From: Spirosoma montaniterrae
GTDB lineage: Bacteria > Bacteroidota > Bacteroidia > Cytophagales > Spirosomataceae
Assembly: GCF_001988955.1 (NCBI RefSeq)
Contig: NZ_CP014263.1
Span: forward strand, 558,001 to 622,000
Direction of reading: 5' to 3'
Length of the DNA stretch: 64,000 nucleotides
Within the stretch, counting starts at the first letter, position 1. Each line of letters begins with the position of its first letter. The notes under the pieces were generated by a model. The model worked only from the letters and a program-made list of their open reading frames with translations. It searched no databases and had not been told where the DNA came from. Made by a program: the position numbers and the translations under genes. Positions 1-64,000 of the stretch are shown one piece after another.

Positions 1-780
1 GGCGTCGGGTGTGCTGAACAGCCGAATGCTGTAGGCAATGAAATTGTCGATGAAAGCGGGGCCATGCAACCAGGTTTCCAACCCTACCCACGCCAGCGGA
101 AACACAGCAGCCGCCAGCACAAATACCAGCCCTTGCCAGAGCGACAGATACCATCGGAAACGGCTTAATGCCCAGTAGGTTACGGCAGTCAGGCCCAGCA
201 CCAACAGCGCAACCGGCCCTTTGGTCAGAATAGCCAGCCCAACCGAAAAACCGCCGATGAGCAGGTAAGCCCACTCACTTTTCGGTACAATCATCTTGCT
301 GCCCAACTGCTCGCGCTTCCACGATGCGAAAATCAGATTGACTAAGCCGATGAAAATAAACAGGTTGAAAACCGGGTCGATAATGCCCGACCGGAAGTAG
401 AGATGGGGCAAAACAGAGCCTACATACGCCAGCGACCATAGCAGCCCGAAGCGGTGGCCGTTCAGTTTTTTGCCGATGTGATAGAGGTAAATCAGCGTTA
501 TGATGCCGCAGAGCGCATTGGGCAACCGAGCCGTAAACTCGCTAACGCCGAAGAGGTTCATCCAAACCGCCTGACACCAGAAAAAGAAGGGCGGTTTTTC
601 GTAAAAGGGTTGATAATCAATGTGAACGCGGAGATAATCGCCCAGAACGGTCATCTCGCGGGCACACTCGGCAAAGTTGATTTCGTCCCAGTCGAACAGG
701 CGAACACCGCCCAGAAATGGTAGAAAAAATAACGCGCCCAACCCGGCCAGTACAAGCGAAAAGAAAAGCTTTTGATTCAT
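1..780 (-). CDS. Glycosyltransferase family 39 / ArnT-like membrane protein (partial, C-terminus beyond window)
   Basis: The ATG is at 780-778 and the frame stays open for 260 codons to the window edge, so only the N-terminal part is present. After a hydrophobic first helix comes FDWDEINFAECAREM, then YEKPPFFFW and ARLPNALCG. This is the periplasmic-loop signature of the PMT/ArnT family, in which an acidic residue of the DE pair is catalytic. Family members transfer a sugar from a polyprenyl-phosphate carrier to lipid A or another envelope acceptor. The remainder visible is a run of membrane helices, as expected. It is divergent from pgi, with a 186-bp gap holding a palindromic repeat. The family call is firm; donor and acceptor cannot be told. 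Confidence 0.85.
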   Translation of the reverse strand, partial: MNQKLFFSLVLAGLGALFFLPFLGGVRLFDWDEINFAECAREMTVLGDYLRVHIDYQPFYEKPPFFFWCQAVWMNLFGVSEFTARLPNALCGIITLIYLYHIGKKLNGHRFGLLWSLAYVGSVLPHLYFRSGIIDPVFNLFIFIGLVNLIFASWKREQLGSKMIVPKSEWAYLLIGGFSVGLAILTKGPVALLVLGLTAVTYWALSRFRWYLSLWQGLVFVLAAAVFPLAWVGLETWLHGPAFIDNFIAYSIRLFSTPDA

Positions 781-836
781 AAAGCGTAAAATTAGCCTAA
801 AAAAACATTGCCCCGGATTCGCGATATTCGCGCCGG

Positions 837-2624
<1,788 letters not shown>

Positions 2625-2668
2625 AAATTGGAATAATCTAAAACAACAGCGGCTATCTGCCTGTTAAT

Positions 2669-2698
2669 GGGGTGTAATCAAGATTACGCCCTTTTTTT
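2669..2698 (+). terminator. Rho-independent terminator after pgi
   Basis: GGGGTGTAATC at 2669-2679 pairs with GATTACGCCC at 2682-2691 (one G-U pair), closed by a short CAAG-type loop and followed by seven T (2692-2698). It lies 45 bases after the restored pgi stop and 31 before the next start, which supports the view that pgi really ends at 2624. Confidence 0.8.
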
Positions 2699-2728
2699 AT
2701 ACAACTCAACGCAAAACGAAAATACGTT

Positions 2729-3571
2729 ATGAAAACCAAATTTTTCTGCCTGGCTGCATCGCTATGCAGCCTCGGTCTGGCTACTGCCCAGACCACTACT
2801 ACTAACTCCTACTCGTCGCCGGGTACCACAACCGATACTACCTACAGAGCGACGACCACGACAACGGACAGCACCGGTGCAACCAATACCGGCACAATGA
2901 ACACCGGTACGATGAATACCGGTACAATGAACAACGCCACCGGTACTACCTATGGCGCAACTACGACAACAACGACCAGCACGTATACCCCAACTGCAAA
3001 CGCAACGCCAGCGAAAGAGCGCGCATGGGGGAAAGAAGGCAAATTCGGTGTTTACGCCGGTGTGAATTTCTCGCGTTTTGTGCAGGAGCCAATTCAAGAT
3101 GGCTCGTACCGGGCTGGCTGGCAGGCTGGTATTTATGGCCGCACGGGCGGTACGGTGTTCGGGCAACTGGGTCTGGAATATCGTAACTCAACAACGAATT
3201 TGATCCGCCCACGCTCGACCGGTACGAGCGGCACAGGTTTGCCATCGCAGTCGGTCGATAACATATCAGGTCAAATCAATCAGCATTTCATTGCTATTCC
3301 TGCTTACGTAGGCTTACGGATTGGTAGCGCGTTGGGCTTGCGCGTTCAGGCCGGTGCCGAACTGTCGACACTGGTAAGAAATCCGAATAATGAGTTTGGA
3401 ATTGGTTCCGACGATTTTGAACGGGCTATGTTCAATGGTTTGCTGGGTGCTGGAATTAACCTCGGCCCGTTGACGCTGGACGCTGTGTATAACCGTGGTT
3501 TCTCGCAGGTATTTACCGACGCTGATACAAAACGGAATATTCTGATGCTGAACCTCGGCTTCCGTTTCTAA
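2729..3571 (+). CDS. Outer-membrane beta-barrel protein with Thr/Gly-rich N-terminal repeats
   Basis: 280 residues. A signal peptide (MKTKFFCLAASLCSLGLATAQ) is followed by a low-complexity Thr/Ser/Gly stretch (about residues 22-95) with tandem NTGTM units. From about residue 105 the sequence KFGVYAGVNFSRFV opens a barrel of alternating hydrophobic strands that ends in an aromatic residue (LNLGFRF), the usual outer-membrane insertion signal. This is the porin-family / PorT-like barrel fold (OMP_b-brl_2), common and poorly characterised in Bacteroidota. The neighbour at 3729 has the same layout and looks like a tandem paralogue. Function unknown. Confidence 0.8.
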   Translation: MKTKFFCLAASLCSLGLATAQTTTTNSYSSPGTTTDTTYRATTTTTDSTGATNTGTMNTGTMNTGTMNNATGTTYGATTTTTTSTYTPTANATPAKERAWGKEGKFGVYAGVNFSRFVQEPIQDGSYRAGWQAGIYGRTGGTVFGQLGLEYRNSTTNLIRPRSTGTSGTGLPSQSVDNISGQINQHFIAIPAYVGLRIGSALGLRVQAGAELSTLVRNPNNEFGIGSDDFERAMFNGLLGAGINLGPLTLDAVYNRGFSQVFTDADTKRNILMLNLGFRF

Positions 3572-3582
3572 GAAACAAGTTA

Positions 3583-3635
3583 CCTGCACATGAAAAAGGG
3601 CCGTTCCGACGAACCGGCCCTTTTTCATGTGCAGG
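3583..3635. terminator. Long hairpin between the two barrel genes
   Basis: A stem of about 20 bases: CCTGCACATGAAAAAGGGCC (from 3583) pairs with GGCCCTTTTTCATGTGCAGG (to 3635). The right arm includes a T5 tract after a GC-rich inner stem, so it can act as an intrinsic terminator for the upstream barrel gene; the A5 in the left arm gives the mirror structure on the other strand. Confidence 0.75.
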
Positions 3636-3728
3636 TGGGCCGACCGATTGGGCGGTTGAGCAAACAATCTATCCGGGAGGGGGTTTTACGGATGATTGCA
3701 CTAACAATCTTACTCAACACAACACGTT

Positions 3729-4685
3729 ATGAAAACTTTTGTAAAAGCAGCTCTGCTACTGGCCGGGCTATGCAGTACGGGCGTTGTCTTCGCGCAGCGC
3801 AACTCGTATGACGACCGGTACGACGACCGTGATAATGACCGACAAATGCGTCGGGAAGAACGGCGTGAAGAGCGACGCATGGACGACCGCTTCGACGAAC
3901 GACGGGAATACCAACGCCGGAACGAGGAAGACCGCCGATATGACAATCGGTACGAAGACCGACAGGATCGGGGTAATCGCAATGAAAACCGCTACGATCA
4001 GCGTGACCTGAGCCGGGCTTACGATGAAGGCTTTGAAGACGGGCAGCGCAGCGTTGACGTGGCCGAACGCAAAGAACGTCGTGAAAACTACAAACGGTTT
4101 ACTTTCGGGCTGTACGGCGGTGCCAACGCTACCCGTTTTGCGGGCGAAGACGTACAGGGCAATGCGCTATCGGGCCGTTTAGGCTATCAGTTAGGGTTCT
4201 TTATGCGGGGCGGTGGCCGTGTTTATGGGCAAATTGGCCTGGAGTACCTGACGTCAAGCTCAAACATCTCGACTATTGGCAGCGGCACTGCTACCACCGG
4301 CACCGGCAGTACGACAGCTATCTCGGTCAACAGCATTACGTCGAGCGTTGACCAGCAATATTTGCATATTCCCGTTTTGATTGGGGTGAAACTGGCGCAG
4401 TCGGAGCGGGGTGTTTCGGGTGTTCGGCTGGCCGTTGGGGCCGAGTTGGCTACTCCGCTGGCTATCAACAACAGCATCAACGAAAACGCTCCAGCCGCCA
4501 TCCAGCAAAGCAACCTGCAACCCGTTACGTTCAATGGACTTGCCAACATCGGTTTCGACGCGGGCCCGCTATTCTTAGGTGTAACGTACCATTATGGTTT
4601 TCAGGACATTCTGCGCGAACCCGTGCAGGGTATTGTAAACTCGCAACGTCGAATCCTGAGCGTTAACGTAGGACTCAAGTTTTAA
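3729..4685 (+). CDS. Outer-membrane beta-barrel protein with Arg/Asp/Glu-rich N-terminal segment
   Basis: 318 residues. A signal peptide (MKTFVKAALLLAGLCSTGVVFAQ) is followed by about 90 residues that are almost all Asp, Arg, Glu, Asn and Tyr, with many DDR, EER and YDDR words. This part should be disordered or a charged coiled segment in the periplasm. A barrel like that of the preceding gene starts near residue 120 (RFTFGLYGGANATRF) and ends LSVNVGLKF. The two genes share the region just before the start codon (ACGTTATGAAAAC) and the barrel layout but have unrelated N-terminal spacers, so they look like a duplicated pair with a replaced linker. Function unknown. Confidence 0.8.
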   Translation: MKTFVKAALLLAGLCSTGVVFAQRNSYDDRYDDRDNDRQMRREERREERRMDDRFDERREYQRRNEEDRRYDNRYEDRQDRGNRNENRYDQRDLSRAYDEGFEDGQRSVDVAERKERRENYKRFTFGLYGGANATRFAGEDVQGNALSGRLGYQLGFFMRGGGRVYGQIGLEYLTSSSNISTIGSGTATTGTGSTTAISVNSITSSVDQQYLHIPVLIGVKLAQSERGVSGVRLAVGAELATPLAINNSINENAPAAIQQSNLQPVTFNGLANIGFDAGPLFLGVTYHYGFQDILREPVQGIVNSQRRILSVNVGLKF

Positions 4686-4710
4686 GTAGGGAGTAAGGGA
4701 TAAGGTGTAG

Positions 4711-4767
4711 ACGGGTTGGAAAGGCGTGAGAAGTTAATGCTTCCGCCTTTCCAACCCGTTATCTTTG
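4711..4767 (+). promoter_or_regulatory. Inverted repeat followed by a TATCTTTG -7 box
   Basis: A perfect 16-base inverted repeat (arms 4711-4726 and 4744-4759, ACGGGTTGGAAAGGCG) lies after the barrel gene. TATCTTTG at 4760-4767 immediately follows it and matches the TAnnTTTG -7 box known for Bacteroidota sigma-A promoters; the gene at 4834 starts 67 bases downstream. I find no good -33 TTTG, so the promoter is tentative; the repeat is certain. Confidence 0.45.
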
Positions 4768-4833
4768 CACCCATTCCACCCCCTACACCTTACCCCCTAC
4801 CTCTTACACCCTTTTACCCTTACCTCCTGCGCC

Positions 4834-5400
4834 ATGAATACGTTGTTTCCGATTTTTGTCAAGGCCGAAAACCTGCATACGCTGATTGTGGGGGGCGGTT
4901 ATGTGGGTATGGAGAAAGTAACTGCTCTCCTCGCCAACGCGCCCGCAGCCCGCGTTACACTCGTGGCCCCCGACATCCGTGCCGAAATTCTGGAGATGGC
5001 CGAACACCACCCGAACCTACAGTTAGTGCAGGAATTGTATCACGAGAACTTTCTGACTGATAAGGATTTGGTTATTGTAGGCACCAACGATAAGGGTGTA
5101 AACCGTCAGGTACAGACCGATTGTAAAGCCAGGCGCATATTGGTCAACGTAGCCGATACGCCCGACCTCTGCGATTTTTACCTGAGTTCGGTCGTGAAAA
5201 AGGGAGATTTGAAGATTGCCATCTCCACCAACGGTAAATCGCCGACTTTTGCCAAACGCTTTCGCGAAGTGTTGGAGGAAATTCTGCCCGACAGTTTGCA
5301 GGAGACGCTGGACAACCTCACGGCTATCCGCAATAAACTAAAAGGCGATTTTGTACAGAAAATGGAGAAACTGAACGAGATTACGAACGTACTGAAATAA
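4834..5400 (+). CDS. Siroheme-synthase N-terminal (precorrin-2 dehydrogenase / ferrochelatase-like) protein
   Basis: 188 residues. MNTLFPIFVKAENLHTLIVGGGYVGMEKV is the start of a Met8p/CysG-N-type Rossmann domain; its nucleotide-binding loop is GGGYVGMEK. The mid-section (DLVIVGTNDKGVN; VNVADTPDLCDFYLSSVVKKGDLKIAISTNGKSP) matches the family, which makes siroheme by NAD-dependent oxidation of precorrin-2 and iron insertion. The methyltransferase half found in CysG is absent, so this is the stand-alone form. I chose the ATG at 4834 because an upstream in-frame ATG gives only low-complexity residues before this well-conserved start. It ends three bases from the convergent gene at 5404. Confidence 0.85.
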   Translation: MNTLFPIFVKAENLHTLIVGGGYVGMEKVTALLANAPAARVTLVAPDIRAEILEMAEHHPNLQLVQELYHENFLTDKDLVIVGTNDKGVNRQVQTDCKARRILVNVADTPDLCDFYLSSVVKKGDLKIAISTNGKSPTFAKRFREVLEEILPDSLQETLDNLTAIRNKLKGDFVQKMEKLNEITNVLK

Positions 5401-5403
5401 GGT

Positions 5404-5736
5404 TCAAACTGCTAACTCAACGGAAGGGTCCCAGAGCAGTTTATTGAACTCCACAATCCGGTCGTCTTCTACGCGAATGCCTTCGGCTTCAAGCCTTTCC
5501 TGCATCACGGTGGGGCCGCCAAAAAAATGTTTGCCCGATAACACGCCAATCCGGTTTACGACCCGGTGCGCCGGAACGTCGGAACCGTGGGCGGCATTCA
5601 TGGCCCAGCCCACCATTCGGGCACCCGCCCGCAGGCTTAGATACCGCGCAATGGCCCCGTAGGTTGTGACGCGGCCCGTCGGCACTTCACGCACTACGCG
5701 GTACACCTCCTCGAAGTAATCTTTGTTTTCGAGCAT
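5404..5736 (-). CDS. Alkyltransferase-like (ATL) DNA-binding protein, catalytic Cys replaced
   Basis: 110 residues with the O6-alkylguanine-DNA alkyltransferase DNA-binding fold: VYRVVREVPTGRVTTYGAIARYL, then GWAMNAAH. The active-site PCHRV motif of true methyltransferases reads PAHRV here, so no alkyl acceptor cysteine is present. ATL proteins with Ala or Trp in this place bind alkylated guanine without repairing it and are known to flag lesions for nucleotide excision repair. The length is right for a stand-alone ATL. Convergent with the siroheme-synthase-like gene. Confidence 0.88.
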   Translation of the reverse strand: MLENKDYFEEVYRVVREVPTGRVTTYGAIARYLSLRAGARMVGWAMNAAHGSDVPAHRVVNRIGVLSGKHFFGGPTVMQERLEAEGIRVEDDRIVEFNKLLWDPSVELAV

Positions 5737-5786
5737 GATACCTTCTGGAATATTGAATTTGTACCGATTTGACGTTGCATTGGCGT

Positions 5787-5885
5787 ATGGCTGGCGCGAG
5801 GGAGACGCAAAGGGGTAATGGCTGGCGCATGTGGAGACGCGAAGGGTAATGGCTGGCGCGAGGGAGACGCAAAGGGTTGCGTCTC
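5787..5885. repeat. Three tandem 31-base units ending in a GAGACGCAA hairpin
   Basis: Units at 5787-5817, 5818-5848 and from 5849 share the pattern ATGGCTGGCGC followed by GGAGACGCRAAGGG. Only the third continues into the inverse (TTGCGTCTC), forming a hairpin at 5864-5885. A full inverted version of the same unit lies at 51523-51576. No spacers, so not a CRISPR. It sits between the ATL and DUF3109 genes; no gene is seen in it. Confidence 0.75.
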
Positions 5886-5898
5886 TACCTGCGGATGG

Positions 5899-6462
5899 TC
5901 ACTTGTTTTCTATCTCCGCAACCAACTTTTCGTACCATTCTTCGCCGTAGGCGCGGATGAGGGCTTCACGGACGAATTTGTAGATTGGTACGTTCAGTTT
6001 TTCGCCTAATCCGCAGGCGGGGCTGCAAATGGGCCAACGGTCGTAGTTGAGGGCGTGGAAATGCTCGTATTTCGTAACGCGGATGGGGTAGAGGTGGCAC
6101 GAGATGGGTTTTTTCCAGTCTACTTTGCCATCGTTATAGGCTTCTTCGATACCACATTTCAGAATACCCTTCGCGTCCCAGGTAGCATACACACACTCGC
6201 GACCGCCTACTGTGTTGGTTACGAAACCGCCCTCGCCATCCGATTCATAGCCGCCCCGTTGCTCGATGACCCGGATGCCTTCGGGCGACAGGTACGGCTT
6301 TATGTCTTCATAAATCCGGTCGAGAATAGCCGGTTCGTCGCCTTCGAGGGGAGCACCCATATCACCCTCCACGCAGCACGCGCCTTTACACTTGTCTAAG
6401 TTGCAGACAAAAAACTTCTCGGCTACGTCGTCGCTGATGCAGGTGTTGTCGATGAGTATCAT
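5899..6462 (-). CDS. DUF3109 family protein (Cys-rich, YkgJ-like)
   Basis: 187 residues starting [28 protein letters not shown] near residue 20, CVYATWD, CGIEEAY, CHLYP and CSPACGLGE give the conserved cysteine set of DUF3109, a widespread Bacteroidota family whose cysteines suggest a metal or Fe-S site; the biochemical role is not known. The frame is open upstream, but those residues (FSLFTFHF) come from the AAGTGAAAAGTG repeat, so the ATG at 6462 is preferred. Confidence 0.85.
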
Positions 6463-6463
6463 A

Positions 6464-6529
6464 AAGTGAAAAGTGAAAAGTGAAAAATGAAGTGAGCTGT
6501 ACCCACTTTTCACTTTTCACTTTTCATTA
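6464..6529. repeat. AAGTGAAAAGTG-family inverted repeat
   Basis: GTGAAAA words repeated on the left (6464-6490) are mirrored by TTTTCAC words on the right (6507-6527). The right arm overlaps the end of the lytic transglycosylase gene: its last residues (MKSEK) and its stop are written in the repeat. A related copy lies at 12491-12547 and does the same for rsmA. It may work as a terminator between the two minus-strand genes. Confidence 0.7.
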
Positions 6530-8825
6530 TTTTAATTTTCTGTCCCTCTTTAACCGCTACATCGGTCAGATTATTCCATTCCTGAATTTGCCCGATGGTT
6601 ACACCGTAATTCTTCGAGATGCGGAACATGGTTTCGCCTTTCGCTACGGTGTGGTACGTTACGCCCGACGCGGGGTTGGCTGGTGCTGGTGTAGATGCCG
6701 ACGTCCGCGCCGATGCCGACGACTGATTTGTTTCGGCCTTTACCTTGAGTTGATCGCCAACTTCCAGCACATCGTTGGTTGTGCGATTGTTCAGCGTAAG
6801 CAACTGATCGACTGTCAGGCCGTAGAGCCGTGAAATGCTATAGTACGTCTGTCCGGCTTCTACGGTATGAACCATAACTGACTTATTAACCGTCGTGACT
6901 GCCGGAGTTGACCGATTTGTTGGTGATGGTGTAACAACCCTCGGTTCGGCTTTGGGTTCTGCCGGAGCTGAAGCAGGTGTTGTCGGGCGCGTGTCGGCTT
7001 TAGATACCATCGGTGCTGTGGAGCGAGGTGCGGCTTTCGAGCCAACTGTCGTTACAGAGCCATCGGCCTGCTGTTCGCTTGGGCCTTCGTAGCGGCTCCG
7101 CTCAACAGGTTCGGGAGCCGGTTTGGGCGTAGTGGCAACTGGCACCGTTCGAGCCGAAACATCGGTGGCACGCGGCTGCGACGAAGGCCGGTTTGCCGGT
7201 GCCGTTGGCGAGTTACCAGCATCACGCACAATCACTACCCGCTGCGAGCCGTCGGTACTAACGGGTTCTGAGCGGCTGGTGGTTTGCGTCGGGCGATTGG
7301 CCGGAACGGGGTCGGGCCGGGTAGCGGGTTCCGACGTGCCATCGTTGGGCGTTACGCCCCCGCCCACCAATTTGGGCTGATACACTTTGCGTTCCGATGC
7401 ATTACGCGGGACGTTATCCATGCCGTTTACGGGCCGTGCCGGACCTCCGGCAACATCGGCGGTGCGGGTTGGGGGCGTGGGGGTTTGGTCGTAGACGGGG
7501 GCCGTTGGGCTGTTGATAATTTCAACGGGTTTGTTGGCCGGTCGACGTTCGCGCAGCCACATAACGCGGCCAACGGCCAGCTTTTGCGCCCGGTCGAGCC
7601 GGTTGTAGCGCATCAGTTTTTTGAGCCGAAGGCCGTACCGCTGCGAAATACTACGAGCGGTTTCGCCATCGCGCACGGTGTGAAAGGGCACTAATGCTTT
7701 TTTACGTTTCTTGGCTAAGTAATACACGTCGCCAGTCAGCACCGGGTCGCGGTCACTCATGTCGTTGTAGCGCAGAAAACTCGACAGGCTGATTTTGGCT
7801 TTCCGGGCTAATGAAGCCGCATTATCGCCCGCCTGTGCCTGAATGCCGGGAAGGCCGTTGATTTCGTATAACACCGGGTCATTTTTGCTGCTCATACCCG
7901 TCGTGACGCGTTTCAGCACCGGAAAGCCAACGTCATTCTGTACAAAATCAGGCACTTTCTTCACATCGACATTGACGATCTTCTGCCGAACGTCGTTGAT
8001 CTGATTGCTGACTACCGGCACGGCCATGACGTATTGCTTATCGGTAGGTACGGTCTCGCCCTGAACCCAGCGATTATACTTGCGCAGCTCAAACTCATCG
8101 ACCTTCAGCTCTTCGGCAATGGTCCGCATGGTTTTGCCGCCCCCGTTGGGATACTCAATCAGGGCAAACCGGTTGCCATTCTGGTGTGTGGGCAGCGCAC
8201 TTTCGATGGCAATTTTATGGGCGAAGAAACGCAGAATATAGCGGTCGGTGCGCCCGTCGAGGGCCACTTCGCGCGCATACGACCAATCGGGCGGAATCAG
8301 TTTGGCAATGCCACCGGCACCCAGATAATACGAATAAAGCGAAGCAATCCAGTTGTTGAACTGGCTATTACTCTTTTTCAGGTATTTAGCCGCGCCGTGG
8401 GTAGAGGCTGTAATACTTTTACGCTCATCGATTTCATCGTCAACGCGTAGACCAAAGCTCTGGGCCGTTTCGGCTTTGAATTGCCAGTAGCCCACCGCCG
8501 ACGAAGCAGAAACTGCATCGGGCGTGAGTGAGCTTTCCTGTACGGCAAGGTATTTAAAATCAGTTGGCACGTCCTCATCGATCAAAATGGCTTCGATCAT
8601 CGGGAAATACAGCGACACCCGGTCGAGTTTGGCCGTCCAGTACTGGCGGTTTGCCAGCAGTGCATTTATGTCCTGCTGGACAATGCGCCGGGCGTCGGGG
8701 TCGAGCCGTACCGAAATATCGGCGAAGGTCAGTTGCTCGGGCGCGATGGGTACCGACGTTTGGGCCAGCGTCAGAGAACTTACCAGCACGAACAGCAACG
8801 GCAGAAGGCGGGTTTGGGTTTTCAT
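6510..8825 (-). CDS. Lytic murein transglycosylase with several LysM domains (MltD-like)
   Basis: 771 residues, signal peptide ending at ...LTLAQ (residue 22). Residues about 70-200 form a GH23 soluble-lytic-transglycosylase domain: VQESSL with the catalytic Glu near position 97, then SSAVGYWQF and [11 protein letters not shown]. LysM-type peptidoglycan-binding modules follow: a degenerate one near 235, one near 375 ([16 protein letters not shown]), then two clear ones near 655 ([15 protein letters not shown]) and 720 ([15 protein letters not shown]). A Pro/Thr/Ser-rich linker of about 200 residues joins the second and third. The enzyme cleaves the glycan strand, forming anhydro-muramic ends, in the periplasm. 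The final MKSEK comes from a repeat that overlaps the stop. Confidence 0.9.
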
Positions 8826-8852
8826 AAGGGTAGTCGTAATGCGTAAAGATTT

Positions 8853-9494
8853 TTATCGTTTTCGGGCCAGCATTATCCCGTCGCGGATGGGCAACAGCAC
8901 GTTGTCAACGCGGGGGTCGTCCTGAATTTTCTGATTGAAAGCCACCACGGCGCGGGTATCTTCGTCGGCTGGTTTTACTGGTTCAATAACCTTGCCACTC
9001 CATAGTACATTGTCGGCTAAGAGAAAGCCGCCCGGTCTGATTTTGTTGAAGACAAGCTCAAAATAGATTGACAGGTTACGTTTGTCAGCGTCGATAAATA
9101 CCAGATCAAAGGTTTCGTCGATGGCTGGAATCAGATCGACAGCGTTGCCGATGCGCAGTTCGATGCGGTGGCCGAGGGGAGATTGCCGCCAGTAGGCGCG
9201 GGCGAAATCTTCGAGTTCTTCGTTTTGTTCGAGCGTAATCAGTTGTCCGTCATCGGTCAATCCTTCGGCTAAACAAAGGGCCGAATAGCCAGTATACGTG
9301 CCAATTTCCAGCACACGCCGGGGGCGAATCATCCAGGAAATCATCGACAGAAACCGCCCCTGCAACTGCCCCGACAACATGCGGGGGGCTATCACCTGAG
9401 CGCGGGTATTGCGGTTAAGCCGGGCCAGCAGATCACTTTCGGGCGAGGTGTGCGCTTCGGCGTAGGCGGTAAGATCGGGCGGTAAAAAATCCAT
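8853..9494 (-). CDS. SAM-dependent O-methyltransferase (caffeoyl-CoA OMT-like family)
   Basis: 213 residues from the ATG at 9494 (MDFLPPDLTAYAEAHT). The class I methyltransferase fold is seen in VLEIGTYTGYSALCLAEGL (SAM loop), the acidic LEQNEEL after strand 2, and FDLVFIDADKRN followed by GGFLLADNVLWSG, the last two being the metal-binding signature of the OMT_3/COMT-like family. Substrate unknown. A longer form begins with TTG at 9524, but the ATG form fits family length better. Co-oriented with the lytic transglycosylase, 27 bases upstream of its start. Confidence 0.87.
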   Translation of the reverse strand: MDFLPPDLTAYAEAHTSPESDLLARLNRNTRAQVIAPRMLSGQLQGRFLSMISWMIRPRRVLEIGTYTGYSALCLAEGLTDDGQLITLEQNEELEDFARAYWRQSPLGHRIELRIGNAVDLIPAIDETFDLVFIDADKRNLSIYFELVFNKIRPGGFLLADNVLWSGKVIEPVKPADEDTRAVVAFNQKIQDDPRVDNVLLPIRDGIMLARKR

Positions 9495-9572
9495 TCGGCA
9501 ATCCTGACGTATGTTCCGAAACAAAAAACGAACGTCGATGGGCTGGTTTGAGTAAAAGTAATGGTTTTTACT

Positions 9573-9935
9573 TTATTCTTCAAACGCCAGTTCTCGTAGC
9601 ATATTGAATGAAACATACTGCAAGGCTCGTTCGTGCGTACAGGAGAGCAATACCGGCGGGGCCACGCCTGCGTCGTAGGCTTCGCGCCAGCGCAGGGCAC
9701 ACAGGCACCAGCGGTCGCCGGGTTTCAGACCCGGAAACTGATAGTCGGGCCGGGGTGTGCTGAGGTCATTGCCCCGGCTGCGGGTGAACGTCAGAAAGGA
9801 TTCGGTCATGATGGCGCAAACCACGTGCCGACCCAGATCCTGTTCGTCGGTTCGGCAAAAGCCATCGCGGTAGAAGCCGGTCAGGGGATTGGTGCAACAG
9901 CAGGTGAGGTCGTTGCCGAGTACGTTTTTGGGCAT
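9573..9935 (-). CDS. DUF2237 family protein
   Basis: 120 residues. MPKNVLGNDLTCCCTNPLTGFYRDGFC, HVVCAIMTESFLTF, RPDYQFPGLKPGDRWCLCALRW and APPVLLSCTHERAL together are the DUF2237 signature, with conserved Cys and Gly-Asp-Arg-Trp-Cys. The family is common in bacteria and has no firm function. The start at 9935 is chosen because upstream in-frame residues translate the ACACAGAG repeat. Confidence 0.85.
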   Translation of the reverse strand: MPKNVLGNDLTCCCTNPLTGFYRDGFCRTDEQDLGRHVVCAIMTESFLTFTRSRGNDLSTPRPDYQFPGLKPGDRWCLCALRWREAYDAGVAPPVLLSCTHERALQYVSFNMLRELAFEE

Positions 9936-9950
9936 AGTTGGTAAAAATAA

Positions 9951-9992
9951 TAACGCAGAGATGCGCAGAGAAATACGAAGGTACACAGAGAC
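9951..9992. repeat. Single arm of the ACACAGAGAT repeat family
   Basis: Reads ACGCAGAGATGCGCAGAG and later ACACAGAGACGG, matching the left arms at 837, 33556 and 63489 with no inverted partner nearby. It fills most of the 64-base gap between the DUF2237 start and the dtd stop; a decayed or half copy. Confidence 0.55.
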
Positions 9993-9999
9993 GGACGAG

Positions 10000-10452
10000 T
10001 CACTGCTTATTTTTCGTATCAATCACAATCGTTACGGGGCCGTCGTTGAGAAGGGAAACTTTCATATCGGCACCAAATTCGCCGGTCTGGATGGGCTGGC
10101 CGAGGTCGGCGGAAAGCTGGGCAATCGTAGCTTCGTAGAGCGGAATGGCCACGTCGGGCCGGGCGGCTTCGGTAAAACCGGGTCGGTTGCCTTTCTTAGT
10201 ACTCGCGTGTAGCGTGAACTGGCTGATAAGCAGAATATTACCACCAACGGCGGCTAAGTCGAGGTTCATCTTCCCGTCGGCGTCGTTAAAAATACGCATC
10301 CCGACAATCTTCTTACTAAGCCACTCGACGTCTTCGCGGGTGTCGGTATGGGTAATCCCCAGCAGCACCAGAAACCCTAACCCGATTTCTCCTTTTACAA
10401 CGTCGTCGATAGTGACGGAGGCTTGGGTAACACGTTGAATTACAGCGATCAT
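10000..10452 (-). CDS. dtd: D-aminoacyl-tRNA deacylase
   Basis: 150 residues, the full family length. MIAVIQRVTQASVTIDD opens the protein; the two signature motifs are SQFTL and GNRPGFT (active-site SQ-T and NxPxT types). It hydrolyses D-amino acids from mischarged tRNA and proof-reads Gly-tRNAAla in the cytoplasm. Its start lies 10 bases from a long palindrome shared with the next gene, and it is co-oriented with the GxxExxY gene and mgtE upstream. Confidence 0.95.
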   Translation of the reverse strand: MIAVIQRVTQASVTIDDVVKGEIGLGFLVLLGITHTDTREDVEWLSKKIVGMRIFNDADGKMNLDLAAVGGNILLISQFTLHASTKKGNRPGFTEAARPDVAIPLYEATIAQLSADLGQPIQTGEFGADMKVSLLNDGPVTIVIDTKNKQ

Positions 10453-10461
10453 ATTGTCCTG

Positions 10462-10571
10462 AACTTTGATTCGTCGGATTCTCCTGACCGACCCTGATTT
10501 TTGTTGATTTTGTTGCCGAAGGCAACGCTTAAAAATCAGGGTCGGTCAGAAGAATCCGACGAATCAAAGTT
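10462..10571. repeat. Long palindrome, TCGTCGGATT family (copy 1)
   Basis: The 41-base arms at 10462-10502 and 10531-10571 are inverted copies with one mismatch. The 28-base centre contains its own small palindrome, TTGCCGAAGGCAA. A second element with the same arm words and the same centre lies at 10959-11132. The stop codon of the GxxExxY gene (10564-10566) lies inside the right arm. Confidence 0.9.
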
Positions 10572-10956
10572 TATATTTTCGATTGATAACGCGTTTATGC
10601 TCCAGACTTCTCGCGCCGAAATTTATAAGTAAACCGACTTCAGAATGATAGGCTTCCAGGTAATTTATAGCCTGCGCCAAATGAATATCTTCTAATTGAC
10701 TAACCGCTTTTAACTCAACACAAAGTACATTTTCGATCAAAAAATCGACGCGCCGTGTTCCTACGGATTGTCCCCTGTAGAAAATTGGCATTTCCACTTC
10801 ACGCTGAAATGAGATGCCTGCTTCGTGCAGTTCGATAGCTAACGCTCGTTGATAAATGACTTCCTGAAAGCCGTTGCCTAAGCGTCGGTGTACTTCCATT
10901 GCACAGCCGTTTACACGCCAGGTCAACTCTGAATATTTGTAACGGTCGTCTATCAT
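10564..10956 (-). CDS. GxxExxY family protein (PD-(D/E)XK-like)
   Basis: 130 residues from the ATG at 10956. LGNGFQEVIYQRAL holds the name motif Gly-x-x-Glu-x-x-Tyr. EVEMPIFYRG, RVDFLIENVLCVELKAV and INYLEAYHSEVGLLINFG match the PD-(D/E)XK nuclease-like family PF13366; the D, E and K of the core are seen in VDFLIE...VELKA. The role is unknown; a nuclease activity has been suggested from fold only. The gene is boxed by two related palindromes: its start is two bases from one, its stop lies within the other. A longer frame upstream only translates the palindrome. Confidence 0.85.
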   Translation of the reverse strand: MIDDRYKYSELTWRVNGCAMEVHRRLGNGFQEVIYQRALAIELHEAGISFQREVEMPIFYRGQSVGTRRVDFLIENVLCVELKAVSQLEDIHLAQAINYLEAYHSEVGLLINFGARSLEHKRVINRKYKL

Positions 10957-10958
10957 TG

Positions 10959-11132
10959 ACTGTGATTTGTCGGATTCGGCTGACTGACTTTGATTTTTCT
11001 TGTTTTTTGTTGCCGAAGGCAATGATTTGAAGATAATCAAAGCCAGTCAGTATAGTCTGACGAATCACAGTTTGGAAAGTAATGCATTTGATAAAAATCA
11101 TGGCCGGTCAGCCGAATCCGACGAATCACAGT
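10959..11132. repeat. Compound palindrome, TCGTCGGATT family (copy 2, with two right arms)
   Basis: A left arm from 10959 (ACTGTGATTTGTCGGATTCG) is answered by two right arms, 11032-11071 and 11093-11132. The second right arm matches better over the CCGAATCC part. The centre again holds TTGCCGAAGGCAA. The outermost base overlaps the mgtE stop codon (11132-11134). Together with the copy at 10462 it brackets the GxxExxY gene. Confidence 0.85.
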
Positions 11133-12484
11133 CATACCTCCGCCAGCAGCAACTGGGCAATCAGAAAATACACGCCGATGCCGATGAGGTCGTTGGCAGT
11201 GGTAATAAACGGCCCCGATGCTACTGCCGGATTGATGCCAATGCGGTTGAGTACCAGGGGGGTAACTGTACCCATGAACGAAGCCAGCAACACTACCGAC
11301 AGGAGCGACATGGCTACGACAAAAAACAGACGCGGCTCGCCGATCAGGAAGGTATAGGCACCGGCAATTAGCCCCACTACCAGGCCGTTGATGATGGCTA
11401 CCAGCAGCGTGCGCAGCAGCCGCTTCGCCAATGTCATGTTTAAACCCGACGTGTCGGACAGACTCTGCAGGATCAATGACGATGTTTGAATACCGACATT
11501 GCCGCCTGTTGACCCGATAATTGGAATGAAAGCCGCCAGAGCCGCAATCTTGCCCAGCTCGCTCTGAAAGCCATTGATAACCGTGGCAGCCATCAAACTG
11601 CCGATAGCCCCCGCAATCAGCCACGGTAACTGTACTTTCGACCGCTGCCAGACACTATCGTCTTCTTCAATCTCACCCGACAAACCCGAAATGACCTGAA
11701 TGTCTTCTTCTGCCTGTTCGGCAATTACGTCAACGACATCGTCAATCGTAATCCGACCCAGCAGCCGCTGTTGAACATTCACGACCGGAATGGCGTCGAG
11801 ATCATACTTTCGCATTACCTCAGCTACCTCATCGACCGGGCGGTAGGTTTCAACATAAACAACGTCTTCGTCGTAGATGTCGGCGATTTTAGCCGTTTTT
11901 CGGGCCAGCACAATTTTTTTCAGCGACACCAGACCCAGCAGCTTGCCCACGTCATCGACCACGTAAACGGCATAAACATTCGCCACGTCTTCGGCCTGTT
12001 GCCGAATTTCCTCGATGCAGGCATTGACCGTCAGGTTGACGTTGATTTTAATTAACTCCTTCTGCATCAGGCTGCCCGCTACGCCGTCTTCGTAGTGAAG
12101 CAGGTCGAGAATGAAGCGGGCCTGTTCGCGGTCTTCGAGCAGGCCAATCACTTCTTCGCGCACCTGAATAGGTTGTTCGTTCAGCAAATCAACGGCATCG
12201 TCGGAGTCCATCAGGTTGATGAACGGCGCGAGTTCTTCCGACGTAAACGTTTTAATCAGGTTAACCCGGTCGGTTGAGTCAAGATTGGCAAGAATCTCAG
12301 CACCTACCTCTTTATCGAGCAAACTGAGCAGGTAGTGAGCGGGTTCTGGTTCCAGCTCATACAGAATCCCCGAAATATCGGCTGGGTAAAGCTCATCCAT
12401 TTCAGCCCGCAACAACGCATCGTCGCCCGCGTCGATAGCCGAGAGGATGTGGTTAAGGTAGTCCTGGGTGAGTTCGAAGGTCAT
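11132..12484 (-). CDS. mgtE: Magnesium transporter MgtE
   Basis: 450 residues. The N-terminal helical MgtE_N domain (about 20-125, with LYPADISGILYELEP and the paired-helix repeats) is followed by two CBS domains (about 130-250; VYAVYVVDDVGKLLGLVSL and YDLDAIPVVNVQQRLLGRITIDDVV) and a five-helix membrane domain (about 280-450). That domain has the conserved GSTGGNVGIQTSSL segment and, near the end, GPFITTANDLIGIGVYF, which lines the ion path in the family. MgtE is a Mg2+-gated channel whose cytoplasmic domains close the pore when Mg2+ is high. The stop lies at the edge of a palindrome. Confidence 0.95.
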   Translation of the reverse strand: MTFELTQDYLNHILSAIDAGDDALLRAEMDELYPADISGILYELEPEPAHYLLSLLDKEVGAEILANLDSTDRVNLIKTFTSEELAPFINLMDSDDAVDLLNEQPIQVREEVIGLLEDREQARFILDLLHYEDGVAGSLMQKELIKINVNLTVNACIEEIRQQAEDVANVYAVYVVDDVGKLLGLVSLKKIVLARKTAKIADIYDEDVVYVETYRPVDEVAEVMRKYDLDAIPVVNVQQRLLGRITIDDVVDVIAEQAEEDIQVISGLSGEIEEDDSVWQRSKVQLPWLIAGAIGSLMAATVINGFQSELGKIAALAAFIPIIGSTGGNVGIQTSSLILQSLSDTSGLNMTLAKRLLRTLLVAIINGLVVGLIAGAYTFLIGEPRLFFVVAMSLLSVVLLASFMGTVTPLVLNRIGINPAVASGPFITTANDLIGIGVYFLIAQLLLAEV

Positions 12485-12490
12485 GGATAA

Positions 12491-12547
12491 GTGAAAAGTG
12501 AATAGTTAAAAATGAAGAATGATTATTTTTCATTTTTCACTGTTCAT
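12491..12547. repeat. AAGTGAAAAGTG-family inverted repeat (copy 2)
   Basis: GTGAAAAGTGAATAG on the left is mirrored by TTTTTCACTGTTCAT on the right. It fills the gap between the mgtE start and the rsmA end and, as at 6464, the right arm encodes the last residues (MNSEK) and stop of the minus-strand gene. Confidence 0.6.
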
Positions 12548-13324
12548 TAGGCGCGTTAGCGCGATAAACTCGGCCACGCTTAATTGTTCGGCCCGTTGGC
12601 TCATGAAAGGGCTGTTGAGAGCGGCTTCGGGTGGGTTTAGTGGTTTGAGGGCATTGCGAAGGGTTTTGCGCCGTTGCCCAAACCCGTGTTTCACCACCTG
12701 GGTAAACTTACGCTCGTCGCAGCCGAGGTCGGTAACAGTATTGCGCCGGAGCGAAATCACACCCGAAAATACTTTTGGCGGGGGGGTAAACACACCCGGC
12801 TCCACTGTAAATTCGTACCTGATGTCGTACCACGCCTGCAAGAGTACACTCAGGATGCCGTAATCTTTGTTGCCCGGCCCCGACGCTATTCGCTCGGCCA
12901 CTTCGCGCTGAAACATACCAACAACTTCGGGGACTCGGTCGCGGAGGTCCAACGCCCGGAACAGAATTTGGGTTGAGATATTGTATGGAAAGTTACCGAT
13001 AATGGCAAACGGGCGCGTATCGCCGGGCTGCTTGGCCGGCAGTAGGTCGGGTTTAATGTTCAGAAAGTCAGACGGGAGAATACGCCCGTCGAGTGCTGGA
13101 AAGTGTTTTTTCAGGTAATCGACCGATTCGCGGTCAATTTCGATAACGTGCGTCTCGAACTGTGGTTTCTGCAACAGAAACTGCGTCAGTACGCCCATGC
13201 CTGGCCCAATTTCAAGCACTTGCCGATAGCCGCCGTGGCCCGTAAGTAGATCGGCGATGCGCTGGGCGATGCTGAGGTCGTTGAGGAAATGCTGACCAAG
13301 TTCTTTTTTCGGCTTTACTAACAT
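12530..13324 (-). CDS. rsmA: 16S rRNA (adenine1518/1519-N6) dimethyltransferase
   Basis: 264 residues from the ATG at 13324 (MLVKPKKELGQHFLND). The opening KKxLGQHFL, the SAM motif EIGPGMGVLTQFLL, VIEIDRESV and the catalytic GNFPYNIS (an NxPY motif with Phe) are diagnostic for RsmA/KsgA. It dimethylates two adjacent adenines in helix 45 during small-subunit assembly. The final NSEK and stop derive from a repeat. A TTG start at 13351 would add nine residues and is less likely. Confidence 0.95.
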   Translation of the reverse strand: MLVKPKKELGQHFLNDLSIAQRIADLLTGHGGYRQVLEIGPGMGVLTQFLLQKPQFETHVIEIDRESVDYLKKHFPALDGRILPSDFLNIKPDLLPAKQPGDTRPFAIIGNFPYNISTQILFRALDLRDRVPEVVGMFQREVAERIASGPGNKDYGILSVLLQAWYDIRYEFTVEPGVFTPPPKVFSGVISLRRNTVTDLGCDERKFTQVVKHGFGQRRKTLRNALKPLNPPEAALNSPFMSQRAEQLSVAEFIALTRLMNSEK

Positions 13325-13684
13325 GACGCGGGTGGGCAGTTTTAATCGCAAATGTACGGGGCAAAGCCGGAAAGTAGTTGCCTCTGCAACGGGCTAAAAC
13401 ACGGTTTATAGGTATAAATGAAAAGCTATGAAACGTTTCGATAAGCGTACTGATTACGTATGCAGATCTTCTTATAAAAAAACAGATGAAAGACAGTTTG
13501 GTCGAACAAAAAACGTTTTTAATAAATGAAACAGAGATTGCGTTGGTGAAAATATGATAAATCGAACAATACGTTTAACAATTCAGGTATTTCTATTTAG
13601 ATTGGAGATTTTGCTATTTATTGGACTTCTTTTTGATGGCCAACAAATAAACAAGCCCTCTTTTGAACACTTGCTACTATAATC
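13325..13684. other. 360-base gap without a recognisable gene
   Basis: An AT-rich divergent region between rsmA and the HxlR gene. It holds only very short frames (fewer than ten codons) and no clear hairpin or repeat copy. Both flanking genes start here, so promoters must lie in it, but I see no convincing TTTG-N19-TAnnTTTG pair. Confidence 0.5.
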
Positions 13685-14026
13685 ATGGAAACGCTCCCAC
13701 TAAGCCCTGTTACAACCACTACTTCATCTGCACTTTACTTACCACAAGTTCACCCGTTAATTAGCGGCAAATGGCGATTGTCTTTGATCTATTCGCTTCG
13801 TGGTGGTACGTTGCGCTACGGTGAAATTCGCCGTATGCATCCACAAATCAGCGAAAAAGTACTGGTTTATGAATTGAAAGATCTGACGGAATTAGGAGCA
13901 GTTGAGCGAATTGCATACCGGAGCATGCCGCCACGGGTCGATTATAAACTCACACCAAAAGGTCAGCTTGTGCTCCAATTGATTGGTCATCTGCAACAAA
14001 CCGAACAGGCCATGCAGGTTGGCTAA
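13685..14026 (+). CDS. HxlR-family winged-helix transcriptional regulator
   Basis: 113 residues. ISGKWRLSLIYSLRGGTLRYGEIRRMHPQISEKVLVYELKDLTELGAVERI followed by PPRVDYKLTPKG is the HxlR core: the GKW motif, recognition helix and wing. The Cys that often stands about eight residues before GKW in redox-sensing HxlR members is absent (the stretch reads VHPLISGKW), so cysteine-based sensing is not expected. It is the only gene on this strand in the neighbourhood and faces a DM13 lipoprotein gene. The stop lies inside a 24-base inverted repeat. Confidence 0.85.
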   Translation: METLPLSPVTTTTSSALYLPQVHPLISGKWRLSLIYSLRGGTLRYGEIRRMHPQISEKVLVYELKDLTELGAVERIAYRSMPPRVDYKLTPKGQLVLQLIGHLQQTEQAMQVG

Positions 14027-14083
14027 CTAACAGCAGCTACCTCATGCCTTCAGGGCTGGGGTAGCTGCTGTTAGTTAGCCAAC
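14018..14083. terminator. 24-base perfect inverted repeat between convergent genes
   Basis: The arms at 14018-14041 and 14060-14083 are exact inverted copies with an 18-base loop. The left arm contains the HxlR stop codon. It has no T tract, but its place between convergent genes fits a bidirectional terminator. Confidence 0.65.
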
Positions 14084-14090
14084 CCGCAAC

Positions 14091-14549
14091 TCATTTTAAT
14101 TCAGCGTTGCCGAACAACACCGAAAAAGCTTTGCACCAGATCAGTACGAACCGTTGCCGGGTTGGGTCGGCAGCCGCTGGTAATTCCACAAAAAAGTTGC
14201 CGGTGGCGTTTAGTTTGCTGACTTCGATAAAGTTGCGTACCCCTGTTGTCTCGGCCAGGTAAATACGCAGATCGGGGCCACCATCTGTCTTGAAGTTGGT
14301 GAATACAAGTGTGCGTTTGCCTGCTTTTTCGTACAGGCTCACGGTGCCGCTCGTGGGGTGAACATTGCTCATAAACGGCCCCTGCGCCAGCAGTGTCTGC
14401 CCCGATGCGTCGAACGTCTGAGTTGGATTTGTTGGATTTACGGGTGCCTGCACCGTGCCTATGGGCGCGATTTCTTGGGTTTGTTCAGACCGGCATCCAG
14501 ACACAGCGAGCAGCGTTAGCAGCGAGAGAAACGGAAGAAGCGTTTTCAT
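14091..14549 (-). CDS. DM13-domain lipoprotein
   Basis: 152 residues. A lipoprotein signal (LTLLAVSGC, lipid Cys at 19) is followed by a short Pro-rich linker and a DM13-type domain from about residue 55: GTVSLYEKAGKRTLVFTNFKTDGGPDLRIYLAET, ending RFVLIWCKAFSVLFGNAELK. The family Cys is in IWCKAFSV. DM13 domains are thought to take part in redox or electron-transfer reactions outside the cytoplasm. Last gene of the group YHS, barrel, DM13 on the minus strand. Confidence 0.8.
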   Translation of the reverse strand: MKTLLPFLSLLTLLAVSGCRSEQTQEIAPIGTVQAPVNPTNPTQTFDASGQTLLAQGPFMSNVHPTSGTVSLYEKAGKRTLVFTNFKTDGGPDLRIYLAETTGVRNFIEVSKLNATGNFFVELPAAADPTRQRFVLIWCKAFSVLFGNAELK

Positions 14550-14570
14550 TGGTTTGTTGATAAGAAGGGT

Positions 14571-15407
14571 TTACCACTTAAAAAATAATCCGGTATTATA
14601 CGACCGAGAGAACGGCACATTCTCCCCGGCCACGGCCCCAATCGCGCTGGCATTGATACCCAGCCGGTTCGGTATAAGCTCGAACGAAGCCTTGATGCCC
14701 GTTCCCAAAAAAAGCTGATCGTTCAGATACGCAGCGGTAAACTGATAGGCTTCGGAGTTGGCAAACCGCCCGTTGCGGGTAGACAATCGGAAATCGAGCG
14801 TTCCGGCTACCCATAGGCGCGGATGTAACCGATAACCCAGCTCACCAGCCAATTTCAGGAAGTTGCTATACTCCTGTGTCATCAGACCGTAACCTGCTTC
14901 AGCATAATAGTAGGTTCGATTACCACTCGAACCGAGCGAGAGATAGGGCAGCACGGTCCAGCCTTCGTAGCCGGTGCGCAACCCCAGCCGGTCGTTGTTG
15001 ACAAACGTATTTGCCAGTACGTCGACGCCCGCACTTAGTTTGACGTTGCCATCCAGCACGGCCCGCTTGACGCCCAGCCCGATATTGCCTACGCCCGATA
15101 GCGTTCCTGCCGGTACAGGATTGGCCGACGCGTTGGTACTTAGGCCGGTTCGCAGGATTTTGTATGGCAGCACAGCCCGTACTTCCCAACGCCGGGCAAA
15201 GCCATATTCGGCGTATAGTTGGAGCGTTACGTCGCTGGTGTTGCGGAAAACGGCCCGCTCGCTACCATCAGGCCCGAACACGGCGTTGTAATACAGCCCC
15301 GAAAATCCAACCTGTACAAACCCTTTCTGATAAGCGGGCACCCACGGTCCACCGGCACGGGATACACTGCAAAAAGCTAATAACGAGATGGTTGCGAGAA
15401 GGCGCAT
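14571..15407 (-). CDS. Outer-membrane beta-barrel protein
   Basis: 278 residues with a signal peptide ending near ...CSVSRAGG. Amphipathic strands run through the whole length (KGFVQVGFSGLYYNAVF; YAEYGFARRWEVRAVLPY; YYYAEAGYGLM; FLGTGIKASFELI) and the protein ends in Trp (NTGLFFKW), typical of outer-membrane insertion. The layout is like the transporter-type barrels of the phenol-degradation MetA family, but I cannot name a substrate. 21 bases upstream of the DM13 lipoprotein gene; likely co-transcribed with it. Confidence 0.75.
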   Translation of the reverse strand: MRLLATISLLAFCSVSRAGGPWVPAYQKGFVQVGFSGLYYNAVFGPDGSERAVFRNTSDVTLQLYAEYGFARRWEVRAVLPYKILRTGLSTNASANPVPAGTLSGVGNIGLGVKRAVLDGNVKLSAGVDVLANTFVNNDRLGLRTGYEGWTVLPYLSLGSSGNRTYYYAEAGYGLMTQEYSNFLKLAGELGYRLHPRLWVAGTLDFRLSTRNGRFANSEAYQFTAAYLNDQLFLGTGIKASFELIPNRLGINASAIGAVAGENVPFSRSYNTGLFFKW

Positions 15408-15432
15408 AAGTATTTTAGTTTAAATATTACCT

Positions 15433-15470
15433 TTCCTGTAGCGAGTGGCTTAAGTCGACCGCTACAGGAA
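15433..15470. terminator. Hairpin between the YHS and barrel genes
   Basis: TTCCTGTAGCG at 15433-15443 pairs with CGCTACAGGAA at 15460-15470, loop 16 bases. No T tract; may attenuate or process a shared transcript. Confidence 0.5.
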
Positions 15471-15477
15471 GACGGGG

Positions 15478-15927
15478 CTATTTCCCATTCTTGATGGTCG
15501 GCCAGTTTTGGTTGGCCTTCTGGATGTTGCCCGCCCGGTCTTTGTCCCATTCAGTGCGTACTTTCTGGTTGTAATTCAGGTACAACTTACCATCGCTGAC
15601 GGTCCAGGCGTCGGGTTCGGTTGGGGCTTTGTAGCCACGCGAGAGGCCAAAAGCGCAGTAACCGCCGTACTGTGGCACATATTTTTCAGGACTTTCTTTA
15701 AACGCATTGAGGTGTTGCTGACTGGCAAAATACCAGGTTGCATTCTGGTAGCGGTATGATAGCGACGAATCGCCGGGAACGGGTTTACCATCGGTAAAGT
15801 ACGCTACCGGGTCATACCCGCGAATGGCTTTGCCATCTATCGAAAATACGGGCGGTTTCTGGCCGAAACTTGCTACCCCGATGAGCAGCAGAGCCAGGGT
15901 AAGTGTTTGTGAAAGAATCGTTTTCAT
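15478..15927 (-). CDS. Secreted YHS-domain protein
   Basis: 149 residues from the ATG at 15927, with a signal peptide ending at ASFGQ. The YHS-type domain is seen in IRGYDPVAYFTDGKPVPG, then WYFASQQHLNAFKESPEKYVPQYGGYCAFGLS. Members of this secreted group are predicted metal-binding proteins; the Cys in YGGYCA and the two conserved aromatic positions are present. A second member with the same layout is encoded at 20771. The partner barrel and DM13 genes follow on the same strand, which suggests an envelope metal or redox function. Confidence 0.82.
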   Translation of the reverse strand: MKTILSQTLTLALLLIGVASFGQKPPVFSIDGKAIRGYDPVAYFTDGKPVPGDSSLSYRYQNATWYFASQQHLNAFKESPEKYVPQYGGYCAFGLSRGYKAPTEPDAWTVSDGKLYLNYNQKVRTEWDKDRAGNIQKANQNWPTIKNGK

Positions 15928-15983
15928 TGCCTTCAAGTGTGTTAGTTAAACATTTAAGGAAAAAGGACTTTAATGCTCGTAGT

Positions 15984-16481
15984 TTAAATAGAGAATACTG
16001 TTACTAATGATTTGCGAAAAATTACCTTGTCATCCCCTGCCGAATAGAAGTCCCTGATTCTGGCCTCTTCGTGATATCCACATTTGCGATAAAATGTGCG
16101 TTGGTATTCAAAATCTGGCAGCCCTGAAGTTTCTACCAGCAATAAGCGCTCACCCCGATCTGTCAAAGTCTGCTCAACATGACGCATGATAGCGGCTCCT
16201 CTTCCTTTACCCTGCCAATTGGGGCCGACAGCAATCAGGTAAAGGTTCCAGGTTCCTTCGGTAAGCCGCTCGGGAGCATAGTAGGCGACCGCCACCGGTC
16301 GACCATCTTCTTCGTCTGTGAGCCAGAAGCTGGCACTTTCAGGATCATTGAAATAAGCAGACATCATCTCATCCAGCATGGATGAGGGAAAGAGACCAGT
16401 TGCATCAATAATGGATTTCAGTAGAGGTACATCATCAGATGTAGCGGGTCGAATCGTGGAATTATTCGTGGAATTATTCAT
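15984..16481 (-). CDS. GNAT-family N-acetyltransferase
   Basis: 165 residues from the ATG at 16481. IRPATSDDVPLLKSII opens a GNAT fold; the acetyl-CoA motif A is LYLIAVGPNWQGKGRGAAIM (Q-x-x-G-x-G type), and the C-terminal FYRKCGYHEEARIRDFY is typical of motif B. Substrate unknown. The first codons are a short duplication (MNNSTNNST, from a doubled GTGGAATTATTC). It follows the LysE gene by 52 bases on the same strand. Confidence 0.82.
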   Translation of the reverse strand: MNNSTNNSTIRPATSDDVPLLKSIIDATGLFPSSMLDEMMSAYFNDPESASFWLTDEEDGRPVAVAYYAPERLTEGTWNLYLIAVGPNWQGKGRGAAIMRHVEQTLTDRGERLLLVETSGLPDFEYQRTFYRKCGYHEEARIRDFYSAGDDKVIFRKSLVTVFSI

Positions 16482-16533
16482 GGATTTATTTTGGTACTGA
16501 TTATTAGAAAAAACAAACGTTCTTCGGATCACC

Positions 16534-17175
16534 CTACGACCAAACCTGGACGATCAGTTGCCACACAGCCAAACCAATAAAGAAACTCCCCGTTAATCGA
16601 TTCATCCATGGGCTGTTTAGGTAGGGTGTGATCCGGTGTCGCTGCCGGTTAGCCAAACGTACTACTCCAGCCAGCAAGCTAAACGCTCCAACGGCGGCTC
16701 CGACCGCAAACACCCATCGACTGCCCGGTTGGTCGGGAGGAACGAGCGGCTGATTACCAATGGTGGCCTGACTCATGTATAGCCAAACCGCCGACCAATA
16801 CGGTAGTAATTGCGGATTGGTAGTGGCCAGTCCCAACCCGCGCCAGAACGGAAACAGTTGGTTCGTATTGGAGCCAGTTTCGGGCGTGATTGCTTGCGGA
16901 CGCTGCCGTAACGAAGCCACGCCAATCAGCAACAGAACCGGCACCGACAGCAGTTGCAATGTCATATACCAAGCCGCCTGCGTGTCGAGTTGCGACAGGC
17001 CCTGAACGGCCAGTGCGCTGTAGCCTACTTCGGGTAGGCTGCCGCCCAATGCCAGCCACAAACCCGCACGCGGACTTCGGGTGAGCGTTGTTTGCGCTAC
17101 AGCCACGTTCACCGCACCCGGATGCAGCGACCCTACAAAACTGATGAGACTAACGAGCAGAAACAGCGCAATCAT
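16534..17175 (-). CDS. LysE/RhtB-family exporter
   Basis: 213 residues, about six hydrophobic helices. LHPGAVNVAVAQTTLTRSPRAGLWLALGGSLPEVGY is the conserved N-terminal family segment (usually PGP; here HPGAVN). FWRGLGLATTNPQLLPYWSAV holds the NP motif of the second half. The family exports amino acids or other small molecules across the inner membrane. It lies between a Crp-type regulator and a GNAT enzyme, all co-oriented, which suggests a small detoxification or export operon under that regulator. Confidence 0.82.
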   Translation of the reverse strand: MIALFLLVSLISFVGSLHPGAVNVAVAQTTLTRSPRAGLWLALGGSLPEVGYSALAVQGLSQLDTQAAWYMTLQLLSVPVLLLIGVASLRQRPQAITPETGSNTNQLFPFWRGLGLATTNPQLLPYWSAVWLYMSQATIGNQPLVPPDQPGSRWVFAVGAAVGAFSLLAGVVRLANRQRHRITPYLNSPWMNRLTGSFFIGLAVWQLIVQVWS

Positions 17176-17244
17176 GGCAAACCCAGCAGGTGTTTTTGAT
17201 TACTCAAAGCTACCTGGTCTGACTTTGCCCAAATGTCGGCTGGC

Positions 17245-17952
17245 TTACATTATCGACCGATTTTGGGTAGAAAATGCAGGGAAGTCGGCCGATGGAAACA
17301 CAATTTCCTGGCGGCTGTAGGTAAGTTTGCCCTCAGCTTCGAGTGCGTTGAGCGTTTGCGTGACGGTCTGGCGCGACGTGCAAACCAACTGAGCAATGTC
17401 CTGATGTGTCAGGTAGTTATTCACCACGATTGTCTGGCCCTGCGGTTGCCCTTCCTTTTCGGCCCATTCGTGCAGAAATTCGATGATCCGCTGCCGAACG
17501 TCTTTAAACACCAGATTGGCATAACGATTTTGTAACCGCTTGAATTTAAAGCCAATAAACTTGGAAAATTTCAGCGAGATAGTGGGGTCCTGCGCCAGCA
17601 CGTTCTCGAAATCGGCCAGTGTGAAACTGCAAATCAGCACTTCCGATGAGATGGCCTGGGCGTACTCGGAGGTGCCATTCATGCCCGATAGCGACAACTC
17701 GCCGAAAATATCCCCTTTCTGAATAATGTCTTTGATAACCTCGCGCCCATCTGGGTCTGATTCTACTATTTTTATCATGCCTTTCTTGAGCAGATAAATG
17801 CGCTGAATCGGGTCGCTGGCAAAGTAGATAATCTCGTTCCGGCTGGCTCTTTTGTAGCGCGTAATGATGCACAAGTCCTTGATCTGGGCATTGTTGAGCG
17901 TTGAAAATAGCTTATGATCACGCAGATACCAGTACTGAATATCGGGAGCCAT
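17245..17952 (-). CDS. Crp/Fnr-family transcriptional regulator
   Basis: 235 residues. An N-terminal cyclic-nucleotide-binding-like barrel (about 20-125: LKKGMIKIVESDPDGREVIKD, then GDIFGELSL, the phosphate-binding-cassette position) is joined by a dimer helix to a C-terminal HTH_Crp domain (about 155-225; LTHQDIAQLVCTSRQTVTQTLNALEAEGKL). GDIFGELSL lacks the Arg-x-Ala-x-x that binds cAMP in E. coli CRP, so the ligand is uncertain. It lies just upstream of the lysE-like and GNAT genes on the same strand. Confidence 0.88.
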   Translation of the reverse strand: MAPDIQYWYLRDHKLFSTLNNAQIKDLCIITRYKRASRNEIIYFASDPIQRIYLLKKGMIKIVESDPDGREVIKDIIQKGDIFGELSLSGMNGTSEYAQAISSEVLICSFTLADFENVLAQDPTISLKFSKFIGFKFKRLQNRYANLVFKDVRQRIIEFLHEWAEKEGQPQGQTIVVNNYLTHQDIAQLVCTSRQTVTQTLNALEAEGKLTYSRQEIVFPSADFPAFSTQNRSIM

Positions 17953-18024
17953 GCCGGTTGATGTTTAGGTAATTAAGTTACGGAAAAAAGCGCAATTCGG
18001 TTGCGTCGATTCTACCCAAAAAAA

Positions 18025-19101
18025 TCAACGCCAAAACCGCATTCGCAGACAGTTCCATACTGCGCGCAGCGGTGCTGTTGGTATGCCCATTTGCCGCCGT
18101 TGCCGACTGATTTCATACAACAACCGCAAGTGCCAGGCAATGTCGGTATAAGCCCGGTGCAACGAATAGGCCGGATCGTACACATGGCCCGGCTCTGATG
18201 TTATGCCATTAATTTCCAGCACGCGAATATGCCGACCTGCCAGTAAATCGGCCACACTCGGCACCCGAATATCGAACCGTCCATAGTCGAAGCCGGGTAT
18301 TGATTGGGCGATCTGATCGAAAATGTGGTCGAGTTCGGGCGAACGGAGGTAGTTGGCATTCAGGAACTTAGTGCCCCGGCAATGATTGCCAATGGGTTGT
18401 ACCAGCACCGATTCTCCAGGGTTCGGAATCTGTTCGCCAAGCGTTGCCAAAACCGGCTTCAGTTCGGGCCAGGCCATCCGGGCGCGTTCGTTCTGTTGCA
18501 ACAGGTGGCATACCGTAGAGCGGCCATCGCCCCACACGGTTAAAAATTCCTTCTTTACTACCGACGTTACACCCGATGCACTGCCGTTGGGCAGGCGGTA
18601 GTAGAACACGCCAAATTCAAGCGGTCCGGCCACAAACTCCTGCACTAAAAACGGCTCGTTACCATGTTCCAACAGCCATTCTGTCAGGGCTGCTTCTGAC
18701 CGAATTACCCGAACGCCCGCACCCCGCTCTCCCACGTCGGGTTTGCACACAACGGGTAATGATAACGCATGTTCGGCCATTTCTGCCAACACCTGCCGGG
18801 TGGTGCTGATGGGGCTGATAAACAGCGTTTTAGGTAGAAAATCAGCCGGTACGTTATCTAAAATCGCGCTTTTCGATTCGCCGAATAAACCGCCGAGCGG
18901 AATGGCTGGATTAACCGCCGTGAAAAACGTCAGCGACCGCGCCCGAATGGCTAACCAGAGGTAATAAAACACCATTGGCGCGAAAAATACGTAAAACGGC
19001 CAGTACTCATACTGAAGCCATTTCGCCAGCCACAGCGGTCGCCGTATTGATAATGAAGGAGCTATGGTTTCGGACAAAGCAACGGGCCGGGCAGCGTTCA
19101 T
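18025..19101 (-). CDS. ATP-grasp domain protein with N-terminal membrane segment
   Basis: 358 residues. Residues about 35-55 (YWPFYVFFAPMVFYYLWLAI) are a likely membrane helix. The rest is an ATP-grasp fold: VVCKPDVGERGAGVRVI (phosphate-binding loop), EPFLVQEFV (adenine-contact strand), FDYGRFDIRV and HIRVLEINGITSEPGH (metal-binding Glu/Asn). ATP-grasp enzymes ligate a carboxylate, by way of an acyl-phosphate, to an amine or thiol. It is distantly like D-Ala-D-Ala ligases but the substrate is unknown. Its ATG overlaps the stop of the NRDE gene by four bases, so translation is probably coupled. Confidence 0.78.
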   Translation of the reverse strand: MNAARPVALSETIAPSLSIRRPLWLAKWLQYEYWPFYVFFAPMVFYYLWLAIRARSLTFFTAVNPAIPLGGLFGESKSAILDNVPADFLPKTLFISPISTTRQVLAEMAEHALSLPVVCKPDVGERGAGVRVIRSEAALTEWLLEHGNEPFLVQEFVAGPLEFGVFYYRLPNGSASGVTSVVKKEFLTVWGDGRSTVCHLLQQNERARMAWPELKPVLATLGEQIPNPGESVLVQPIGNHCRGTKFLNANYLRSPELDHIFDQIAQSIPGFDYGRFDIRVPSVADLLAGRHIRVLEINGITSEPGHVYDPAYSLHRAYTDIAWHLRLLYEISRQRRQMGIPTAPLRAVWNCLRMRFWR

Positions 19102-19844
19102 GATAGAATACGGAACGTAGTAGCGGTTTCGGTGAGCAGATCGCGGTAGTACAGCCGGTGTGCCTGTTCGGTATGTTCAACCGACGTGATGCTGACCGTT
19201 CGGATGCCGTTGGGTCGCTGCATGAGCAGGGCATTGGTTGGATCGCCATCGCCGGTTTGTTCATGAAACCGAACAATCGCTTCCTGGCTGTAGGCCGACT
19301 GTAGTTGGAGCCACTCGACAAACCACCGTTCGCGCTTCTGGCGAATGGCATAGGGATACAACGTAGCTGAACTCCACAGATATGGGCAAGCTGCGTTGAG
19401 AAGCTGGCGGTGCAATGTTGTGCCATCCCAGCGTAACTCGGTCAATGTCAGATTCGATGCGTAGGCAACAACGACAAGCGTGAACGGTTCCAGACCCACG
19501 AACGGGTAATGTAACGAAAAATCTACTTCGTTTTCGTAGCTGAAAAAAGCCGGAATCACCTGCCCCCGGCTGTGGCGGTATGGGGGCTGGTGGCGATGCG
19601 CGTCAAAAGCCCCGTTCAACAAACAAAGCGTGTATTGCTGCTCATCGGTGGCAATCCAAGTGCCACCCGCCAGCCCGTCTTTAGGATAAAAAACAGTGCG
19701 TCCGTTCAGGTTATATCGCCGGGGAAACAACGCCCGCTGCCGACTTGCCATCTCGTCGCGGTTCGATGTCAGAATAAAGCCCCCGGAAGCGGGTAGGGTA
19801 GGCGTCTGTGGGGCTGGTGTGGGCAGAAAGGAGACGGTACACAT
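19098..19844 (-). CDS. NRDE family protein (TANGO2-like)
   Basis: 248 residues. MCTVSFLP at the start and ILTSNRDEMASR give the Asn-Arg-Asp-Glu signature; LAGGTWIATDEQQYTLCLLNGAF is a second conserved block. The fold is that of an N-terminal nucleophile-type hydrolase, with Cys2 as the likely N-terminal residue after Met removal. TANGO2 relatives in eukaryotes are linked to haem or acyl-CoA handling; the bacterial role is unknown. It shares four-base overlaps with genes on both sides in the operon. Confidence 0.82.
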   Translation of the reverse strand: MCTVSFLPTPAPQTPTLPASGGFILTSNRDEMASRQRALFPRRYNLNGRTVFYPKDGLAGGTWIATDEQQYTLCLLNGAFDAHRHQPPYRHSRGQVIPAFFSYENEVDFSLHYPFVGLEPFTLVVVAYASNLTLTELRWDGTTLHRQLLNAACPYLWSSATLYPYAIRQKRERWFVEWLQLQSAYSQEAIVRFHEQTGDGDPTNALLMQRPNGIRTVSITSVEHTEQAHRLYYRDLLTETATTFRILS

Positions 19845-20344
19845 CAGGCAGTTTGTTTATGAATGAGCGTTGAATGGGCCACACCAAAATGTTGGGGTAA
19901 CTGAATAGCCGGATGATAAAGCTGCACGCCAATACGTACCAAAGCCATATGGTGAACCGCATGTTCGATGTTGTAGACCAGTTCACGGCTCACGTTGGTT
20001 GGCACAAGCAGCACCGACTCGATGCCATAACTTTGCCGCAGCCGCAGGGGCTTCTCAGCATCCAGCTTGTTCAGCATACTTCGCAGGCGGTGCAGCGTTT
20101 GGCGGGCGTAGTCCAGGTTTTGCTCAAGCTGCCGGTCGCGTTGCCGGGCGTCGTAATCAACTTCGCCGGTTGCCAGCCCGGCGGTCAGGCACTGAAAAAA
20201 CTCCAGCACGTGCCGAACATGCTGCCCCAGCGAACTGCCCGAAAACACGCTCAGTGGCTCGGCATAAGCGGGAGCGGGTAGTTGCTGCAACAGATCGTCG
20301 AGGTCGCTTAAAACGCCATCGACCCTATGCGCCAGTTGACTCAT
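19844..20344 (-). CDS. DinB-like four-helix protein
   Basis: 166 residues from the ATG at 20344. The helical pattern with LGQHVRHVLEFFQCL (first metal-type His), then ELVYNIEHAVHHMALVRIGV (second His cluster) and IQLPQHFGVAHSTL, is that of DinB/YfiT-type metal-binding four-helix bundles. Such proteins act as thiol-dependent transferases or have unknown roles. It overlaps its neighbours by ATGA at both ends (20341-20344 and 19842-19846). Confidence 0.75.
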   Translation of the reverse strand: MSQLAHRVDGVLSDLDDLLQQLPAPAYAEPLSVFSGSSLGQHVRHVLEFFQCLTAGLATGEVDYDARQRDRQLEQNLDYARQTLHRLRSMLNKLDAEKPLRLRQSYGIESVLLVPTNVSRELVYNIEHAVHHMALVRIGVQLYHPAIQLPQHFGVAHSTLIHKQTA

Positions 20345-20757
20345 AAACGGTTCGGTTTTATCGGTACTAACAGCATAACCTGCCGCCAGTGAATAATCAG
20401 CAGCACAATAGCGGCTACGGCCACCGTAACGGCGTAAACGAATAACTGCCCGCCGTCGCCCTGCGATTCGATGCCCAGCACGGTCAGGTGTGCTCCGATA
20501 GCACCCACCATCAGCCCTAACGACAACCCCGCGCCCAGCACCGTTGTTACAGATTGGTAGCGACCGGGCCACAACAATAGCAGCGACGCAATCAACTCAA
20601 ACGTTCCGGTGGCAAGCCGCCCCCAGGGTTCTACGCCAAGCGTCGAAAAAATATGGACCGATTCGGGAGCTGCTGTAAATTTAAAAAACAGCGTTTGTGC
20701 CATAATCACTGCGGCAACGAGTCGACAAATCCAACTGATAATCTGGTTCACTTTCAT
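20341..20757 (-). CDS. DoxX-like small membrane protein
   Basis: 138 residues with four membrane helices: ISWICRLVAAVIMAQTLFFKF, TGTFELIASLLLLWP, VLGAGLSLGLMVGAIGAHL and FVYAVTVAVAAIVLLIIHW. The layout and the GTFELIASLLLL motif match the DoxX family of quinone- or redox-linked membrane proteins. It follows the YHS gene by 13 bases and overlaps the DinB-like gene. Confidence 0.75.
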   Translation of the reverse strand: MKVNQIISWICRLVAAVIMAQTLFFKFTAAPESVHIFSTLGVEPWGRLATGTFELIASLLLLWPGRYQSVTTVLGAGLSLGLMVGAIGAHLTVLGIESQGDGGQLFVYAVTVAVAAIVLLIIHWRQVMLLVPIKPNRL

Positions 20758-20770
20758 AGTGGTACGGGTT

Positions 20771-21238
20771 TCAGCGGTAAAATTTCAGCCAGTTTGCGTC
20801 GGCTTGCCGGGCCAGATTCGTCTCGTCCTTATTCCACTTGGGCAGGGTGTTGTTAAAGAGCCGGTTGTAAAAGAGATACAGCCGTCCGTTGGTAATTTTG
20901 TACGTTTCGGGGTCGATGTCTACTTTTTCGCCCGTTGCCCCCATCGCATACGCACACCACCCGCCATAAGCTGGCTCATAAGTTGCCGGACTCTTTTTAA
21001 AACGGTTGGCATTGGCCGCGTTGGCGAAGTGATAGGTAACGCCTTTGTAGGTAACGGCCATGTCGGCCCGGCCTTCGCGGGGTTTGCCGTCGAAATAACT
21101 GACCGGGTCGTAGCCGCTGATTGCCAGATTTTTAGCTAAGTTGAACTGAGTCTGCCGCTGTGCATTGGGCGATTGCGCCCGCGCCGACGACAAGCCGATG
21201 CCGATACACAGCAGAAGGAGGAAGTATGAGGGTTTCAT
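20771..21238 (-). CDS. Secreted YHS-domain protein (second copy)
   Basis: 155 residues from the ATG at 21238, signal peptide ending at ARAQ. ISGYDPVSYFDGKPREG, then YHFANAANANRFKKSPATYEPAYGGWCAYAMG, is the same domain as in the protein at 15478, including the Cys after YGGW. It heads a five-gene minus-strand operon: YHS, DoxX-like, DinB-like, NRDE, ATP-grasp. A predicted metal-binding periplasmic protein upstream of a redox membrane protein suggests a shared envelope function. The start at 21301 would add residues that look random. Confidence 0.82.
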   Translation of the reverse strand: MKPSYFLLLLCIGIGLSSARAQSPNAQRQTQFNLAKNLAISGYDPVSYFDGKPREGRADMAVTYKGVTYHFANAANANRFKKSPATYEPAYGGWCAYAMGATGEKVDIDPETYKITNGRLYLFYNRLFNNTLPKWNKDETNLARQADANWLKFYR

Positions 21239-21332
21239 TGTGCGATTTGTTTCGACAAAGGTTGCCCACGGCGTCTTCACCGAATGTCGGCAACCTGACA
21301 AAATCGCACAGAATCTGCACCTGATTGTGTGC

Positions 21333-21794
21333 TTATTTTTTCAGTCTTACGTACCGTTCAATATTCAGCCGATCTATGCCTGCGTCGGCCACTTTCTCGA
21401 CGCCCTGCTGAATCAGGGTGTCATTTTTCAGCGTAAGCGTAAACTGAAACGTATTGCCTTCCCATTCCCGTTCGGTGCAATAGTCCAGGTGTTCCGTATA
21501 CAAACTGTCGGTCAATGTGTAGCTGCCGCCCCCGGAGTTGTAGGCCGCCGATGGTCCTTTGCCTTTGGTCAGGTCGTGCTTCAAAAAAGCAAAGTGGGTG
21601 TCATTGATAATTTTGATGAACGACAGGTCTTTCGTGTAGTCCGTTACGGTCGTATCGCCTTTTTCGATGGTTGTTCCCGACAGCAGCCTCCAGGTGCCAA
21701 CGATTGGGATAACCGCCTGGGTTTGCTCGTTGGTTTGCGTTTTGTCTCCGCACGATAACAGCACGGTGCTTAGTAGTAAAAGTCTGATAATCAT
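21333..21794 (-). CDS. Lipocalin-like lipoprotein
   Basis: 153 residues from the ATG at 21794: MIIRLLLLSTVLLSCGDK gives a lipoprotein signal with the lipid Cys at residue 15. IVGTWRLLSGTTIEKGDTTV, then FIKIINDTHFAFLKH, is the opening of a lipocalin-like/DUF4488-type beta barrel, common as single lipoproteins in Bacteroidota. Ligand unknown. Placed 21 bases before the end of the Ig-like lipoprotein gene, same strand. Confidence 0.7.
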   Translation of the reverse strand: MIIRLLLLSTVLLSCGDKTQTNEQTQAVIPIVGTWRLLSGTTIEKGDTTVTDYTKDLSFIKIINDTHFAFLKHDLTKGKGPSAAYNSGGGSYTLTDSLYTEHLDYCTEREWEGNTFQFTLTLKNDTLIQQGVEKVADAGIDRLNIERYVRLKK

Positions 21795-21814
21795 GGTTAT
21801 AGGGGAGAGGTGGT

Positions 21815-23440
21815 TCAAAAATCAATATCTGTCAACTCAAAATTAGCTTTGAGCGGGATAATACCACCTTCTTCGGCACCGGGGTGGTAGATGATGATTT
21901 CGGGTTGAATACCCTTCTGTACGTTGCCGATGTCGCGTTTGCGGTTGCCATTGGCGTCGAGAATAAGCCGGACCCGGTAGCGACCCGGACGCAGCCGTGC
22001 GAAGGTGTAGGTCGGTGTGCCATAAACCGAGCGCACAACCTGGTATTTTTCGTCCAGCAACTCAATCACGAAATTCCGGTCGGGGCGATTGACGCGGCCA
22101 GAAATCAGGCCGAAACTTTCTTCATCGGCAATGCGGTACTTAACCGAGTAACGCGATGAAGTATCGCCCTGTACGCTGATAAACGCGCCTTTCTGGAGCC
22201 GAAACAGCAGCGTATCGCGTAGCTCCGTTTTACGTTTAAACATCAGCCGCGAGTAGTTGTTACTCCACCGGAAATCGCTGGCTGTCAGTTTAAACGGTTT
22301 CGTGCTGTCGGGGCCAATCACGATCAGATTCGTATCGACGCGGAATACAGGTTTGCTGAACGTGAGCGTAAAATCGAGGTTATTGTCAATGGGTTCGCTG
22401 GCAGTGGGCGCAACCTGCACGGTGAGCGGCTTACGGTCTTTGGCGCGGGTTTTCAGGGGCGAAAAATAGACCCGTTCTTTCAATTCGGTCACATTCCCGA
22501 CCGAGTCTTCGGCGGCCACCGTGATGTTGATGGTATCGCCCGCAGCCCGGTTGGCAGGCCGAAACAGCCGAATCATTTTTGGCGATTCGAGAAACGACAC
22601 CAATGTATCGCCGGGTTTATTGAATTTGATCCGGTAATCGGCAATGCCGCTGCTGAGTTCAAGGCCCAGCGTTTCGTCGGTGCGTTCGCGTCGGCTGACA
22701 CGCGGCTTGCCATAACCCCGAAAAGCAATCAGATTAATATCGGTGTAGTTGCGGTTCAGGTTCAGCACCGAATCGCGAAACCCGACGCGCTCGCCGGGGG
22801 TGTTGTTCACTAAATTCAGGTCTTTATCATCGAAGCCATACACTTTAAAACGACCCGCTTTCACATTTTCGATGCGGAAGTTACCGTTGCTGTCGGTGCG
22901 GGCGTAGTAGGCCGGGCGTTTTCGGTTGATGGGCAGCGTATCGTTTTCACCGAACAGCCCCACGACAAAGCCCAGAATAGGCGTTCGGGTTTCGTCATCG
23001 ACCACGTTCCCGCTCAGATACAGCGAATCGATGACCGGGCCGGTGCTGAATACAATCTTGCTGTCGGTGGTCACGTTGCGCTCCGTAACGTCTTTGATAC
23101 CATCTGAGAAGTTAATGGTGTAGGTCGTATTTTTTTGCAGGGGCCGGTCGAAATTCAGCCGCAGGCCGGTTGGCAGGGCGCGTACCGAATACGTGTTGCT
23201 GTCCTGGGGCGTAATGGTGATTTTCTGCTGGATATTTTCCGTGCTTACATACTCGTTGTATTCGAGCGTAACGGTTTTGCCTGCGTAGTTCAACTGGCGC
23301 AGTTTCGGAATGCTGCTGACCAATTTGGGTGCGATGGTATCTTTTTTACCACCCGGCGGCTGGGCCACCTGCGCACAGTTCTGCAACAGAATTGGAAGAG
23401 AAACCAGAAGCGCAAAAACAATAAGAAGTCGGAACGGCAT
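21815..23440 (-). CDS. Ig-like (Big_5) domain lipoprotein
   Basis: 541 residues with a lipoprotein signal (LPILLQNC, Cys 22). APKLVSSIPKLRQLNYAGKTVTLEYNEYV opens a Big_5/SbsA-type Ig domain, and a second such block appears near residue 340 (DNNLDFTLTFSKPVF). Between them lies a carboxypeptidase-regulatory-like domain (GNFRIENVKAGRFKVYGFDDKD). This is a standard Bacteroidota surface or periplasmic lipoprotein family with an Ig-like N-terminus following QPPGGKKDTIAP; function unknown. Divergent from the cytoskeletal-type operon, with a palindrome in the gap. Confidence 0.8.
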   Translation of the reverse strand: MPFRLLIVFALLVSLPILLQNCAQVAQPPGGKKDTIAPKLVSSIPKLRQLNYAGKTVTLEYNEYVSTENIQQKITITPQDSNTYSVRALPTGLRLNFDRPLQKNTTYTINFSDGIKDVTERNVTTDSKIVFSTGPVIDSLYLSGNVVDDETRTPILGFVVGLFGENDTLPINRKRPAYYARTDSNGNFRIENVKAGRFKVYGFDDKDLNLVNNTPGERVGFRDSVLNLNRNYTDINLIAFRGYGKPRVSRRERTDETLGLELSSGIADYRIKFNKPGDTLVSFLESPKMIRLFRPANRAAGDTINITVAAEDSVGNVTELKERVYFSPLKTRAKDRKPLTVQVAPTASEPIDNNLDFTLTFSKPVFRVDTNLIVIGPDSTKPFKLTASDFRWSNNYSRLMFKRKTELRDTLLFRLQKGAFISVQGDTSSRYSVKYRIADEESFGLISGRVNRPDRNFVIELLDEKYQVVRSVYGTPTYTFARLRPGRYRVRLILDANGNRKRDIGNVQKGIQPEIIIYHPGAEEGGIIPLKANFELTDIDF

Positions 23441-23450
23441 ACGCGTGTAG

Positions 23451-23512
23451 TGCCGAAGCTCCAGCTTCGGCCATGCAATCCTAATCTACCTGCCAAAGCT
23501 GGAGCTTCGGCA
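23451..23512. repeat. GCCGAAGCTCCAGCTTCGG palindrome pair
   Basis: The left arm 23451-23470 and right arm 23493-23512 are inverted copies with one mismatch, and each arm is itself palindromic (CCGAAGCT-CC-AGCTTCGG). It lies just upstream of the Big_5 lipoprotein start in the divergent gap to 23697. The rest of that gap shows TACTTTCG at 23628, a weak -7 box for the plus-strand operon. Confidence 0.75.
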
Positions 23513-23696
23513 CCACATACTACAAAGGTAAACGACGAACTCGCTATTCGTGGATGTTAACGAATGTTAAAGCCGGTAAATCGGGCCGTTCGTCAATTTT
23601 ATAGGCCGATATATCAAACCGGGGCCTTACTTTCGTTTTTCATACCAGTACACGCACGGTCGCTGTGCCAAAAGCTCCACAACCACTACGTCGATT

Positions 23697-24983
23697 ATGA
23701 AGCAAACGTTTCTCGTTGCCCTTGCTTTTAGCCTGTCAACGCTTTTTTTTCAGTGCGGTTCCGACCGAAAACGCGAACGAACCGCCGATAAACCCGCTGC
23801 TTCGACTGTCGAAAAAGCCCCGACGCTTGGCGAACTGCATTTTTTTCTGGAAACGTCGGCCAGTATGGGCGGCTACCTGAAAGGGGCTACCGAGTTCAAA
23901 AACATCGTGGCTGATTTCGTCACGAAAGCCAATCAAATTAAACCGCTGTCGCTACACACCATCTCGGCAGGCAAACCGCAACCACTCAACAGCGACATAA
24001 ACCAGTTTGTGGCGCAATTGGCAACTACGCCGTTGGCTACTGGCAAAAGTTCGGAACTGCACCAGATTTTCAGACAGGTAGGCGAGACCGCAGCGGGTAA
24101 TAACGTCGCTATTTTTGTGTCGGACTGCATTCTGTCGTTTCCCGACGCCGACATTCGGCGCGACCCGGAAGTGAATCGCAACAACGCAGCCAGTACGCTC
24201 AAGAATAATATGTACGACCAGTTTGCCCGGTTCAATAAACAAGGCATCGGGGCTACGGTTTATGCGTACACGTCGGCTTTCAACGGTACGTATTACACCT
24301 ACCAGAACCAGAAGCAAAAGCTCGTGGGCGAACAGCGGCCTTTCTACATTTGGGTGATTGGCAAACAGGCGTTGCTGGCCGACGTGAACCGGCAGTTGAG
24401 CGACCTGCTGTCAACCCAACCTACCAAACGGCTCGATTTCGGCGCGGTTAATCCGCTCAAAACCTATGATTTGTTTTTCTCGCTGAATAAAAAAGGCGAC
24501 TGGCGGGCCGTGCGTGGTAACGTTGCCGAAATTAAAACAGGCCGCAAAGCCGATCCGGTCGAATTTGCCGTTGGCCTGACCTTAGATAAACTACCTGCGT
24601 ATGCACAGGCAGAAAACTACATCCGGCAGAACCTGAAAACATCGGCTACCAATGGCGGGGTGAAGCTGGTAAACGTACAACGCCGGAACGCTGTGAAGAC
24701 CGACCGTTTGAGCGACCGTGAACAGAAATTGCTCAGTCAGCATTCGCATGTGCTGACATTCCGGGTTGAACAATTGTTCGATAATGAAGCCGACGTGACT
24801 CTGTCGCTACCTGCCCGTACTGATATGTGGTACGCTGATTGGTCTACGTCGGACGACCGCACCCCCGCTGGTCGGCGCAACAAAACGTTTGCATTCAATG
24901 AACTGATGACCGGGGTTCGCGAAGCCTACCAGTCGGGCAACAATGAGTATATTAACCTGAAATTTAAATTGATAAAGGATTAA
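23697..24983 (+). CDS. Von Willebrand A-like lipoprotein, first gene of the tubulin/actin-like operon
   Basis: 428 residues. A signal sequence ends at LFFQC (Cys 20), a relaxed lipobox. LHFFLETSASMGGYL places E-T-S-A-S (residues 52-56) where VWA domains have the D-x-S-x-S metal site. NNVAIFVSDCILS puts an Asp (143) at the end of a buried strand, as in the third metal-site loop. The fold call rests on these motifs and strand pattern, not on a close match. The C-terminal half is not recognised. It starts a co-oriented run of six genes with an 18-base gap to the next and probably sits on the periplasmic side of a membrane. Confidence 0.65.
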   Translation: MKQTFLVALAFSLSTLFFQCGSDRKRERTADKPAASTVEKAPTLGELHFFLETSASMGGYLKGATEFKNIVADFVTKANQIKPLSLHTISAGKPQPLNSDINQFVAQLATTPLATGKSSELHQIFRQVGETAAGNNVAIFVSDCILSFPDADIRRDPEVNRNNAASTLKNNMYDQFARFNKQGIGATVYAYTSAFNGTYYTYQNQKQKLVGEQRPFYIWVIGKQALLADVNRQLSDLLSTQPTKRLDFGAVNPLKTYDLFFSLNKKGDWRAVRGNVAEIKTGRKADPVEFAVGLTLDKLPAYAQAENYIRQNLKTSATNGGVKLVNVQRRNAVKTDRLSDREQKLLSQHSHVLTFRVEQLFDNEADVTLSLPARTDMWYADWSTSDDRTPAGRRNKTFAFNELMTGVREAYQSGNNEYINLKFKLIKD

Positions 24984-25001
24984 GCCAGATTCCCATTTCT
25001 C

Positions 25002-25376
25002 ATGTTCACTACCCTGTACGAACTTTTTCTGGGTCAGAATAACGACCCCATTTACGTTGACGAAATTTTTACGCCCGTTGGCACCATCACGCTTTTGGTG
25101 GCGTTGATACTGGCTCTTGTTTTTTACCTCGGCTTAGGTCGCTGGCGGTCGGTGTTTCATCGGGTGCCGCATTGGGTCATCACGCTGGTAGTGCTGTTGA
25201 TTTTTGCCTTTGCCTATGCTATTTGGTACGCCCTTGATCGCACCGGAGCCGACGATACCGACAGCTATATGACAGGGTTCGGCGGTATCAACGCGCTCTA
25301 TGCCGCTATTGAGTTTTTTGTTTTTTCCATTGCGCTCAAACGATTTTCCATCTTTGCCCGGCGGACGCCGTTTTGA
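25002..25376 (+). CDS. Small three-helix membrane protein
   Basis: 124 residues. Three hydrophobic stretches are clear: TPVGTITLLVALILALVFYL, HWVITLVVLLIFAFAYAIWY and GINALYAAIEFFVFSIALKRF. No family recognised. Spacing of 18 bases after the VWA-like gene points to the same transcript; it may anchor the cytoplasmic products of the next two genes at the membrane. Confidence 0.7.
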   Translation: MFTTLYELFLGQNNDPIYVDEIFTPVGTITLLVALILALVFYLGLGRWRSVFHRVPHWVITLVVLLIFAFAYAIWYALDRTGADDTDSYMTGFGGINALYAAIEFFVFSIALKRFSIFARRTPF

Positions 25377-25396
25377 TTGTAATTGACGTGAAGCTG

Positions 25397-25506
25397 TTCG
25401 GGACGTATGTCCCGAACCCAATAACAGCGGATATTTATCCGCCCAAACAAGTAATCTATGCGGACGAATGTCCGCTGTTAACTGATTCGGGATTTATATC
25501 CCGAAT
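25397..25506. repeat. Four-hairpin nested palindrome, GCGGAY family (copy 1)
   Basis: Four perfect hairpins lie in order: 25397-25416 (TTCGGGAC/GTCCCGAA), 25427-25442 (GCGGAT/ATCCGC), 25460-25475 (GCGGAC/GTCCGC) and 25485-25506 (ATTCGGGAT/ATCCCGAAT). The second pair is the inverse of the first, making a palindrome of palindromes. A second copy at 30746-30849 keeps every stem while changing bases on both sides. It occupies the gap between the small membrane protein and the tubulin-like gene. Confidence 0.85.
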
Positions 25507-25513
25507 AGCAACT

Positions 25514-27013
25514 ATGAAACTATTCGTATTTGGCATTGGCGGCACGGGGGCGCGTGTGCTGCGTTCGCTAACGATGCTGCTGGCGGCTGGCGCGAAAACT
25601 CCCGCCGACCTGACTATCGTACCTATTCTGCTCGACATGGACATGCAGAACGGCGACACCGACCGTACACTGCGAGCCGTTGAACTCTATCGAACCATCC
25701 GCAAAGGGGCCTATCGCGATACGGCTCAGACCGGACAGGCCGGGCAAAGCGGGCAGGCCGAACGTCGGACGTTTTTTGCTACGCCCCTGCAACCCCTCGG
25801 CACGCTCCAGGCCGATAATGCGCAGGAAAAAATCGGCGACTCTGTGCTGCCTAAACTGACTGAACATCAGGGGACGTTTGAAGAATTTTTGAACGTGAGC
25901 AGCATGGACGACATCGACCGCGAATTTCTGAAACTGCTGTACGATAACTCGGCCAAGCCCACCAGTGCCGAACTGAAACTGAACCTGTCGGTCGGTTTTA
26001 AAGGCAATCCGAACATTGGCAGTGTGGTGTTTAACTCACTCGAAGATTCGGCGGTGTATAAATACTTTACCGGCGCATTCAACGATGCCACCGACCGGGT
26101 ATTTATCGTCAGTTCTATTTTCGGCGGCACTGGCTCGTCGGGTTTTCCGCAGTTAGTAAAGTTATTGCAGCACCCCAGCCAGAAAATGCCCATTCGCACG
26201 GCTAAAAAAGGAGCCGTGACCGTAATGCCCTATTTCGCGCTTGAAGAAAATAGCCAGAGTTCGATAGATCAGGACCGCTTTCTGTCGAAAACCAAAGCGG
26301 CTTTATCGTACTACCAGCAGCAAATCAGTCTCGACGCGCTCTATTACATTGGCGATCAGCAGGGGGCAAAACTGTACCCGAACGTGGAGGGCGGAGCCAA
26401 GCAAACCAACAGCGCGCATGTTGTGGAAATGCTGGCCGCTGAAGCCGTTCTGGATTTTGCCCGCAAGCCCGCCGACGAACTTTCGGACAACAAACGGTAC
26501 TACGAGTATGGGCTGAAACGCAATGACCGCCGGCTCGACCTGCCGCATTTCTACGAACCGACCTACCAAAATATGCTGGAGCCGCTGATGCGGTTTGTCT
26601 ACGCGACCAAGTTCGTGCTCGACTTCGTGCCCGGCAATCTGCGCGAAGCCTTCGCCAAAAACCTGAATCTGGCGCAGGAACTGAATACCAGTACGTTCTA
26701 CGTCTCGCTGACTAACTTTATGGCAAACCACTTTAAGCCGTGGTTGCAGGAAATGGCCGACAACGACCGGGCCTTTCATGCCTTCGATCTGAATGCCAAT
26801 TTCAACGCGCTGGTTCGCTCGAAGCAAATCGAAACCGGCTTCTTTAGCAAAGGTATCAGCGATGGTTTTTTGCTCGATGCCGCCGGAAAAACCGAAAATA
26901 GTATGCAGGCTACGTTTCCGCAGTCTGAAGCGCGGTTCATGCAAATGCTCATCGACGTAGCCGACAAATGCCGCGAAAAGCTCGGCACTGTCAGCCGCGA
27001 ATTAACAAACTAA
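25514..27013 (+). CDS. Tubulin/FtsZ-superfamily GTPase-like protein
   Basis: 499 residues from the ATG at 25514. The N-terminus MKLFVFGIGGTGARVLRSL gives the first glycine-rich nucleotide loop (GIGGTG, 7-12). VFIVSSIFGGTGSSGFPQLV at about 197-216 holds GGTGSSG (204-210), the tubulin signature (GGGTGSG/T in FtsZ). An insertion of about 100 residues separates the two more widely than in FtsZ, and the C-terminal 250 residues are helical and not recognised. It is not FtsZ itself. Distant bacterial FtsZ-like families next to VWA proteins have been described and proposed to remodel membranes; this gene fits that kind. I chose the start at 25514 since upstream in-frame residues translate the hairpin repeat. 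Confidence 0.75.
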   Translation: MKLFVFGIGGTGARVLRSLTMLLAAGAKTPADLTIVPILLDMDMQNGDTDRTLRAVELYRTIRKGAYRDTAQTGQAGQSGQAERRTFFATPLQPLGTLQADNAQEKIGDSVLPKLTEHQGTFEEFLNVSSMDDIDREFLKLLYDNSAKPTSAELKLNLSVGFKGNPNIGSVVFNSLEDSAVYKYFTGAFNDATDRVFIVSSIFGGTGSSGFPQLVKLLQHPSQKMPIRTAKKGAVTVMPYFALEENSQSSIDQDRFLSKTKAALSYYQQQISLDALYYIGDQQGAKLYPNVEGGAKQTNSAHVVEMLAAEAVLDFARKPADELSDNKRYYEYGLKRNDRRLDLPHFYEPTYQNMLEPLMRFVYATKFVLDFVPGNLREAFAKNLNLAQELNTSTFYVSLTNFMANHFKPWLQEMADNDRAFHAFDLNANFNALVRSKQIETGFFSKGISDGFLLDAAGKTENSMQATFPQSEARFMQMLIDVADKCREKLGTVSRELTN

Positions 27014-27016
27014 AGG

Positions 27017-27155
27017 GGAACACAGATTGAACGGATGCGACAGATTCACACAGATTATTGGTAGGTCAACTAAACAGCAAGCTGGGTGGCCGTTGCCATA
27101 CGGCTTGTACCAAAAAATCTGTGTCAATTCGTAGTATCCGTTCAATCTGTGTTCC
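27017..27155. repeat. Inverted repeat, CACAGATTNAACGGAT family (copy 1)
   Basis: The 20-base arms 27017-27036 and 27136-27155 (GGAACACAGATTGAACGGAT) are exact inverses, with a second CACAGATT arm pair nested inside. A related, longer perfect repeat is at 53487-53593. It fills the gap between the tubulin-like and actin-like genes. Confidence 0.8.
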
Positions 27156-27170
27156 AATTCCCTTTCCCAT

Positions 27171-30100
27171 ATGCCACATATACTTCGCATCGACAACGAC
27201 CCCAACGTTAGTCAGCAAAATCATCAGGGCTGGACCGGCACCCAAAGCGGGCTGACCGGTAGCCGTATCGAACACATTAAAGATACGTTATCGGGCGGCA
27301 GCATTGCGGCCAAAGCCGGTACGTCGATTCCATCGCCGTTTGCGCGGCTGTATTTGTTCGACACGGCCTTTCGGCTGGTAAAAAACGACGCAAACCCGCG
27401 CGAACTGACACTGTACCACGTGCTGGTGTCGCACGCGCTCGACATGCTCGAACTGCTGTTTCAGGCGGGCAATAGTCCCGACCTGACTTACCGCGTCTGG
27501 AACCGGACCGAACGATTAAGTGCGCTAAACCAGAAAAACGGCACGCCCACGGCGTCAGGTGCGCTCGTGCAGCGGCATTCGCATCAGATTCTGGCGAAAG
27601 CCCTCGAACTCGACCTCCGGGGCGATCTGGCAAATCTGTACCAGTTTACACTTATCTACTACAAAGGTGCCCTGCTGGGCGGCACCTCGCCCCTGACGCT
27701 GGTATTTACCTCGCCCAACTGGGAACAGGAACGGCAGAACAAATACATCGAGTCGCCCCGCAGTACCAACGGGCGGGTGTTGTTTCAGAACGAATACGTA
27801 TCGCTGGCCGAACGCGACGAAGCTTTTGTGACCTACCTGCGCCGGTTATACGATGGAGCCGGTAATCAGTTGCTGGGTGGTTTCAAAGAGTACCTGTACA
27901 AAGTATTTTTCGATAGCCCGGTGCCGCTGCCGATAACGCCCAATACTACGCTCGATAGTTTTGAGCCGATTCAGATTGGGGGCGAAAGCAACTCCGTCTT
28001 GCAGGTGTTGCCGGGGCTGGCCCTCTACAAAGTTCGAGAAGCCGATTTGCTACAGGATATTGAGCAGGGCAGCGACTTCGTGATGGAGCCAACGGCAACC
28101 CACTACCAGCGCGAAACACGGCACGGTGCCCCAACGGGCGTTCGCAAACCGCTGGCCGTAGCGTCACGCATGGAAGTGAGTGGTCGGTACGTTAAAAATA
28201 CGCCCTGGAACCCGCAAACGGTGGTCATGCGCTCGTCGCTGAACAACCTTGCCGAGGGAGGGCTGCTGGCCGACCGTTACCTGCCGGGAGTCGACAACGT
28301 GAAATACCCGTTTGTGACGACCGACGATTTTCTGGAGGACTTCCTGATTCGGATGCCGTTCAAGATTAACAATGCCCGATTCCTGACGGGCGTGCCGGGC
28401 GATACCGACGTGCTGCTGCCGATACGGAAAGAGTACTTCAATTTCTTCACCACCGACGACCTGAAACGGCAACTGAGCATCCGCGAAGAAAGCCGGGGCA
28501 TGGATCGGGTGCTGATTGTTGCGCTACGGATTCCGATTCGGAATAACCGCAGCGTCGATTTTCGCAAAGAATACAACCTCGGCAAGCCCGAAACGGTGAT
28601 TGATTTCCGGGCGGGGCTGGCGTTTTTCCCATTCTATCGCATCACCGTGCCCGAACCCGACTGGCAGCGACTCAACCAGTATACCGTTATGCTGGCCGAC
28701 TGGAGCGACTACGAAACGGGTTTCCAGCCTGCTACCTCGCTGCGTTTTTTCCAGATTCCGAACGTGGTGAATAACCAGCCGGTTGGGGTCAATACGCCGG
28801 AAGTGCGTTCGCCGAAGTCAGAACAGCCCGCGTCGTATTATTACAAGGTGGCGCAACCGTTCGATCTGGCTGAGGTGCGGCTGGAGCGCAATGGCATTCC
28901 GTATCGCGGGCTGGTGTTGCCGCAGTTTACGCTTATCGACCAGAAAGGCTATAAGCCCTTCACGTTCGCTATCGACTTCGGCACTTCCAACACGCACATT
29001 GCCTATACCGATGCCGTAGCGGGCGGGGTCGATCCAAAAGCACTGACCATCAGCGACGACCGGGTAAATCTCGACAAAGACGAGTTGCAGATGGTGATGC
29101 TCAACAAACCGTATGATGGTACCGACAAAACCACCTACGAGCGGTATCGGTTGCCGGTAAGTTTCGGCAAAATTACGCCGATGGAACCCCTCATCCGGCG
29201 CGAATTTATACCGCCTATCATCGGCAAAGAATTTGGTTCGCCGTTTGCTTTCCCGCTTCGCACCACGGTTTACGAAAAAAGCGGTTTCACCGATAGCCGC
29301 GATAACTTGTTCAGCAAGGTCAATCTCGGCTTTAACATCGACCTTGAAAGTGGCAACACGGGCGTAAACCACTATGTAACGAACCTGAAATGGCTGTTTG
29401 AAAACCAGCCCGCCGATACGTTGAACCGGCCCCGTGTTCGGGCATTTTTCGAGACGTTGCTGCTATTGATTCGTAACAAAATCGTGCTGAATCAGGGCGA
29501 TATATCAAAGGCGGGCGTAGTCTGGCTGGCTCCGTCGAGTATGCGGGCCATGACCGAAGAAAGTCTGGTGCAGGAGTTGAAACAGGCATTCGAGAATGTG
29601 TTCGGTCATACGCGCAACTTCCGCGACATACCCGTACCGGAGTCGCTGGCTCCCTATTATTACCTGGTAAAACAGGGCGTAAAATCGTTTGCCGATACAG
29701 TCAACGTAGACATTGGGGGTGGCACAACCGACATTATGCTGTTCATGCGGCAGCAGGACCGTTACCTCAACACGTCGTTCCGGTTTGCCGGATACGACAT
29801 CTGGGGCGGTGGCCTGAACGAGCAGGGCTACCCGTCGCATCGCAAAGACAATGGCTTTGTCGAAAACTATAAGAAGTACCGCAAAACGCTGCAACAGGAG
29901 CAGGGGCTGGAGTTTGCCACGCTCGATACGTTCCTGAACACGCCCGAACTGACCGCCGAAGACATTGTCAGCCTGTTGTTTAAGTACAACGATCAGTTCA
30001 AGTTTGTGCAGTCGATTCAGGATGGCAAACCGGCCATGCGTCTGGTGCTGTACCTGCACTATGCGTCAATCGTGTATCATTTGGTACAGGTCATCGAATC

Positions 30101-30719
30101 GCACGGACTGGGGCTGCCGCGCTACCTGACCTTCACGGGGCGCGGGAGTCAGTACCTGAACATGCTGGGGTCGCTGCCCCGCCTGATTACGTTTACGAAG
30201 ATGCTGTTCCGGTCTTATACAACGCTGCCGGTTCCGCCCGATTTTGAAGTATTGCTAACCAACAATCCGAAAGAAACGACCGCCAACGGGGCTGTTCTGT
30301 TCGAGAACTCAGGCAGTGAAAAATCGCAGTACGAACGTCGGGAAACCAGTTCGTACTGGGGGCAGCAACTCGACAAAAGCACGCCCTTCGAGTATCGCCG
30401 AACAACTATTGGCGAGGCCCGCGCCCAGAAAGATTTCCACGATTCGGTGCTGCTGAACGTGAAAAGCTTCCTGGAGAAAACACTGCTCGACCGCGACGTT
30501 GCCTATTTCCTGCGCGAATACAATATTCAGACGCCAGAGAAATACTACGAGTTTCTAACCGGCTCCGACGTTACGCGGGGCGGGCGCATCTACGATAGCT
30601 ACATGCTGGCGCGGATGGGCATGGAACGCAGCCCGAATGAAGCTATTTCGGAAACGTTCTTCTTCCTGCCGCTCAAACACGCACTCTACGAACTGTCGAA
30701 ATTTATCGCCGAAGGCTAA
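27171..30719 (+). CDS. Large protein with C-terminal actin/Hsp70-like ATPase domain (SrfB-like layout)
   Basis: 1182 residues. FAIDFGTSNTHIAY (Asp 602, phosphate-1 loop), VNVDIGGGTTDIMLF (Asp 847, GGGTTD, phosphate-2) and YLTFTGRGSQYL (G990, adenosine motif) appear in the order and spacing of the actin/Hsp70/MreB superfamily. The 590 residues before the first loop have no family I recognise; the protein's size and an ATPase core placed late resemble the SrfB group, which I offer only as a comparison. No signal peptide or membrane helix, so it should be cytoplasmic. It is central in the operon, right after the tubulin-like gene. Confidence 0.75.
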   Translation: MPHILRIDNDPNVSQQNHQGWTGTQSGLTGSRIEHIKDTLSGGSIAAKAGTSIPSPFARLYLFDTAFRLVKNDANPRELTLYHVLVSHALDMLELLFQAGNSPDLTYRVWNRTERLSALNQKNGTPTASGALVQRHSHQILAKALELDLRGDLANLYQFTLIYYKGALLGGTSPLTLVFTSPNWEQERQNKYIESPRSTNGRVLFQNEYVSLAERDEAFVTYLRRLYDGAGNQLLGGFKEYLYKVFFDSPVPLPITPNTTLDSFEPIQIGGESNSVLQVLPGLALYKVREADLLQDIEQGSDFVMEPTATHYQRETRHGAPTGVRKPLAVASRMEVSGRYVKNTPWNPQTVVMRSSLNNLAEGGLLADRYLPGVDNVKYPFVTTDDFLEDFLIRMPFKINNARFLTGVPGDTDVLLPIRKEYFNFFTTDDLKRQLSIREESRGMDRVLIVALRIPIRNNRSVDFRKEYNLGKPETVIDFRAGLAFFPFYRITVPEPDWQRLNQYTVMLADWSDYETGFQPATSLRFFQIPNVVNNQPVGVNTPEVRSPKSEQPASYYYKVAQPFDLAEVRLERNGIPYRGLVLPQFTLIDQKGYKPFTFAIDFGTSNTHIAYTDAVAGGVDPKALTISDDRVNLDKDELQMVMLNKPYDGTDKTTYERYRLPVSFGKITPMEPLIRREFIPPIIGKEFGSPFAFPLRTTVYEKSGFTDSRDNLFSKVNLGFNIDLESGNTGVNHYVTNLKWLFENQPADTLNRPRVRAFFETLLLLIRNKIVLNQGDISKAGVVWLAPSSMRAMTEESLVQELKQAFENVFGHTRNFRDIPVPESLAPYYYLVKQGVKSFADTVNVDIGGGTTDIMLFMRQQDRYLNTSFRFAGYDIWGGGLNEQGYPSHRKDNGFVENYKKYRKTLQQEQGLEFATLDTFLNTPELTAEDIVSLLFKYNDQFKFVQSIQDGKPAMRLVLYLHYASIVYHLVQVIESHGLGLPRYLTFTGRGSQYLNMLGSLPRLITFTKMLFRSYTTLPVPPDFEVLLTNNPKETTANGAVLFENSGSEKSQYERRETSSYWGQQLDKSTPFEYRRTTIGEARAQKDFHDSVLLNVKSFLEKTLLDRDVAYFLREYNIQTPEKYYEFLTGSDVTRGGRIYDSYMLARMGMERSPNEAISETFFFLPLKHALYELSKFIAEG

Positions 30720-30745
30720 AGCCGCTCGGCGGCTGTCGGCGGCTG

Positions 30746-30849
30746 TTCAGGACTTATGTCCTGAACAACTTAACAGCGGACATTCGTCCGCGTAGTACCC
30801 AATGCGGATGAATATCCGCCATCAAAAAGGTCGGGACGTATGTCCCGAC
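30746..30849. repeat. Four-hairpin nested palindrome, GCGGAY family (copy 2)
   Basis: Hairpins at 30746-30765 (TTCAGGAC/GTCCTGAA), 30776-30791 (GCGGAC/GTCCGC), 30804-30819 (GCGGAT/ATCCGC) and 30830-30849 (GTCGGGAC/GTCCCGAC) match the copy at 25397 in order. Paired changes (C-G to T-A; GGG/CCC to AGG/CCT) keep each stem. Loops stay at four bases in all stems here. Lies between the actin-like gene and the next. Confidence 0.85.
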
Positions 30850-30870
30850 CAGCGTCCAGCTAAACCCGTT

Positions 30871-32133
30871 ATGAGACAACCAACTATTTACGTTTTGGGG
30901 CTTGCCCTGCTGTTGACTGAATCCGTTGCGCTTGCCCAGACTGATTCGGCCCGGAATGCGCCCAACCCGACAGCTATCGGCATGATTCGGGCCACGCTCG
31001 AATTTCTGGCAACCGACGAAAAATCGTTCGGTAGGGTTCCTAACCCAATCTGTCAGCCCTGTAGTACCTACGAAGAGCTTACAGCCTTTGCGAAAAAGAA
31101 CCGACTTCGGGGGGGCGACGAATTAGTTAACGATGCCCGTCGGGAGGCCCGGAACGCACTTCAAACGAACCCGGCCACGTTGCCCGCCACCTTACAGGCT
31201 TTTCTGCTCGACCGTGTTGCGGGTGGTACTAAAAGCAACCGAAAGCAACTGCCGACATTCGCGACGTTTCAGCAAAAGCTGAGCGCAGCCGCCGGAGGGC
31301 AACCTGCTGAAACAGAACCCATTGTTGCTGCCGACGACTCCGCACTAACCGACACTGCCAGCGCAGCTACCGACGAAACGCTAACCACTGAAGCAGAGCT
31401 TGAAACTGACCCTACTACCGCAAAACCATTGTCAATTATGCAGTACTTACCCCTGATTTTTTCGCTTATCAGTTTAGTTGGTGTTGTGCTGTTATGGATA
31501 CGTAGTCAGAACAGGAGCGAACCCGTTAAACAGAGTTATGACGGCCAGATTGCCGCCCTGCAAGACCGCATAAAACGGCTGGAAGACGCAAACAGGCAGT
31601 TAAGAAACCAAACTGAGCCTCGGCCCGGCAACCCAACACCTCGACCACAACCCTCTGCTCAGTCGCAGCAAACACCGGTTCAGCCGCGTATGCCGATGGC
31701 TGAGTCAGAACCTACTTCGCCCGCTGCCGACGTTGTGCCACCGATAGTTAGTGCAACGCCACCGCCCGCGTCTTCCCCAATAGCTGGCCCAATGCCAAAT
31801 AGCTTCCGCTCAACCCCATCGCTGTTATATGGGCGAACGGCTGATCTGGGCGACGGCTTCAGCAGCAGCGGCTTATCGGCCACTCCTGACCGCGACACCG
31901 TATTTGAGATTCATCGGCAGACCGATACGCAGGCCGTATTTCAGGTAAGCGATCAGCCCGACCTGCAACGGCTCGCCCTGTCGGACCCGTATTCGTATCT
32001 GAACGACACCTGTAGCTATCAGATGCAGCCCCGGCCCGGTAGCCGGATTCGGACGGAAAAGCCGGGTAAGCTATCTTTGCAAGGCGATAAATGGGCCATT
32101 GTTGAGAAAGCCCAGATTAGCTTTCTCAGCTAA
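30871..32133 (+). CDS. Single-pass membrane protein with coiled coil and Pro-rich linker
   Basis: 420 residues from the ATG at 30871. A signal peptide ends near SVALAQ (residue 22), followed by a helical domain with CQPC (about 61-64). A membrane helix lies near 191-210 (YLPLIFSLISLVGVVLLWI), then a short coiled coil (AALQDRIKRLEDANRQL), a Pro/Ser/Gln-rich linker of about 100 residues and a C-terminal domain of about 100 residues (FEIHRQTDTQAVFQVSDQPDLQRLAL). If the signal peptide is used, the C-terminal half is cytoplasmic and could meet the actin-like or tubulin-like protein. No family recognised. Followed after 17 bases by the last gene of the operon. Confidence 0.7.
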   Translation: MRQPTIYVLGLALLLTESVALAQTDSARNAPNPTAIGMIRATLEFLATDEKSFGRVPNPICQPCSTYEELTAFAKKNRLRGGDELVNDARREARNALQTNPATLPATLQAFLLDRVAGGTKSNRKQLPTFATFQQKLSAAAGGQPAETEPIVAADDSALTDTASAATDETLTTEAELETDPTTAKPLSIMQYLPLIFSLISLVGVVLLWIRSQNRSEPVKQSYDGQIAALQDRIKRLEDANRQLRNQTEPRPGNPTPRPQPSAQSQQTPVQPRMPMAESEPTSPAADVVPPIVSATPPPASSPIAGPMPNSFRSTPSLLYGRTADLGDGFSSSGLSATPDRDTVFEIHRQTDTQAVFQVSDQPDLQRLALSDPYSYLNDTCSYQMQPRPGSRIRTEKPGKLSLQGDKWAIVEKAQISFLS

Positions 32134-32150
32134 GATATGCCACGCTTACT

Positions 32151-33548
32151 ATGACGATTGACGAACTGCGCGAGTGGATTAAAGACGAAATTGTACTGCA
32201 CGAAGGCGACGTGGCCGAGTGGGAATGGCGCAAAAAGGGCCTGACCACCGAAGCCAAAGCCATCGGTTTGTCAGATGCCGATTTCAGCCGGTTGGTCAAT
32301 CAGGTAAGCTTGAGTGTTCAGCCCGATTTTGGTAAAATCAGCGTTGTTCGCGACAGTATTCTAACGCTGGCCCGGCAACGACGCGGCAAACTGACCCCCG
32401 CCGACGTAGAGACACTGGTAAAACAGGCCGAACCAGCGCGGCTGTCGCGGGCGTTTGTGGCTGATAAGTGGATACCGGCACTGGTCCAAACGCTGCCTGT
32501 TGAAACGGAGGCCGTAACGCCACCGCCCGTTGTTGAGAATGCTCCGATTGTTGAACCGGCAACAACGCCCGGCGAAACTGCCGAGAGTATGCGCCGGAAA
32601 GTCACGGATAGCTTAGACGATTTCAAAGGACGGATTCCCGCTCCAGCCATTCGGTCATTGTTTCGAACCATTAATTTCGACGAAGCCGAACTCGCCGTTG
32701 CCATCTGGAGTTACCTCCAAATCCATGAGTACGTTCCTGAGCGTGAACTCATTAGTGATTCGCTTCGTGAGAAGTTGGTGTCGACCGACTGGCGGGTTCG
32801 CCAGCCCGAACCAGAATTATCGCCCCTTCCCCGCGAACAAGACCTGCCACCACCGCCTGCACCCATCGTGCACACGTTTACAGCCACGCCCGGTCGGGTA
32901 CGCAGCGGGCAGGACGTTCGGCTCGAGTGGGACGTGGCTAACCTGCTGGCTGTTACGGTCGATGACGTGGGCGAAGGGCTGAGTCCGCAAAACTGGGCGC
33001 GGGTCAACCCCCGAAAGACCACCGAGTATACCCTGTTCGACGCGCTGAACAACCCGCTCAGCACTGTGCGTGTAGAAGTGATCCCGAGTGACCGCAGCGG
33101 CTTATACGGTGTGCTGTTCGCGCTGGCCCTGCTGGCCCTGATTTATTTCTTCATACGCAATACAAACAATACGAGTCAGCAGCGGCAAACTGACCCGCCT
33201 GCTCGGGTAGAAAAGCGGGACGTGACTGAGCCGGCACAACCCCGAAAGAAGCAAAGAAGGCAGGAAACGGCGTCGGTGTCTACCGATGAAGCTTCGGATT
33301 ACCGCACACAGCTACCAGCTCCGAAAAAGGAAATAGAGACCGACTACGACGAAATTCTGGACGATGCCGGGCAGTTTGGCGAACGCAAAGCCCGCAAAGG
33401 CAACCGCTGGGGCCTCTGGACCGACGATGGCTGGCTTATTCGACCCAAATACGACGACATTACCGAATTTCGCAACGGTCGGGCCACGGTCATCAACAAT
33501 GGCAACGATTACCAGATCGACCCCGAAGGCAAGCGCATTCGGGAGTAA
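32151..33548 (+). CDS. Membrane protein with N-terminal helical repeats, Ig-like segment and WG-type C-terminus
   Basis: 465 residues, no signal peptide. Two similar helical regions (about 1-105 and 150-215) are joined by a Pro-rich linker. Residues about 245-310 (FTATPGRVRSGQDVRLEWDV, TVDDVGEG, NPRKTTEYTLFDAL) look like an Ig-type strand domain. A membrane helix lies at about 319-335 (YGVLFALALLALIYFFI), then a Lys/Arg-rich tail, and a C-terminal WG-repeat-like unit (GLWTDDGWLIRPKYDDITEFRNGRATV). TATCTTTG at 32072-32079 inside the previous gene could be an internal -7 box. Function unknown; operon position suggests an adaptor at the membrane. Confidence 0.68.
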   Translation: MTIDELREWIKDEIVLHEGDVAEWEWRKKGLTTEAKAIGLSDADFSRLVNQVSLSVQPDFGKISVVRDSILTLARQRRGKLTPADVETLVKQAEPARLSRAFVADKWIPALVQTLPVETEAVTPPPVVENAPIVEPATTPGETAESMRRKVTDSLDDFKGRIPAPAIRSLFRTINFDEAELAVAIWSYLQIHEYVPERELISDSLREKLVSTDWRVRQPEPELSPLPREQDLPPPPAPIVHTFTATPGRVRSGQDVRLEWDVANLLAVTVDDVGEGLSPQNWARVNPRKTTEYTLFDALNNPLSTVRVEVIPSDRSGLYGVLFALALLALIYFFIRNTNNTSQQRQTDPPARVEKRDVTEPAQPRKKQRRQETASVSTDEASDYRTQLPAPKKEIETDYDEILDDAGQFGERKARKGNRWGLWTDDGWLIRPKYDDITEFRNGRATVINNGNDYQIDPEGKRIRE

Positions 33549-33555
33549 GGCCAAG

Positions 33556-33624
33556 TTATTACACAGAGATGCACAGAGGGTATACAGAGATAATATGATA
33601 CTCAGCGAATCTCTGTGCTATAAT
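33556..33624. repeat. Inverted repeat, ACACAGAGAT family (copy 3)
   Basis: TTACACAGAGAT on the left and ATCTCTGTGCTATAATT on the right form an imperfect hairpin between two convergent genes. A likely bidirectional terminator. Confidence 0.65.
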
Positions 33625-33630
33625 TAAATC

Positions 33631-34572
33631 TTATTCGGCAACAGTTACCTGCAAGTTCTGAAACTTCACCGCCGTCTGGCCCGCAATGAAGCCAACGCCG
33701 TTGCCGCGAAACTTCCGAAAATCGTATGGACTGGTTTCAATTTCCTGATCGTTGAGGTAGAAATGTAGCTTCTCCTGTTCCTTTATAACGGTCAGTACGT
33801 TACGATCCATTTTGGCCGGGAAACCAATCGGTGTCTTCTTTCCGGGCATGTAGGCGGCAAAGGTGCTGCCGTCGCGCGTCGATTTGATAATTACCTCTTT
33901 CTGACCAGCCAGCATAAACTGAGTCAGATTATCAACGTCCTGCACGCCCAGTAGCAAGCCTCCTTCGGGCGATTCGCCCGGTGGGCTGCTCATCTCGACC
34001 GAAATCGTAAACGATTGGGCCTTGTTGAGGTCCATGCTGGCGGGCAGATCAACATAGCAGCGGCCTACACTCTGGATGGCTTCGGCGGTTCGGCGGATGT
34101 AGAAACTGCTGCGGGCAATCTCAAATTCGTATCCCTTGCGTTTGCCCTGCAACCACCGATGCTTGTTGTTCGTAAAGTTGTCGGTAAACGTGAGTGCAGC
34201 AGTTTTTTTAGCTGGAGCTTTCGTTGTAACGGTTTCCTCTGTGCTGGACTTCGAAGTGGGCTTTGCGGCAACGGCTTCGGCTGTTTTGGCTACCGGTTTC
34301 GTGGTGGCAGCTTCTTTATTTTTTGGTCCGGTTATATCGGCAACCGGGGCTGGCTCGGTGGCTGGTGGTTGCGGCTTCGGCGAAACCGGCGCGGGTGTGT
34401 TTGTTGCCACGGTCGGTTGATCTGACGAACGCAGGGGTGTAGCCTTAAAGACAACTTTTTGCCACTCACTCGATGCCGAATACAGCGTTGGTTTGGGCTG
34501 ACGCCTGGCCGACGATTGCCCAAAAGCACTGATCGCCAGACCACAAAATAGTATGAATAACGTGGAGCGCAT
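33631..34572 (-). CDS. Secreted protein with Lys/Pro/Ala-rich linker and jelly-roll (LamG-like) C-terminus
   Basis: 313 residues. A signal peptide ends at SAFGQ (about 19). A disordered Pro/Lys/Thr/Ala-rich stretch (about 45-135) leads to a beta-rich domain (about 137-313): FTDNFTNNKHRWLQG, FTISVEMSSPPGESPEGGLLLGVQD and KLHFYLNDQEI are typical of concanavalin-like jelly rolls that wrap a ligand. The genes at 34584 and 35675 are co-oriented, and the trio ends against the cytoskeletal-type operon. Ligand not known. Confidence 0.7.
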   Translation of the reverse strand: MRSTLFILFCGLAISAFGQSSARRQPKPTLYSASSEWQKVVFKATPLRSSDQPTVATNTPAPVSPKPQPPATEPAPVADITGPKNKEAATTKPVAKTAEAVAAKPTSKSSTEETVTTKAPAKKTAALTFTDNFTNNKHRWLQGKRKGYEFEIARSSFYIRRTAEAIQSVGRCYVDLPASMDLNKAQSFTISVEMSSPPGESPEGGLLLGVQDVDNLTQFMLAGQKEVIIKSTRDGSTFAAYMPGKKTPIGFPAKMDRNVLTVIKEQEKLHFYLNDQEIETSPYDFRKFRGNGVGFIAGQTAVKFQNLQVTVAE

Positions 34573-34583
34573 AGCGTTTCTGG

Positions 34584-35669
34584 TTAAAACGAAAGAGAAA
34601 TAACTGCCGTTGGCTGACCTGCCTGAATGCCGGGTCGCCAGGTAAGTGTTCGGGCACGTTGAGCCGCCTGTTGTTCGCGTTGGTTTGCCATTCCCCGGAT
34701 AAATGTCAGCACCACGTCGGTGGCAGCTATCAGCATAGCTCCGCGTGTGGCTAAAAAATATCGATGGTGATGCGCGTTCGCTTGCTGATAAAAAGGTTCA
34801 GCGACTGCTGCGTTGCGTTGTTGTTGATAGAGTGCGTAGTCAGTTTGGGCTTTTTGGCGTTCCAGCAAGCCATAAGCTACCAACCCGTAGCAACTAATTG
34901 CCAGAACCGGGCGCAGGCCAATACGCGGTTTGGGCGTTTGCACAAATATGTTGCCAATGCCCGGAGCCACAGCCGAGAGCAGTGCCCAGGCCGGGCCAGT
35001 ATAGCGTCGCTTTTGGGCGAGTGTGGTGTCGGGCTGAACAAGGGCCGGATTTGTTTCTACGTTGGGCGTTGCCGGTGCCGAAGCCGACCGACTGACCGGC
35101 GTTTCGGCGATGGGTTTGTCGGCCTGTTTTGTCTCGCGCGGGGCTTCATTGACAGCACGTTGCGGTGGTGTAGCGGCTGGAGTGGCTTCCGCCACGGGCT
35201 TTTCGGCTTTGGGCGAAGGCGTTGCTGTTCGCGATTCGGTAGCCGTTGGCGCGGGAGATTGTTGAACCGGACCTGCCGCAATAGCGGTTGGCTTGCGCGG
35301 GGGTTTATCCGCCAGTGGTGGCGTAAGCGCACCCGCCCGGAGCAGCACGTTTACCCGAATTTCTTCGTTTAGCGTAATACCGTTAGCTTGGGCGTCCCAG
35401 AGAATCCGGCGGTCAGAGCCGGCGTCGATGTTAGTGCCCCAATGGCCCGTTACAAACTCTGCCGCAGGCTTGATGGTCGAGCCGCGCCGACGGCTTTTTA
35501 TGTCAAAATAGACCGAATCGCCGGGCCGGGTAGTGAGCAGGTCGTACCGAATCTCGATTTTTGACGAATCGATAACGCGAATTCGCACATTCTGAATTGG
35601 GTTCTTCCGATCCTGAGCCTGCGCGGTAGTTATCAGCAGAAAACCGATGAAGAGAGAAAAATAACGCAT
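34584..35669 (-). CDS. Secreted or membrane-anchored protein with Ig-like N-terminus and Pro/Ala-rich linker
   Basis: 361 residues. A signal peptide ends at TTAQAQ (about 19). Residues about 25-110 (IQNVRIRVIDSSKIEIRYDLL, VYFDIKSRR, RRILWDAQANGITLNEEIRVNVLL) form a single beta-sandwich. A Pro/Ala/Thr linker follows (about 120-220), then two hydrophobic helices (WALLSAVAPGIGNIF; VLAISCYGLVAYGLL) and a helical end. The same N-terminal layout is known in Bacteroidota proteins of unknown function that sit by gliding or secretion genes, but I cannot assign a role. Stop and next start are 11 bases apart. Confidence 0.65.
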   Translation of the reverse strand: MRYFSLFIGFLLITTAQAQDRKNPIQNVRIRVIDSSKIEIRYDLLTTRPGDSVYFDIKSRRRGSTIKPAAEFVTGHWGTNIDAGSDRRILWDAQANGITLNEEIRVNVLLRAGALTPPLADKPPRKPTAIAAGPVQQSPAPTATESRTATPSPKAEKPVAEATPAATPPQRAVNEAPRETKQADKPIAETPVSRSASAPATPNVETNPALVQPDTTLAQKRRYTGPAWALLSAVAPGIGNIFVQTPKPRIGLRPVLAISCYGLVAYGLLERQKAQTDYALYQQQRNAAVAEPFYQQANAHHHRYFLATRGAMLIAATDVVLTFIRGMANQREQQAAQRARTLTWRPGIQAGQPTAVISLSF

Positions 35670-35674
35670 GGCGA

Positions 35675-36016
35675 TTAGTTGCGGACAGTGATAATGCGAG
35701 ACAGGGTAAACTTATCGTCGCACGAATTAACGAGCGTTAGCGTAACGGTATAGGTGCCGGGCTGGGCGTAATTGTACGTCACGCGTGACCCAACCCGATT
35801 TATGCCGCGTCCATCGCCGGGGTCCCAGCCAATGGCTCCAATGTCGCCCTGTGGATTTTCTACGAAGAACGTCACGTCGAGTCGGTCGATGGTTATGCCA
35901 ATGTCTGCCGATGGTTTGGCACAGACCGGAAAATTCTTTCGGGTCAGGTCAAATGGTTCGCAGGCCGTCAGGCTGGTCAAAAGAAGGAAGTATAGAACGC
36001 ACTGTCGCATATTCAT
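35675..36016 (-). CDS. PKD-like lipoprotein
   Basis: 113 residues. MRQCVLYFLLLTSLTACEPF carries a lipoprotein signal (lipid Cys near 19). IGWDPGDGRGINRVGSRVTYNYAQPGTYTVTLTLVNSCDD is a PKD-type domain, with the family's W-D-x-G-D and Y-x-x-P-G-x-Y-x-V motifs. It begins the minus-strand trio; either ATG at 36016 or 36010 may be used. A small surface lipoprotein. Confidence 0.78.
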   Translation of the reverse strand: MNMRQCVLYFLLLTSLTACEPFDLTRKNFPVCAKPSADIGITIDRLDVTFFVENPQGDIGAIGWDPGDGRGINRVGSRVTYNYAQPGTYTVTLTLVNSCDDKFTLSRIITVRN

Positions 36017-36134
36017 AGATGGGAAACTTGACAAAGTAAGCGATACTTACGAAATTTTTCTACATTTAACAACCGGGTATTTCCCGATTTTCACCCCCAC
36101 TGACCGACTAACGTCGATTAACCTATTGATTGTC

Positions 36135-39100
36135 ATGATGCGCTGGTCCGCTAAAACAAAAGACGAATTAGTAGCCGAAATTCAGCGACTGCATACAGAG
36201 CGTAACGGAACTACCCGATCCGACGCCCTGCCCGCATTTGATGTTCGGCATACGCTCGATCAGCTTAACCTCGTGGGCGTAACCCTCGACCGCGACGGTA
36301 CCCTCACCTACGTAAACCCGTACACCTACCGCGTTACGGCCTGGCAACCTGACGACATTCTGGGCCGCAACTTCTTCGATGTTTTCATTCCGGCTGCCGA
36401 CCGCGCCCGGCTCGAACTCGATTTTGAGGAAGCTCTTGCCAAAGGCGGTTTCCCCGATCAGCGTGAAATCAGTTTGCTTACCCGCAGCGGAGCCAGCCGT
36501 AACGTTCAGATCAATTCGTTCATTGTCAACGCACCCACCGGGCAAACTGGTGTGTCTTCGTTTACAGTAGTAGGCGAAGACGTTACTAACAAACGGCGCG
36601 TGGCCTCGGCCCTGTCCAATACGAACGCGCAGTTGCAGGATTTGGTCGATAACACGTCCGACCTGATTCAACTGCTCACGCTCGACGGCAAATTTATCTT
36701 TGTAAACCGGGCCTGGCGCGATGTGCTGGGTTACGGCTCCGACGAAATTTCGGCCCTGAACCTGCGCGACGTACTGCACCCCGATTACGCGGATAGCACA
36801 CTGGCCCTGCTCAAACGAATTCAACAGGGTGATAAATTGCCCTACGTTGAAACCGTTTTCAGAAGTAAAGCCGGTAAAACGCTGTTTTTGTCGGGCAGCG
36901 TAAACTGCCGGTTCGATAATGGTAAACCAACCGCTTTCCGCTGTATCCTTCATGATACTACCGGCAAAATTCGGGCCGAAAAATCGCAGAAGCTGTATTA
37001 CAGTATTGCCAACTGGACTATCAACACGCCAAACCTCGATGAACTGTACCACAAGATTCACGAAGAACTTGGCAATATTATCGACGCCCGCAACTTCTTT
37101 ATTGCCCTCTACGACTCCGGCAAAACATATTTGTCGTTTCCGTACTACGTCGATGAGTACTTCGGCGGTAACATGCGATTTACTAAACGAAAGTTAGGCA
37201 ATGGCCTGACTGAGTACACTATTCGGGCTAATAAACCGCTGTTTCTGTACGAAAAAGATATTCGTCACTTAGCCGAGCAACATCAGATTGACTTATACGG
37301 CCAACTTCAGCCGCAGGTGATGCTGACGGCCCCGCTCCGTATTGGCGACGAGATTACGGGCATCATCGGCGTGAAATCATACGACGACGCGCAAACCTAC
37401 GGCCCCCGCGACCTCGAATTGCTTGAGTTTATTTCGGGGCAGGTAGCCTTAGCCATTGCCCGAAAACAGGCCGAAGCTGCCCTCGATAAGCAGAATGCCC
37501 GCCTGAACGCCATGTTCGACAGCAGCACCTACCTGATCTGGTCGGTTAATAAAGCCCTGCAACTCACGTCGTTCAATAAAAATTACCTGCACTTAGTTGA
37601 AGAAAACGTTGGCGAAACGCCCCGGCTGTATGGTAACGCGCCCAACCTCGGCTGGCGCATGATTGGGCCGGAAGGACGCAAACTGCTCGAAGAAAAATAC
37701 CGGCAGGCGTTTCGGGGTGTCCCGCAGAGTTTTGAACTCCGCATCGACGGCGAACGGCGCGACAACACCGAAGTATGGCTCGATTTTCAGCTAAACCCAA
37801 TCCTGCTGTCGGGCGGCATCATCGAAGAAGTGTCGGGTATTGCCCGCGACATCACCATCCGCAAACGCGCCGAAATTGCTACCCGTCAAAGTGAAGAAAA
37901 ATTCCGGGGTATTTTTGAAAACCTCCAGGATATCTACGCCCGCGTTGACCGCACAGGCCGCGTGACCATGATCAGCCCGTCGGTGTTCAAGCGTATGGGC
38001 TACACGCCCGATGAGGTGCTGGGGCAGGACGTGATGCAGTATTTTGTGGATAAGAGCGTGATTCGTAAGGCGATGCTCAAGCTCGTTCGGAACCACAGCC
38101 TGCGCAATTTTGAAGTTAGCATGCGCCGGAAAGACGGCTCCGAACGGCAGTTTATGTTCAATATGCTGCTCCTGCAGGACGAACACGGCCATTATTCGGT
38201 GGTGGCCGTGCTGGCCCGCGATATTACCGAACTGAAACGGCAGTCGGCAGAACTGGTAAAGGCAAAAGAAGAAGCCGAACGCTCGCTGAAGGTGAAAGAG
38301 CGGTTTCTGGCCAATATGAGCCATGAAATCCGCACGCCCATGAACGGCGTAATTGGTATGATCGACCTGCTGACCGACACGCAATTGGACGATGAGCAGC
38401 GCGGCTATGTAAAAACCATCAAACGGTCGTCGGAGACGCTGCTCAACATCCTGAATGACATTCTCGATTTGTCGAAAATTGAAGCGGGCAAAATGGCGTT
38501 ACATGAGTCGCCGGTGGCGTTTGCCGAGATTTTCGAGAAACTCATTGCACTTTTCGGGCAACAGGCCAATTCCAAAAACAACCGCCTGACCTACCACCTC
38601 GGTCCCGACTTGCCGACGTTCGTAATTGCCGACCAAACCCGGCTGCTCCAGATTCTATCGAACCTGACCTCCAACGCCATCAAGTTTACCGAAAACGGTA
38701 CGGTGCGGGTCGAAGCGTCGCTGATCAGCAAGCGCGGCAAGTTCAACCGCATCCGCGTGTCGGTTATTGATTCAGGCATTGGTATTTCGCCCGAAAATAT
38801 TAACCTGCTGTTCAACTCATTCAGTCAGGTCGATGAATCGTCGCGGAAATCGTTTGGTGGTACGGGGCTGGGCTTAGCTATTTCCAAAGAACTGGCGCAC
38901 CTGATGAAGGGCGAAGTGGGCGTTGAGTCGGAAGTAGGTAAGGGCAGTACGTTCTGGTTCACAATCGAACTAAAAGAAACGGCAATCAGCCCAACCCAGC
39001 AACACACCGAAGTGGCCGAAATCTCGCTCGCCAATTTCTTCAGTACGTACCACCCGCAGGTGCTGCTGGTCGACGACAACGCCGTGAACCGTAAAGTTGC

Positions 39101-39812
39101 CAGCGAGATTCTGCGTAAAGCGGGCTGCGTTGTGACTACCGCCGACAGTGGCCCCAATGCCATTGCGTGCTTCGCGCAGGGCACACCCTTCGACGTTATC
39201 TTTATGGACATTCAGATGCCCGATATGGACGGCGTGGAAACAACCCGCCACCTGCGCGAACAGTTTGGAAGTCAACTACCCGTTATTGTTGCCATGACAG
39301 CCTACTCAATGCGCGAAGACCGTGAACGGTTTATTAGTCAGGGACTTGACGATTACATTGCCAAGCCAATTCGCGCCCAGAGTCTGATTGCGAAAGTGAA
39401 GGAAATTGTGGACGTGAAGCTAAAGGCAGCGGGCGAAGGGCAGCAACAGACCCCGCCTAAGGCTACTCTTCAAACAGATTCATTGCTGCCGATTATTGAC
39501 GAAAGTATTGTGCAGCAACTACGTGAGATTGGCGGGCAGGAATTGGTCGACAGCATCATGGAGGAGTTCGTAACCGAGGCTACCGACCTGGTGAAAGGAG
39601 CGGTTGATGCTTACGCGCTGGGCGATATTCCGACTGTGAAAAGCCACCTCCACACGCTCAAAGGCAGTGCAGGCACCATTGGTGTCGCCCGTGTTGCCGA
39701 CATTGCCCGCGCGGCAGAAGGCAAACTAAAAGTCAACGATACCAGTGGCTTAGCCGACGCCTTGCAGGCATTGGAAAATGCGTTTGACGAATTTCTGAAG
39801 GCGCAGGACTGA
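36135..39812 (+). CDS. Hybrid sensor histidine kinase (PAS, PAS, GAF, PAS, PAS, HisKA, HATPase, REC, HPt)
   Basis: 1225 residues from the ATG at 36135. No membrane helix, so a cytoplasmic sensor. Two PAS domains (about 35-155 and 165-285) precede a GAF (about 290-450), then two more PAS (about 460-580 and 590-700). HisKA follows with FLANMSHEIRTPMNGV (phospho-His near 729), the HATPase with DSGIGIS and GGTGLGLAISKEL, the receiver with FMDIQMPDMDG (Asp near 1025) and HPt with HLHTLKGSAGTIG (His near 1173). This is a full His-Asp-His relay with no DNA-binding output, so it must pass phosphate to a separate regulator; the CheY-like protein at 40622 is the nearest candidate. Confidence 0.92.
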   Translation: MMRWSAKTKDELVAEIQRLHTERNGTTRSDALPAFDVRHTLDQLNLVGVTLDRDGTLTYVNPYTYRVTAWQPDDILGRNFFDVFIPAADRARLELDFEEALAKGGFPDQREISLLTRSGASRNVQINSFIVNAPTGQTGVSSFTVVGEDVTNKRRVASALSNTNAQLQDLVDNTSDLIQLLTLDGKFIFVNRAWRDVLGYGSDEISALNLRDVLHPDYADSTLALLKRIQQGDKLPYVETVFRSKAGKTLFLSGSVNCRFDNGKPTAFRCILHDTTGKIRAEKSQKLYYSIANWTINTPNLDELYHKIHEELGNIIDARNFFIALYDSGKTYLSFPYYVDEYFGGNMRFTKRKLGNGLTEYTIRANKPLFLYEKDIRHLAEQHQIDLYGQLQPQVMLTAPLRIGDEITGIIGVKSYDDAQTYGPRDLELLEFISGQVALAIARKQAEAALDKQNARLNAMFDSSTYLIWSVNKALQLTSFNKNYLHLVEENVGETPRLYGNAPNLGWRMIGPEGRKLLEEKYRQAFRGVPQSFELRIDGERRDNTEVWLDFQLNPILLSGGIIEEVSGIARDITIRKRAEIATRQSEEKFRGIFENLQDIYARVDRTGRVTMISPSVFKRMGYTPDEVLGQDVMQYFVDKSVIRKAMLKLVRNHSLRNFEVSMRRKDGSERQFMFNMLLLQDEHGHYSVVAVLARDITELKRQSAELVKAKEEAERSLKVKERFLANMSHEIRTPMNGVIGMIDLLTDTQLDDEQRGYVKTIKRSSETLLNILNDILDLSKIEAGKMALHESPVAFAEIFEKLIALFGQQANSKNNRLTYHLGPDLPTFVIADQTRLLQILSNLTSNAIKFTENGTVRVEASLISKRGKFNRIRVSVIDSGIGISPENINLLFNSFSQVDESSRKSFGGTGLGLAISKELAHLMKGEVGVESEVGKGSTFWFTIELKETAISPTQQHTEVAEISLANFFSTYHPQVLLVDDNAVNRKVASEILRKAGCVVTTADSGPNAIACFAQGTPFDVIFMDIQMPDMDGVETTRHLREQFGSQLPVIVAMTAYSMREDRERFISQGLDDYIAKPIRAQSLIAKVKEIVDVKLKAAGEGQQQTPPKATLQTDSLLPIIDESIVQQLREIGGQELVDSIMEEFVTEATDLVKGAVDAYALGDIPTVKSHLHTLKGSAGTIGVARVADIARAAEGKLKVNDTSGLADALQALENAFDEFLKAQD

Positions 39813-39834
39813 AAAACGCGCCTTCAGAAATTTT
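39790..39834 (+). terminator. Rho-independent terminator after the hybrid kinase
   Basis: AATTTCTGAAGGCGC at 39790-39804 pairs with GCGCCTTCAGAAATT at 39818-39832, followed by TTT. The left arm is within the last kinase codons. Serves as terminator for the kinase and, on the other strand, for the convergent gene. Confidence 0.75.
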
Positions 39835-39844
39835 CGCAGACCAG

Positions 39845-40282
39845 TTACTCCCGAACCGGGAACCTTTTTATCTGCTTCTCCAGGTCCTGAACAGCCTGTT
39901 GCAGTTCACGTTTGTCGGGTTCCACCAAGAGGAAGAACGGAGCAGAGCCATGTTGCCACGAAGGCTGAACATCAGGGCCGAGTTTAACGCGTAAACGATA
40001 ATCGTTGGGTTTGTTTGATATGTTACTGAAACTCAGTGCAGGCTCAATAAAACTTAATTTTGGAGATAGCTCATGTCCAGCGTCTAAGGAGCGCATCCAT
40101 TTGAGTAGCAGTTCTATTTCCCAGGTCGACAAAACAGGGGCAGTACGCACGCATTCACGATTTTGATAGCGAATCTTTAGGCTAACAATCAGCCAGTTGC
40201 GATCCATAAAGTAGGGCGAGTCGGAGCATTCATAATCAAGGATGGTCAACGCTAAAGCGCCGTTTGGGCCAGTGAGCAGCAT
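39845..40282 (-). CDS. Possible WapI-type immunity protein (orphan)
   Basis: 145 residues, no signal peptide. The start LLTGPNGALALTILDYECSDSPYFMDRNWLIVSLKI and the later VLSTWEIELLLKWMRSL resemble the WapI-like immunity family, in which a short beta-rich opening with D-x-N-W-L is followed by T-x-E-L. The match is from memory of that pattern, so it is tentative. No toxin gene is next to it. Alternatively a hypothetical protein of unknown role. Confidence 0.5.
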   Translation of the reverse strand: MLLTGPNGALALTILDYECSDSPYFMDRNWLIVSLKIRYQNRECVRTAPVLSTWEIELLLKWMRSLDAGHELSPKLSFIEPALSFSNISNKPNDYRLRVKLGPDVQPSWQHGSAPFFLLVEPDKRELQQAVQDLEKQIKRFPVRE

Positions 40283-40621
40283 AGAGAGGAAGATAAAAAG
40301 GTTACTGGAAACGGTATTGTGTAAGACGCAGGGACGTTGCCGTCCACCAATAATCGGTATCTAAAAAGTAGATTATTGGTTATAATAGCTACCTGATTAT
40401 TTTTATAGGGATAGATGGGTAAAGTTAAGCGATTAAACAGATTTATGTGTTATCGGAATGTATTTTTTTGAGAATTATAACGGCATAATCCGGCGAAAGC
40501 CACACGGCTCCGTTCAGCAAAAAAATTGACTGCGTTGGCGCGGCAGAACGCTCTTTTTTTGTGTTTGCATATTTAACTGCTAATTTCACCACCCTAAACA
40601 TTACACGACTCTCCAAGCCTT
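40283..40621. other. 339-base gap: small hairpins and a promoter
   Basis: Two hairpins: GGACG/CGTCC at 40331-40344, and CCAATAATC (40346-40354) with GATTATTGG (40370-40378). The rest is AT-rich. No frame of use was seen. A promoter for the response regulator lies at its right end. Confidence 0.5.
40558..40588 (+). promoter_or_regulatory. Putative Bacteroidota-type promoter for the response regulator
   Basis: TTTG at 40558-40561, a 19-base spacer, then TAATTTCA at 40581-40588 (TAnnTTTG with two mismatches at the end). Transcription would start near 40595, about 27 bases before the ATG at 40622. Confidence 0.4.
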
Positions 40622-41002
40622 ATGTCAGCTTCAAAACGCGTTTTGATTGCAGAAGATAGTTCCGTCATTCAGAACCTCGCCCGTAAAATTCTTGAGTTTC
40701 AGAATTACGATATTACGGCAGTCAAGAATGGCGAACAGGTGTTGCAAATTCTTGAAAAAGAAGACTTTAGTATTCTTTTATTAGATATTAACATGCCCGT
40801 TATGGACGGTATGGAGTGCGTTCGTCGGGTGCGGGCATTGCCTGATGCCGAGAAAGCGGGCGTGCCTATCGTGGCTATTACCGGTAACGCCAAGAACTAT
40901 ACGGAAGAAGAATTCAAAACAGCCGGCTTCAACGACGTGCTGGTGAAACCCCTGAATTTCGACCGCTTAGTTGAAGTCGTAAATCAGTTGACGGATAAGT
41001 GA
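40622..41002 (+). CDS. CheY-like single-domain response regulator
   Basis: 126 residues, one receiver domain only. RVLIAEDSSVIQNL gives the acidic pair, ILLLDINMPVMDGMEC the phosphorylation Asp (near 59), VAITGNAK the conserved Thr region and VLVKPLNFDRL the Lys. It carries no output domain, so it acts by binding a partner or as a phosphate relay. The large hybrid kinase with an HPt domain 1 kb away is the obvious candidate donor. A 25-base perfect inverted repeat follows. Confidence 0.92.
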   Translation: MSASKRVLIAEDSSVIQNLARKILEFQNYDITAVKNGEQVLQILEKEDFSILLLDINMPVMDGMECVRRVRALPDAEKAGVPIVAITGNAKNYTEEEFKTAGFNDVLVKPLNFDRLVEVVNQLTDK

Positions 41003-41013
41003 CAGAACGATTA

Positions 41014-41083
41014 AATGATTGAATGACAGAATGATTGAATTAGAGACCATTCAGCACGTCAATCATTCTGTCATTCAATCATT
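41014..41083. terminator. 25-base perfect inverted repeat after the response regulator
   Basis: Arms 41014-41038 and 41059-41083 are exact inverses (AATGATTGAATGACAGAATG and on). No T tract. The right arm ends five bases before the MBL gene start at 41088, so it might also affect translation of that gene. Confidence 0.6.
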
Positions 41084-41087
41084 CAAT

Positions 41088-41849
41088 ATGATTATTACCC
41101 TGCTCGGAACCGGAACATCGTCGGGGGTGCCGCTGATTGGCTGCGATTGTGATGTATGCCGATCCGTTGATTACCGCGATAAACGCCTGCGTACCTCGGC
41201 TCACATTGCCGTTGGCGGGCGTAGTTTCGTGGTCGATACCGGCCCTGATTTCCGGCAGCAGGTATTACGGCTGAACCTACGGCAGCTCGACGCGGTGCTG
41301 TATACGCACGAACACAAAGACCATACGGCAGGTATGGATGAGGTGCGGGCGTATAACTTCCGGCAGCGACAGGATATTCCCGTATATGGTCGCCCGTCGG
41401 TGCTGACACAACTTCAGCGCGAATTTGCTTACGTTTTTACGGAGCATAAATATCCCGGAACCCCGCATATTCGACTCAACGAGATTAACAACGAGCCGTT
41501 CGATGTGCTGGGTGTGCGTATTGTGCCTATTGAGGTTATGCACCACCAACTGCCCGTATACGGTTTCCGCATCGGCGATTTTACCTACCTGACCGATTTG
41601 AATTATATTGCCGAGCCGGAACTCGAAAAGGTTTACGGGACGAAAATTCTCATTCTCGACGCCCTCCAGCGGCAACCGCATATATCGCATTTCACGTTCG
41701 ATCAGGCAGTTGCACTCGCCGAACGCATTGGTGCTCATCGCACTTACTTCACACATATTAGCCATAAACTCGGCCTCCACCGCGATGTTGAGCGCGAATT
41801 GCCACCTCACATCCGGCTCGGCTACGATGGGCTGCAAATCAGGCTCTAA
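41088..41849 (+). CDS. MBL-fold metallo-hydrolase (PhnP-like)
   Basis: 253 residues from the ATG at 41088. MIITLLGTGTSSGVPLIGCDCDVC opens with the TGTSxG motif and paired Cys typical of PhnP/RNase Z-like members. VVDTGPDFRQQ and YTHEHKDHTAGMDEVR hold the Asp and the HxHxDH metal site (here HEHKDH). Later metal ligands are in DLNYIAEPE and THISHKL. The family includes 5-phosphoribosyl 1,2-cyclic phosphodiesterases; in Bacteroidota it is usually a house-keeping phosphodiesterase of unknown substrate. Confidence 0.85.
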   Translation: MIITLLGTGTSSGVPLIGCDCDVCRSVDYRDKRLRTSAHIAVGGRSFVVDTGPDFRQQVLRLNLRQLDAVLYTHEHKDHTAGMDEVRAYNFRQRQDIPVYGRPSVLTQLQREFAYVFTEHKYPGTPHIRLNEINNEPFDVLGVRIVPIEVMHHQLPVYGFRIGDFTYLTDLNYIAEPELEKVYGTKILILDALQRQPHISHFTFDQAVALAERIGAHRTYFTHISHKLGLHRDVERELPPHIRLGYDGLQIRL

Positions 41850-41885
41850 AACCAATCGCTTCAACCCGGCGTTATCGGCGTAGAT

Positions 41886-42998
41886 ATGTATGCTATGCCA
41901 ACGCTCATAAAACCAACCCGCACCTTTACCGACAAACTCCTCGACCACTACCGGCAACAGGGCGATCCCCCTGCCGACGCGGTAATTACAGCCGTAGCTG
42001 AACAGACCGGACGTGAGGGCGTTGGCGCGTTGATGCGGTGGTTAGGCGACACTGGTAATTTTAGTACGGATGAGCAGCCGGAGCCAATCCAGCGTTTTTT
42101 TATTGAACATGCACACTTGCCGGAGTGGGCCGACCAGACGCGGATGCAGCGCGGCATGGCGTTTTTTCAGAAACATACCGCACTGATTGGGCTGACGTTA
42201 GGCACTTATTCGCTGCCGTACACGTACCTCGGTGCCAACGGCGTGCGACTGCTTTGGCTGACCGAACGCATTAAAAATGATACCGCCCGCCGATTGCAGG
42301 AGACCGGCGAGTGGGTATTTGCCGTCAATAATCCGAAGAATTTTCCCTTAGCCCCTCCCTCACCCCCGACCCCTCTCCCAAAACGGGAGAGGGGAGCAAT
42401 GCTCCCGGATGGCTCTCCCCTCTCCCGTTTTGGGAGAGGGGCCGGGGGTGAGGGTGACGGTATTGAGCGCACGCTCAAAATCCGGCTCATTCATGCGGCT
42501 TCGCGTTGGTTTGGCCTTCAGTCGGGTCGCTGGAACATGGCGTGGGGGATGCCCGTGAATCAGGAAGATATGGCCGGTACAAATCTGGCGTTCAGCTATA
42601 TTGTGCTGAAAGGATTGCGAAAGATGGGCGTAACAACCTCCGAACAGAACGAAGAAGATTATCTCCACCATATCAACGTTGTCGGTTCGTTGAACGGGTT
42701 GGCCGAAGAATTGATGCCACATAATTTGCGCGAAGCCTATCACCTTGATCGCCAGATTGCCCGGCGGCAGTTTCGAGCGTCGGAAGCCGGTACGGGCCTG
42801 ACACGGTCGTTGCTCAACGCTATTGCCGACGTAGCCGGAAAACAAACCGGACAACCCGAAACAACCCGGAACCTCGCAGCCGCTCAGATGCGTTTCTTCC
42901 TCGGCGACGATCACGCCAACGCGCTTGGTATTCCTGCCGTACCGGTCGAAAAACGGCTGGCCGGGGTGGTGAGTCGGCTGCCTATTTTTCCAAAATGA
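41886..42998 (+). CDS. MpaB-like oxygenase-family protein (DUF2236), with a palindrome read in frame
   Basis: 370 residues. FIEHAHLPEWADQTRMQRGMAFFQKH, ALIGLTLGTYSLPYTYLGANGVRLLW, then RLIHAASRWF, WGMPVNQEDMAGTNLAFSY and FFLGDDHANALGIP follow the ER-bound oxygenase MpaB / Lcp-like family. Members bind haem through conserved His. Between residues of about 157 and 191 lies a Pro/Arg/Gly-rich stretch (PPTPLPKRERGAML, then SRFGRGAGGEG) that is a translated CCCCTCCC-family palindrome; it is inserted just before the conserved LKIRLIHA helix. The reading frame is kept, so the protein may still work with an extra loop. Overlaps mnmE by four bases. Confidence 0.82.
   Translation: MYAMPTLIKPTRTFTDKLLDHYRQQGDPPADAVITAVAEQTGREGVGALMRWLGDTGNFSTDEQPEPIQRFFIEHAHLPEWADQTRMQRGMAFFQKHTALIGLTLGTYSLPYTYLGANGVRLLWLTERIKNDTARRLQETGEWVFAVNNPKNFPLAPPSPPTPLPKRERGAMLPDGSPLSRFGRGAGGEGDGIERTLKIRLIHAASRWFGLQSGRWNMAWGMPVNQEDMAGTNLAFSYIVLKGLRKMGVTTSEQNEEDYLHHINVVGSLNGLAEELMPHNLREAYHLDRQIARRQFRASEAGTGLTRSLLNAIADVAGKQTGQPETTRNLAAAQMRFFLGDDHANALGIPAVPVEKRLAGVVSRLPIFPK
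42357..42454. repeat. CCCCTCCC-family palindrome inside a coding sequence (copy 1)
   Basis: The 38-base arms 42357-42394 and 42417-42454 are inverted with one mismatch, and each arm contains a smaller palindrome (CTCTCCC-AAAAC-GGGAGAG). It is read in frame in the MpaB-like gene. Related copies: 52373-52463, 59067-59164, 60701-60735. Confidence 0.9.
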
Positions 42999-44368
42999 TT
43001 CAATACGAACCTATTGCCGCGCTTGCCACGGCCCCTGGCATTGGGGCCATTGCCGTTATCCGGGTGTCGGGTGAGGGAGCCATTTCTATTACCAATCGGC
43101 TGTTTCGCGGAAAAGACCTTACACAGCAACCCAGCCATACGGCCCATTTCGGTACGCTCCGTACTGCCAGCGATACCCTGATTGACGAGGTGCTGGTGAC
43201 TGTGTTTCGGGCACCAAAATCGTTTACGAAAGAAGATGTGGTCGAAATATCGTGCCACGGATCAGAATTTATTATTCAGCAGATTTTGCGTCGGCTGACC
43301 GACGAGGGCGTTCGGCTGGCCCGGCCCGGCGAGTTTACGCAGCGGGCGTTTCTGAACGGGCAGTTCGATCTGGTGCAGGCCGAAGCCGTGGCCGACCTGA
43401 TTGCCGCCGACTCCGACGCCAGTCACCGGGCTGCCCTCACCCAACTGCGCGGAGGTTTTTCCAAACAACTGAACGTGCTTCGCCAGCAACTGATTGATTT
43501 TGTAGCTTTGGTTGAACTCGAACTCGATTTTGGCGAAGAAGACGTAGAGTTTGCCCACCGCGAGCAACTCCGGCAGCTTATGCTCGACATCCGGCGGGCA
43601 CTGCACCCGCTTATCGACTCGTTTTCAGCCGGTAACGTTATCAAAAACGGTGTGGCAACGGTCATCGTCGGTAAACCCAACGCGGGTAAATCGACCCTGC
43701 TCAATGCCCTGCTGAACGAAGAAAAAGCTATTGTTTCCGACATTCCCGGCACCACCCGCGACGTGATAGAAGACGAGCTGTTTATCGACGGTATCCGGTT
43801 CCGGCTCATCGACACCGCCGGGCTGCGGCAGGCTACCGACCAAATCGAAGCGATTGGCGTAGAGCGCACCCGGCAGCAGATGGAAAAGGCCGCCTTAGTT
43901 GTTTATCTGTTCGACGGCGCAGCCATTTTGCCCGATGAACTGCAACAGGCGGTCGATGAAATCAGTGCGTCGGGCAAACCCTATCTGCTGGTTGGCAACA
44001 AATCTGATCTGATCGATGCCCAAAGGCAGCAACAACTAAACGTTGTTGTCAACGAAGCTATTCTCTGGATTTCGGCTAAAAATCAGCGCATCGACGATCT
44101 GAAGCTGGCTCTTTCGGCCCGTGTTCGGACCGATGCGGCTGTACAAACGGGCAGTGCCGTTGTTACCAACGCCCGACACTACGAACACCTGACCGCTACC
44201 GACGATGCAATAGCCCGTGCTCTTGCTGGCTTAGACGCCGGTACTACGCCCGACTGGCTGGCAATGGACCTGCGCGTGGCCTTGCAGCACCTCGGCGAGT
44301 TGACCGGAACCATCATTACGGATGATATATTAGATTCGATTTTTAGCAAGTTCTGTATTGGAAAATGA
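42995..44368 (+). CDS. mnmE: tRNA modification GTPase MnmE
   Basis: 457 residues. The N-terminal folate-binding domain (IAALATAPGIGAIAVIRVSG, EDVVEISCHGS, ARPGEFTQRAFLNG) leads through helices to the G domain (about 225-375: VGKPNAGKSTLLNALL, IPGTTRD, DTAG, GNKSD), ending in FSKFCIGK, the C-terminal CxGK motif. With MnmG it installs cmnm5 groups at the wobble uridine of some tRNAs. Overlaps the mpaB-like gene at its start and the ATE-like gene at its end, each by ATGA. Confidence 0.97.
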   Translation: MIQYEPIAALATAPGIGAIAVIRVSGEGAISITNRLFRGKDLTQQPSHTAHFGTLRTASDTLIDEVLVTVFRAPKSFTKEDVVEISCHGSEFIIQQILRRLTDEGVRLARPGEFTQRAFLNGQFDLVQAEAVADLIAADSDASHRAALTQLRGGFSKQLNVLRQQLIDFVALVELELDFGEEDVEFAHREQLRQLMLDIRRALHPLIDSFSAGNVIKNGVATVIVGKPNAGKSTLLNALLNEEKAIVSDIPGTTRDVIEDELFIDGIRFRLIDTAGLRQATDQIEAIGVERTRQQMEKAALVVYLFDGAAILPDELQQAVDEISASGKPYLLVGNKSDLIDAQRQQQLNVVVNEAILWISAKNQRIDDLKLALSARVRTDAAVQTGSAVVTNARHYEHLTATDDAIARALAGLDAGTTPDWLAMDLRVALQHLGELTGTIITDDILDSIFSKFCIGK

Positions 44369-45030
44369 AGGGGAGCCAGTTGGACGTATGCCTGAGCCGG
44401 GGGTATTTTCGGACGCAGCAGGAGGTATTTACATGCCGGTTTCTGTACCACGACAACCGTTTTTGCCCGGTTCACTGGCTCCGCATTGTTGTGCCCAATA
44501 TTGATTTCGGACCCAAACAACGTCGGCTGTTCCGCATCAACGAAGCTTTTTCAGCCACCATCCGACCGTTTGCGCTGACCGACGAATTAGAAACGCTTTA
44601 TGCAACCTACCGGCAGTCGATTGATTTTGATGCGTCGGATTCGGTTGCATCCTGTCTGCTCAATGGGAGCGGGCAGAACCGATTTGATACCCAGGTTATC
44701 GAACTGCGCGACAACGGTAAGCTAATTGCGGCTGGTATTTTCGATAACGGTCTGCACACCATTGCCGGCATCATGAATTTCTATGATCCGGCCTATCGCA
44801 GGCATAGTCCTGGCAAATATTTGATGCTGCTGAAAATGAGCCATGCCTGGCAACAGCAGAAACTTTACTATTACCCCGGCTATATCGTTAGTCAGCACCC
44901 CAAATTCGATTATAAACTATTCGCCTGCGAAGCGGCAACCGAAGTGTACGACGACAGCCGGAGCCGCTGGTATCCGTTCTCCTGGCCCGTTGTCAACGCA
45001 TTGTCTGAAGAAATGCTGAGAGAGGTGTGA
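44365..45030 (+). CDS. Arginyl-tRNA--protein transferase-like protein
   Basis: 221 residues. LSRGYFRTQQEVFTCRFLYHDNRFCPVHWLRI, then IELRDNGKLIAAGIFDNGLHTIAGIMNFYDP and HSPGKYLMLLKMSHAWQQQKLYYYPGYIVSQHPKFDYKLF, match the ATE/Bpt family (GNAT-like fold). Such enzymes attach Arg or Leu to N-terminal acidic residues, marking proteins for Clp degradation. The usual Cys pair for Fe-S binding at the N-terminus is only partly present. This position behind mnmE suggests co-translation by the ATGA overlap. Confidence 0.8.
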   Translation: MKGSQLDVCLSRGYFRTQQEVFTCRFLYHDNRFCPVHWLRIVVPNIDFGPKQRRLFRINEAFSATIRPFALTDELETLYATYRQSIDFDASDSVASCLLNGSGQNRFDTQVIELRDNGKLIAAGIFDNGLHTIAGIMNFYDPAYRRHSPGKYLMLLKMSHAWQQQKLYYYPGYIVSQHPKFDYKLFACEAATEVYDDSRSRWYPFSWPVVNALSEEMLREV

Positions 45031-45155
45031 TGCTATCACCTTATTTTCTTTATGCAATAAAACGTGTATTTGATGCGTAGCTTTACATTTGTCTGATTTC
45101 TTTTCAGCAGTATAATCGCTTCACATCCTTTGACTACGTTTTTTAGTAAGCGTGA

Positions 45156-45302
45156 ATTGATGTGTTAATGTTTTGGGCCTGCGGTTTTACCGAGACCGAA
45201 ATACTGTACGTCCTCGACCAATTCTCCACGGTCGGCAGCTACGAGCGCGAGATGATACAGAATAATTTTCGGAACTTGCTCCTTCAACCGTTTACGCTAT
45301 GA
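45156..45302 (+). pseudogene. Remnant of a DNA-methylase-like C-terminal tail
   Basis: In frame after a stop at 45153-45155 the sequence reads IDVLMFWACGFTETEILYVLDQF and on for about 48 residues to a TGA at 45300-45302. ID-x-L-x-[FY]-x-x-x-G-[LF]-T-E-x-E-I is the pattern found at the C-terminus of Eco57I/PglX-type N6-adenine DNA methylases. An ATG at 45168 could still start a 44-residue peptide. Its stop overlaps the start of the DUF262 gene by ATGA, as if the gene once ran through and was translationally coupled. I infer the body of a methylase gene was deleted. The 125 bases from 45031 show no gene. Confidence 0.45.
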
Positions 45303-46417
45303 CTAATGAACTAATTGAAGCCGACGTGCCCGATATTGAGCCGACAGATGAGTCAGGGGTGGAGTCGGATATAAAAGAGCCGTTTGACCCGAAAGACATC
45401 AACATTACTGTTGAGCCGAAAACGATGGACAACCTTGTACAACGGCTAAATCATAATGAAATTGATCTTGACCCCGATTTTCAGCGGAAAGGCAACTTAT
45501 GGGCACCCGATGTACAGAGTCGGCTGATCGAATCGCTAATGCTGCGGTTTCCGTTGCCTGCGTTTTATTTCGACGCTGAGAGCGAAGATAACTGGTTAGT
45601 AGTGGACGGCCTGCAACGGCTCTGGACGCTCAAAAACTTTGTAGTTGATAAAACAGATAAGCGGTTAAGATTACGCGGCTTGGAAATCCTGAAAGATTAC
45701 GAAGGCAAAACCTTCGATGAACTGCCCCGGCCCATGCAACGCCGGATTATGGAAACGCAGGTAACGGCCTACATCATCAAGCCTGGTACACCCCGACCCG
45801 TGAAATACAACGTGTTCCGACGTATCAATACGGGGGGGCTGATGCTGAACCCGATGGAAATCCGGCACGCGCTCAATCAGGGACCGGCGGCCAAGTTTCT
45901 GAAGGAGATTACCGAGAGCGACGTATTCAATCAGTACATTCCATTGTCGGACCGGCGCATGGCCGACCGCGAACTGGCCCTCCGGTACGTAGCGTTCCGG
46001 CTTACGCCATACCGGCAGTACACTAAGCCATTAACCGGATTTTTAGATACGGCTATGGAAAAACTAAGCCGGACCAATGCCGTAGAACGGACCGAACTCA
46101 AGGCCGGTCTGTTCCGGGCGTTTACGATCACTGAAGCTTGGTTTGGCCGGGAGCAGTTCAGTCGCTCGTATGGAATAGGTGGAAAAAAATTGTTGAATGG
46201 GGCTTTATTTGAAGTATGGACTTCGCAGGTAGCCTCATTAAATTATACCTCTATTGAGCGAATTAATGAACATCTGTCCGATTTTCAGGAAGATTATAAA
46301 CGACTGCTAACAAGCGATGATTTTATATTCGCCATTACGCGGGCGACGACCGACAACCGTTCGGTAACGACTCGTTTTGAGGCCATTGAGAAACTGATAG
46401 CCCGGTATTCCGCATGA
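45299..46417 (+). CDS. DUF262-domain protein (ParB/Srx-like, GmrSD/DndB-type fold)
   Basis: 372 residues. IDLDPDFQRKGNLWAPDVQSRLIESLMLRFPLPAFYF, then WLVVDGLQRLWTL (DGLQR 103-107, the family's DGQQR-type motif) and YNVFRRINTGGLMLN are the DUF262 core, a ParB-like NTP-binding or nuclease fold. It is found in type IV restriction enzymes such as GmrSD and in several anti-phage operons. The C-terminal DUF1524 nuclease domain of GmrSD is not seen. Overlaps the AAA ATPase gene by four bases. Confidence 0.85.
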   Translation: MTNELIEADVPDIEPTDESGVESDIKEPFDPKDINITVEPKTMDNLVQRLNHNEIDLDPDFQRKGNLWAPDVQSRLIESLMLRFPLPAFYFDAESEDNWLVVDGLQRLWTLKNFVVDKTDKRLRLRGLEILKDYEGKTFDELPRPMQRRIMETQVTAYIIKPGTPRPVKYNVFRRINTGGLMLNPMEIRHALNQGPAAKFLKEITESDVFNQYIPLSDRRMADRELALRYVAFRLTPYRQYTKPLTGFLDTAMEKLSRTNAVERTELKAGLFRAFTITEAWFGREQFSRSYGIGGKKLLNGALFEVWTSQVASLNYTSIERINEHLSDFQEDYKRLLTSDDFIFAITRATTDNRSVTTRFEAIEKLIARYSA

Positions 46418-47526
46418 TTACGCGCTTGATTATCGAAAACTTCAAAGCGTTTCAATACGCCGAATTGAACTTTACCGAATTGAATTTATTAACGGGCATC
46501 AATGGTGTAGGCAAATCGAGCATTATTCAGGCGTTGCTGCTGCTGCGGCAGTCACAATACACCAGCGTGGGTGAGCCTTTCGCCGGATTGATGTTAAATG
46601 GTCCGTTAGTCACCATTGGTTTAGGACGCGACGCACAAAATGCGAACGCTGATAGCGAGTACGTTAATTTTGAACTACAATTTGAGTCGTACACGGACAC
46701 CCTGAATGCTCAATTCGAGTTTATCGCTGAATCTGACTTTCTGCCTTATGCATCCGGTTCGCACGAAGGAAATGTTGGTGACCAGCCTCTTTTTGTGGAA
46801 AGTCGTTTTCAATACTTAAACGCCGAGCGCAAATCGCCGAGTGTCATTTTTCCTACGTCGAACTATCAGGTGCAGCAACTGAGGTCGGTGGGTAAATACG
46901 GTGAATTTGCCGTGCATTTTCTGGCGCAGTATCAGCGCGAACCAGTTGTTCTAGCATCAGCCCGAATTGCCCAAACGAACACACTCATTGATGAGGTTGA
47001 CGCGTGGTTCCAACGGATTTCAGCCGGTACGCGCCTGACCACAACGTACCGCTCTGACCTGAACGTTGCGACGCTGACCTATCGTTTTGAAGCGGGCGAA
47101 AACGTGACCCCCGACTTCACGCCCGTCAACGTCGGTTTTGGCTTTACGTATGTGCTGCCCATCATTGTGGCCGTGCTGGCGGCCCGCCCCGGCGATTTGC
47201 TTCTCATCGAAAACCCCGAATCGCACCTTCACCCGCAGGGACAGGCGCAGTTGGGCGCGTTGCTGGCTTGTGCTGCCGCCGACGGCGTACAACTCATTGT
47301 TGAAACCCACAGTGACCATTTGCTCAACGGCGTTCGGGTATCGGTGAAAGAAAAAAACATTAAGCCTGAACAGGTATCGGTTTACTACTTCGAGCGCGAC
47401 CCCGACGCCGACGAACACGTTACCGAAATCATACAACCAACCATTGATGCCAACGGGCGGCTTAGTCAGCAGCCGCGAGGCTTTTTTGATGAATACGCCC
47501 GCCAGTTAGACCGTCTGCTGCAATAA
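46414..47526 (+). CDS. AAA ATPase of the DUF3696 / OLD-like type
   Basis: 370 residues. ITRLIIENFKAFQYAELNF leads to a Walker A in GINGVGKSSIIQALLLLRQSQ (residues 28-35, Lys 34), and later DLLLIENPESHLHPQGQ is the Walker B/ABC-type signature, followed by ETHSDHLLNGVRVSV (switch His). The C-terminus VYYFERDPDADEHVTEI...GFFDEYARQLDRLL matches DUF3696. SMC/OLD-type ATPase without a visible TOPRIM. Such proteins are partners in anti-phage systems. It is 3 bases from the third gene. Confidence 0.88.
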   Translation: MITRLIIENFKAFQYAELNFTELNLLTGINGVGKSSIIQALLLLRQSQYTSVGEPFAGLMLNGPLVTIGLGRDAQNANADSEYVNFELQFESYTDTLNAQFEFIAESDFLPYASGSHEGNVGDQPLFVESRFQYLNAERKSPSVIFPTSNYQVQQLRSVGKYGEFAVHFLAQYQREPVVLASARIAQTNTLIDEVDAWFQRISAGTRLTTTYRSDLNVATLTYRFEAGENVTPDFTPVNVGFGFTYVLPIIVAVLAARPGDLLLIENPESHLHPQGQAQLGALLACAAADGVQLIVETHSDHLLNGVRVSVKEKNIKPEQVSVYYFERDPDADEHVTEIIQPTIDANGRLSQQPRGFFDEYARQLDRLLQ

Positions 47527-47529
47527 TCA

Positions 47530-48495
47530 ATGGAGTGCATTTTTAATGAATTGTCTGCCCGGCCAGTCAGTACGGCGGCAGAAGCCTGGAACGTAATGGA
47601 GCACTTTGTACGGGCGGTGGGTGCCGTTCAACAACTTGGTTTGCGTCAGGTTCGTATCCCCGAAGAAGTAGGAAATAACCTGTTCTCGTTATCTCTTGCC
47701 CCAGATTATGCAGTCGGCGCGTGGCTGAACGACGAGCGGGTTAATCGTGATTTAAAAGACCGATTTCGGCTGATTGTGGCCAATCCACCATTGCTTACCG
47801 TTGAGGAGGTTGACGCACTAACACTGTTCGGGCAGTCGTTATTTTGCCTGACGGAACCAGCCGGTACGCCGGAAGCCAAAGGTTTTGGCGCAGCCTATTT
47901 AGCCGACCGACTCCTGCTTAGCCTGTATACTGATACGCAATGGGACACGCATCAGCTAAGCGGCTGGCATTGGTATTTAGACGCTGACGGGCAGGCACAA
48001 ACGGTACAGGTACAAGTTAGGCACTTTGCTACGTATGTTCACGTCGAGCAGCATAAGCCTTGGGTGCAGCAACGGCAGGTTGAACAGCTACAACGCAGCA
48101 GCGACGTGTGGGAAAAGCGAACATCATTTTTTCCAAATCTAATTCTGTGTGGCGACGTGAAAGGGCAGTTGAAGCGGGTTGGCGAATCGGGCTACCTTAA
48201 CCAAATTATTGACCGATTACGAACACTTAATGAGTTTGCCGCTCAGTGGCAATCGGGTAATTTCGATCTGAACAGGCTCAAAGAGACTACCAACTTAAAC
48301 GTATCGCCCGAAAGCGATTCCACAATGAGACTACACGGCGGTCAACGCAGGTTTAAATTACCGGATGGGCGCCGGGAGCTATTTGAACTGCACATTAAAA
48401 TTGGCGATTTACGATTTCATTTCTACCCCGATGAGCAGGAAAAGAAGGTGTATGTAGGCTACATCGGTCCGCACTTGCGAACGGCAACCGGATAA
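47530..48495 (+). CDS. Unrecognised third protein of the DUF262/DUF3696 operon
   Basis: 321 residues with no signal peptide or membrane helix. I cannot name a family. The C-terminal third has a conserved look: TSFFPNLILCGDVKGQL, RLRTLNEFAAQWQSGNFDL, then NVSPESDST, KLPDGRRELFELHIKIGDLRFHF and VYVGYIGPHLRTATG, which reminds me of proteins encoded third in other DUF262-DUF3696 clusters. It might be the effector or sensor of the system. The following 140 bases before 48640 hold only a -7 box. Confidence 0.7.
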   Translation: MECIFNELSARPVSTAAEAWNVMEHFVRAVGAVQQLGLRQVRIPEEVGNNLFSLSLAPDYAVGAWLNDERVNRDLKDRFRLIVANPPLLTVEEVDALTLFGQSLFCLTEPAGTPEAKGFGAAYLADRLLLSLYTDTQWDTHQLSGWHWYLDADGQAQTVQVQVRHFATYVHVEQHKPWVQQRQVEQLQRSSDVWEKRTSFFPNLILCGDVKGQLKRVGESGYLNQIIDRLRTLNEFAAQWQSGNFDLNRLKETTNLNVSPESDSTMRLHGGQRRFKLPDGRRELFELHIKIGDLRFHFYPDEQEKKVYVGYIGPHLRTATG

Positions 48496-48594
48496 AATTT
48501 GACATAAGCTATTCGTTCGTCCACCCCCTGAAATATTTCTACTATATTTTTAGTTAAAAATCGTTAAAGCTGTAACCGTTTTTGCTTTATCCGT

Positions 48595-48602
48595 TAGTTT
48601 TG
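48595..48602 (+). promoter_or_regulatory. TAGTTTTG -7 box before the TonB-receptor-like gene
   Basis: Matches TAnnTTTG of Bacteroidota promoters, 37 bases before the ATG at 48640. No clear -33 TTTG at 19-20 bases, so tentative. Confidence 0.35.
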
Positions 48603-48639
48603 CTTAAAACTTCATCAGTTCCTAAACCTGTTCTCACGT

Positions 48640-51489
48640 ATGAAAAACCTTTTCCTGCTGGCCGTGCTGGGCCTGCTCTTAGGGCCGGTCTGTGCGCAGA
48701 ATTCGGTACGGTTTACGCTTCAGGGCCGGGCGGTCGATACGTCGGCGGCTCCGCTGGCATCGGCAACGGTGATGCTCCTTAACCCCAAAGATTCCTCATT
48801 AGTGAACTTCGGGCGTACCGACGACAAAGGGGCATTTACGTTCAAAAACCTGAGGTCGGGCAGCTACCTGCTTAAACTTTCGTTTGTTGGGTACTTGCCT
48901 TATAACCAACTTATTACGCCAAATGCCGAAGCCGTTCGCGATCTGGGCGAGTTGACGCTCAAACCCATTACGAAAGAATTGTTTGAGGTGGTGGTGAAAA
49001 CGGCGAAAGCTCCGCTCACCATCCGGGGCGATACCATCGAGTACAACGCCAGTTCGTTTAAGGTGCCGCCCGGCTCAACAGTAGAAGATTTGTTGCGGAA
49101 ACTGCCCGGCGTGCAGGTCGATCAGGACGGTAATATTCGGGCGCAGGGGCAGGAGGTGAGGAAAGTGACGGTCGATGGCAAAAGCTTCTTCGGCAACGAC
49201 CCGAAACTGGCGACCAAAAATCTACAGGCTGAAGCCATCAATAAAGTGCAGGTCTTCAACGACAAAACCGAACAGGCCAAGCTGACGGGCGTAGAAGACG
49301 GCAAAAAAGAAAAAACGGTAAACCTCGAACTCAAAGAGGAATTCAAAAAAGGCGGGTTCGGGAAGATTACAGCCGGAGCTGGCCCAGCCTCGAACGACGT
49401 TTCGGCGCGGGCCGACGTGAAGGGCAACTACAACAAATTCGACGCCAAGCGGCAGTTTTCGGTCATTGGATTAGGTAACAATACCAACTCCGGTACGCTG
49501 TCGTGGAACGATTACCAGGACTTTCGGGGCAGCAACTCGTTCAACTGGAACGACAATGCCGACTTTGGGTTCGGCAGCGGCAACCGCTACATCCGTTTCG
49601 GCGACGACGATGAAACGCTCGGCATTCCCATCAGCGGGGGCGACAGCCGGGGCTTTAACAACGTAGTGGCCGGTGGAGCCAACTACAACTTCGACACCAA
49701 AGAAACCAAGTTGAGTGCCAGCTATTATTACAACCAGACCCGTTCGATGCTCGACGCCGAACGCAACCGACAAAGTTTTCTGGATAACAGCGCGTTTCGG
49801 TCGACAGAACTCAGCGACCAGAACAACTTCAGCGGCAACCACCGCATCAGTCTGCGCTACGAAAAAAACATCGACTCGCTCAACACGCTGGTATTTATCA
49901 ACAACAGCCGACTGAATTTTGGTAACAACGGGCTTTTCAGCGATCAGAATGTGTATCGGGTCAACGGTACGGGGGCGGAGATTCTCTCGACCCGCAACCA
50001 GACTACCAACACCACAATCGCGAATCGGCTTGGATCGGCCAACTCGCTGATTTATCGGCGAAAGTTCAAGCTGAAAGGCCGGAGTTTTGCCGCCAGTGCC
50101 ACCTACCAGATTAACGACAACGACACCGACCTGGGTCTGAAAGCGCAAAACGATTTTTTTGACGCAACCAACATCGATGAGCAGTTGCGCCGAATCGACC
50201 AGATGCAAAACACCCAGAGTCTGCGGAGCGAGTACCGGGCCAGTTTGCTGTATGTCGAGCCGTTCGCGAAAAAGTATTTCTGGGAAACATTCTACAACTT
50301 CAGCCTGCACTACGATGAGGTGAACCGCGACGTGCTGAACGTAAGCGATGCTACCCGCCCTCGCGTCGATTCGCTGAGTTTGTATTACCGCAACAACTAC
50401 CTCTTCAACCGGGTCGGCACCAGCCTGCGCTATTCATACAAGGGCCTGAACGTGTCGGCGGGGGTGGCCGGGCAGCAGTTCAGCATCGACGGGCGATATG
50501 CGCCCTCGCGCAACGCCACGGACTTTAATTTTATCAATCGGACGTTTACGACAATTTTGCCCAATGCCTCGCTGAACTACGACCTCAAGAACAATAAATA
50601 TTTATATAGCAATTACGATGTAAGCGTCAGAACGCCCTCCTCACGAGAGTTGCAGCCGATTGTGAATAACGCTAACCCACTGTTTATCACTACAGGAAAT
50701 GCCAACCTGCTGCCCGAAGTGCAGCACAATGTAAACGTGGGGTTCAGCATGTTCAACCCTGGCAACTTCATGCAGTTTTTTGCCAATCTATACGGCAATT
50801 ACTATGTCAATCAGATTATTAACAGCCAGACCGTTGATCCGCAGACGTTTATTACCCAAACCCGCCCCGAAAATCTGACTGGTGGGCGCAGCATCGGCTC
50901 ATATATCAACTACGGGTTTCCGCTCAAAAAAACCAAAGCCACCCTGAACCTGAACGCTCAACTGAATTTTGGCCGCAACCTGACCCTCATCAACGATGTA
51001 CCGAACAATACCGACAATGCGAGTTATAACGGCGGCATCCGGCTCGACCTGACGCCCGTGGAGTGGCTCACGTTTTACGGGCGAGCCAATCTCGGATACG
51101 CCAACACGCGCTATTCGCTGAATGCAGGTCAGAATCAGACGATTATCAACAACACGTATGCCGGTGATCTGAACCTGAAACTGCCACGCGGTATCTACCT
51201 GACTACCAGCCTGAATTACCGCGTGTATCGAAACTACCGGTTTGACTTCGATCAGCAGATTCCGATCTGGAACGCTTCGGCGTATCATATTCTGGGCAAA
51301 GCCAAAAAAGCTGAAATCCGGCTGTCGGCGGTCGATTTGCTAAATCGAAACGTGGCTGTGAGTCAGTACGCCGGGCAGAATTTTGTAACGAATGAACGCA
51401 TTGAAACGCTGGCGCGGTATTTTCTGCTGAGTTTCACCTACAACATGCGGGGTGTTCAGGCGAAGATGCGACGGGAAGGATTTTATTAA
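48640..51489 (+). CDS. TonB-dependent receptor-like outer-membrane barrel (OMP_b-brl_3)
   Basis: 949 residues, signal peptide ending at VCAQ (about 20). A carboxypeptidase-regulatory-like domain (about 25-115; FTLQGRAVDTSAAPLASATVMLL) is followed by a plug-like domain (about 120-235; GSTVEDLLRKLPGVQVDQDGNI, VTVDGKSFFGNDPKLATKNLQ) and a long barrel to the end. The lack of a clear TonB box and the barrel family typical of genes paired with GLPGLI proteins suggest a role other than siderophore uptake. The GLPGLI gene follows at 51610. Ligand unknown. Confidence 0.88.
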   Translation: MKNLFLLAVLGLLLGPVCAQNSVRFTLQGRAVDTSAAPLASATVMLLNPKDSSLVNFGRTDDKGAFTFKNLRSGSYLLKLSFVGYLPYNQLITPNAEAVRDLGELTLKPITKELFEVVVKTAKAPLTIRGDTIEYNASSFKVPPGSTVEDLLRKLPGVQVDQDGNIRAQGQEVRKVTVDGKSFFGNDPKLATKNLQAEAINKVQVFNDKTEQAKLTGVEDGKKEKTVNLELKEEFKKGGFGKITAGAGPASNDVSARADVKGNYNKFDAKRQFSVIGLGNNTNSGTLSWNDYQDFRGSNSFNWNDNADFGFGSGNRYIRFGDDDETLGIPISGGDSRGFNNVVAGGANYNFDTKETKLSASYYYNQTRSMLDAERNRQSFLDNSAFRSTELSDQNNFSGNHRISLRYEKNIDSLNTLVFINNSRLNFGNNGLFSDQNVYRVNGTGAEILSTRNQTTNTTIANRLGSANSLIYRRKFKLKGRSFAASATYQINDNDTDLGLKAQNDFFDATNIDEQLRRIDQMQNTQSLRSEYRASLLYVEPFAKKYFWETFYNFSLHYDEVNRDVLNVSDATRPRVDSLSLYYRNNYLFNRVGTSLRYSYKGLNVSAGVAGQQFSIDGRYAPSRNATDFNFINRTFTTILPNASLNYDLKNNKYLYSNYDVSVRTPSSRELQPIVNNANPLFITTGNANLLPEVQHNVNVGFSMFNPGNFMQFFANLYGNYYVNQIINSQTVDPQTFITQTRPENLTGGRSIGSYINYGFPLKKTKATLNLNAQLNFGRNLTLINDVPNNTDNASYNGGIRLDLTPVEWLTFYGRANLGYANTRYSLNAGQNQTIINNTYAGDLNLKLPRGIYLTTSLNYRVYRNYRFDFDQQIPIWNASAYHILGKAKKAEIRLSAVDLLNRNVAVSQYAGQNFVTNERIETLARYFLLSFTYNMRGVQAKMRREGFY

Positions 51490-51522
51490 AAGAATAACGA
51501 ATATTGAATGGAGCCGTGGTGT

Positions 51523-51576
51523 ATGGCTGGCGCATGTAGAGACGCAACCCTTTGCGTCTCCGCCTGCGCCAGCCAT
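51523..51576. repeat. GAGACGCAA-family inverted repeat
   Basis: ATGGCTGGCGCA at 51523-51534 mirrors TGCGCCAGCCAT at 51565-51576, and GAGACGCAA/TTGCGTCTC forms the inner stem. It is the full inverted form of the units at 5787-5885. Lies between the barrel gene and the GLPGLI gene. Confidence 0.85.
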
Positions 51577-51609
51577 GTCCAAACCAAATTAAACCTGATA
51601 ATAAAAACC

Positions 51610-52365
51610 ATGAAACGCTATTTCATTATTCTCATAATCAGCTTGTTATCGGCTTCGGCTTTCGCCCAGAACACGGAGGGCATAGTAAATTACAAGCGCA
51701 AAACGTACTGGACGCGTATCACGAGCCGCATGACGTACCTGAGTCAGGAACAGAAAGACCGGGCCGCACAGACGTGGAAAAACTACGAAGAAGAAAACAA
51801 CGCCGAGAAGATGAAACTCGCGTTCAATGCCAGCGAAAGCCTCTATGGCTACACCAGCGAACAGAGCGAAACCGACGACGGGCAGTACTCGTGGCGCAAC
51901 CCAGACCTGAAACTTTACCGCAACTTCGAGAAGGATAAAAAAATCGACGTAATCGAAATGCTTGGTAAAACCTACGTCGTAGAGGATTCGCTGCACGTGC
52001 CGACCTGGAAAATCGGGAACCAAATTAAAGACGTGGCGGGCTACGTTTGTATGCGGGCCGACACCGAAGACCCCATAAAAAAGCAGAAAATTACGGCCTG
52101 GTTTGCACAGGATTTACCCGTGTCGGCTGGCCCCGAACGCTATTTCGGTTTGCCCGGCGTGATTCTCGAACTCAACATCAACGACGGCGACGTAATTATT
52201 GAAGCCACGAAAGTAGAACTCCGCAAACTCACTCCCGACGACCTGAAACTGCCTAAACTGAAAGGCAAAAAAATTACCGATGCGGCCTACAACGACCTCA
52301 TTAAAAAGCACATTGCCGACCAAATGGCCGACCAGCGAAATCCGTACTGGTCGCTGCGGTATTGA
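51610..52365 (+). CDS. GLPGLI family protein
   Basis: 251 residues from the ATG at 51610. A signal peptide ends at ASAFAQ. GIVNYKRKTYWTRI, CMRADTEDPIKKQKITAWFAQDLPVSAGPERYFGLPGVILELNINDGD contain the GLPG(V/L)I name motif and nearby acidic residues. GLPGLI proteins are periplasmic or surface proteins of unknown role found beside OMP_b-brl_3 receptors, as here, so the two probably work together. Upstream residues in frame are a translated GAGACGCAA repeat. Confidence 0.9.
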   Translation: MKRYFIILIISLLSASAFAQNTEGIVNYKRKTYWTRITSRMTYLSQEQKDRAAQTWKNYEEENNAEKMKLAFNASESLYGYTSEQSETDDGQYSWRNPDLKLYRNFEKDKKIDVIEMLGKTYVVEDSLHVPTWKIGNQIKDVAGYVCMRADTEDPIKKQKITAWFAQDLPVSAGPERYFGLPGVILELNINDGDVIIEATKVELRKLTPDDLKLPKLKGKKITDAAYNDLIKKHIADQMADQRNPYWSLRY

Positions 52366-52372
52366 AATTTTA

Positions 52373-52463
52373 CACCCCACCCCAACCCCTCCCCCGTTAG
52401 GGAGGGGCTTTGCCATCCGGCTCCTTTAGCCCCTCCCTAACGGGGAGGGGTTGGGGTGGGGTG
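52373..52463. repeat. CCCCTCCC-family inverted repeat (copy 2)
   Basis: Arms start CACCCCACCCCAACCCCTCC (52373) and end GGAGGGGTTGGGGTGGGGTG (52463), each about 36 bases, differing by one C in a run (C5 against C4). It is between the GLPGLI and hydrolase genes and reads into neither. Confidence 0.9.
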
Positions 52464-52503
52464 AATATGTCAGAGCAAAATCGATTTCGTATTATTCACC
52501 ATT

Positions 52504-53487
52504 ATGCGCCTTTTCTGCTTCCTCTTCTTGTTTACCCAAACCCTTTTCGCCCAGCAACGTTTTGCCGAGCTTGGCAATTTCACGCTCGAAAACGGGCAGA
52601 CTATCCAGAACTGCCGGCTCGGCTACCGCACGTTCGGTACGCTGAACAGCAGCCGTTCCAACGCTGTGCTGGTGCCAACGTGGTTTACGGGAACCTCGCA
52701 GGGAAAAGCGTTTGTGGCAAATCCGGGCAGCATCGCCGACAGCACCCGTTACTTCACCATCGTAGTCGATGCACTGGGGAATGGCGTGTCGTCGTCACCC
52801 TCCAACAGTACGGCGCAGCCGGGCGCGCAGTTTCCAACCATCAGCATCCGCGACATGGTGCGGGCTGAGTATCAATTAGTAACGAACGTACTGAACCTGA
52901 AGCGTTTACATGCCGTGATGGGCATTTCGATGGGTGGGATGCAGTCGTTCGAGTGGGCCGTATCGTATCCTGATTTTGTCGATAAGATTATACCGATTGT
53001 TGGAACACCCAAACAAAGCAGCTACGACCGGCAGTTCTGGGGAACGCAGTTGGCCGTGCTGGAGCGTGGTAATTTCTCGCCCGATGCCATGCGTACCGTG
53101 GGCGACCTCCACGAACTGAACCTGACCACGCCCGCCCATTACCTGAAAACACTCAAACCCGAAGATCAGCCCGATTTCATGCGGAAGAAAGAAGCCGGTT
53201 ACGGCGGACAGAACCCGTACAACTGGGCGTCGCAACTGCGGGCTATGATTGGGCACGATATTTATCGGGGCCGGTCGGCAGCGGAATTGAAGAACGTCAT
53301 CAAAGCCAAACTGCTCGTTGTGGTAGCCACGCAGGATCACATGGTTACGCCCGGCACCGCTACCGAACTCGCCCGCGCCCTGAACCTCCCGCTCATCGAA
53401 CTGACCGGCGACTGCGGCCATTTAGCCACCTCTTGCGAAGAAGAAAAGCTACGAACGGAGGTGCGGAAATTTCTGGAATCAAAATGA
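52504..53487 (+). CDS. Secreted alpha/beta hydrolase of the MetX (homoserine acetyltransferase) type
   Basis: 327 residues with a signal peptide ending at TLFAQ. The alpha/beta fold shows the nucleophile elbow MGISMGGMQSFEWA (Ser in GxSMGG), the Asp in VVATQDHMVTP and the His in LTGDCGHLATSC. MetX enzymes are cytoplasmic acetyl-CoA transferases; a signal peptide rules that out, so this is more likely a secreted esterase-type relative with unknown substrate. Ends at the first base of a 36-base inverted repeat shared with the convergent gene. Confidence 0.82.
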   Translation: MRLFCFLFLFTQTLFAQQRFAELGNFTLENGQTIQNCRLGYRTFGTLNSSRSNAVLVPTWFTGTSQGKAFVANPGSIADSTRYFTIVVDALGNGVSSSPSNSTAQPGAQFPTISIRDMVRAEYQLVTNVLNLKRLHAVMGISMGGMQSFEWAVSYPDFVDKIIPIVGTPKQSSYDRQFWGTQLAVLERGNFSPDAMRTVGDLHELNLTTPAHYLKTLKPEDQPDFMRKKEAGYGGQNPYNWASQLRAMIGHDIYRGRSAAELKNVIKAKLLVVVATQDHMVTPGTATELARALNLPLIELTGDCGHLATSCEEEKLRTEVRKFLESK

Positions 53488-53593
53488 AGGGGAACGCGGA
53501 TTAAACGGATGATGCGGATCAACACAGATTTCTTTACCACTGAAAGAAAAATCCGTTTTGATCCGCATCATCCGTTTAATCCGCGTTCCCCTT
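53487..53593. terminator. 36-base perfect inverted repeat, CACAGATTNAACGGAT family (copy 2)
   Basis: Arms 53487-53522 and 53558-53593 are exact inverses (first 20 bases AAGGGGAACGCGGATTAAAC). It fills the space between two convergent genes, overlapping the hydrolase stop by one base, and probably ends both transcripts. Related copy at 27017. Confidence 0.85.
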
Positions 53594-53596
53594 TTA

Positions 53597-56500
53597 TTAC
53601 ATCCCTGATGTTGAGAACTGCAACTTATCTACTGCAAACAGCGGCTTCTGGCCCGCGTTTGGGTTCACGAACACGAAATACAGTTTGTGCATTCCGTTGA
53701 CCGGCGTCTTGATTGGAATCTTGACCGGCCCCATTGTGCCCTGTTTTACGTCGGCTTCACCGATAAGCATACCAGTCGGCGAGTCGATGCGGGCTTCGAG
53801 TTTACCCCCCGCAACGCGTTCGTCGCTGGCGAAAACCATTGCCGAAACGGTCTGGATGTCAGTTAAATCGAGCGCATCAAAAGCAACGTAACTACCCGAT
53901 TTGGTGCCGATTGCCATCGTGCCCATCTTGGGAATGTCGTACTCGAAGATGTCCTGTTTCTTATCGGCTGATACGGCTTTGATCGATGGCGACCGCAGGG
54001 CTACCGACGTTGAACCCGTCAGCGGGCCAACCATGCCATTGCCCCGGTCGGTATAACTGGCCGAAAGAATATATGAGCCGTCTTTTTTCTGCTCCTTGGG
54101 CATGTAATCACCCGCAATAGGCTGGCGTTTGGCGGCTTTATCATCGGCCAGCGACAGGATATAGCGGACCATTTCGGTGGCTTCCGAATCTTTCAGTTGC
54201 GGGTGTGCGCTCATGGCCTGTTCGCCCCAGACACCGCCCCCGCCTTTGATGATTTTGTTGGCTAACTTACCTTCGGCCTGAAACGCACCTTTGTATTTTT
54301 TCGCTACGTCGATGTACGACGGACCAATGGATTTTTTGTCGACAGCATGGCAGGCTTTACAGTCGCTGAGTTCGATAAGCCGTTTGCCGGTCGAGAAACT
54401 CAGGTTGGCCTGATGACCCTGTGCCAGCATCGTTTTATCGAAGCCTTCGAGATAGTCGATGGTCATCGTCACATCGTCGGGGCTGATACCTTTTTGCAGC
54501 GTACCGTCTTCTTTATCAACCACCTTTACGCTGTATTTCACTGGCTTTTCGGGAAAATAGAACGACCGGTTGCCTGCTACGGCTACCTCAACTTTCGGTT
54601 CTTCGTTACCTACCTTAATCTCCATCGTTTGGGTTGCCACGTTGCCAGCGGCATCGGTCACGCGTAGGGTAGTCGGATACACGCCCGGCTTGCTGAACGT
54701 AACGGTTGGGGTAGCCGACGTTTGTTTGGGCATTCCATTTCCGAACGACCATTCGTATTTAAGCGCGTCTCCGTCGTAGTCCATCGACTTTTTGGCGTCG
54801 AATTTCACGGTGAGCGGGGCCGATCCAACGGTTTTGTTTGCGCTTGCGATGGCAACGGGCCTGCGGTTTCCGGCGTTGTAGGTAATGCGGCTCAGGCGGG
54901 CGTCGTCGTTGGCGGCAAACCAGCGTTGGCCGTATTCGAGCATATACAACGACCCGTCGTTGGCAAACTGCATATCAATGGTATGCGAGAATTTCGTGCT
55001 GGGCATAAACCGCTCCATCTTCACAAAATCGCCGTTCTCCTTCATTGTAACGGGGTTAATCCAGTCGCGCATCCAGTCGTAAGCAAAGAATTTACCGTCG
55101 TAGTGGCGCGGGAATTTCACGTCTGTTTCCGGGTAGTCGTCGTAGTAGTAAACGGGGCCACCCATGCCATTGCGTCCGCCTTTGCCCACAATCTCACCGA
55201 ACTCAGGCGACTCGGCGTAGGGGTAGTAGATAAACGCTTTCTGCGCCGGGGGCAACTCGCGCAGCCCGTCGATGCGATCCGAATAATTGATGGGCCGGGC
55301 CGGGTCGTTGAGCGGACCGGAGGTGCTGTCGGCAAAATTGAACCGGCGGTAGGGGCGGTTGTCGGCCACAAACAGCGGCCATCCGTAGTAGCCCGCCTGC
55401 CGGGCCTGATTGATTTCGTCGTGACCACGCGGGCCGTACTTCTCGTCGTTCTCACCCGCGTCGGGGCCAACTTCGCCCCAGTAGAGGAAACCCGTGCGCT
55501 GATCGACCGAAATGCGGTAGGGGTTTCGGTTGCCCATCACGTAGATTTCAGGCCGGGCCTTTGCCGTGCCTTTCGGAAACAGGTTGCCATCGGGAATAGA
55601 ATAGGTTCCGTCGGCTTCAGGTTTGATACGGAGGATTTTGCCGCGCAGGTCGTTGGTATTGCTGGAGGTGACTAATGCGTTCCAGCCTTCGCGGCCCGGT
55701 CGGTCGTCAGACGGGCTGAAACCTTTTGAGGCAAACGGGTTAGTATCGTCGCCGGTCGAGAGATAGAGGTTGCCCTTGCGGTCCCAGGCAATAGAGCCGC
55801 CCGTGTGGCAGCAGTCGGTACGTTTTACTGGCACCGTTAGCAGCACCTTTTCGGTACTAAGCAGCAGCGTGTCCTTCACATCGTCATAGACGAACCGCGA
55901 CAGATGCTGCGCCGTATCGCCGGGAGCTTCGGGCCGCGAAACGGGCGAATAGTAAGCGTAAACGTATTTGTTCTGCTTGAAATTGGGGTCAACGTTCAGC
56001 CCCATCAGGCCGTATTCGTGTTTGGTGTAAACCGGAAACTGAGCTACCACCTTTACGGCTTTTGTTTTCGGGTTCCAGAGTTTCAGCTTGCCCTTGCGTT
56101 CGGCAAACAACACCTTGCCATTGTCTAAAACAGCTAATTCGGTCGGTTCTTCCAACCCAGCAACAAACACCTCTTTCGTAAACCGGTTTTCTTCGGGATA
56201 CGGCTGCGTTTTGGCCTGACCAAACTTTAGGCTCGTTGCCATTACTGATTTGAGACCACCCATCAGGTGCTTCAGGAAAACCGGATTGGTGAACGTTTCG
56301 TCGGGATGGCCGAAGTTGGTGTAAAACGCCTTGCCACCGTCATAATCGTGATACCACGACATGGGGTGGTCGTCGCCCATTTTCCCGTCTTTATACGTCT
56401 TTTCATCAATCTTGACTAATACGTTGACGTCTTTGTTAAAATTCTTGAAGTCGTAGAACTCGTCTTTGATTTTCCAGCGGTCGGGAAAGCCAAACATCGA

Positions 56501-57033
56501 CGGATGGTTTTTATTGACCACATACGCTTCGCCTTCCTGCACGTTAGGATTGCCGGGGTGACTGGCAAACTGCCCGCCCGACAACTTGTTGTACCAGGGC
56601 CAGCCGTATTCGGTGTCGGTAGCCGCGTGTATGCCAACATAGCCGCCCCCGCCTGAATGTAGCGTTCAAAAGCCGCCTGTTGCGCGTCGTTCAGCACGTC
56701 GCCGGTAGTGCTGAGCCAGATAACGGCCCCGTAGCGTTTCAGATTGGCTTCCGTAAACTGATTGGCATCTTCGGTGGTGTCAACGGCAAAACCGTTCTCC
56801 TGACCGAGTTTCATGATAGCACGTTGACCGGCAGGAATGGATTTGTGCCGAAACCCTTTTGTTTTAGAAAATACCAGCACCCGATTCAGCGCGACGGGCG
56901 TTTCAGCCGCAGCGGTTTTCTGGGTGGTATTGCGTTTAGCAGTGGTTTGCGCGTCGGCAGTTGTCAGCAGACCGGAAGCCACCAGCACACCCGCCAGCAG
57001 CCAGGTGCAGGAGGGGAGCCATTGGTTTTTCAT
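53597..57033 (-). CDS. ThuA / PQQ-type sugar dehydrogenase / PKD / cytochrome c fusion, frame broken by one missing base
   Basis: Two frames join into one 1145-residue secreted protein (signal peptide ending TTADAQ). ThuA-like glutamine-amidotransferase fold at about 45-275 (VLVFSKTKGFRHKSIPAGQ, YHDYDGGKAFYTNFGH). A glucose/sorbosone dehydrogenase beta-propeller follows (GLEEPTELAVLDNGKVLFAER, GLNVDPNFKQN, DCCHTGGSIAWDRKGNLYLSTGD), then a PKD domain (FDAKKSMDYDGDALKYEWSFGNG), a cytochrome c with CKACH and a C-terminal carbohydrate-binding-like domain. The ThuA part breaks at the C5 run 56646-56650: one extra base restores YIQAGGGYVGIHAATD. Probably an outer or periplasmic sugar oxidase passing electrons to its own haem. 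Confidence 0.88.
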
Positions 57034-57127
57034 AGAGTTAATAGGTTGGGTGATTATTAACAGAACAGAGTAAGTCGTTTGCTTTATTCAACGACGGTTT
57101 TGGCTTTTACGAGGAATCAAAGTTACC

Positions 57128-57159
57128 AAAAAAGCGAACGCCTAAAGAAGGGCGTTCGC
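57128..57159 (-). terminator. Rho-independent terminator of the META gene
   Basis: GCGAACGCC at 57134-57142 and GGCGTTCGC at 57151-57159 form a 9-base stem. Read on the minus strand it is followed by six T (57133-57128). It lies 28 bases after the META-domain gene. Confidence 0.85.
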
Positions 57160-57186
57160 GCTGATTTATACCGGAATATTAACAAA

Positions 57187-57972
57187 TTAATCCACTTTTT
57201 TGAACGTAGCCACGGGCTTGCCATCGCGCATTAGTGTCAGCGTCATATCCGCAATCTGATAACTGAGTGGCCCTTCCAACGCTTTCAGAAAGCTGTTTTC
57301 GAGTTGGGCCGTTTCGCCGGGACAGGCCATCATTGTCGTTGCCAGCCGCCCAAAATCGACCTGACGCGTGTCGGCCCGAACGCTGCCCATGATGCGGTTG
57401 CAGCCCGCCAGTCCACCAATTCGACCCTCCGACAGATTAATCTCGATATACGGCAACTCCTTCTGCGGGGGGCTGACTGTAACAGGCTGACCATGTAGCG
57501 TTTTCAGCACCCAAATGTCGTTCAGCGACATCAGTTGCCCGAGCGATGCGCCACAGCCGGTATAGGTTTTGCCATTAGCCGTTACCTCGACGGCGTAGTC
57601 GAAGCGTTGCCCCGACATGGCGTTGACGCAGCTATCGGGCCGGAAGCGGGCCATCAGCCGGTTCGATTCGGCAGTAGCGTCGTAGCGGAAAGCTCCGCGC
57701 ACGTCGTCAAGGCGTTCGGGTACCTTCGTCACGATGCTGTCGCCGTCGACAGTCGTAAACGTCATTCGGTTTTTAGAAATATTGATTGTCAGCGACCAGA
57801 ATGGCTCGGTTCCGTTGGCAATCAGGCTATTACCAGCCCGAATGTGACGGGTGTAATCAGCTACCTCAGGCGTTTCGGTGCGGGTGGGTGTCATCATCGC
57901 AGCGATTTGACGAGAGGGTCGGTGGCAGGAAAACGAACTCACAAGCAATGCGTAAATCAGAAAGATTCTCAT
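57187..57972 (-). CDS. META-domain (HslJ-like) lipoprotein
   Basis: 261 residues. A signal ends at SSFSC (Cys 16). A first domain (about 45-150; GTEPFWSLTINISKNRMTF, CVNAMSGQRFDYAVEVTANGKTYTGCGASL) belongs to the COG3650 group, and a C-terminal META domain (about 160-260; WVLKTLHGQPVTV, GRIGGLAGCNRIMGSV, FGRLATTMMACPG) to the HslJ type. Such lipoproteins are common in the envelope with roles in stress or motility not clearly set. Its own terminator follows. Confidence 0.85.
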   Translation of the reverse strand: MRIFLIYALLVSSFSCHRPSRQIAAMMTPTRTETPEVADYTRHIRAGNSLIANGTEPFWSLTINISKNRMTFTTVDGDSIVTKVPERLDDVRGAFRYDATAESNRLMARFRPDSCVNAMSGQRFDYAVEVTANGKTYTGCGASLGQLMSLNDIWVLKTLHGQPVTVSPPQKELPYIEINLSEGRIGGLAGCNRIMGSVRADTRQVDFGRLATTMMACPGETAQLENSFLKALEGPLSYQIADMTLTLMRDGKPVATFKKVD

Positions 57973-58061
57973 GGATCAGTTTATTTTTTAGTGAGATGTT
58001 TCGAAGCCGACAACGTTTAACTGTAAACACTTCAATACCACAACTGTTAATGGCTAACACC

Positions 58062-58148
58062 TGTAACGCGGCTGGAAAGCCGCCGGTTGTTAAAGCGGTA
58101 GGTTGTCGAGGTCACAGGTCTTCAAAGCGGCTTTCCAGCCGCGTTACA
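58062..58148. repeat. TGTAACGCGGCTGG inverted repeat
   Basis: Arms 58062-58083 and 58127-58148 (TGTAACGCGGCTGGAAAGCC...) are exact 22-base inverses, and each arm has an inner palindrome (GCGGCT-GGAA-AGCCGC). It ends nine bases before the LEA-type gene start, so it would lie in the leader of that gene. Confidence 0.8.
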
Positions 58149-58157
58149 TGCAACGTT

Positions 58158-59066
58158 ATGAAAAAAGGATGGCTTATTGTTTTGGGATTGCTGTTAATTG
58201 GCGGCATTGGTGCCTACGTGTGGTATAATCGGCTGAAAAACAATGCACAGGCTGAAGGCGGGGCGTATGATGACACGCTGAAACCCCGGCTGGAAATGAC
58301 TACGCTGGAGATTACAGACATGGACGACGATGTGATTACCATGAATGTGAAAATGCTCATCGATAACCCGTTGCCGGTTGGGTTTAAAGCCAATAACCTG
58401 CGTTACACCGTATTTATCGCCAAAACGCCCGTTATCGAAGAAACCTACGGTAAACCCATCGAAGTCGAATCGGGCGACAGTACGCTGCTGGTGTTGCCAA
58501 TGAAACTACGAAACCAGAAGCTGATGGCGGTACTGAACACACTCGACAAAAAAGACATCGACAGCACCACCTACGGCGTTCGGGCCGCGTTCGACCTCGA
58601 CGTACCCATTCTGGGCGAACGGACGTTTACCCAAACGTTTGAGAAACGGTTGCCGACCTACTACCTGCCTAAAATAAAAATTGAAGACCTCGATTTTGGC
58701 AAACTTGGGCTGAAACGTACCGACGTGGCAGCTAAGGTAAGCGTTGAGAACAAAAACAGATACCCTTACAACATCACCGATGCGCACTACACCGTCTCGA
58801 TTGATGGTAAGGAAATTGCCGAAGGAAGCCAGCCGGAGCCGATTCTAATAAAAAAGCAGGCTACTACGCCCGTTGTTTTTCCGGTTACGGTGCGGCCCGG
58901 CGCGAACCTGAGCGTTCTACCCAAAATGCTGTTCGACAAAAAAGATACGCCGTTTCTGGTGACGTTTCGCTGTAAAATTTTAGACAAAGACGGGAATTTA
59001 GCCTTCAAAAACAGCCGGTTCAACACCACTATTCGCGGCACGCTGGCCGATTTTAAGAAGGATTAA
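58158..59066 (+). CDS. LEA type 2 (WHy-domain) membrane-anchored protein
   Basis: 302 residues from the ATG at 58158. One N-terminal membrane helix (GWLIVLGLLLIGGIGAYVWY) is followed by two LEA14-like beta-sandwich domains: LEMTTLEITDMDDDVITMNVKMLIDNPLPVGFKANNLRYTVFI and IKIEDLDFGKLGLKRTDVAAKVSVENKNRYPYNITDAHYTV, each with the N-P (or N-x-Y-P) pattern of WHy domains. The family binds or stabilises membranes or lipids under stress in plants; the bacterial role is unclear. A long repeat lies immediately before the start. Confidence 0.85.
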   Translation: MKKGWLIVLGLLLIGGIGAYVWYNRLKNNAQAEGGAYDDTLKPRLEMTTLEITDMDDDVITMNVKMLIDNPLPVGFKANNLRYTVFIAKTPVIEETYGKPIEVESGDSTLLVLPMKLRNQKLMAVLNTLDKKDIDSTTYGVRAAFDLDVPILGERTFTQTFEKRLPTYYLPKIKIEDLDFGKLGLKRTDVAAKVSVENKNRYPYNITDAHYTVSIDGKEIAEGSQPEPILIKKQATTPVVFPVTVRPGANLSVLPKMLFDKKDTPFLVTFRCKILDKDGNLAFKNSRFNTTIRGTLADFKKD

Positions 59067-59164
59067 CCCCATCCCAACCCCTCCCCTTAAATCAGGGGAG
59101 GGGCTAAGCCATCCCGGTCTTGTAAGTCCCTCCCCTTGTTTTAAGGGGAGGGGTTGGGGTGGGG
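59067..59164. repeat. CCCCTCCC-family inverted repeat (copy 3)
   Basis: CCCCATCCCAACCCCTCCCC at 59067 mirrors the GGGGAGGGGTTGGGGTGGGG that ends at 59164. It fills the whole 98-base gap between two convergent genes, from the base after one stop to the base before the other. Confidence 0.85.
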
Positions 59165-60742
59165 TCACAGTTTCACGAACACATACGGATCGTACTCCAC
59201 AAAATCGCTGGCTTTAATGTCAACGCCCGTTACGCGACCATTTTCTACGGAGAATTTTGTCGGGAAAATGCCGAACGCCGGGTGTGAGTAGGTAAGCCGG
59301 AAGGTGTCGCTATCCATGCAGTCGAGTTGGGCGGTAACGGTTGGGTGGTGTTCAAAACTGATTTTCAGGCCGGTAGCGGTCGGTGCAATCGTGATGGTGC
59401 CGTACAGTTCGTTGTGATACGTACCGGCGTAGGCCGACAGCGGCAGTGCGGGCCTGGCTTTTTTTGCCACGCGACCGGCCATTTTTGCCAATTCCTGCTG
59501 TTGTTTCTGGTCTTCGGGGCGGGTGAGATTCAGGAAAAAGCGGCTGCGGTCAGTGTAAGACACGCCCAGATAGGCGTCTAAAAGCTGGTAGCGCAGAGCC
59601 TCGAAAAATTGTTGGTTATCCTGATTGGTCAGAATCGTAATCGCCAGTTTCTCTTCGGGTACGAAACAGGTGTTGGTTACGAAACCGAAGGCTCCACCCG
59701 TGTGCCAGTACACCTGCCGACCAGCATAGTCGGCCATGAACACGCCTAATCCGTAGGCCCGGAAATGCACGGGAAATACCGGCGATTTGCGACTTCCGGT
59801 TACAATATTGGCGTCACGCGTTTTTTGCAGTACCGACCACGGCAGCACGCGTTTGCCCTCAAACCGGCCACTGTCTAACTGCATCAACAGCCACTTGCTC
59901 ACGTCTTTCACACACGAAACCATGCTACCTGCCGGAGCCAGATTGTCGACCGAGTCGTAGGGCAGGCGAATGGGTTTGCCATCGAGCGTAAAATTAGTTG
60001 TGTAGGGCCGGGCCATGTTGGGGCGGTTCTCGGCTCCGGTGGTGAGCATAAACGTGTTGGTCATGCCCAGCGGCTTCACAATGTTGGTTTCTACATACTG
60101 CTCCCACGACTGCCCCGTTACTTTCGGGATGATTTCGCCCGCCGTCACAAAGGCCGAGTTGCAGTAGCCGTAATCCTGCCGGAACTGACCCTCTGGTTTC
60201 AGCAACCGCATTCGCCGGACTACTTCGGCGCGGGGCAGATTAGTATCCCAGAATGTAAAATCTCCCTGGAAGGTCTTGGTGCCGAGCCGGTGGCAGAGCA
60301 AATCGCGGATGGTAACGAGTTGCGTGGCTGCCGGGTCATAGAGCTTATAATCGGGCAGGTAGTTTGTGACGCGGTCGTTGAGCGAGAGTTTTTTCTCATC
60401 GTCAAGTTTGGCTAAGGCCGTGCCTGTAAACAGCTTTGTATTCGACGCAATCAGGAACAGCGTGTTCTCATCGACCGGTTCTGGCTTAGAAACATCCCGA
60501 ACGCCGTAGCCTTTTGAGACAATGACCTTACCATCTTTCACGACGGCAATGGCGAGGCCCGGAATCTGCCAGTCGGCCATGCCGCGCCGGATGTAGGCGT
60601 CTAAGCTATCGGTGACGAAGGCGGGTTGCCGTTGGGCGAAAGCCGCCGATGAACCAGCGAGAACCGACAGGAGTAGGAGTAGTAGGTGAATCTGAAAATA
60701 CCCCACCCCAACCCCTCCCCATTGAGGGAGGGGCTTTTTCAT
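59165..60742 (-). CDS. Serine hydrolase (beta-lactamase/PBP4-like class C family)
   Basis: 525 residues from the ATG at 60742 (a longer start at 60778 adds 12). LIASNTKLFTGTAL gives the Ser-x-x-Lys pair, YGYCNSAFVTAGEI the Tyr-x-Asn element, and HTGGAFGF the third motif (HTGG). Residues about 445-525 form a C-terminal beta domain (AYAGTYHNELYGTITIAP). The signal peptide is unusual: MKKPLPQWGGVGVGYF before the hydrophobic core is a translated half copy of the CCCCTCCC repeat. Likely a periplasmic esterase or peptidase; class C fold members vary widely. Confidence 0.85.
   Translation of the reverse strand: MKKPLPQWGGVGVGYFQIHLLLLLLSVLAGSSAAFAQRQPAFVTDSLDAYIRRGMADWQIPGLAIAVVKDGKVIVSKGYGVRDVSKPEPVDENTLFLIASNTKLFTGTALAKLDDEKKLSLNDRVTNYLPDYKLYDPAATQLVTIRDLLCHRLGTKTFQGDFTFWDTNLPRAEVVRRMRLLKPEGQFRQDYGYCNSAFVTAGEIIPKVTGQSWEQYVETNIVKPLGMTNTFMLTTGAENRPNMARPYTTNFTLDGKPIRLPYDSVDNLAPAGSMVSCVKDVSKWLLMQLDSGRFEGKRVLPWSVLQKTRDANIVTGSRKSPVFPVHFRAYGLGVFMADYAGRQVYWHTGGAFGFVTNTCFVPEEKLAITILTNQDNQQFFEALRYQLLDAYLGVSYTDRSRFFLNLTRPEDQKQQQELAKMAGRVAKKARPALPLSAYAGTYHNELYGTITIAPTATGLKISFEHHPTVTAQLDCMDSDTFRLTYSHPAFGIFPTKFSVENGRVTGVDIKASDFVEYDPYVFVKL
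60701..60735. repeat. Half copy of the CCCCTCCC-family repeat in the signal-peptide region
   Basis: CCCCACCCCAACCCCTCCCC at 60701-60720, then GAGGGAGGGGCT to 60735, matches the first half of the copy at 52373. It is read on the minus strand as the first residues of the serine hydrolase. Confidence 0.85.
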
Positions 60743-60810
60743 AGCACAGGGTGTTTTGAAAAAATATGAAAGTTTCATGGTCTGAAAATAATGAGTAGCG
60801 TTGTATGAAT

Positions 60811-60847
60811 GAAACGCCCCGCCTTCTGTACGATGGCGGGGCGTTTC
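60811..60847 (-). terminator. Hairpin after the MFS gene
   Basis: GAAACGCCCCGCC (60811-60823) and GGCGGGGCGTTTC (60835-60847) form a 13-base perfect stem with an 11-base loop. On the minus strand it lies 31 bases after the MFS stop and the T-rich end (TTTCATTC) fits a terminator. Confidence 0.7.
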
Positions 60848-60878
60848 GTTGGCAACAGTTGGGAATCGGCTGCTGCTT

Positions 60879-62129
60879 TTATAACTGCGGCTGTTCGGCT
60901 ACCAATTTTTCGTCGACGTGGCCGGGCTTGCGGTTGCGCATCCAGAACCAGAGGATGGTGAACGCTACGATCAGGATGAGGGGAAAGGTAGTCATTTTTG
61001 CCAGTGTAGCCTGCCCGGCAGCCAGTTCAAGCGCATCGCCCGTCAGACCGGCGGTTGCTTTTTCGGCCCGTTCGCTATCAATCCAACGGCCAATAATAGG
61101 GTTGAAAATCGACGTTGAGAACATACCCACCCCCCCGATAATTGACATGCCGAGGGCACCACTTTCAGGCACGCGCTCGGCTATGAAGCCGACCATCGTG
61201 GGCCAGAAGTAGCACACGCCGATGGCGAAGAACACAGCCGCTACATAGGCCATCGGACCAGTTTGCGTACTGAACAGGTAGATGCCGATAGCAGCAAAAA
61301 TAGCACCGCCCAACAGTACACCCGTTTGGTCGAGCCGGTGAATAATGGGACCACCGAAGTACCGGCCAATTGCCATCAATCCGGTAGTCAGGGCCAGAAT
61401 GTACATAGGCGTAGCTCCGCTCTTGCTCATAATCAGCCCTACCCACTGCTGTGGACCAAACTCCGAAATAGCGGTCAGAGCCATACAGCAGAACATAAAC
61501 AGATAGAGGGGCGTGAGCATAGCCTTGAAGTTATTACCCAACGACGTGGCACCCACCACTTTCGACACAGGAAAGGTCTGACCGAAGAACAGGAACGCAT
61601 AAATCAGCGTCGGAATCATGATAACCCAGATTTGTGCCTGCCACGGTAAGCCCGCATCGGTCATGAACTTCGAGATCAGGCTACCAATTACAATGCCGCC
61701 CGGAAACCACATGTGGAAACGATTCAGCATTTTATTCATCTGATTACCAGTGTACGTGTCGGCAATCATGGGATTACAGGCCGCTTCGGTACAGCCGTTG
61801 CCAATACCGATGAGCAGTGTTGAGATCAACAGCGTAGTGTAACTGCCGGCGTAGATGGTGAGCAGAATACCGAGCGTATGACACAAAAACGCCACCTGCA
61901 TGATGAGCTTGGGACCAACCGAGTTGTAGACCAGCCCGCCGATAATCATCGAGATGGGAAAGCCCAGGAACCACATGGAATTAATGAATCCCAATTGTTC
62001 GGCTGACAAATTAAGCTCCGTTCCTAACTGAGCCAGAATACCGGCCCGGATGCTAAACGAAAAGGCCGTTGTGATAAGGGCAAAACAACTCGCGTTGAAG
62101 AGCCGTGTCGCGTTAACAGATTGATTCAT
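60879..62129 (-). CDS. MFS transporter, sugar-type
   Basis: 416 residues, about twelve helices. SFSIRAGILAQLGTELNLSAEQLGFINSMWFLGFPISMIIGG, GIGNGCTEAACNPMIADTYTGNQMNKMLNRFHMWFPGG and GPQQWVGLIMSKSG follow a Bacteroidota MFS group that lies next to Gfo/Idh/MocA genes. The pairing with the divergent oxidoreductases at 62332 and 63627 suggests import of a sugar, polyol or inositol-like compound. The 202-base divergent gap holds no repeat copy; both promoters should be in it. Confidence 0.85.
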   Translation of the reverse strand: MNQSVNATRLFNASCFALITTAFSFSIRAGILAQLGTELNLSAEQLGFINSMWFLGFPISMIIGGLVYNSVGPKLIMQVAFLCHTLGILLTIYAGSYTTLLISTLLIGIGNGCTEAACNPMIADTYTGNQMNKMLNRFHMWFPGGIVIGSLISKFMTDAGLPWQAQIWVIMIPTLIYAFLFFGQTFPVSKVVGATSLGNNFKAMLTPLYLFMFCCMALTAISEFGPQQWVGLIMSKSGATPMYILALTTGLMAIGRYFGGPIIHRLDQTGVLLGGAIFAAIGIYLFSTQTGPMAYVAAVFFAIGVCYFWPTMVGFIAERVPESGALGMSIIGGVGMFSTSIFNPIIGRWIDSERAEKATAGLTGDALELAAGQATLAKMTTFPLILIVAFTILWFWMRNRKPGHVDEKLVAEQPQL

Positions 62130-62331
62130 TGTCGAAAGAAGGGATTTAGTGGTTATTGACTAATCAAACACGAAAAGACAGTTGGCGGTGTAAACTCCCC
62201 AAAATGGGACGTATTTGTGCAAAATTTCCGAAAAAAAAGTAAATCCGCTAATTTCCGCCCGCAAATTATTTAGACCCTGAAAATGGGTAAACGAGCCGAA
62301 ATCGACTCTTTTCTCTCTTAAACAGTACGTT

Positions 62332-63483
62332 ATGCATCGCAAACTTCGCATGGGGCAGGTTGGGGGTAGCCTCGACGCCTTTATTGGGGCCGTTCACCGC
62401 CGGGCCGCCGTCTTCGACCACGAAATAGAATTGGTAGCAGGCTGCTTCAGCCAATCGCCCGACAAATCAAAAGCGACCGGAAAGGCACTCTACCTCGCCG
62501 ATGACCGCGTGTACGATTCCTTCGAGCAGATGATTCTGGCCGAAAAAGAACGACCCGACGGCGACCGTATCGACTTTGTGAGCATTGTGACGCCGAATCA
62601 CATGCACTTTCCGGCAGCGAAGATGGCTCTCGAAAATGGCTTCCACGTCATCTGCGACAAGCCTATGACGCTCAACCTTCAGGAAGCCAAAGACCTCGCC
62701 GACATTGTTGAGAAGTCGGGATTAGTATTTGGCCTGACGCATAACTACACGGGCTACCCGATGGTGAAAGAAGCCCGCGACATGATTCGCAACGGCAAAT
62801 TGGGCAAGATTCGTAAAATTGTGGTCGAGTATCCGCAGGGCTGGCTTTCGCTCGATGAAGAAAACAAAGACTACAAGCAGGCCATCTGGCGTACCGACCC
62901 GGCCCGCTCCGGTGCGGCAGGCTGCATGGGCGATATTGGCACCCACGCCGAGAACCTCGCCGAGTATGTTACAGGGTTGAAAATCAGCGAACTATGCGCC
63001 GACCTCAGCACCTTCGTACCGGGCCGCGCCCTTGACGACGACGGTAATGTGCTGTTGCGCTTCGAGAACGGCGCGAAGGGTGTGTTGCACGCCAGCCAAA
63101 TCAGCAATGGCGAAGAAAATAGCCTGAAAATTTTTGTGTATGGCGAACTGGGCGGCCTGGAGTGGCATCAGATGGAGCCGAATACGCTTAAATACAAATC
63201 GCAGGAGGGGCAGCGGCTTATCCGGCCCAACGTCGGTGCAATGTCGGCGGCAGCGAAAGCGCACATCCGGCTCCCGGCGGGCCACCCCGAAGGTTTTTTT
63301 GAAGCCTTCGCAAACATTTATCGCAACTTCGCCTACGCCGTTCGCGCTCACATGGCTGGCAAACCCGCCGACCCAATTTACGACTTCCCAACCGTTGAGG
63401 ATGGTGTGCGCGGCCTGGCCTTCATCGACACTGTGATTGCATCGAATAAGTCTGCCGAGAAGTGGACGAAGTTTGTTCAATGA
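62332..63483 (+). CDS. Gfo/Idh/MocA-family oxidoreductase
   Basis: 383 residues. The N-terminal Rossmann fold starts LRMGQVGGSLDAFIGAVHRRAAVF; the usual GxGxxG is altered (GQVGGSLDAFIG). IDFVSIVTPNHMHFPAAKMALENGFHVICDKPMTLNLQEA has the conserved (E/D)KP motif, and the C-terminal domain holds GCMGDIGTHAENLAEYVTG, the D-x-G-x-H active-site stretch. It should oxidise a sugar or cyclitol with NAD(P). Divergent from the MFS gene and followed by a second family member. Confidence 0.88.
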   Translation: MHRKLRMGQVGGSLDAFIGAVHRRAAVFDHEIELVAGCFSQSPDKSKATGKALYLADDRVYDSFEQMILAEKERPDGDRIDFVSIVTPNHMHFPAAKMALENGFHVICDKPMTLNLQEAKDLADIVEKSGLVFGLTHNYTGYPMVKEARDMIRNGKLGKIRKIVVEYPQGWLSLDEENKDYKQAIWRTDPARSGAAGCMGDIGTHAENLAEYVTGLKISELCADLSTFVPGRALDDDGNVLLRFENGAKGVLHASQISNGEENSLKIFVYGELGGLEWHQMEPNTLKYKSQEGQRLIRPNVGAMSAAAKAHIRLPAGHPEGFFEAFANIYRNFAYAVRAHMAGKPADPIYDFPTVEDGVRGLAFIDTVIASNKSAEKWTKFVQ

Positions 63484-63488
63484 GTTTT

Positions 63489-63593
63489 TTGTGACACAGA
63501 GATGCACAAAGGGACACAGAGATACACGGAGGATTATTTTAGAAAATATCTCTGTGTATCTCCGTGTTCCCTCTGTGTATCTCTGTGTCACAA
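63489..63593. repeat. Inverted repeat, ACACAGAGAT family (copy 4)
   Basis: TTGTGACACAGAGATGCACA at 63489 mirrors the sequence ending TCTCTGTGTCACAA at 63593, with a second ACACAGAGATACAC pair nested inside. It sits between the two oxidoreductase genes, within a likely operon. Confidence 0.85.
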
Positions 63594-63626
63594 CCCTAAC
63601 GTGTCATAACTTTCAACCCCAAACCA

Positions 63627-64000
63627 ATGTCAAAAATCAACATCGGTGTTGTCGGTACTGGCTTTATTGGCCCGGCCCACATCGAAGCCCTCCGTCGCCT
63701 ACCCAACACCAACGTGCTGGCTCTCTGCGAAGTAACGCCCGAATTGGCCCGTCAGAAAGCCGATCAACTCGGCATCGAACGCGCCTGTACGTTCGAGGAA
63801 CTACTCAGCATGGACGATATTCAGGCCGTGCATATCTGTACGCCCAACTTCCTGCACTACAGTCAATCGAAAGCCGCGCTGCTGGCGGGTAAGCATGTTG
63901 TCTGTGAGAAGCCACTGGCGAAAGATTTGCACGAAGCCGAAGAATTAGTGCAACTCGCGAAAGAAACGGGACTGGTGAATGCCGTACATTTCAACCTGCG
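63627..64000 (+). CDS. Gfo/Idh/MocA-family oxidoreductase (partial, C-terminus beyond window)
   Basis: 124 codons are visible. INIGVVGTGFIGPAHIEAL is a proper GxGxxG dinucleotide loop, and IQAVHICTPNFLHYSQSKAALLAGKHVVCEKPLAKDLHEAEEL has the EKP motif. The protein goes on beyond the window. With the gene at 62332 it forms a pair like those of inositol or sugar catabolic operons, in which one member oxidises and a second epimerises or reduces; the reaction here is unknown. Confidence 0.9.
   Translation, partial: MSKINIGVVGTGFIGPAHIEALRRLPNTNVLALCEVTPELARQKADQLGIERACTFEELLSMDDIQAVHICTPNFLHYSQSKAALLAGKHVVCEKPLAKDLHEAEELVQLAKETGLVNAVHFNL

Follow-up and report, generated by a model that had tools for sequence, protein, structure and literature searches.

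Why would a bacterium encode a tubulin-type protein and a giant actin-type protein side by side, in one operon with a lipoprotein and membrane proteins? The question is raised by a locus in Spirosoma montaniterrae, which we analysed within a stretch of 64,000 nucleotides (hereafter the window; assembly GCF_001988955.1, NZ_CP014263.1 positions 558,001-622,000, forward strand; gene coordinates are those within the window). An initial annotation of this DNA had proposed that six co-oriented genes form a cytomotive or scaffold system working at the envelope. The open reading frame listing of the window does contain six such frames, here A to F, all in the same direction and at the positions that the annotation had given (Table 1).

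Table 1. Features of the operon, in window coordinates (nt).
Feature	Position	Strand	Description
Gene A	23697..24983	+	vWA-domain lipoprotein, 428 aa; motif and profile-profile match to vWA
Gene B	25002..25376	+	124 aa, three hydrophobic segments; core member, in 56/59 loci
Gene C	25514..27013	+	Tubulin-like (Tubulin_2/FtsZl1-type) predicted GTPase, 499 aa; T4 loop GGTGSSG 26123-26143
Gene D	27171..30719	+	Giant actin/Hsp70-fold predicted ATPase, 1182 aa; extra N-terminal ~590 residues
D core, actin/Hsp70/MreB-type	28953..30650	+	Residues ~595-1160 (model match range 594-1157); invariant motif residues
Gene E	30871..32133	+	Signal-like segment followed by a probable periplasmic stretch, a single TM-like segment and a conserved C-terminal domain of ~75 aa; frame open from 30802
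Gene F	32151..33548	+	Single-TM protein, weak WG repeat, accessory; 23/59 loci

Tubulin and actin cores

Both nucleotide-binding folds named in the initial annotation hold up. The GGTGSSG motif of C occupies residues 204-210 counted from the ATG at 25514 (the listed reading frame opens upstream, with a TTG at 25373), and G204, G205, T206, G207 and G210 of this nucleotide loop, GGTGxxG, are invariant among 29 aligned sequences. C scores 27.7 bits against Pfam Tubulin_2 (PF13809), above the curated cut-off of 27, and 28 of the 29 C sequences match this family at E 0.01 or better. Structure prediction followed by fold comparison recovers a tubulin core with FtsZ as its best match; no Pfam match to the FtsZ C-terminal domain was found in C or in the 29 C sequences. 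By computation, C has a tubulin/FtsZ core with an intact nucleotide loop.

The three motifs expected in D, DFGTSN, GGGTTD and GRG, are present at residues 602-607, 849-854 and 990-992, and D602, F603, G604, T605, D847, G849-G851, D854, G990 and G992 are invariant in 28 sequences; we take D602/G604/T605 to be the phosphate-1 motif, D847/G849-G851/D854 the phosphate-2 motif and G990/G992 the adenosine motif. Here too, structure prediction and fold comparison return the anticipated core, and D has by computation an actin/MreB/Hsp70 core with invariant nucleotide motifs, its C-terminal end being a confidently modelled helix.

Which actin-fold family D stands closest to bears on two other explanations of the operon. 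C and D might form a second pair of the FtsZ-FtsA kind, serving division, budding or cell shape; the match of C to FtsZ speaks for this, as do the Pfam matches of D relatives, among which FtsA is the commonest (16 of 28 with E at most 0.1; lowest E 6.8e-4). The D profile also matches 153 of 247 genomes across the phylum, with at most two candidates scored per genome, but in 147 of them beyond the D-bearing ones the match is short, covering about 25-80 profile positions, mostly within 780-859, among the matches listed; FtsA was the best fit in all three such stretches tested, another point in favour of such a pair, and we set the short matches aside as ordinary actin-fold proteins. Against a second division pair stand the absence of a Pfam FtsA match in the window's own D, a second tubulin-superfamily gene elsewhere in the same genome, presumably its FtsZ, and the patchy, exchanged occurrence of the unit described below, and we regard this explanation as quite improbable. 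D might instead be an Hsp70-type ATPase of a chaperone-like system, with the vWA protein as co-chaperone, C as scaffold and envelope proteins as clients. This we judge improbable as well: no Pfam-recognised peptide-binding domain was found in D, although its N-terminal half (~590 residues) has no assigned fold; among actin-fold families, Pfam matches D relatives to FtsA, EutA, MutL, Ppx/GppA and MreB, with HSP70 not on the list; and A would be periplasmic, D cytoplasmic.

A probable vWA lipoprotein and its membrane partners

The description of A as a VWA-like lipoprotein gains a profile-level basis. A carries a MIDAS-like ETSASM motif at residues 52-57 (23850-23867) and a second conserved Asp at residue 143, and an alignment of 26 sequences shows no variation at E52, S54, S56 or M57. 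This departs from the canonical MIDAS, DxSxS, in having E52 instead of D; the D occurs only in the divergent locus L078, as DVTGSM. A pattern search found the E-x-S-type motif in 51 of 58 A rows and D-V-T-G-S-M in that of L078, and missed six rows. Pfam vWA models gave no match in A and 25 relatives, nor in five divergent A proteins, and the A (vWA) profile had no sequence match among solved structures. In a profile-profile comparison (hhalign) of the 58 A sequences with 36 vWA domains from the same bacterial family, the two nevertheless aligned with a score of 44.8 (P 9.4e-6, probability 82.8), and both the first strand and the metal-site motif fell into register; two unrelated profiles and the reversed A profile scored 16.3-19.5, and 40 column shuffles at most 16.1. 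In a smaller first trial the match had P 0.0022 and a probability of 5.2, the controls lying at P 0.48-0.77. Taken together, these comparisons make a vWA protein whose metal site has changed the most likely identity of A. Its lipoprotein signal, C20, was read by eye, and a clearer lipobox is seen in several relatives.

Hydropathy assigns three membrane segments to B, a signal-like segment plus one TM-like segment to E, one segment to F and none to A, C and D, in agreement with the three-helix protein and two membrane proteins of the initial annotation. Of the WG-type part that it saw in these membrane proteins, a match is present in F, but at 21.3 bits it falls under the Pfam cut-off of 25.6. 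The likely start of E, judged by eye, is M24 (30871), which places the signal segment at the N-terminus, and short relatives of E keep its conserved C-terminal domain. If the signal is cleaved, that domain would lie on the cytoplasmic side, where C and D must be. The most likely arrangement has B and E anchoring C and D to the inner membrane, while A reports from the periplasmic side.

Conservation and distribution of the unit

Of 150 genomes from the window's family, 58, representing 16 of 36 genera, yielded C, with a single copy in 56 and two copies in two. For gene order we assembled 60 loci (40 of the 59 places beyond the window, 14 named loci found with D, five phylum genomes and the window itself), reduced to 59 by removal of a duplicate record (L094, which is the contig of L091). 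Since C or D served to find these loci, every locus has one of the two by selection; adjacency and the other genes were not selected. C and D are adjacent and co-oriented in all 59 loci, A-B-C-D stand in order in 56, and A-B-C-D-E in 54, across several bacterial families; the five loci without the full order are contig ends (L080, L087, L096) or divergent (L078, L097). B is present in 56 loci and the C-terminal domain of E in 55. The latter was recounted with a profile of that domain because an iterated E profile also caught MotB/OmpA-like proteins, of which the 12 matches listed align only to the TM/coiled-coil stretch. A more independent test of linkage is that C occurs in six of 247 phylum genomes, the same ones that have more than a short D match; in one of these D is cut by a contig end and in another it is a divergent match of 178 positions.

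A to E thus stay together across Bacteroidota. The outcomes that the initial annotation had named as fatal to its proposal, folds lacking tubulin or actin cores and genes that do not remain neighbours, were seen for none of this set; the sixth gene, F, is present in only 23 of 59 loci and does not share in the linkage. Of the putative cytomotive or scaffold system at the envelope, the tubulin and actin cores, vWA link, membrane partners and gene order are supported, but not the inclusion of F as a member of the unit; filaments and motor activity would be hypothetical features of it. Unrelated co-oriented genes brought together by chance could be suspected from the gaps of 137 and 157 bases within the window's operon, but the two larger intergenic gaps contain inverted repeats, and an order kept in 54 of 59 loci and in several families refutes this notion, to which we attach negligible weight.

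The repeats are of more than one kind. A palindromic element of ~115 bases (25393-25509) sits between B and C; a relative of it, 73% identical, overlaps the D-E gap (30742-30856), and further relatives occur elsewhere in the genome, often matching both strands. Most of the C-D gap is filled by a different, imperfect inverted repeat (27017-27155) with 43-nt arms that are 86% complementary. Upstream of the operon, a 26-nt inverted repeat (92%) at 23446-23517 lies just past the start (23440) of a divergent gene, 21815-23440.

Our searches covered Bacteroidota together with a named-host scan, plasmid records, phage records and viral contigs. Named hosts among the matches listed are Pedobacter, Rudanella, Hymenobacter, Solirubrum, Prevotella, Sodaliphilus, Christiangramia and Maribacter. 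Plasmid records yielded one D match, on a 1.77-Mb Prevotella replicon, and phage records no C match. A-B-C-D also occurs on three IMG/VR contigs (L141, L142 and L143, of which two are almost identical), in one case with E as well and in two with a ZorA-like gene next to it; they are filed as viral and may be either viral or stray bacterial DNA. In the divergent loci, TerD genes lie near the C-D pair of L097 (1174-3062; one of three tested with Pfam), and a protein that looks by eye like DnaK directly follows the divergent D of L078 (13936-15477).

Cassette exchange and genomic neighbourhood

Two cassette types in the window's genus, one represented by three loci and the other by eight, lie among common neighbours, although not every locus has every flanking gene. 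Between types, the three upstream flanking genes show identities of 90%, 85% and 73%, against 92%, 85-86% and 74-81% within them, and the two downstream genes ~55-56% between types against 57-60% within. The cassettes themselves are 35% (C) and 27% (D) identical between types, against 92-93% (C) and 90-93% (D) within types. The C protein of the window shares 80% identity with its counterpart in another genus, ~70% with one cassette type within its own genus and 36-41% with the other type. The genus appears in four places in a tree built from 59 C proteins, one of the four being a second copy in one genome; in this tree the join of the window's C carries no star, and long branches underlie some deep forks. 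Read from these identities, the pattern looks like repeated replacement of the whole cassette at one site.

These observations pull in two directions on the idea that the unit performs housekeeping membrane remodelling, an FtsZl1-type tubulin and an actin-like ATPase bending or vesiculating the envelope in normal growth. Common neighbours in many loci of the family and strong conservation within each type (C 92-93%, D 90-93%) speak for such a role, as does the likeness to the FtsZl1-vWA-OmpA association already reported (PMC2875224, main text). A unit present in only 58 of 150 family genomes and six of 247 phylum genomes, with divergent cassettes swapping at the same site, fits it poorly, and we consider it unlikely, if a serious candidate.

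Nor does the neighbourhood resemble a typical defence island: many loci of the window's family have common neighbours around the unit, and no effector domain (nuclease, pore or toxin) was recognised in the six window proteins, both of which argue against a classical defence system. PADLOC returned for those six proteins only one match, at E 0.094. Among 140 flanking proteins from 23 loci, 231 PADLOC models matched, led by mad3 (5 proteins) and mad2 (4); the 25 of these models that were listed include AriA (2 proteins) and type I methyltransferase models (2-3 proteins). The controls, 131 proteins taken at 20 places across 16 genomes, matched 36 models, led by mad2 (3), and the 25 listed include no type I methyltransferase. 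Several models can match one protein, the samplings differ and nine flank genomes are not among the controls, and since controls match defence models too, we claim no enrichment. Two AriA/AriB (PARIS)-looking genes, recognised by eye, stand directly upstream of A in Hymenobacter setariae (L084:4577-6285), and L070, L074 and L092 contain genes of one cluster resembling HsdM.

ZorAB-like partners in related loci

Relatives of the window locus add proteins that the initial annotation did not include; together with cassette exchange at one site and the ftsA-ftsZ precedent, they are the points that it missed. In 18 of 59 loci the unit includes a 437-606 aa protein with MotA/ExbB-type features (ZorA-like), and 17 of these also have a ~200-270 aa protein with a MotB-like N-terminus and an OmpA-like C-terminus (ZorB-like). 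Of three ZorA-like proteins compared with Pfam, one scored above cut-off (E 3e-5), one below (1.7e-4) and one not at all; three ZorB-like proteins gave only matches below cut-off (OmpA 1.4e-4 and 0.084 in two of the three; MotB 0.034 and 0.011) and none in one. PADLOC labels the pair ZorA (best 5e-6) and ZorB (best 1e-13). The ZorB match is non-specific, because the model also matched one control protein, which lies outside the profile of the ZorB-like group here. The pair is a resemblance to ZorA and ZorB, not Zorya.

A retropepsin-like aspartyl protease lipoprotein is a recurrent extra in 12 loci (for example L065:15952-16521; Pfam on one), and a further large protein occurs in four loci, with a fifth at E 4e-4. 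In L064, E and F occur along with the ZorAB-like pair and the protease, and the ZorA-like protein of this locus has, by hydropathy, a long C-terminal tail beyond the last TM segment. The pair is absent from the window locus, and a protein search, run with no positive control, found no ZorA-like protein elsewhere in its genome. This combination of genes in L064 suggests that the window locus may have lost parts.

Relation to known systems

The FtsZl1-VWA family named in the initial annotation is a real precedent. Makarova and Koonin (2010) described FtsZl1 with vWA and OmpA proteins, kinases and a P-loop GTPase, proposed membrane remodelling, and included Bacteroides caccae in their FtsZl1 alignment (PMC2875224). 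The operon studied here is likewise a Tubulin_2 gene next to a vWA gene and membrane proteins, with a putative OmpA-type protein in some loci. It differs from the operons of that main text, which have a P-loop GTPase and protein kinases, neither seen in the window operon (no Pfam match to a P-loop GTPase among its six proteins). Conversely, that main text has no giant actin-fold partner, no core of B and E and no MotA-like partner of the OmpA protein; it mentions no Hsp70, MreB, ParM or MotB and actin only as background, while its supplements list unnamed families. A 2023 phylogeny of FtsZ and tubulin sets Tubulin_2 proteins aside (PMC9871819). In the literature searched, outside supplements and most subscription journals, we recognised no other description of a tubulin-actin-vWA operon.

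Tubulin/vWA and HSP70 are non-overlapping themes of the GAP1-N2 systems described, mainly from firmicutes and actinobacteria, by Kaur et al. (2020; PMC7159879). Tubulin homologues with vWA, HSP70 in other members and a position near the membrane are shared features. Unlike the unit here, those systems have GAP1 and DO-GTPases as a conserved core; GAP1 has no Pfam match in the six window proteins, and GAP1-M was found in none of 61 genomes searched, the window's own included (against 1 of 14 controls, Corynebacterium glutamicum), so that a GAP1/DO-GTPase system is rejected.

Zorya offers a likeness for the extra pair. ZorA has a long C-terminal tail (PMC11890865), and the ZorA-like channel with such a tail and the ZorB-like MotB/OmpA protein of relatives recall ZorAB; here, however, the pair sits with a tubulin/actin unit and is missing from the window locus. 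ZorC, ZorD and ZorE were not among the PADLOC matches listed for the window proteins, the relatives' partners and the flanks, and identity with Zorya is rejected because the six window proteins have no Zorya match.

The ftsA-ftsZ pair is the classic case of adjacent genes of actin and tubulin fold whose products act at the inner membrane, and it gives the pairing of C with D a precedent. D is much longer than FtsA, with its extra ~590-residue N-terminal part; C has no Pfam FtsZ C-terminal domain; and the vWA, B and E partners are additional.

A proposed envelope machine

We put at roughly 45% the probability that A to E form one envelope-bound, NTP-driven machine with an accessory role in sensing and responding to envelope damage or invasion rather than in housekeeping division. 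The mechanism we have in mind would have C assemble or switch with GTP at the cytoplasmic face; D, an actin-like partner of C as FtsA is of FtsZ, would read or remodel that assembly with ATP; B and the cytoplasmic domain of E would hold the pair at the inner membrane; and periplasmic A would bind a ligand through its metal site and signal across the envelope. Where present, the ZorA/ZorB-like pair might use ion flow and peptidoglycan contact as a trigger or a force, and in the window locus E or F may stand in for it. The swapping of whole divergent cassettes at one site and the patchy occurrence of the unit make an accessory role under diversifying pressure most likely, in which it would answer envelope damage or invasion, by phage or otherwise. 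A fuller version, in which the tubulin- and actin-type NTPases would co-assemble, the vWA protein would provide a periplasmic readout and, in many lineages, an ion-driven ZorAB-like stator would complete an exchangeable conflict or stress system, uniting two cytomotive systems with a motor of rotary type, we hold only tentatively and would call doubtful.

For the biology of these bacteria, the long-predicted FtsZl1 membrane-remodelling idea gains a defined five-gene core with an actin-type partner. The unit offers two purifiable predicted nucleotide-binding proteins and natural variants with and without the ion-driven partner, and cassette exchange inside one genus gives a ready comparison of several versions at one site. 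The A-E set points to an undescribed cell-envelope machine that may pair two great types of cytoskeletal protein; co-assembly of C and D, if it occurs, would place a further actin-tubulin partnership next to FtsA-FtsZ, one that probably has no tie to division.
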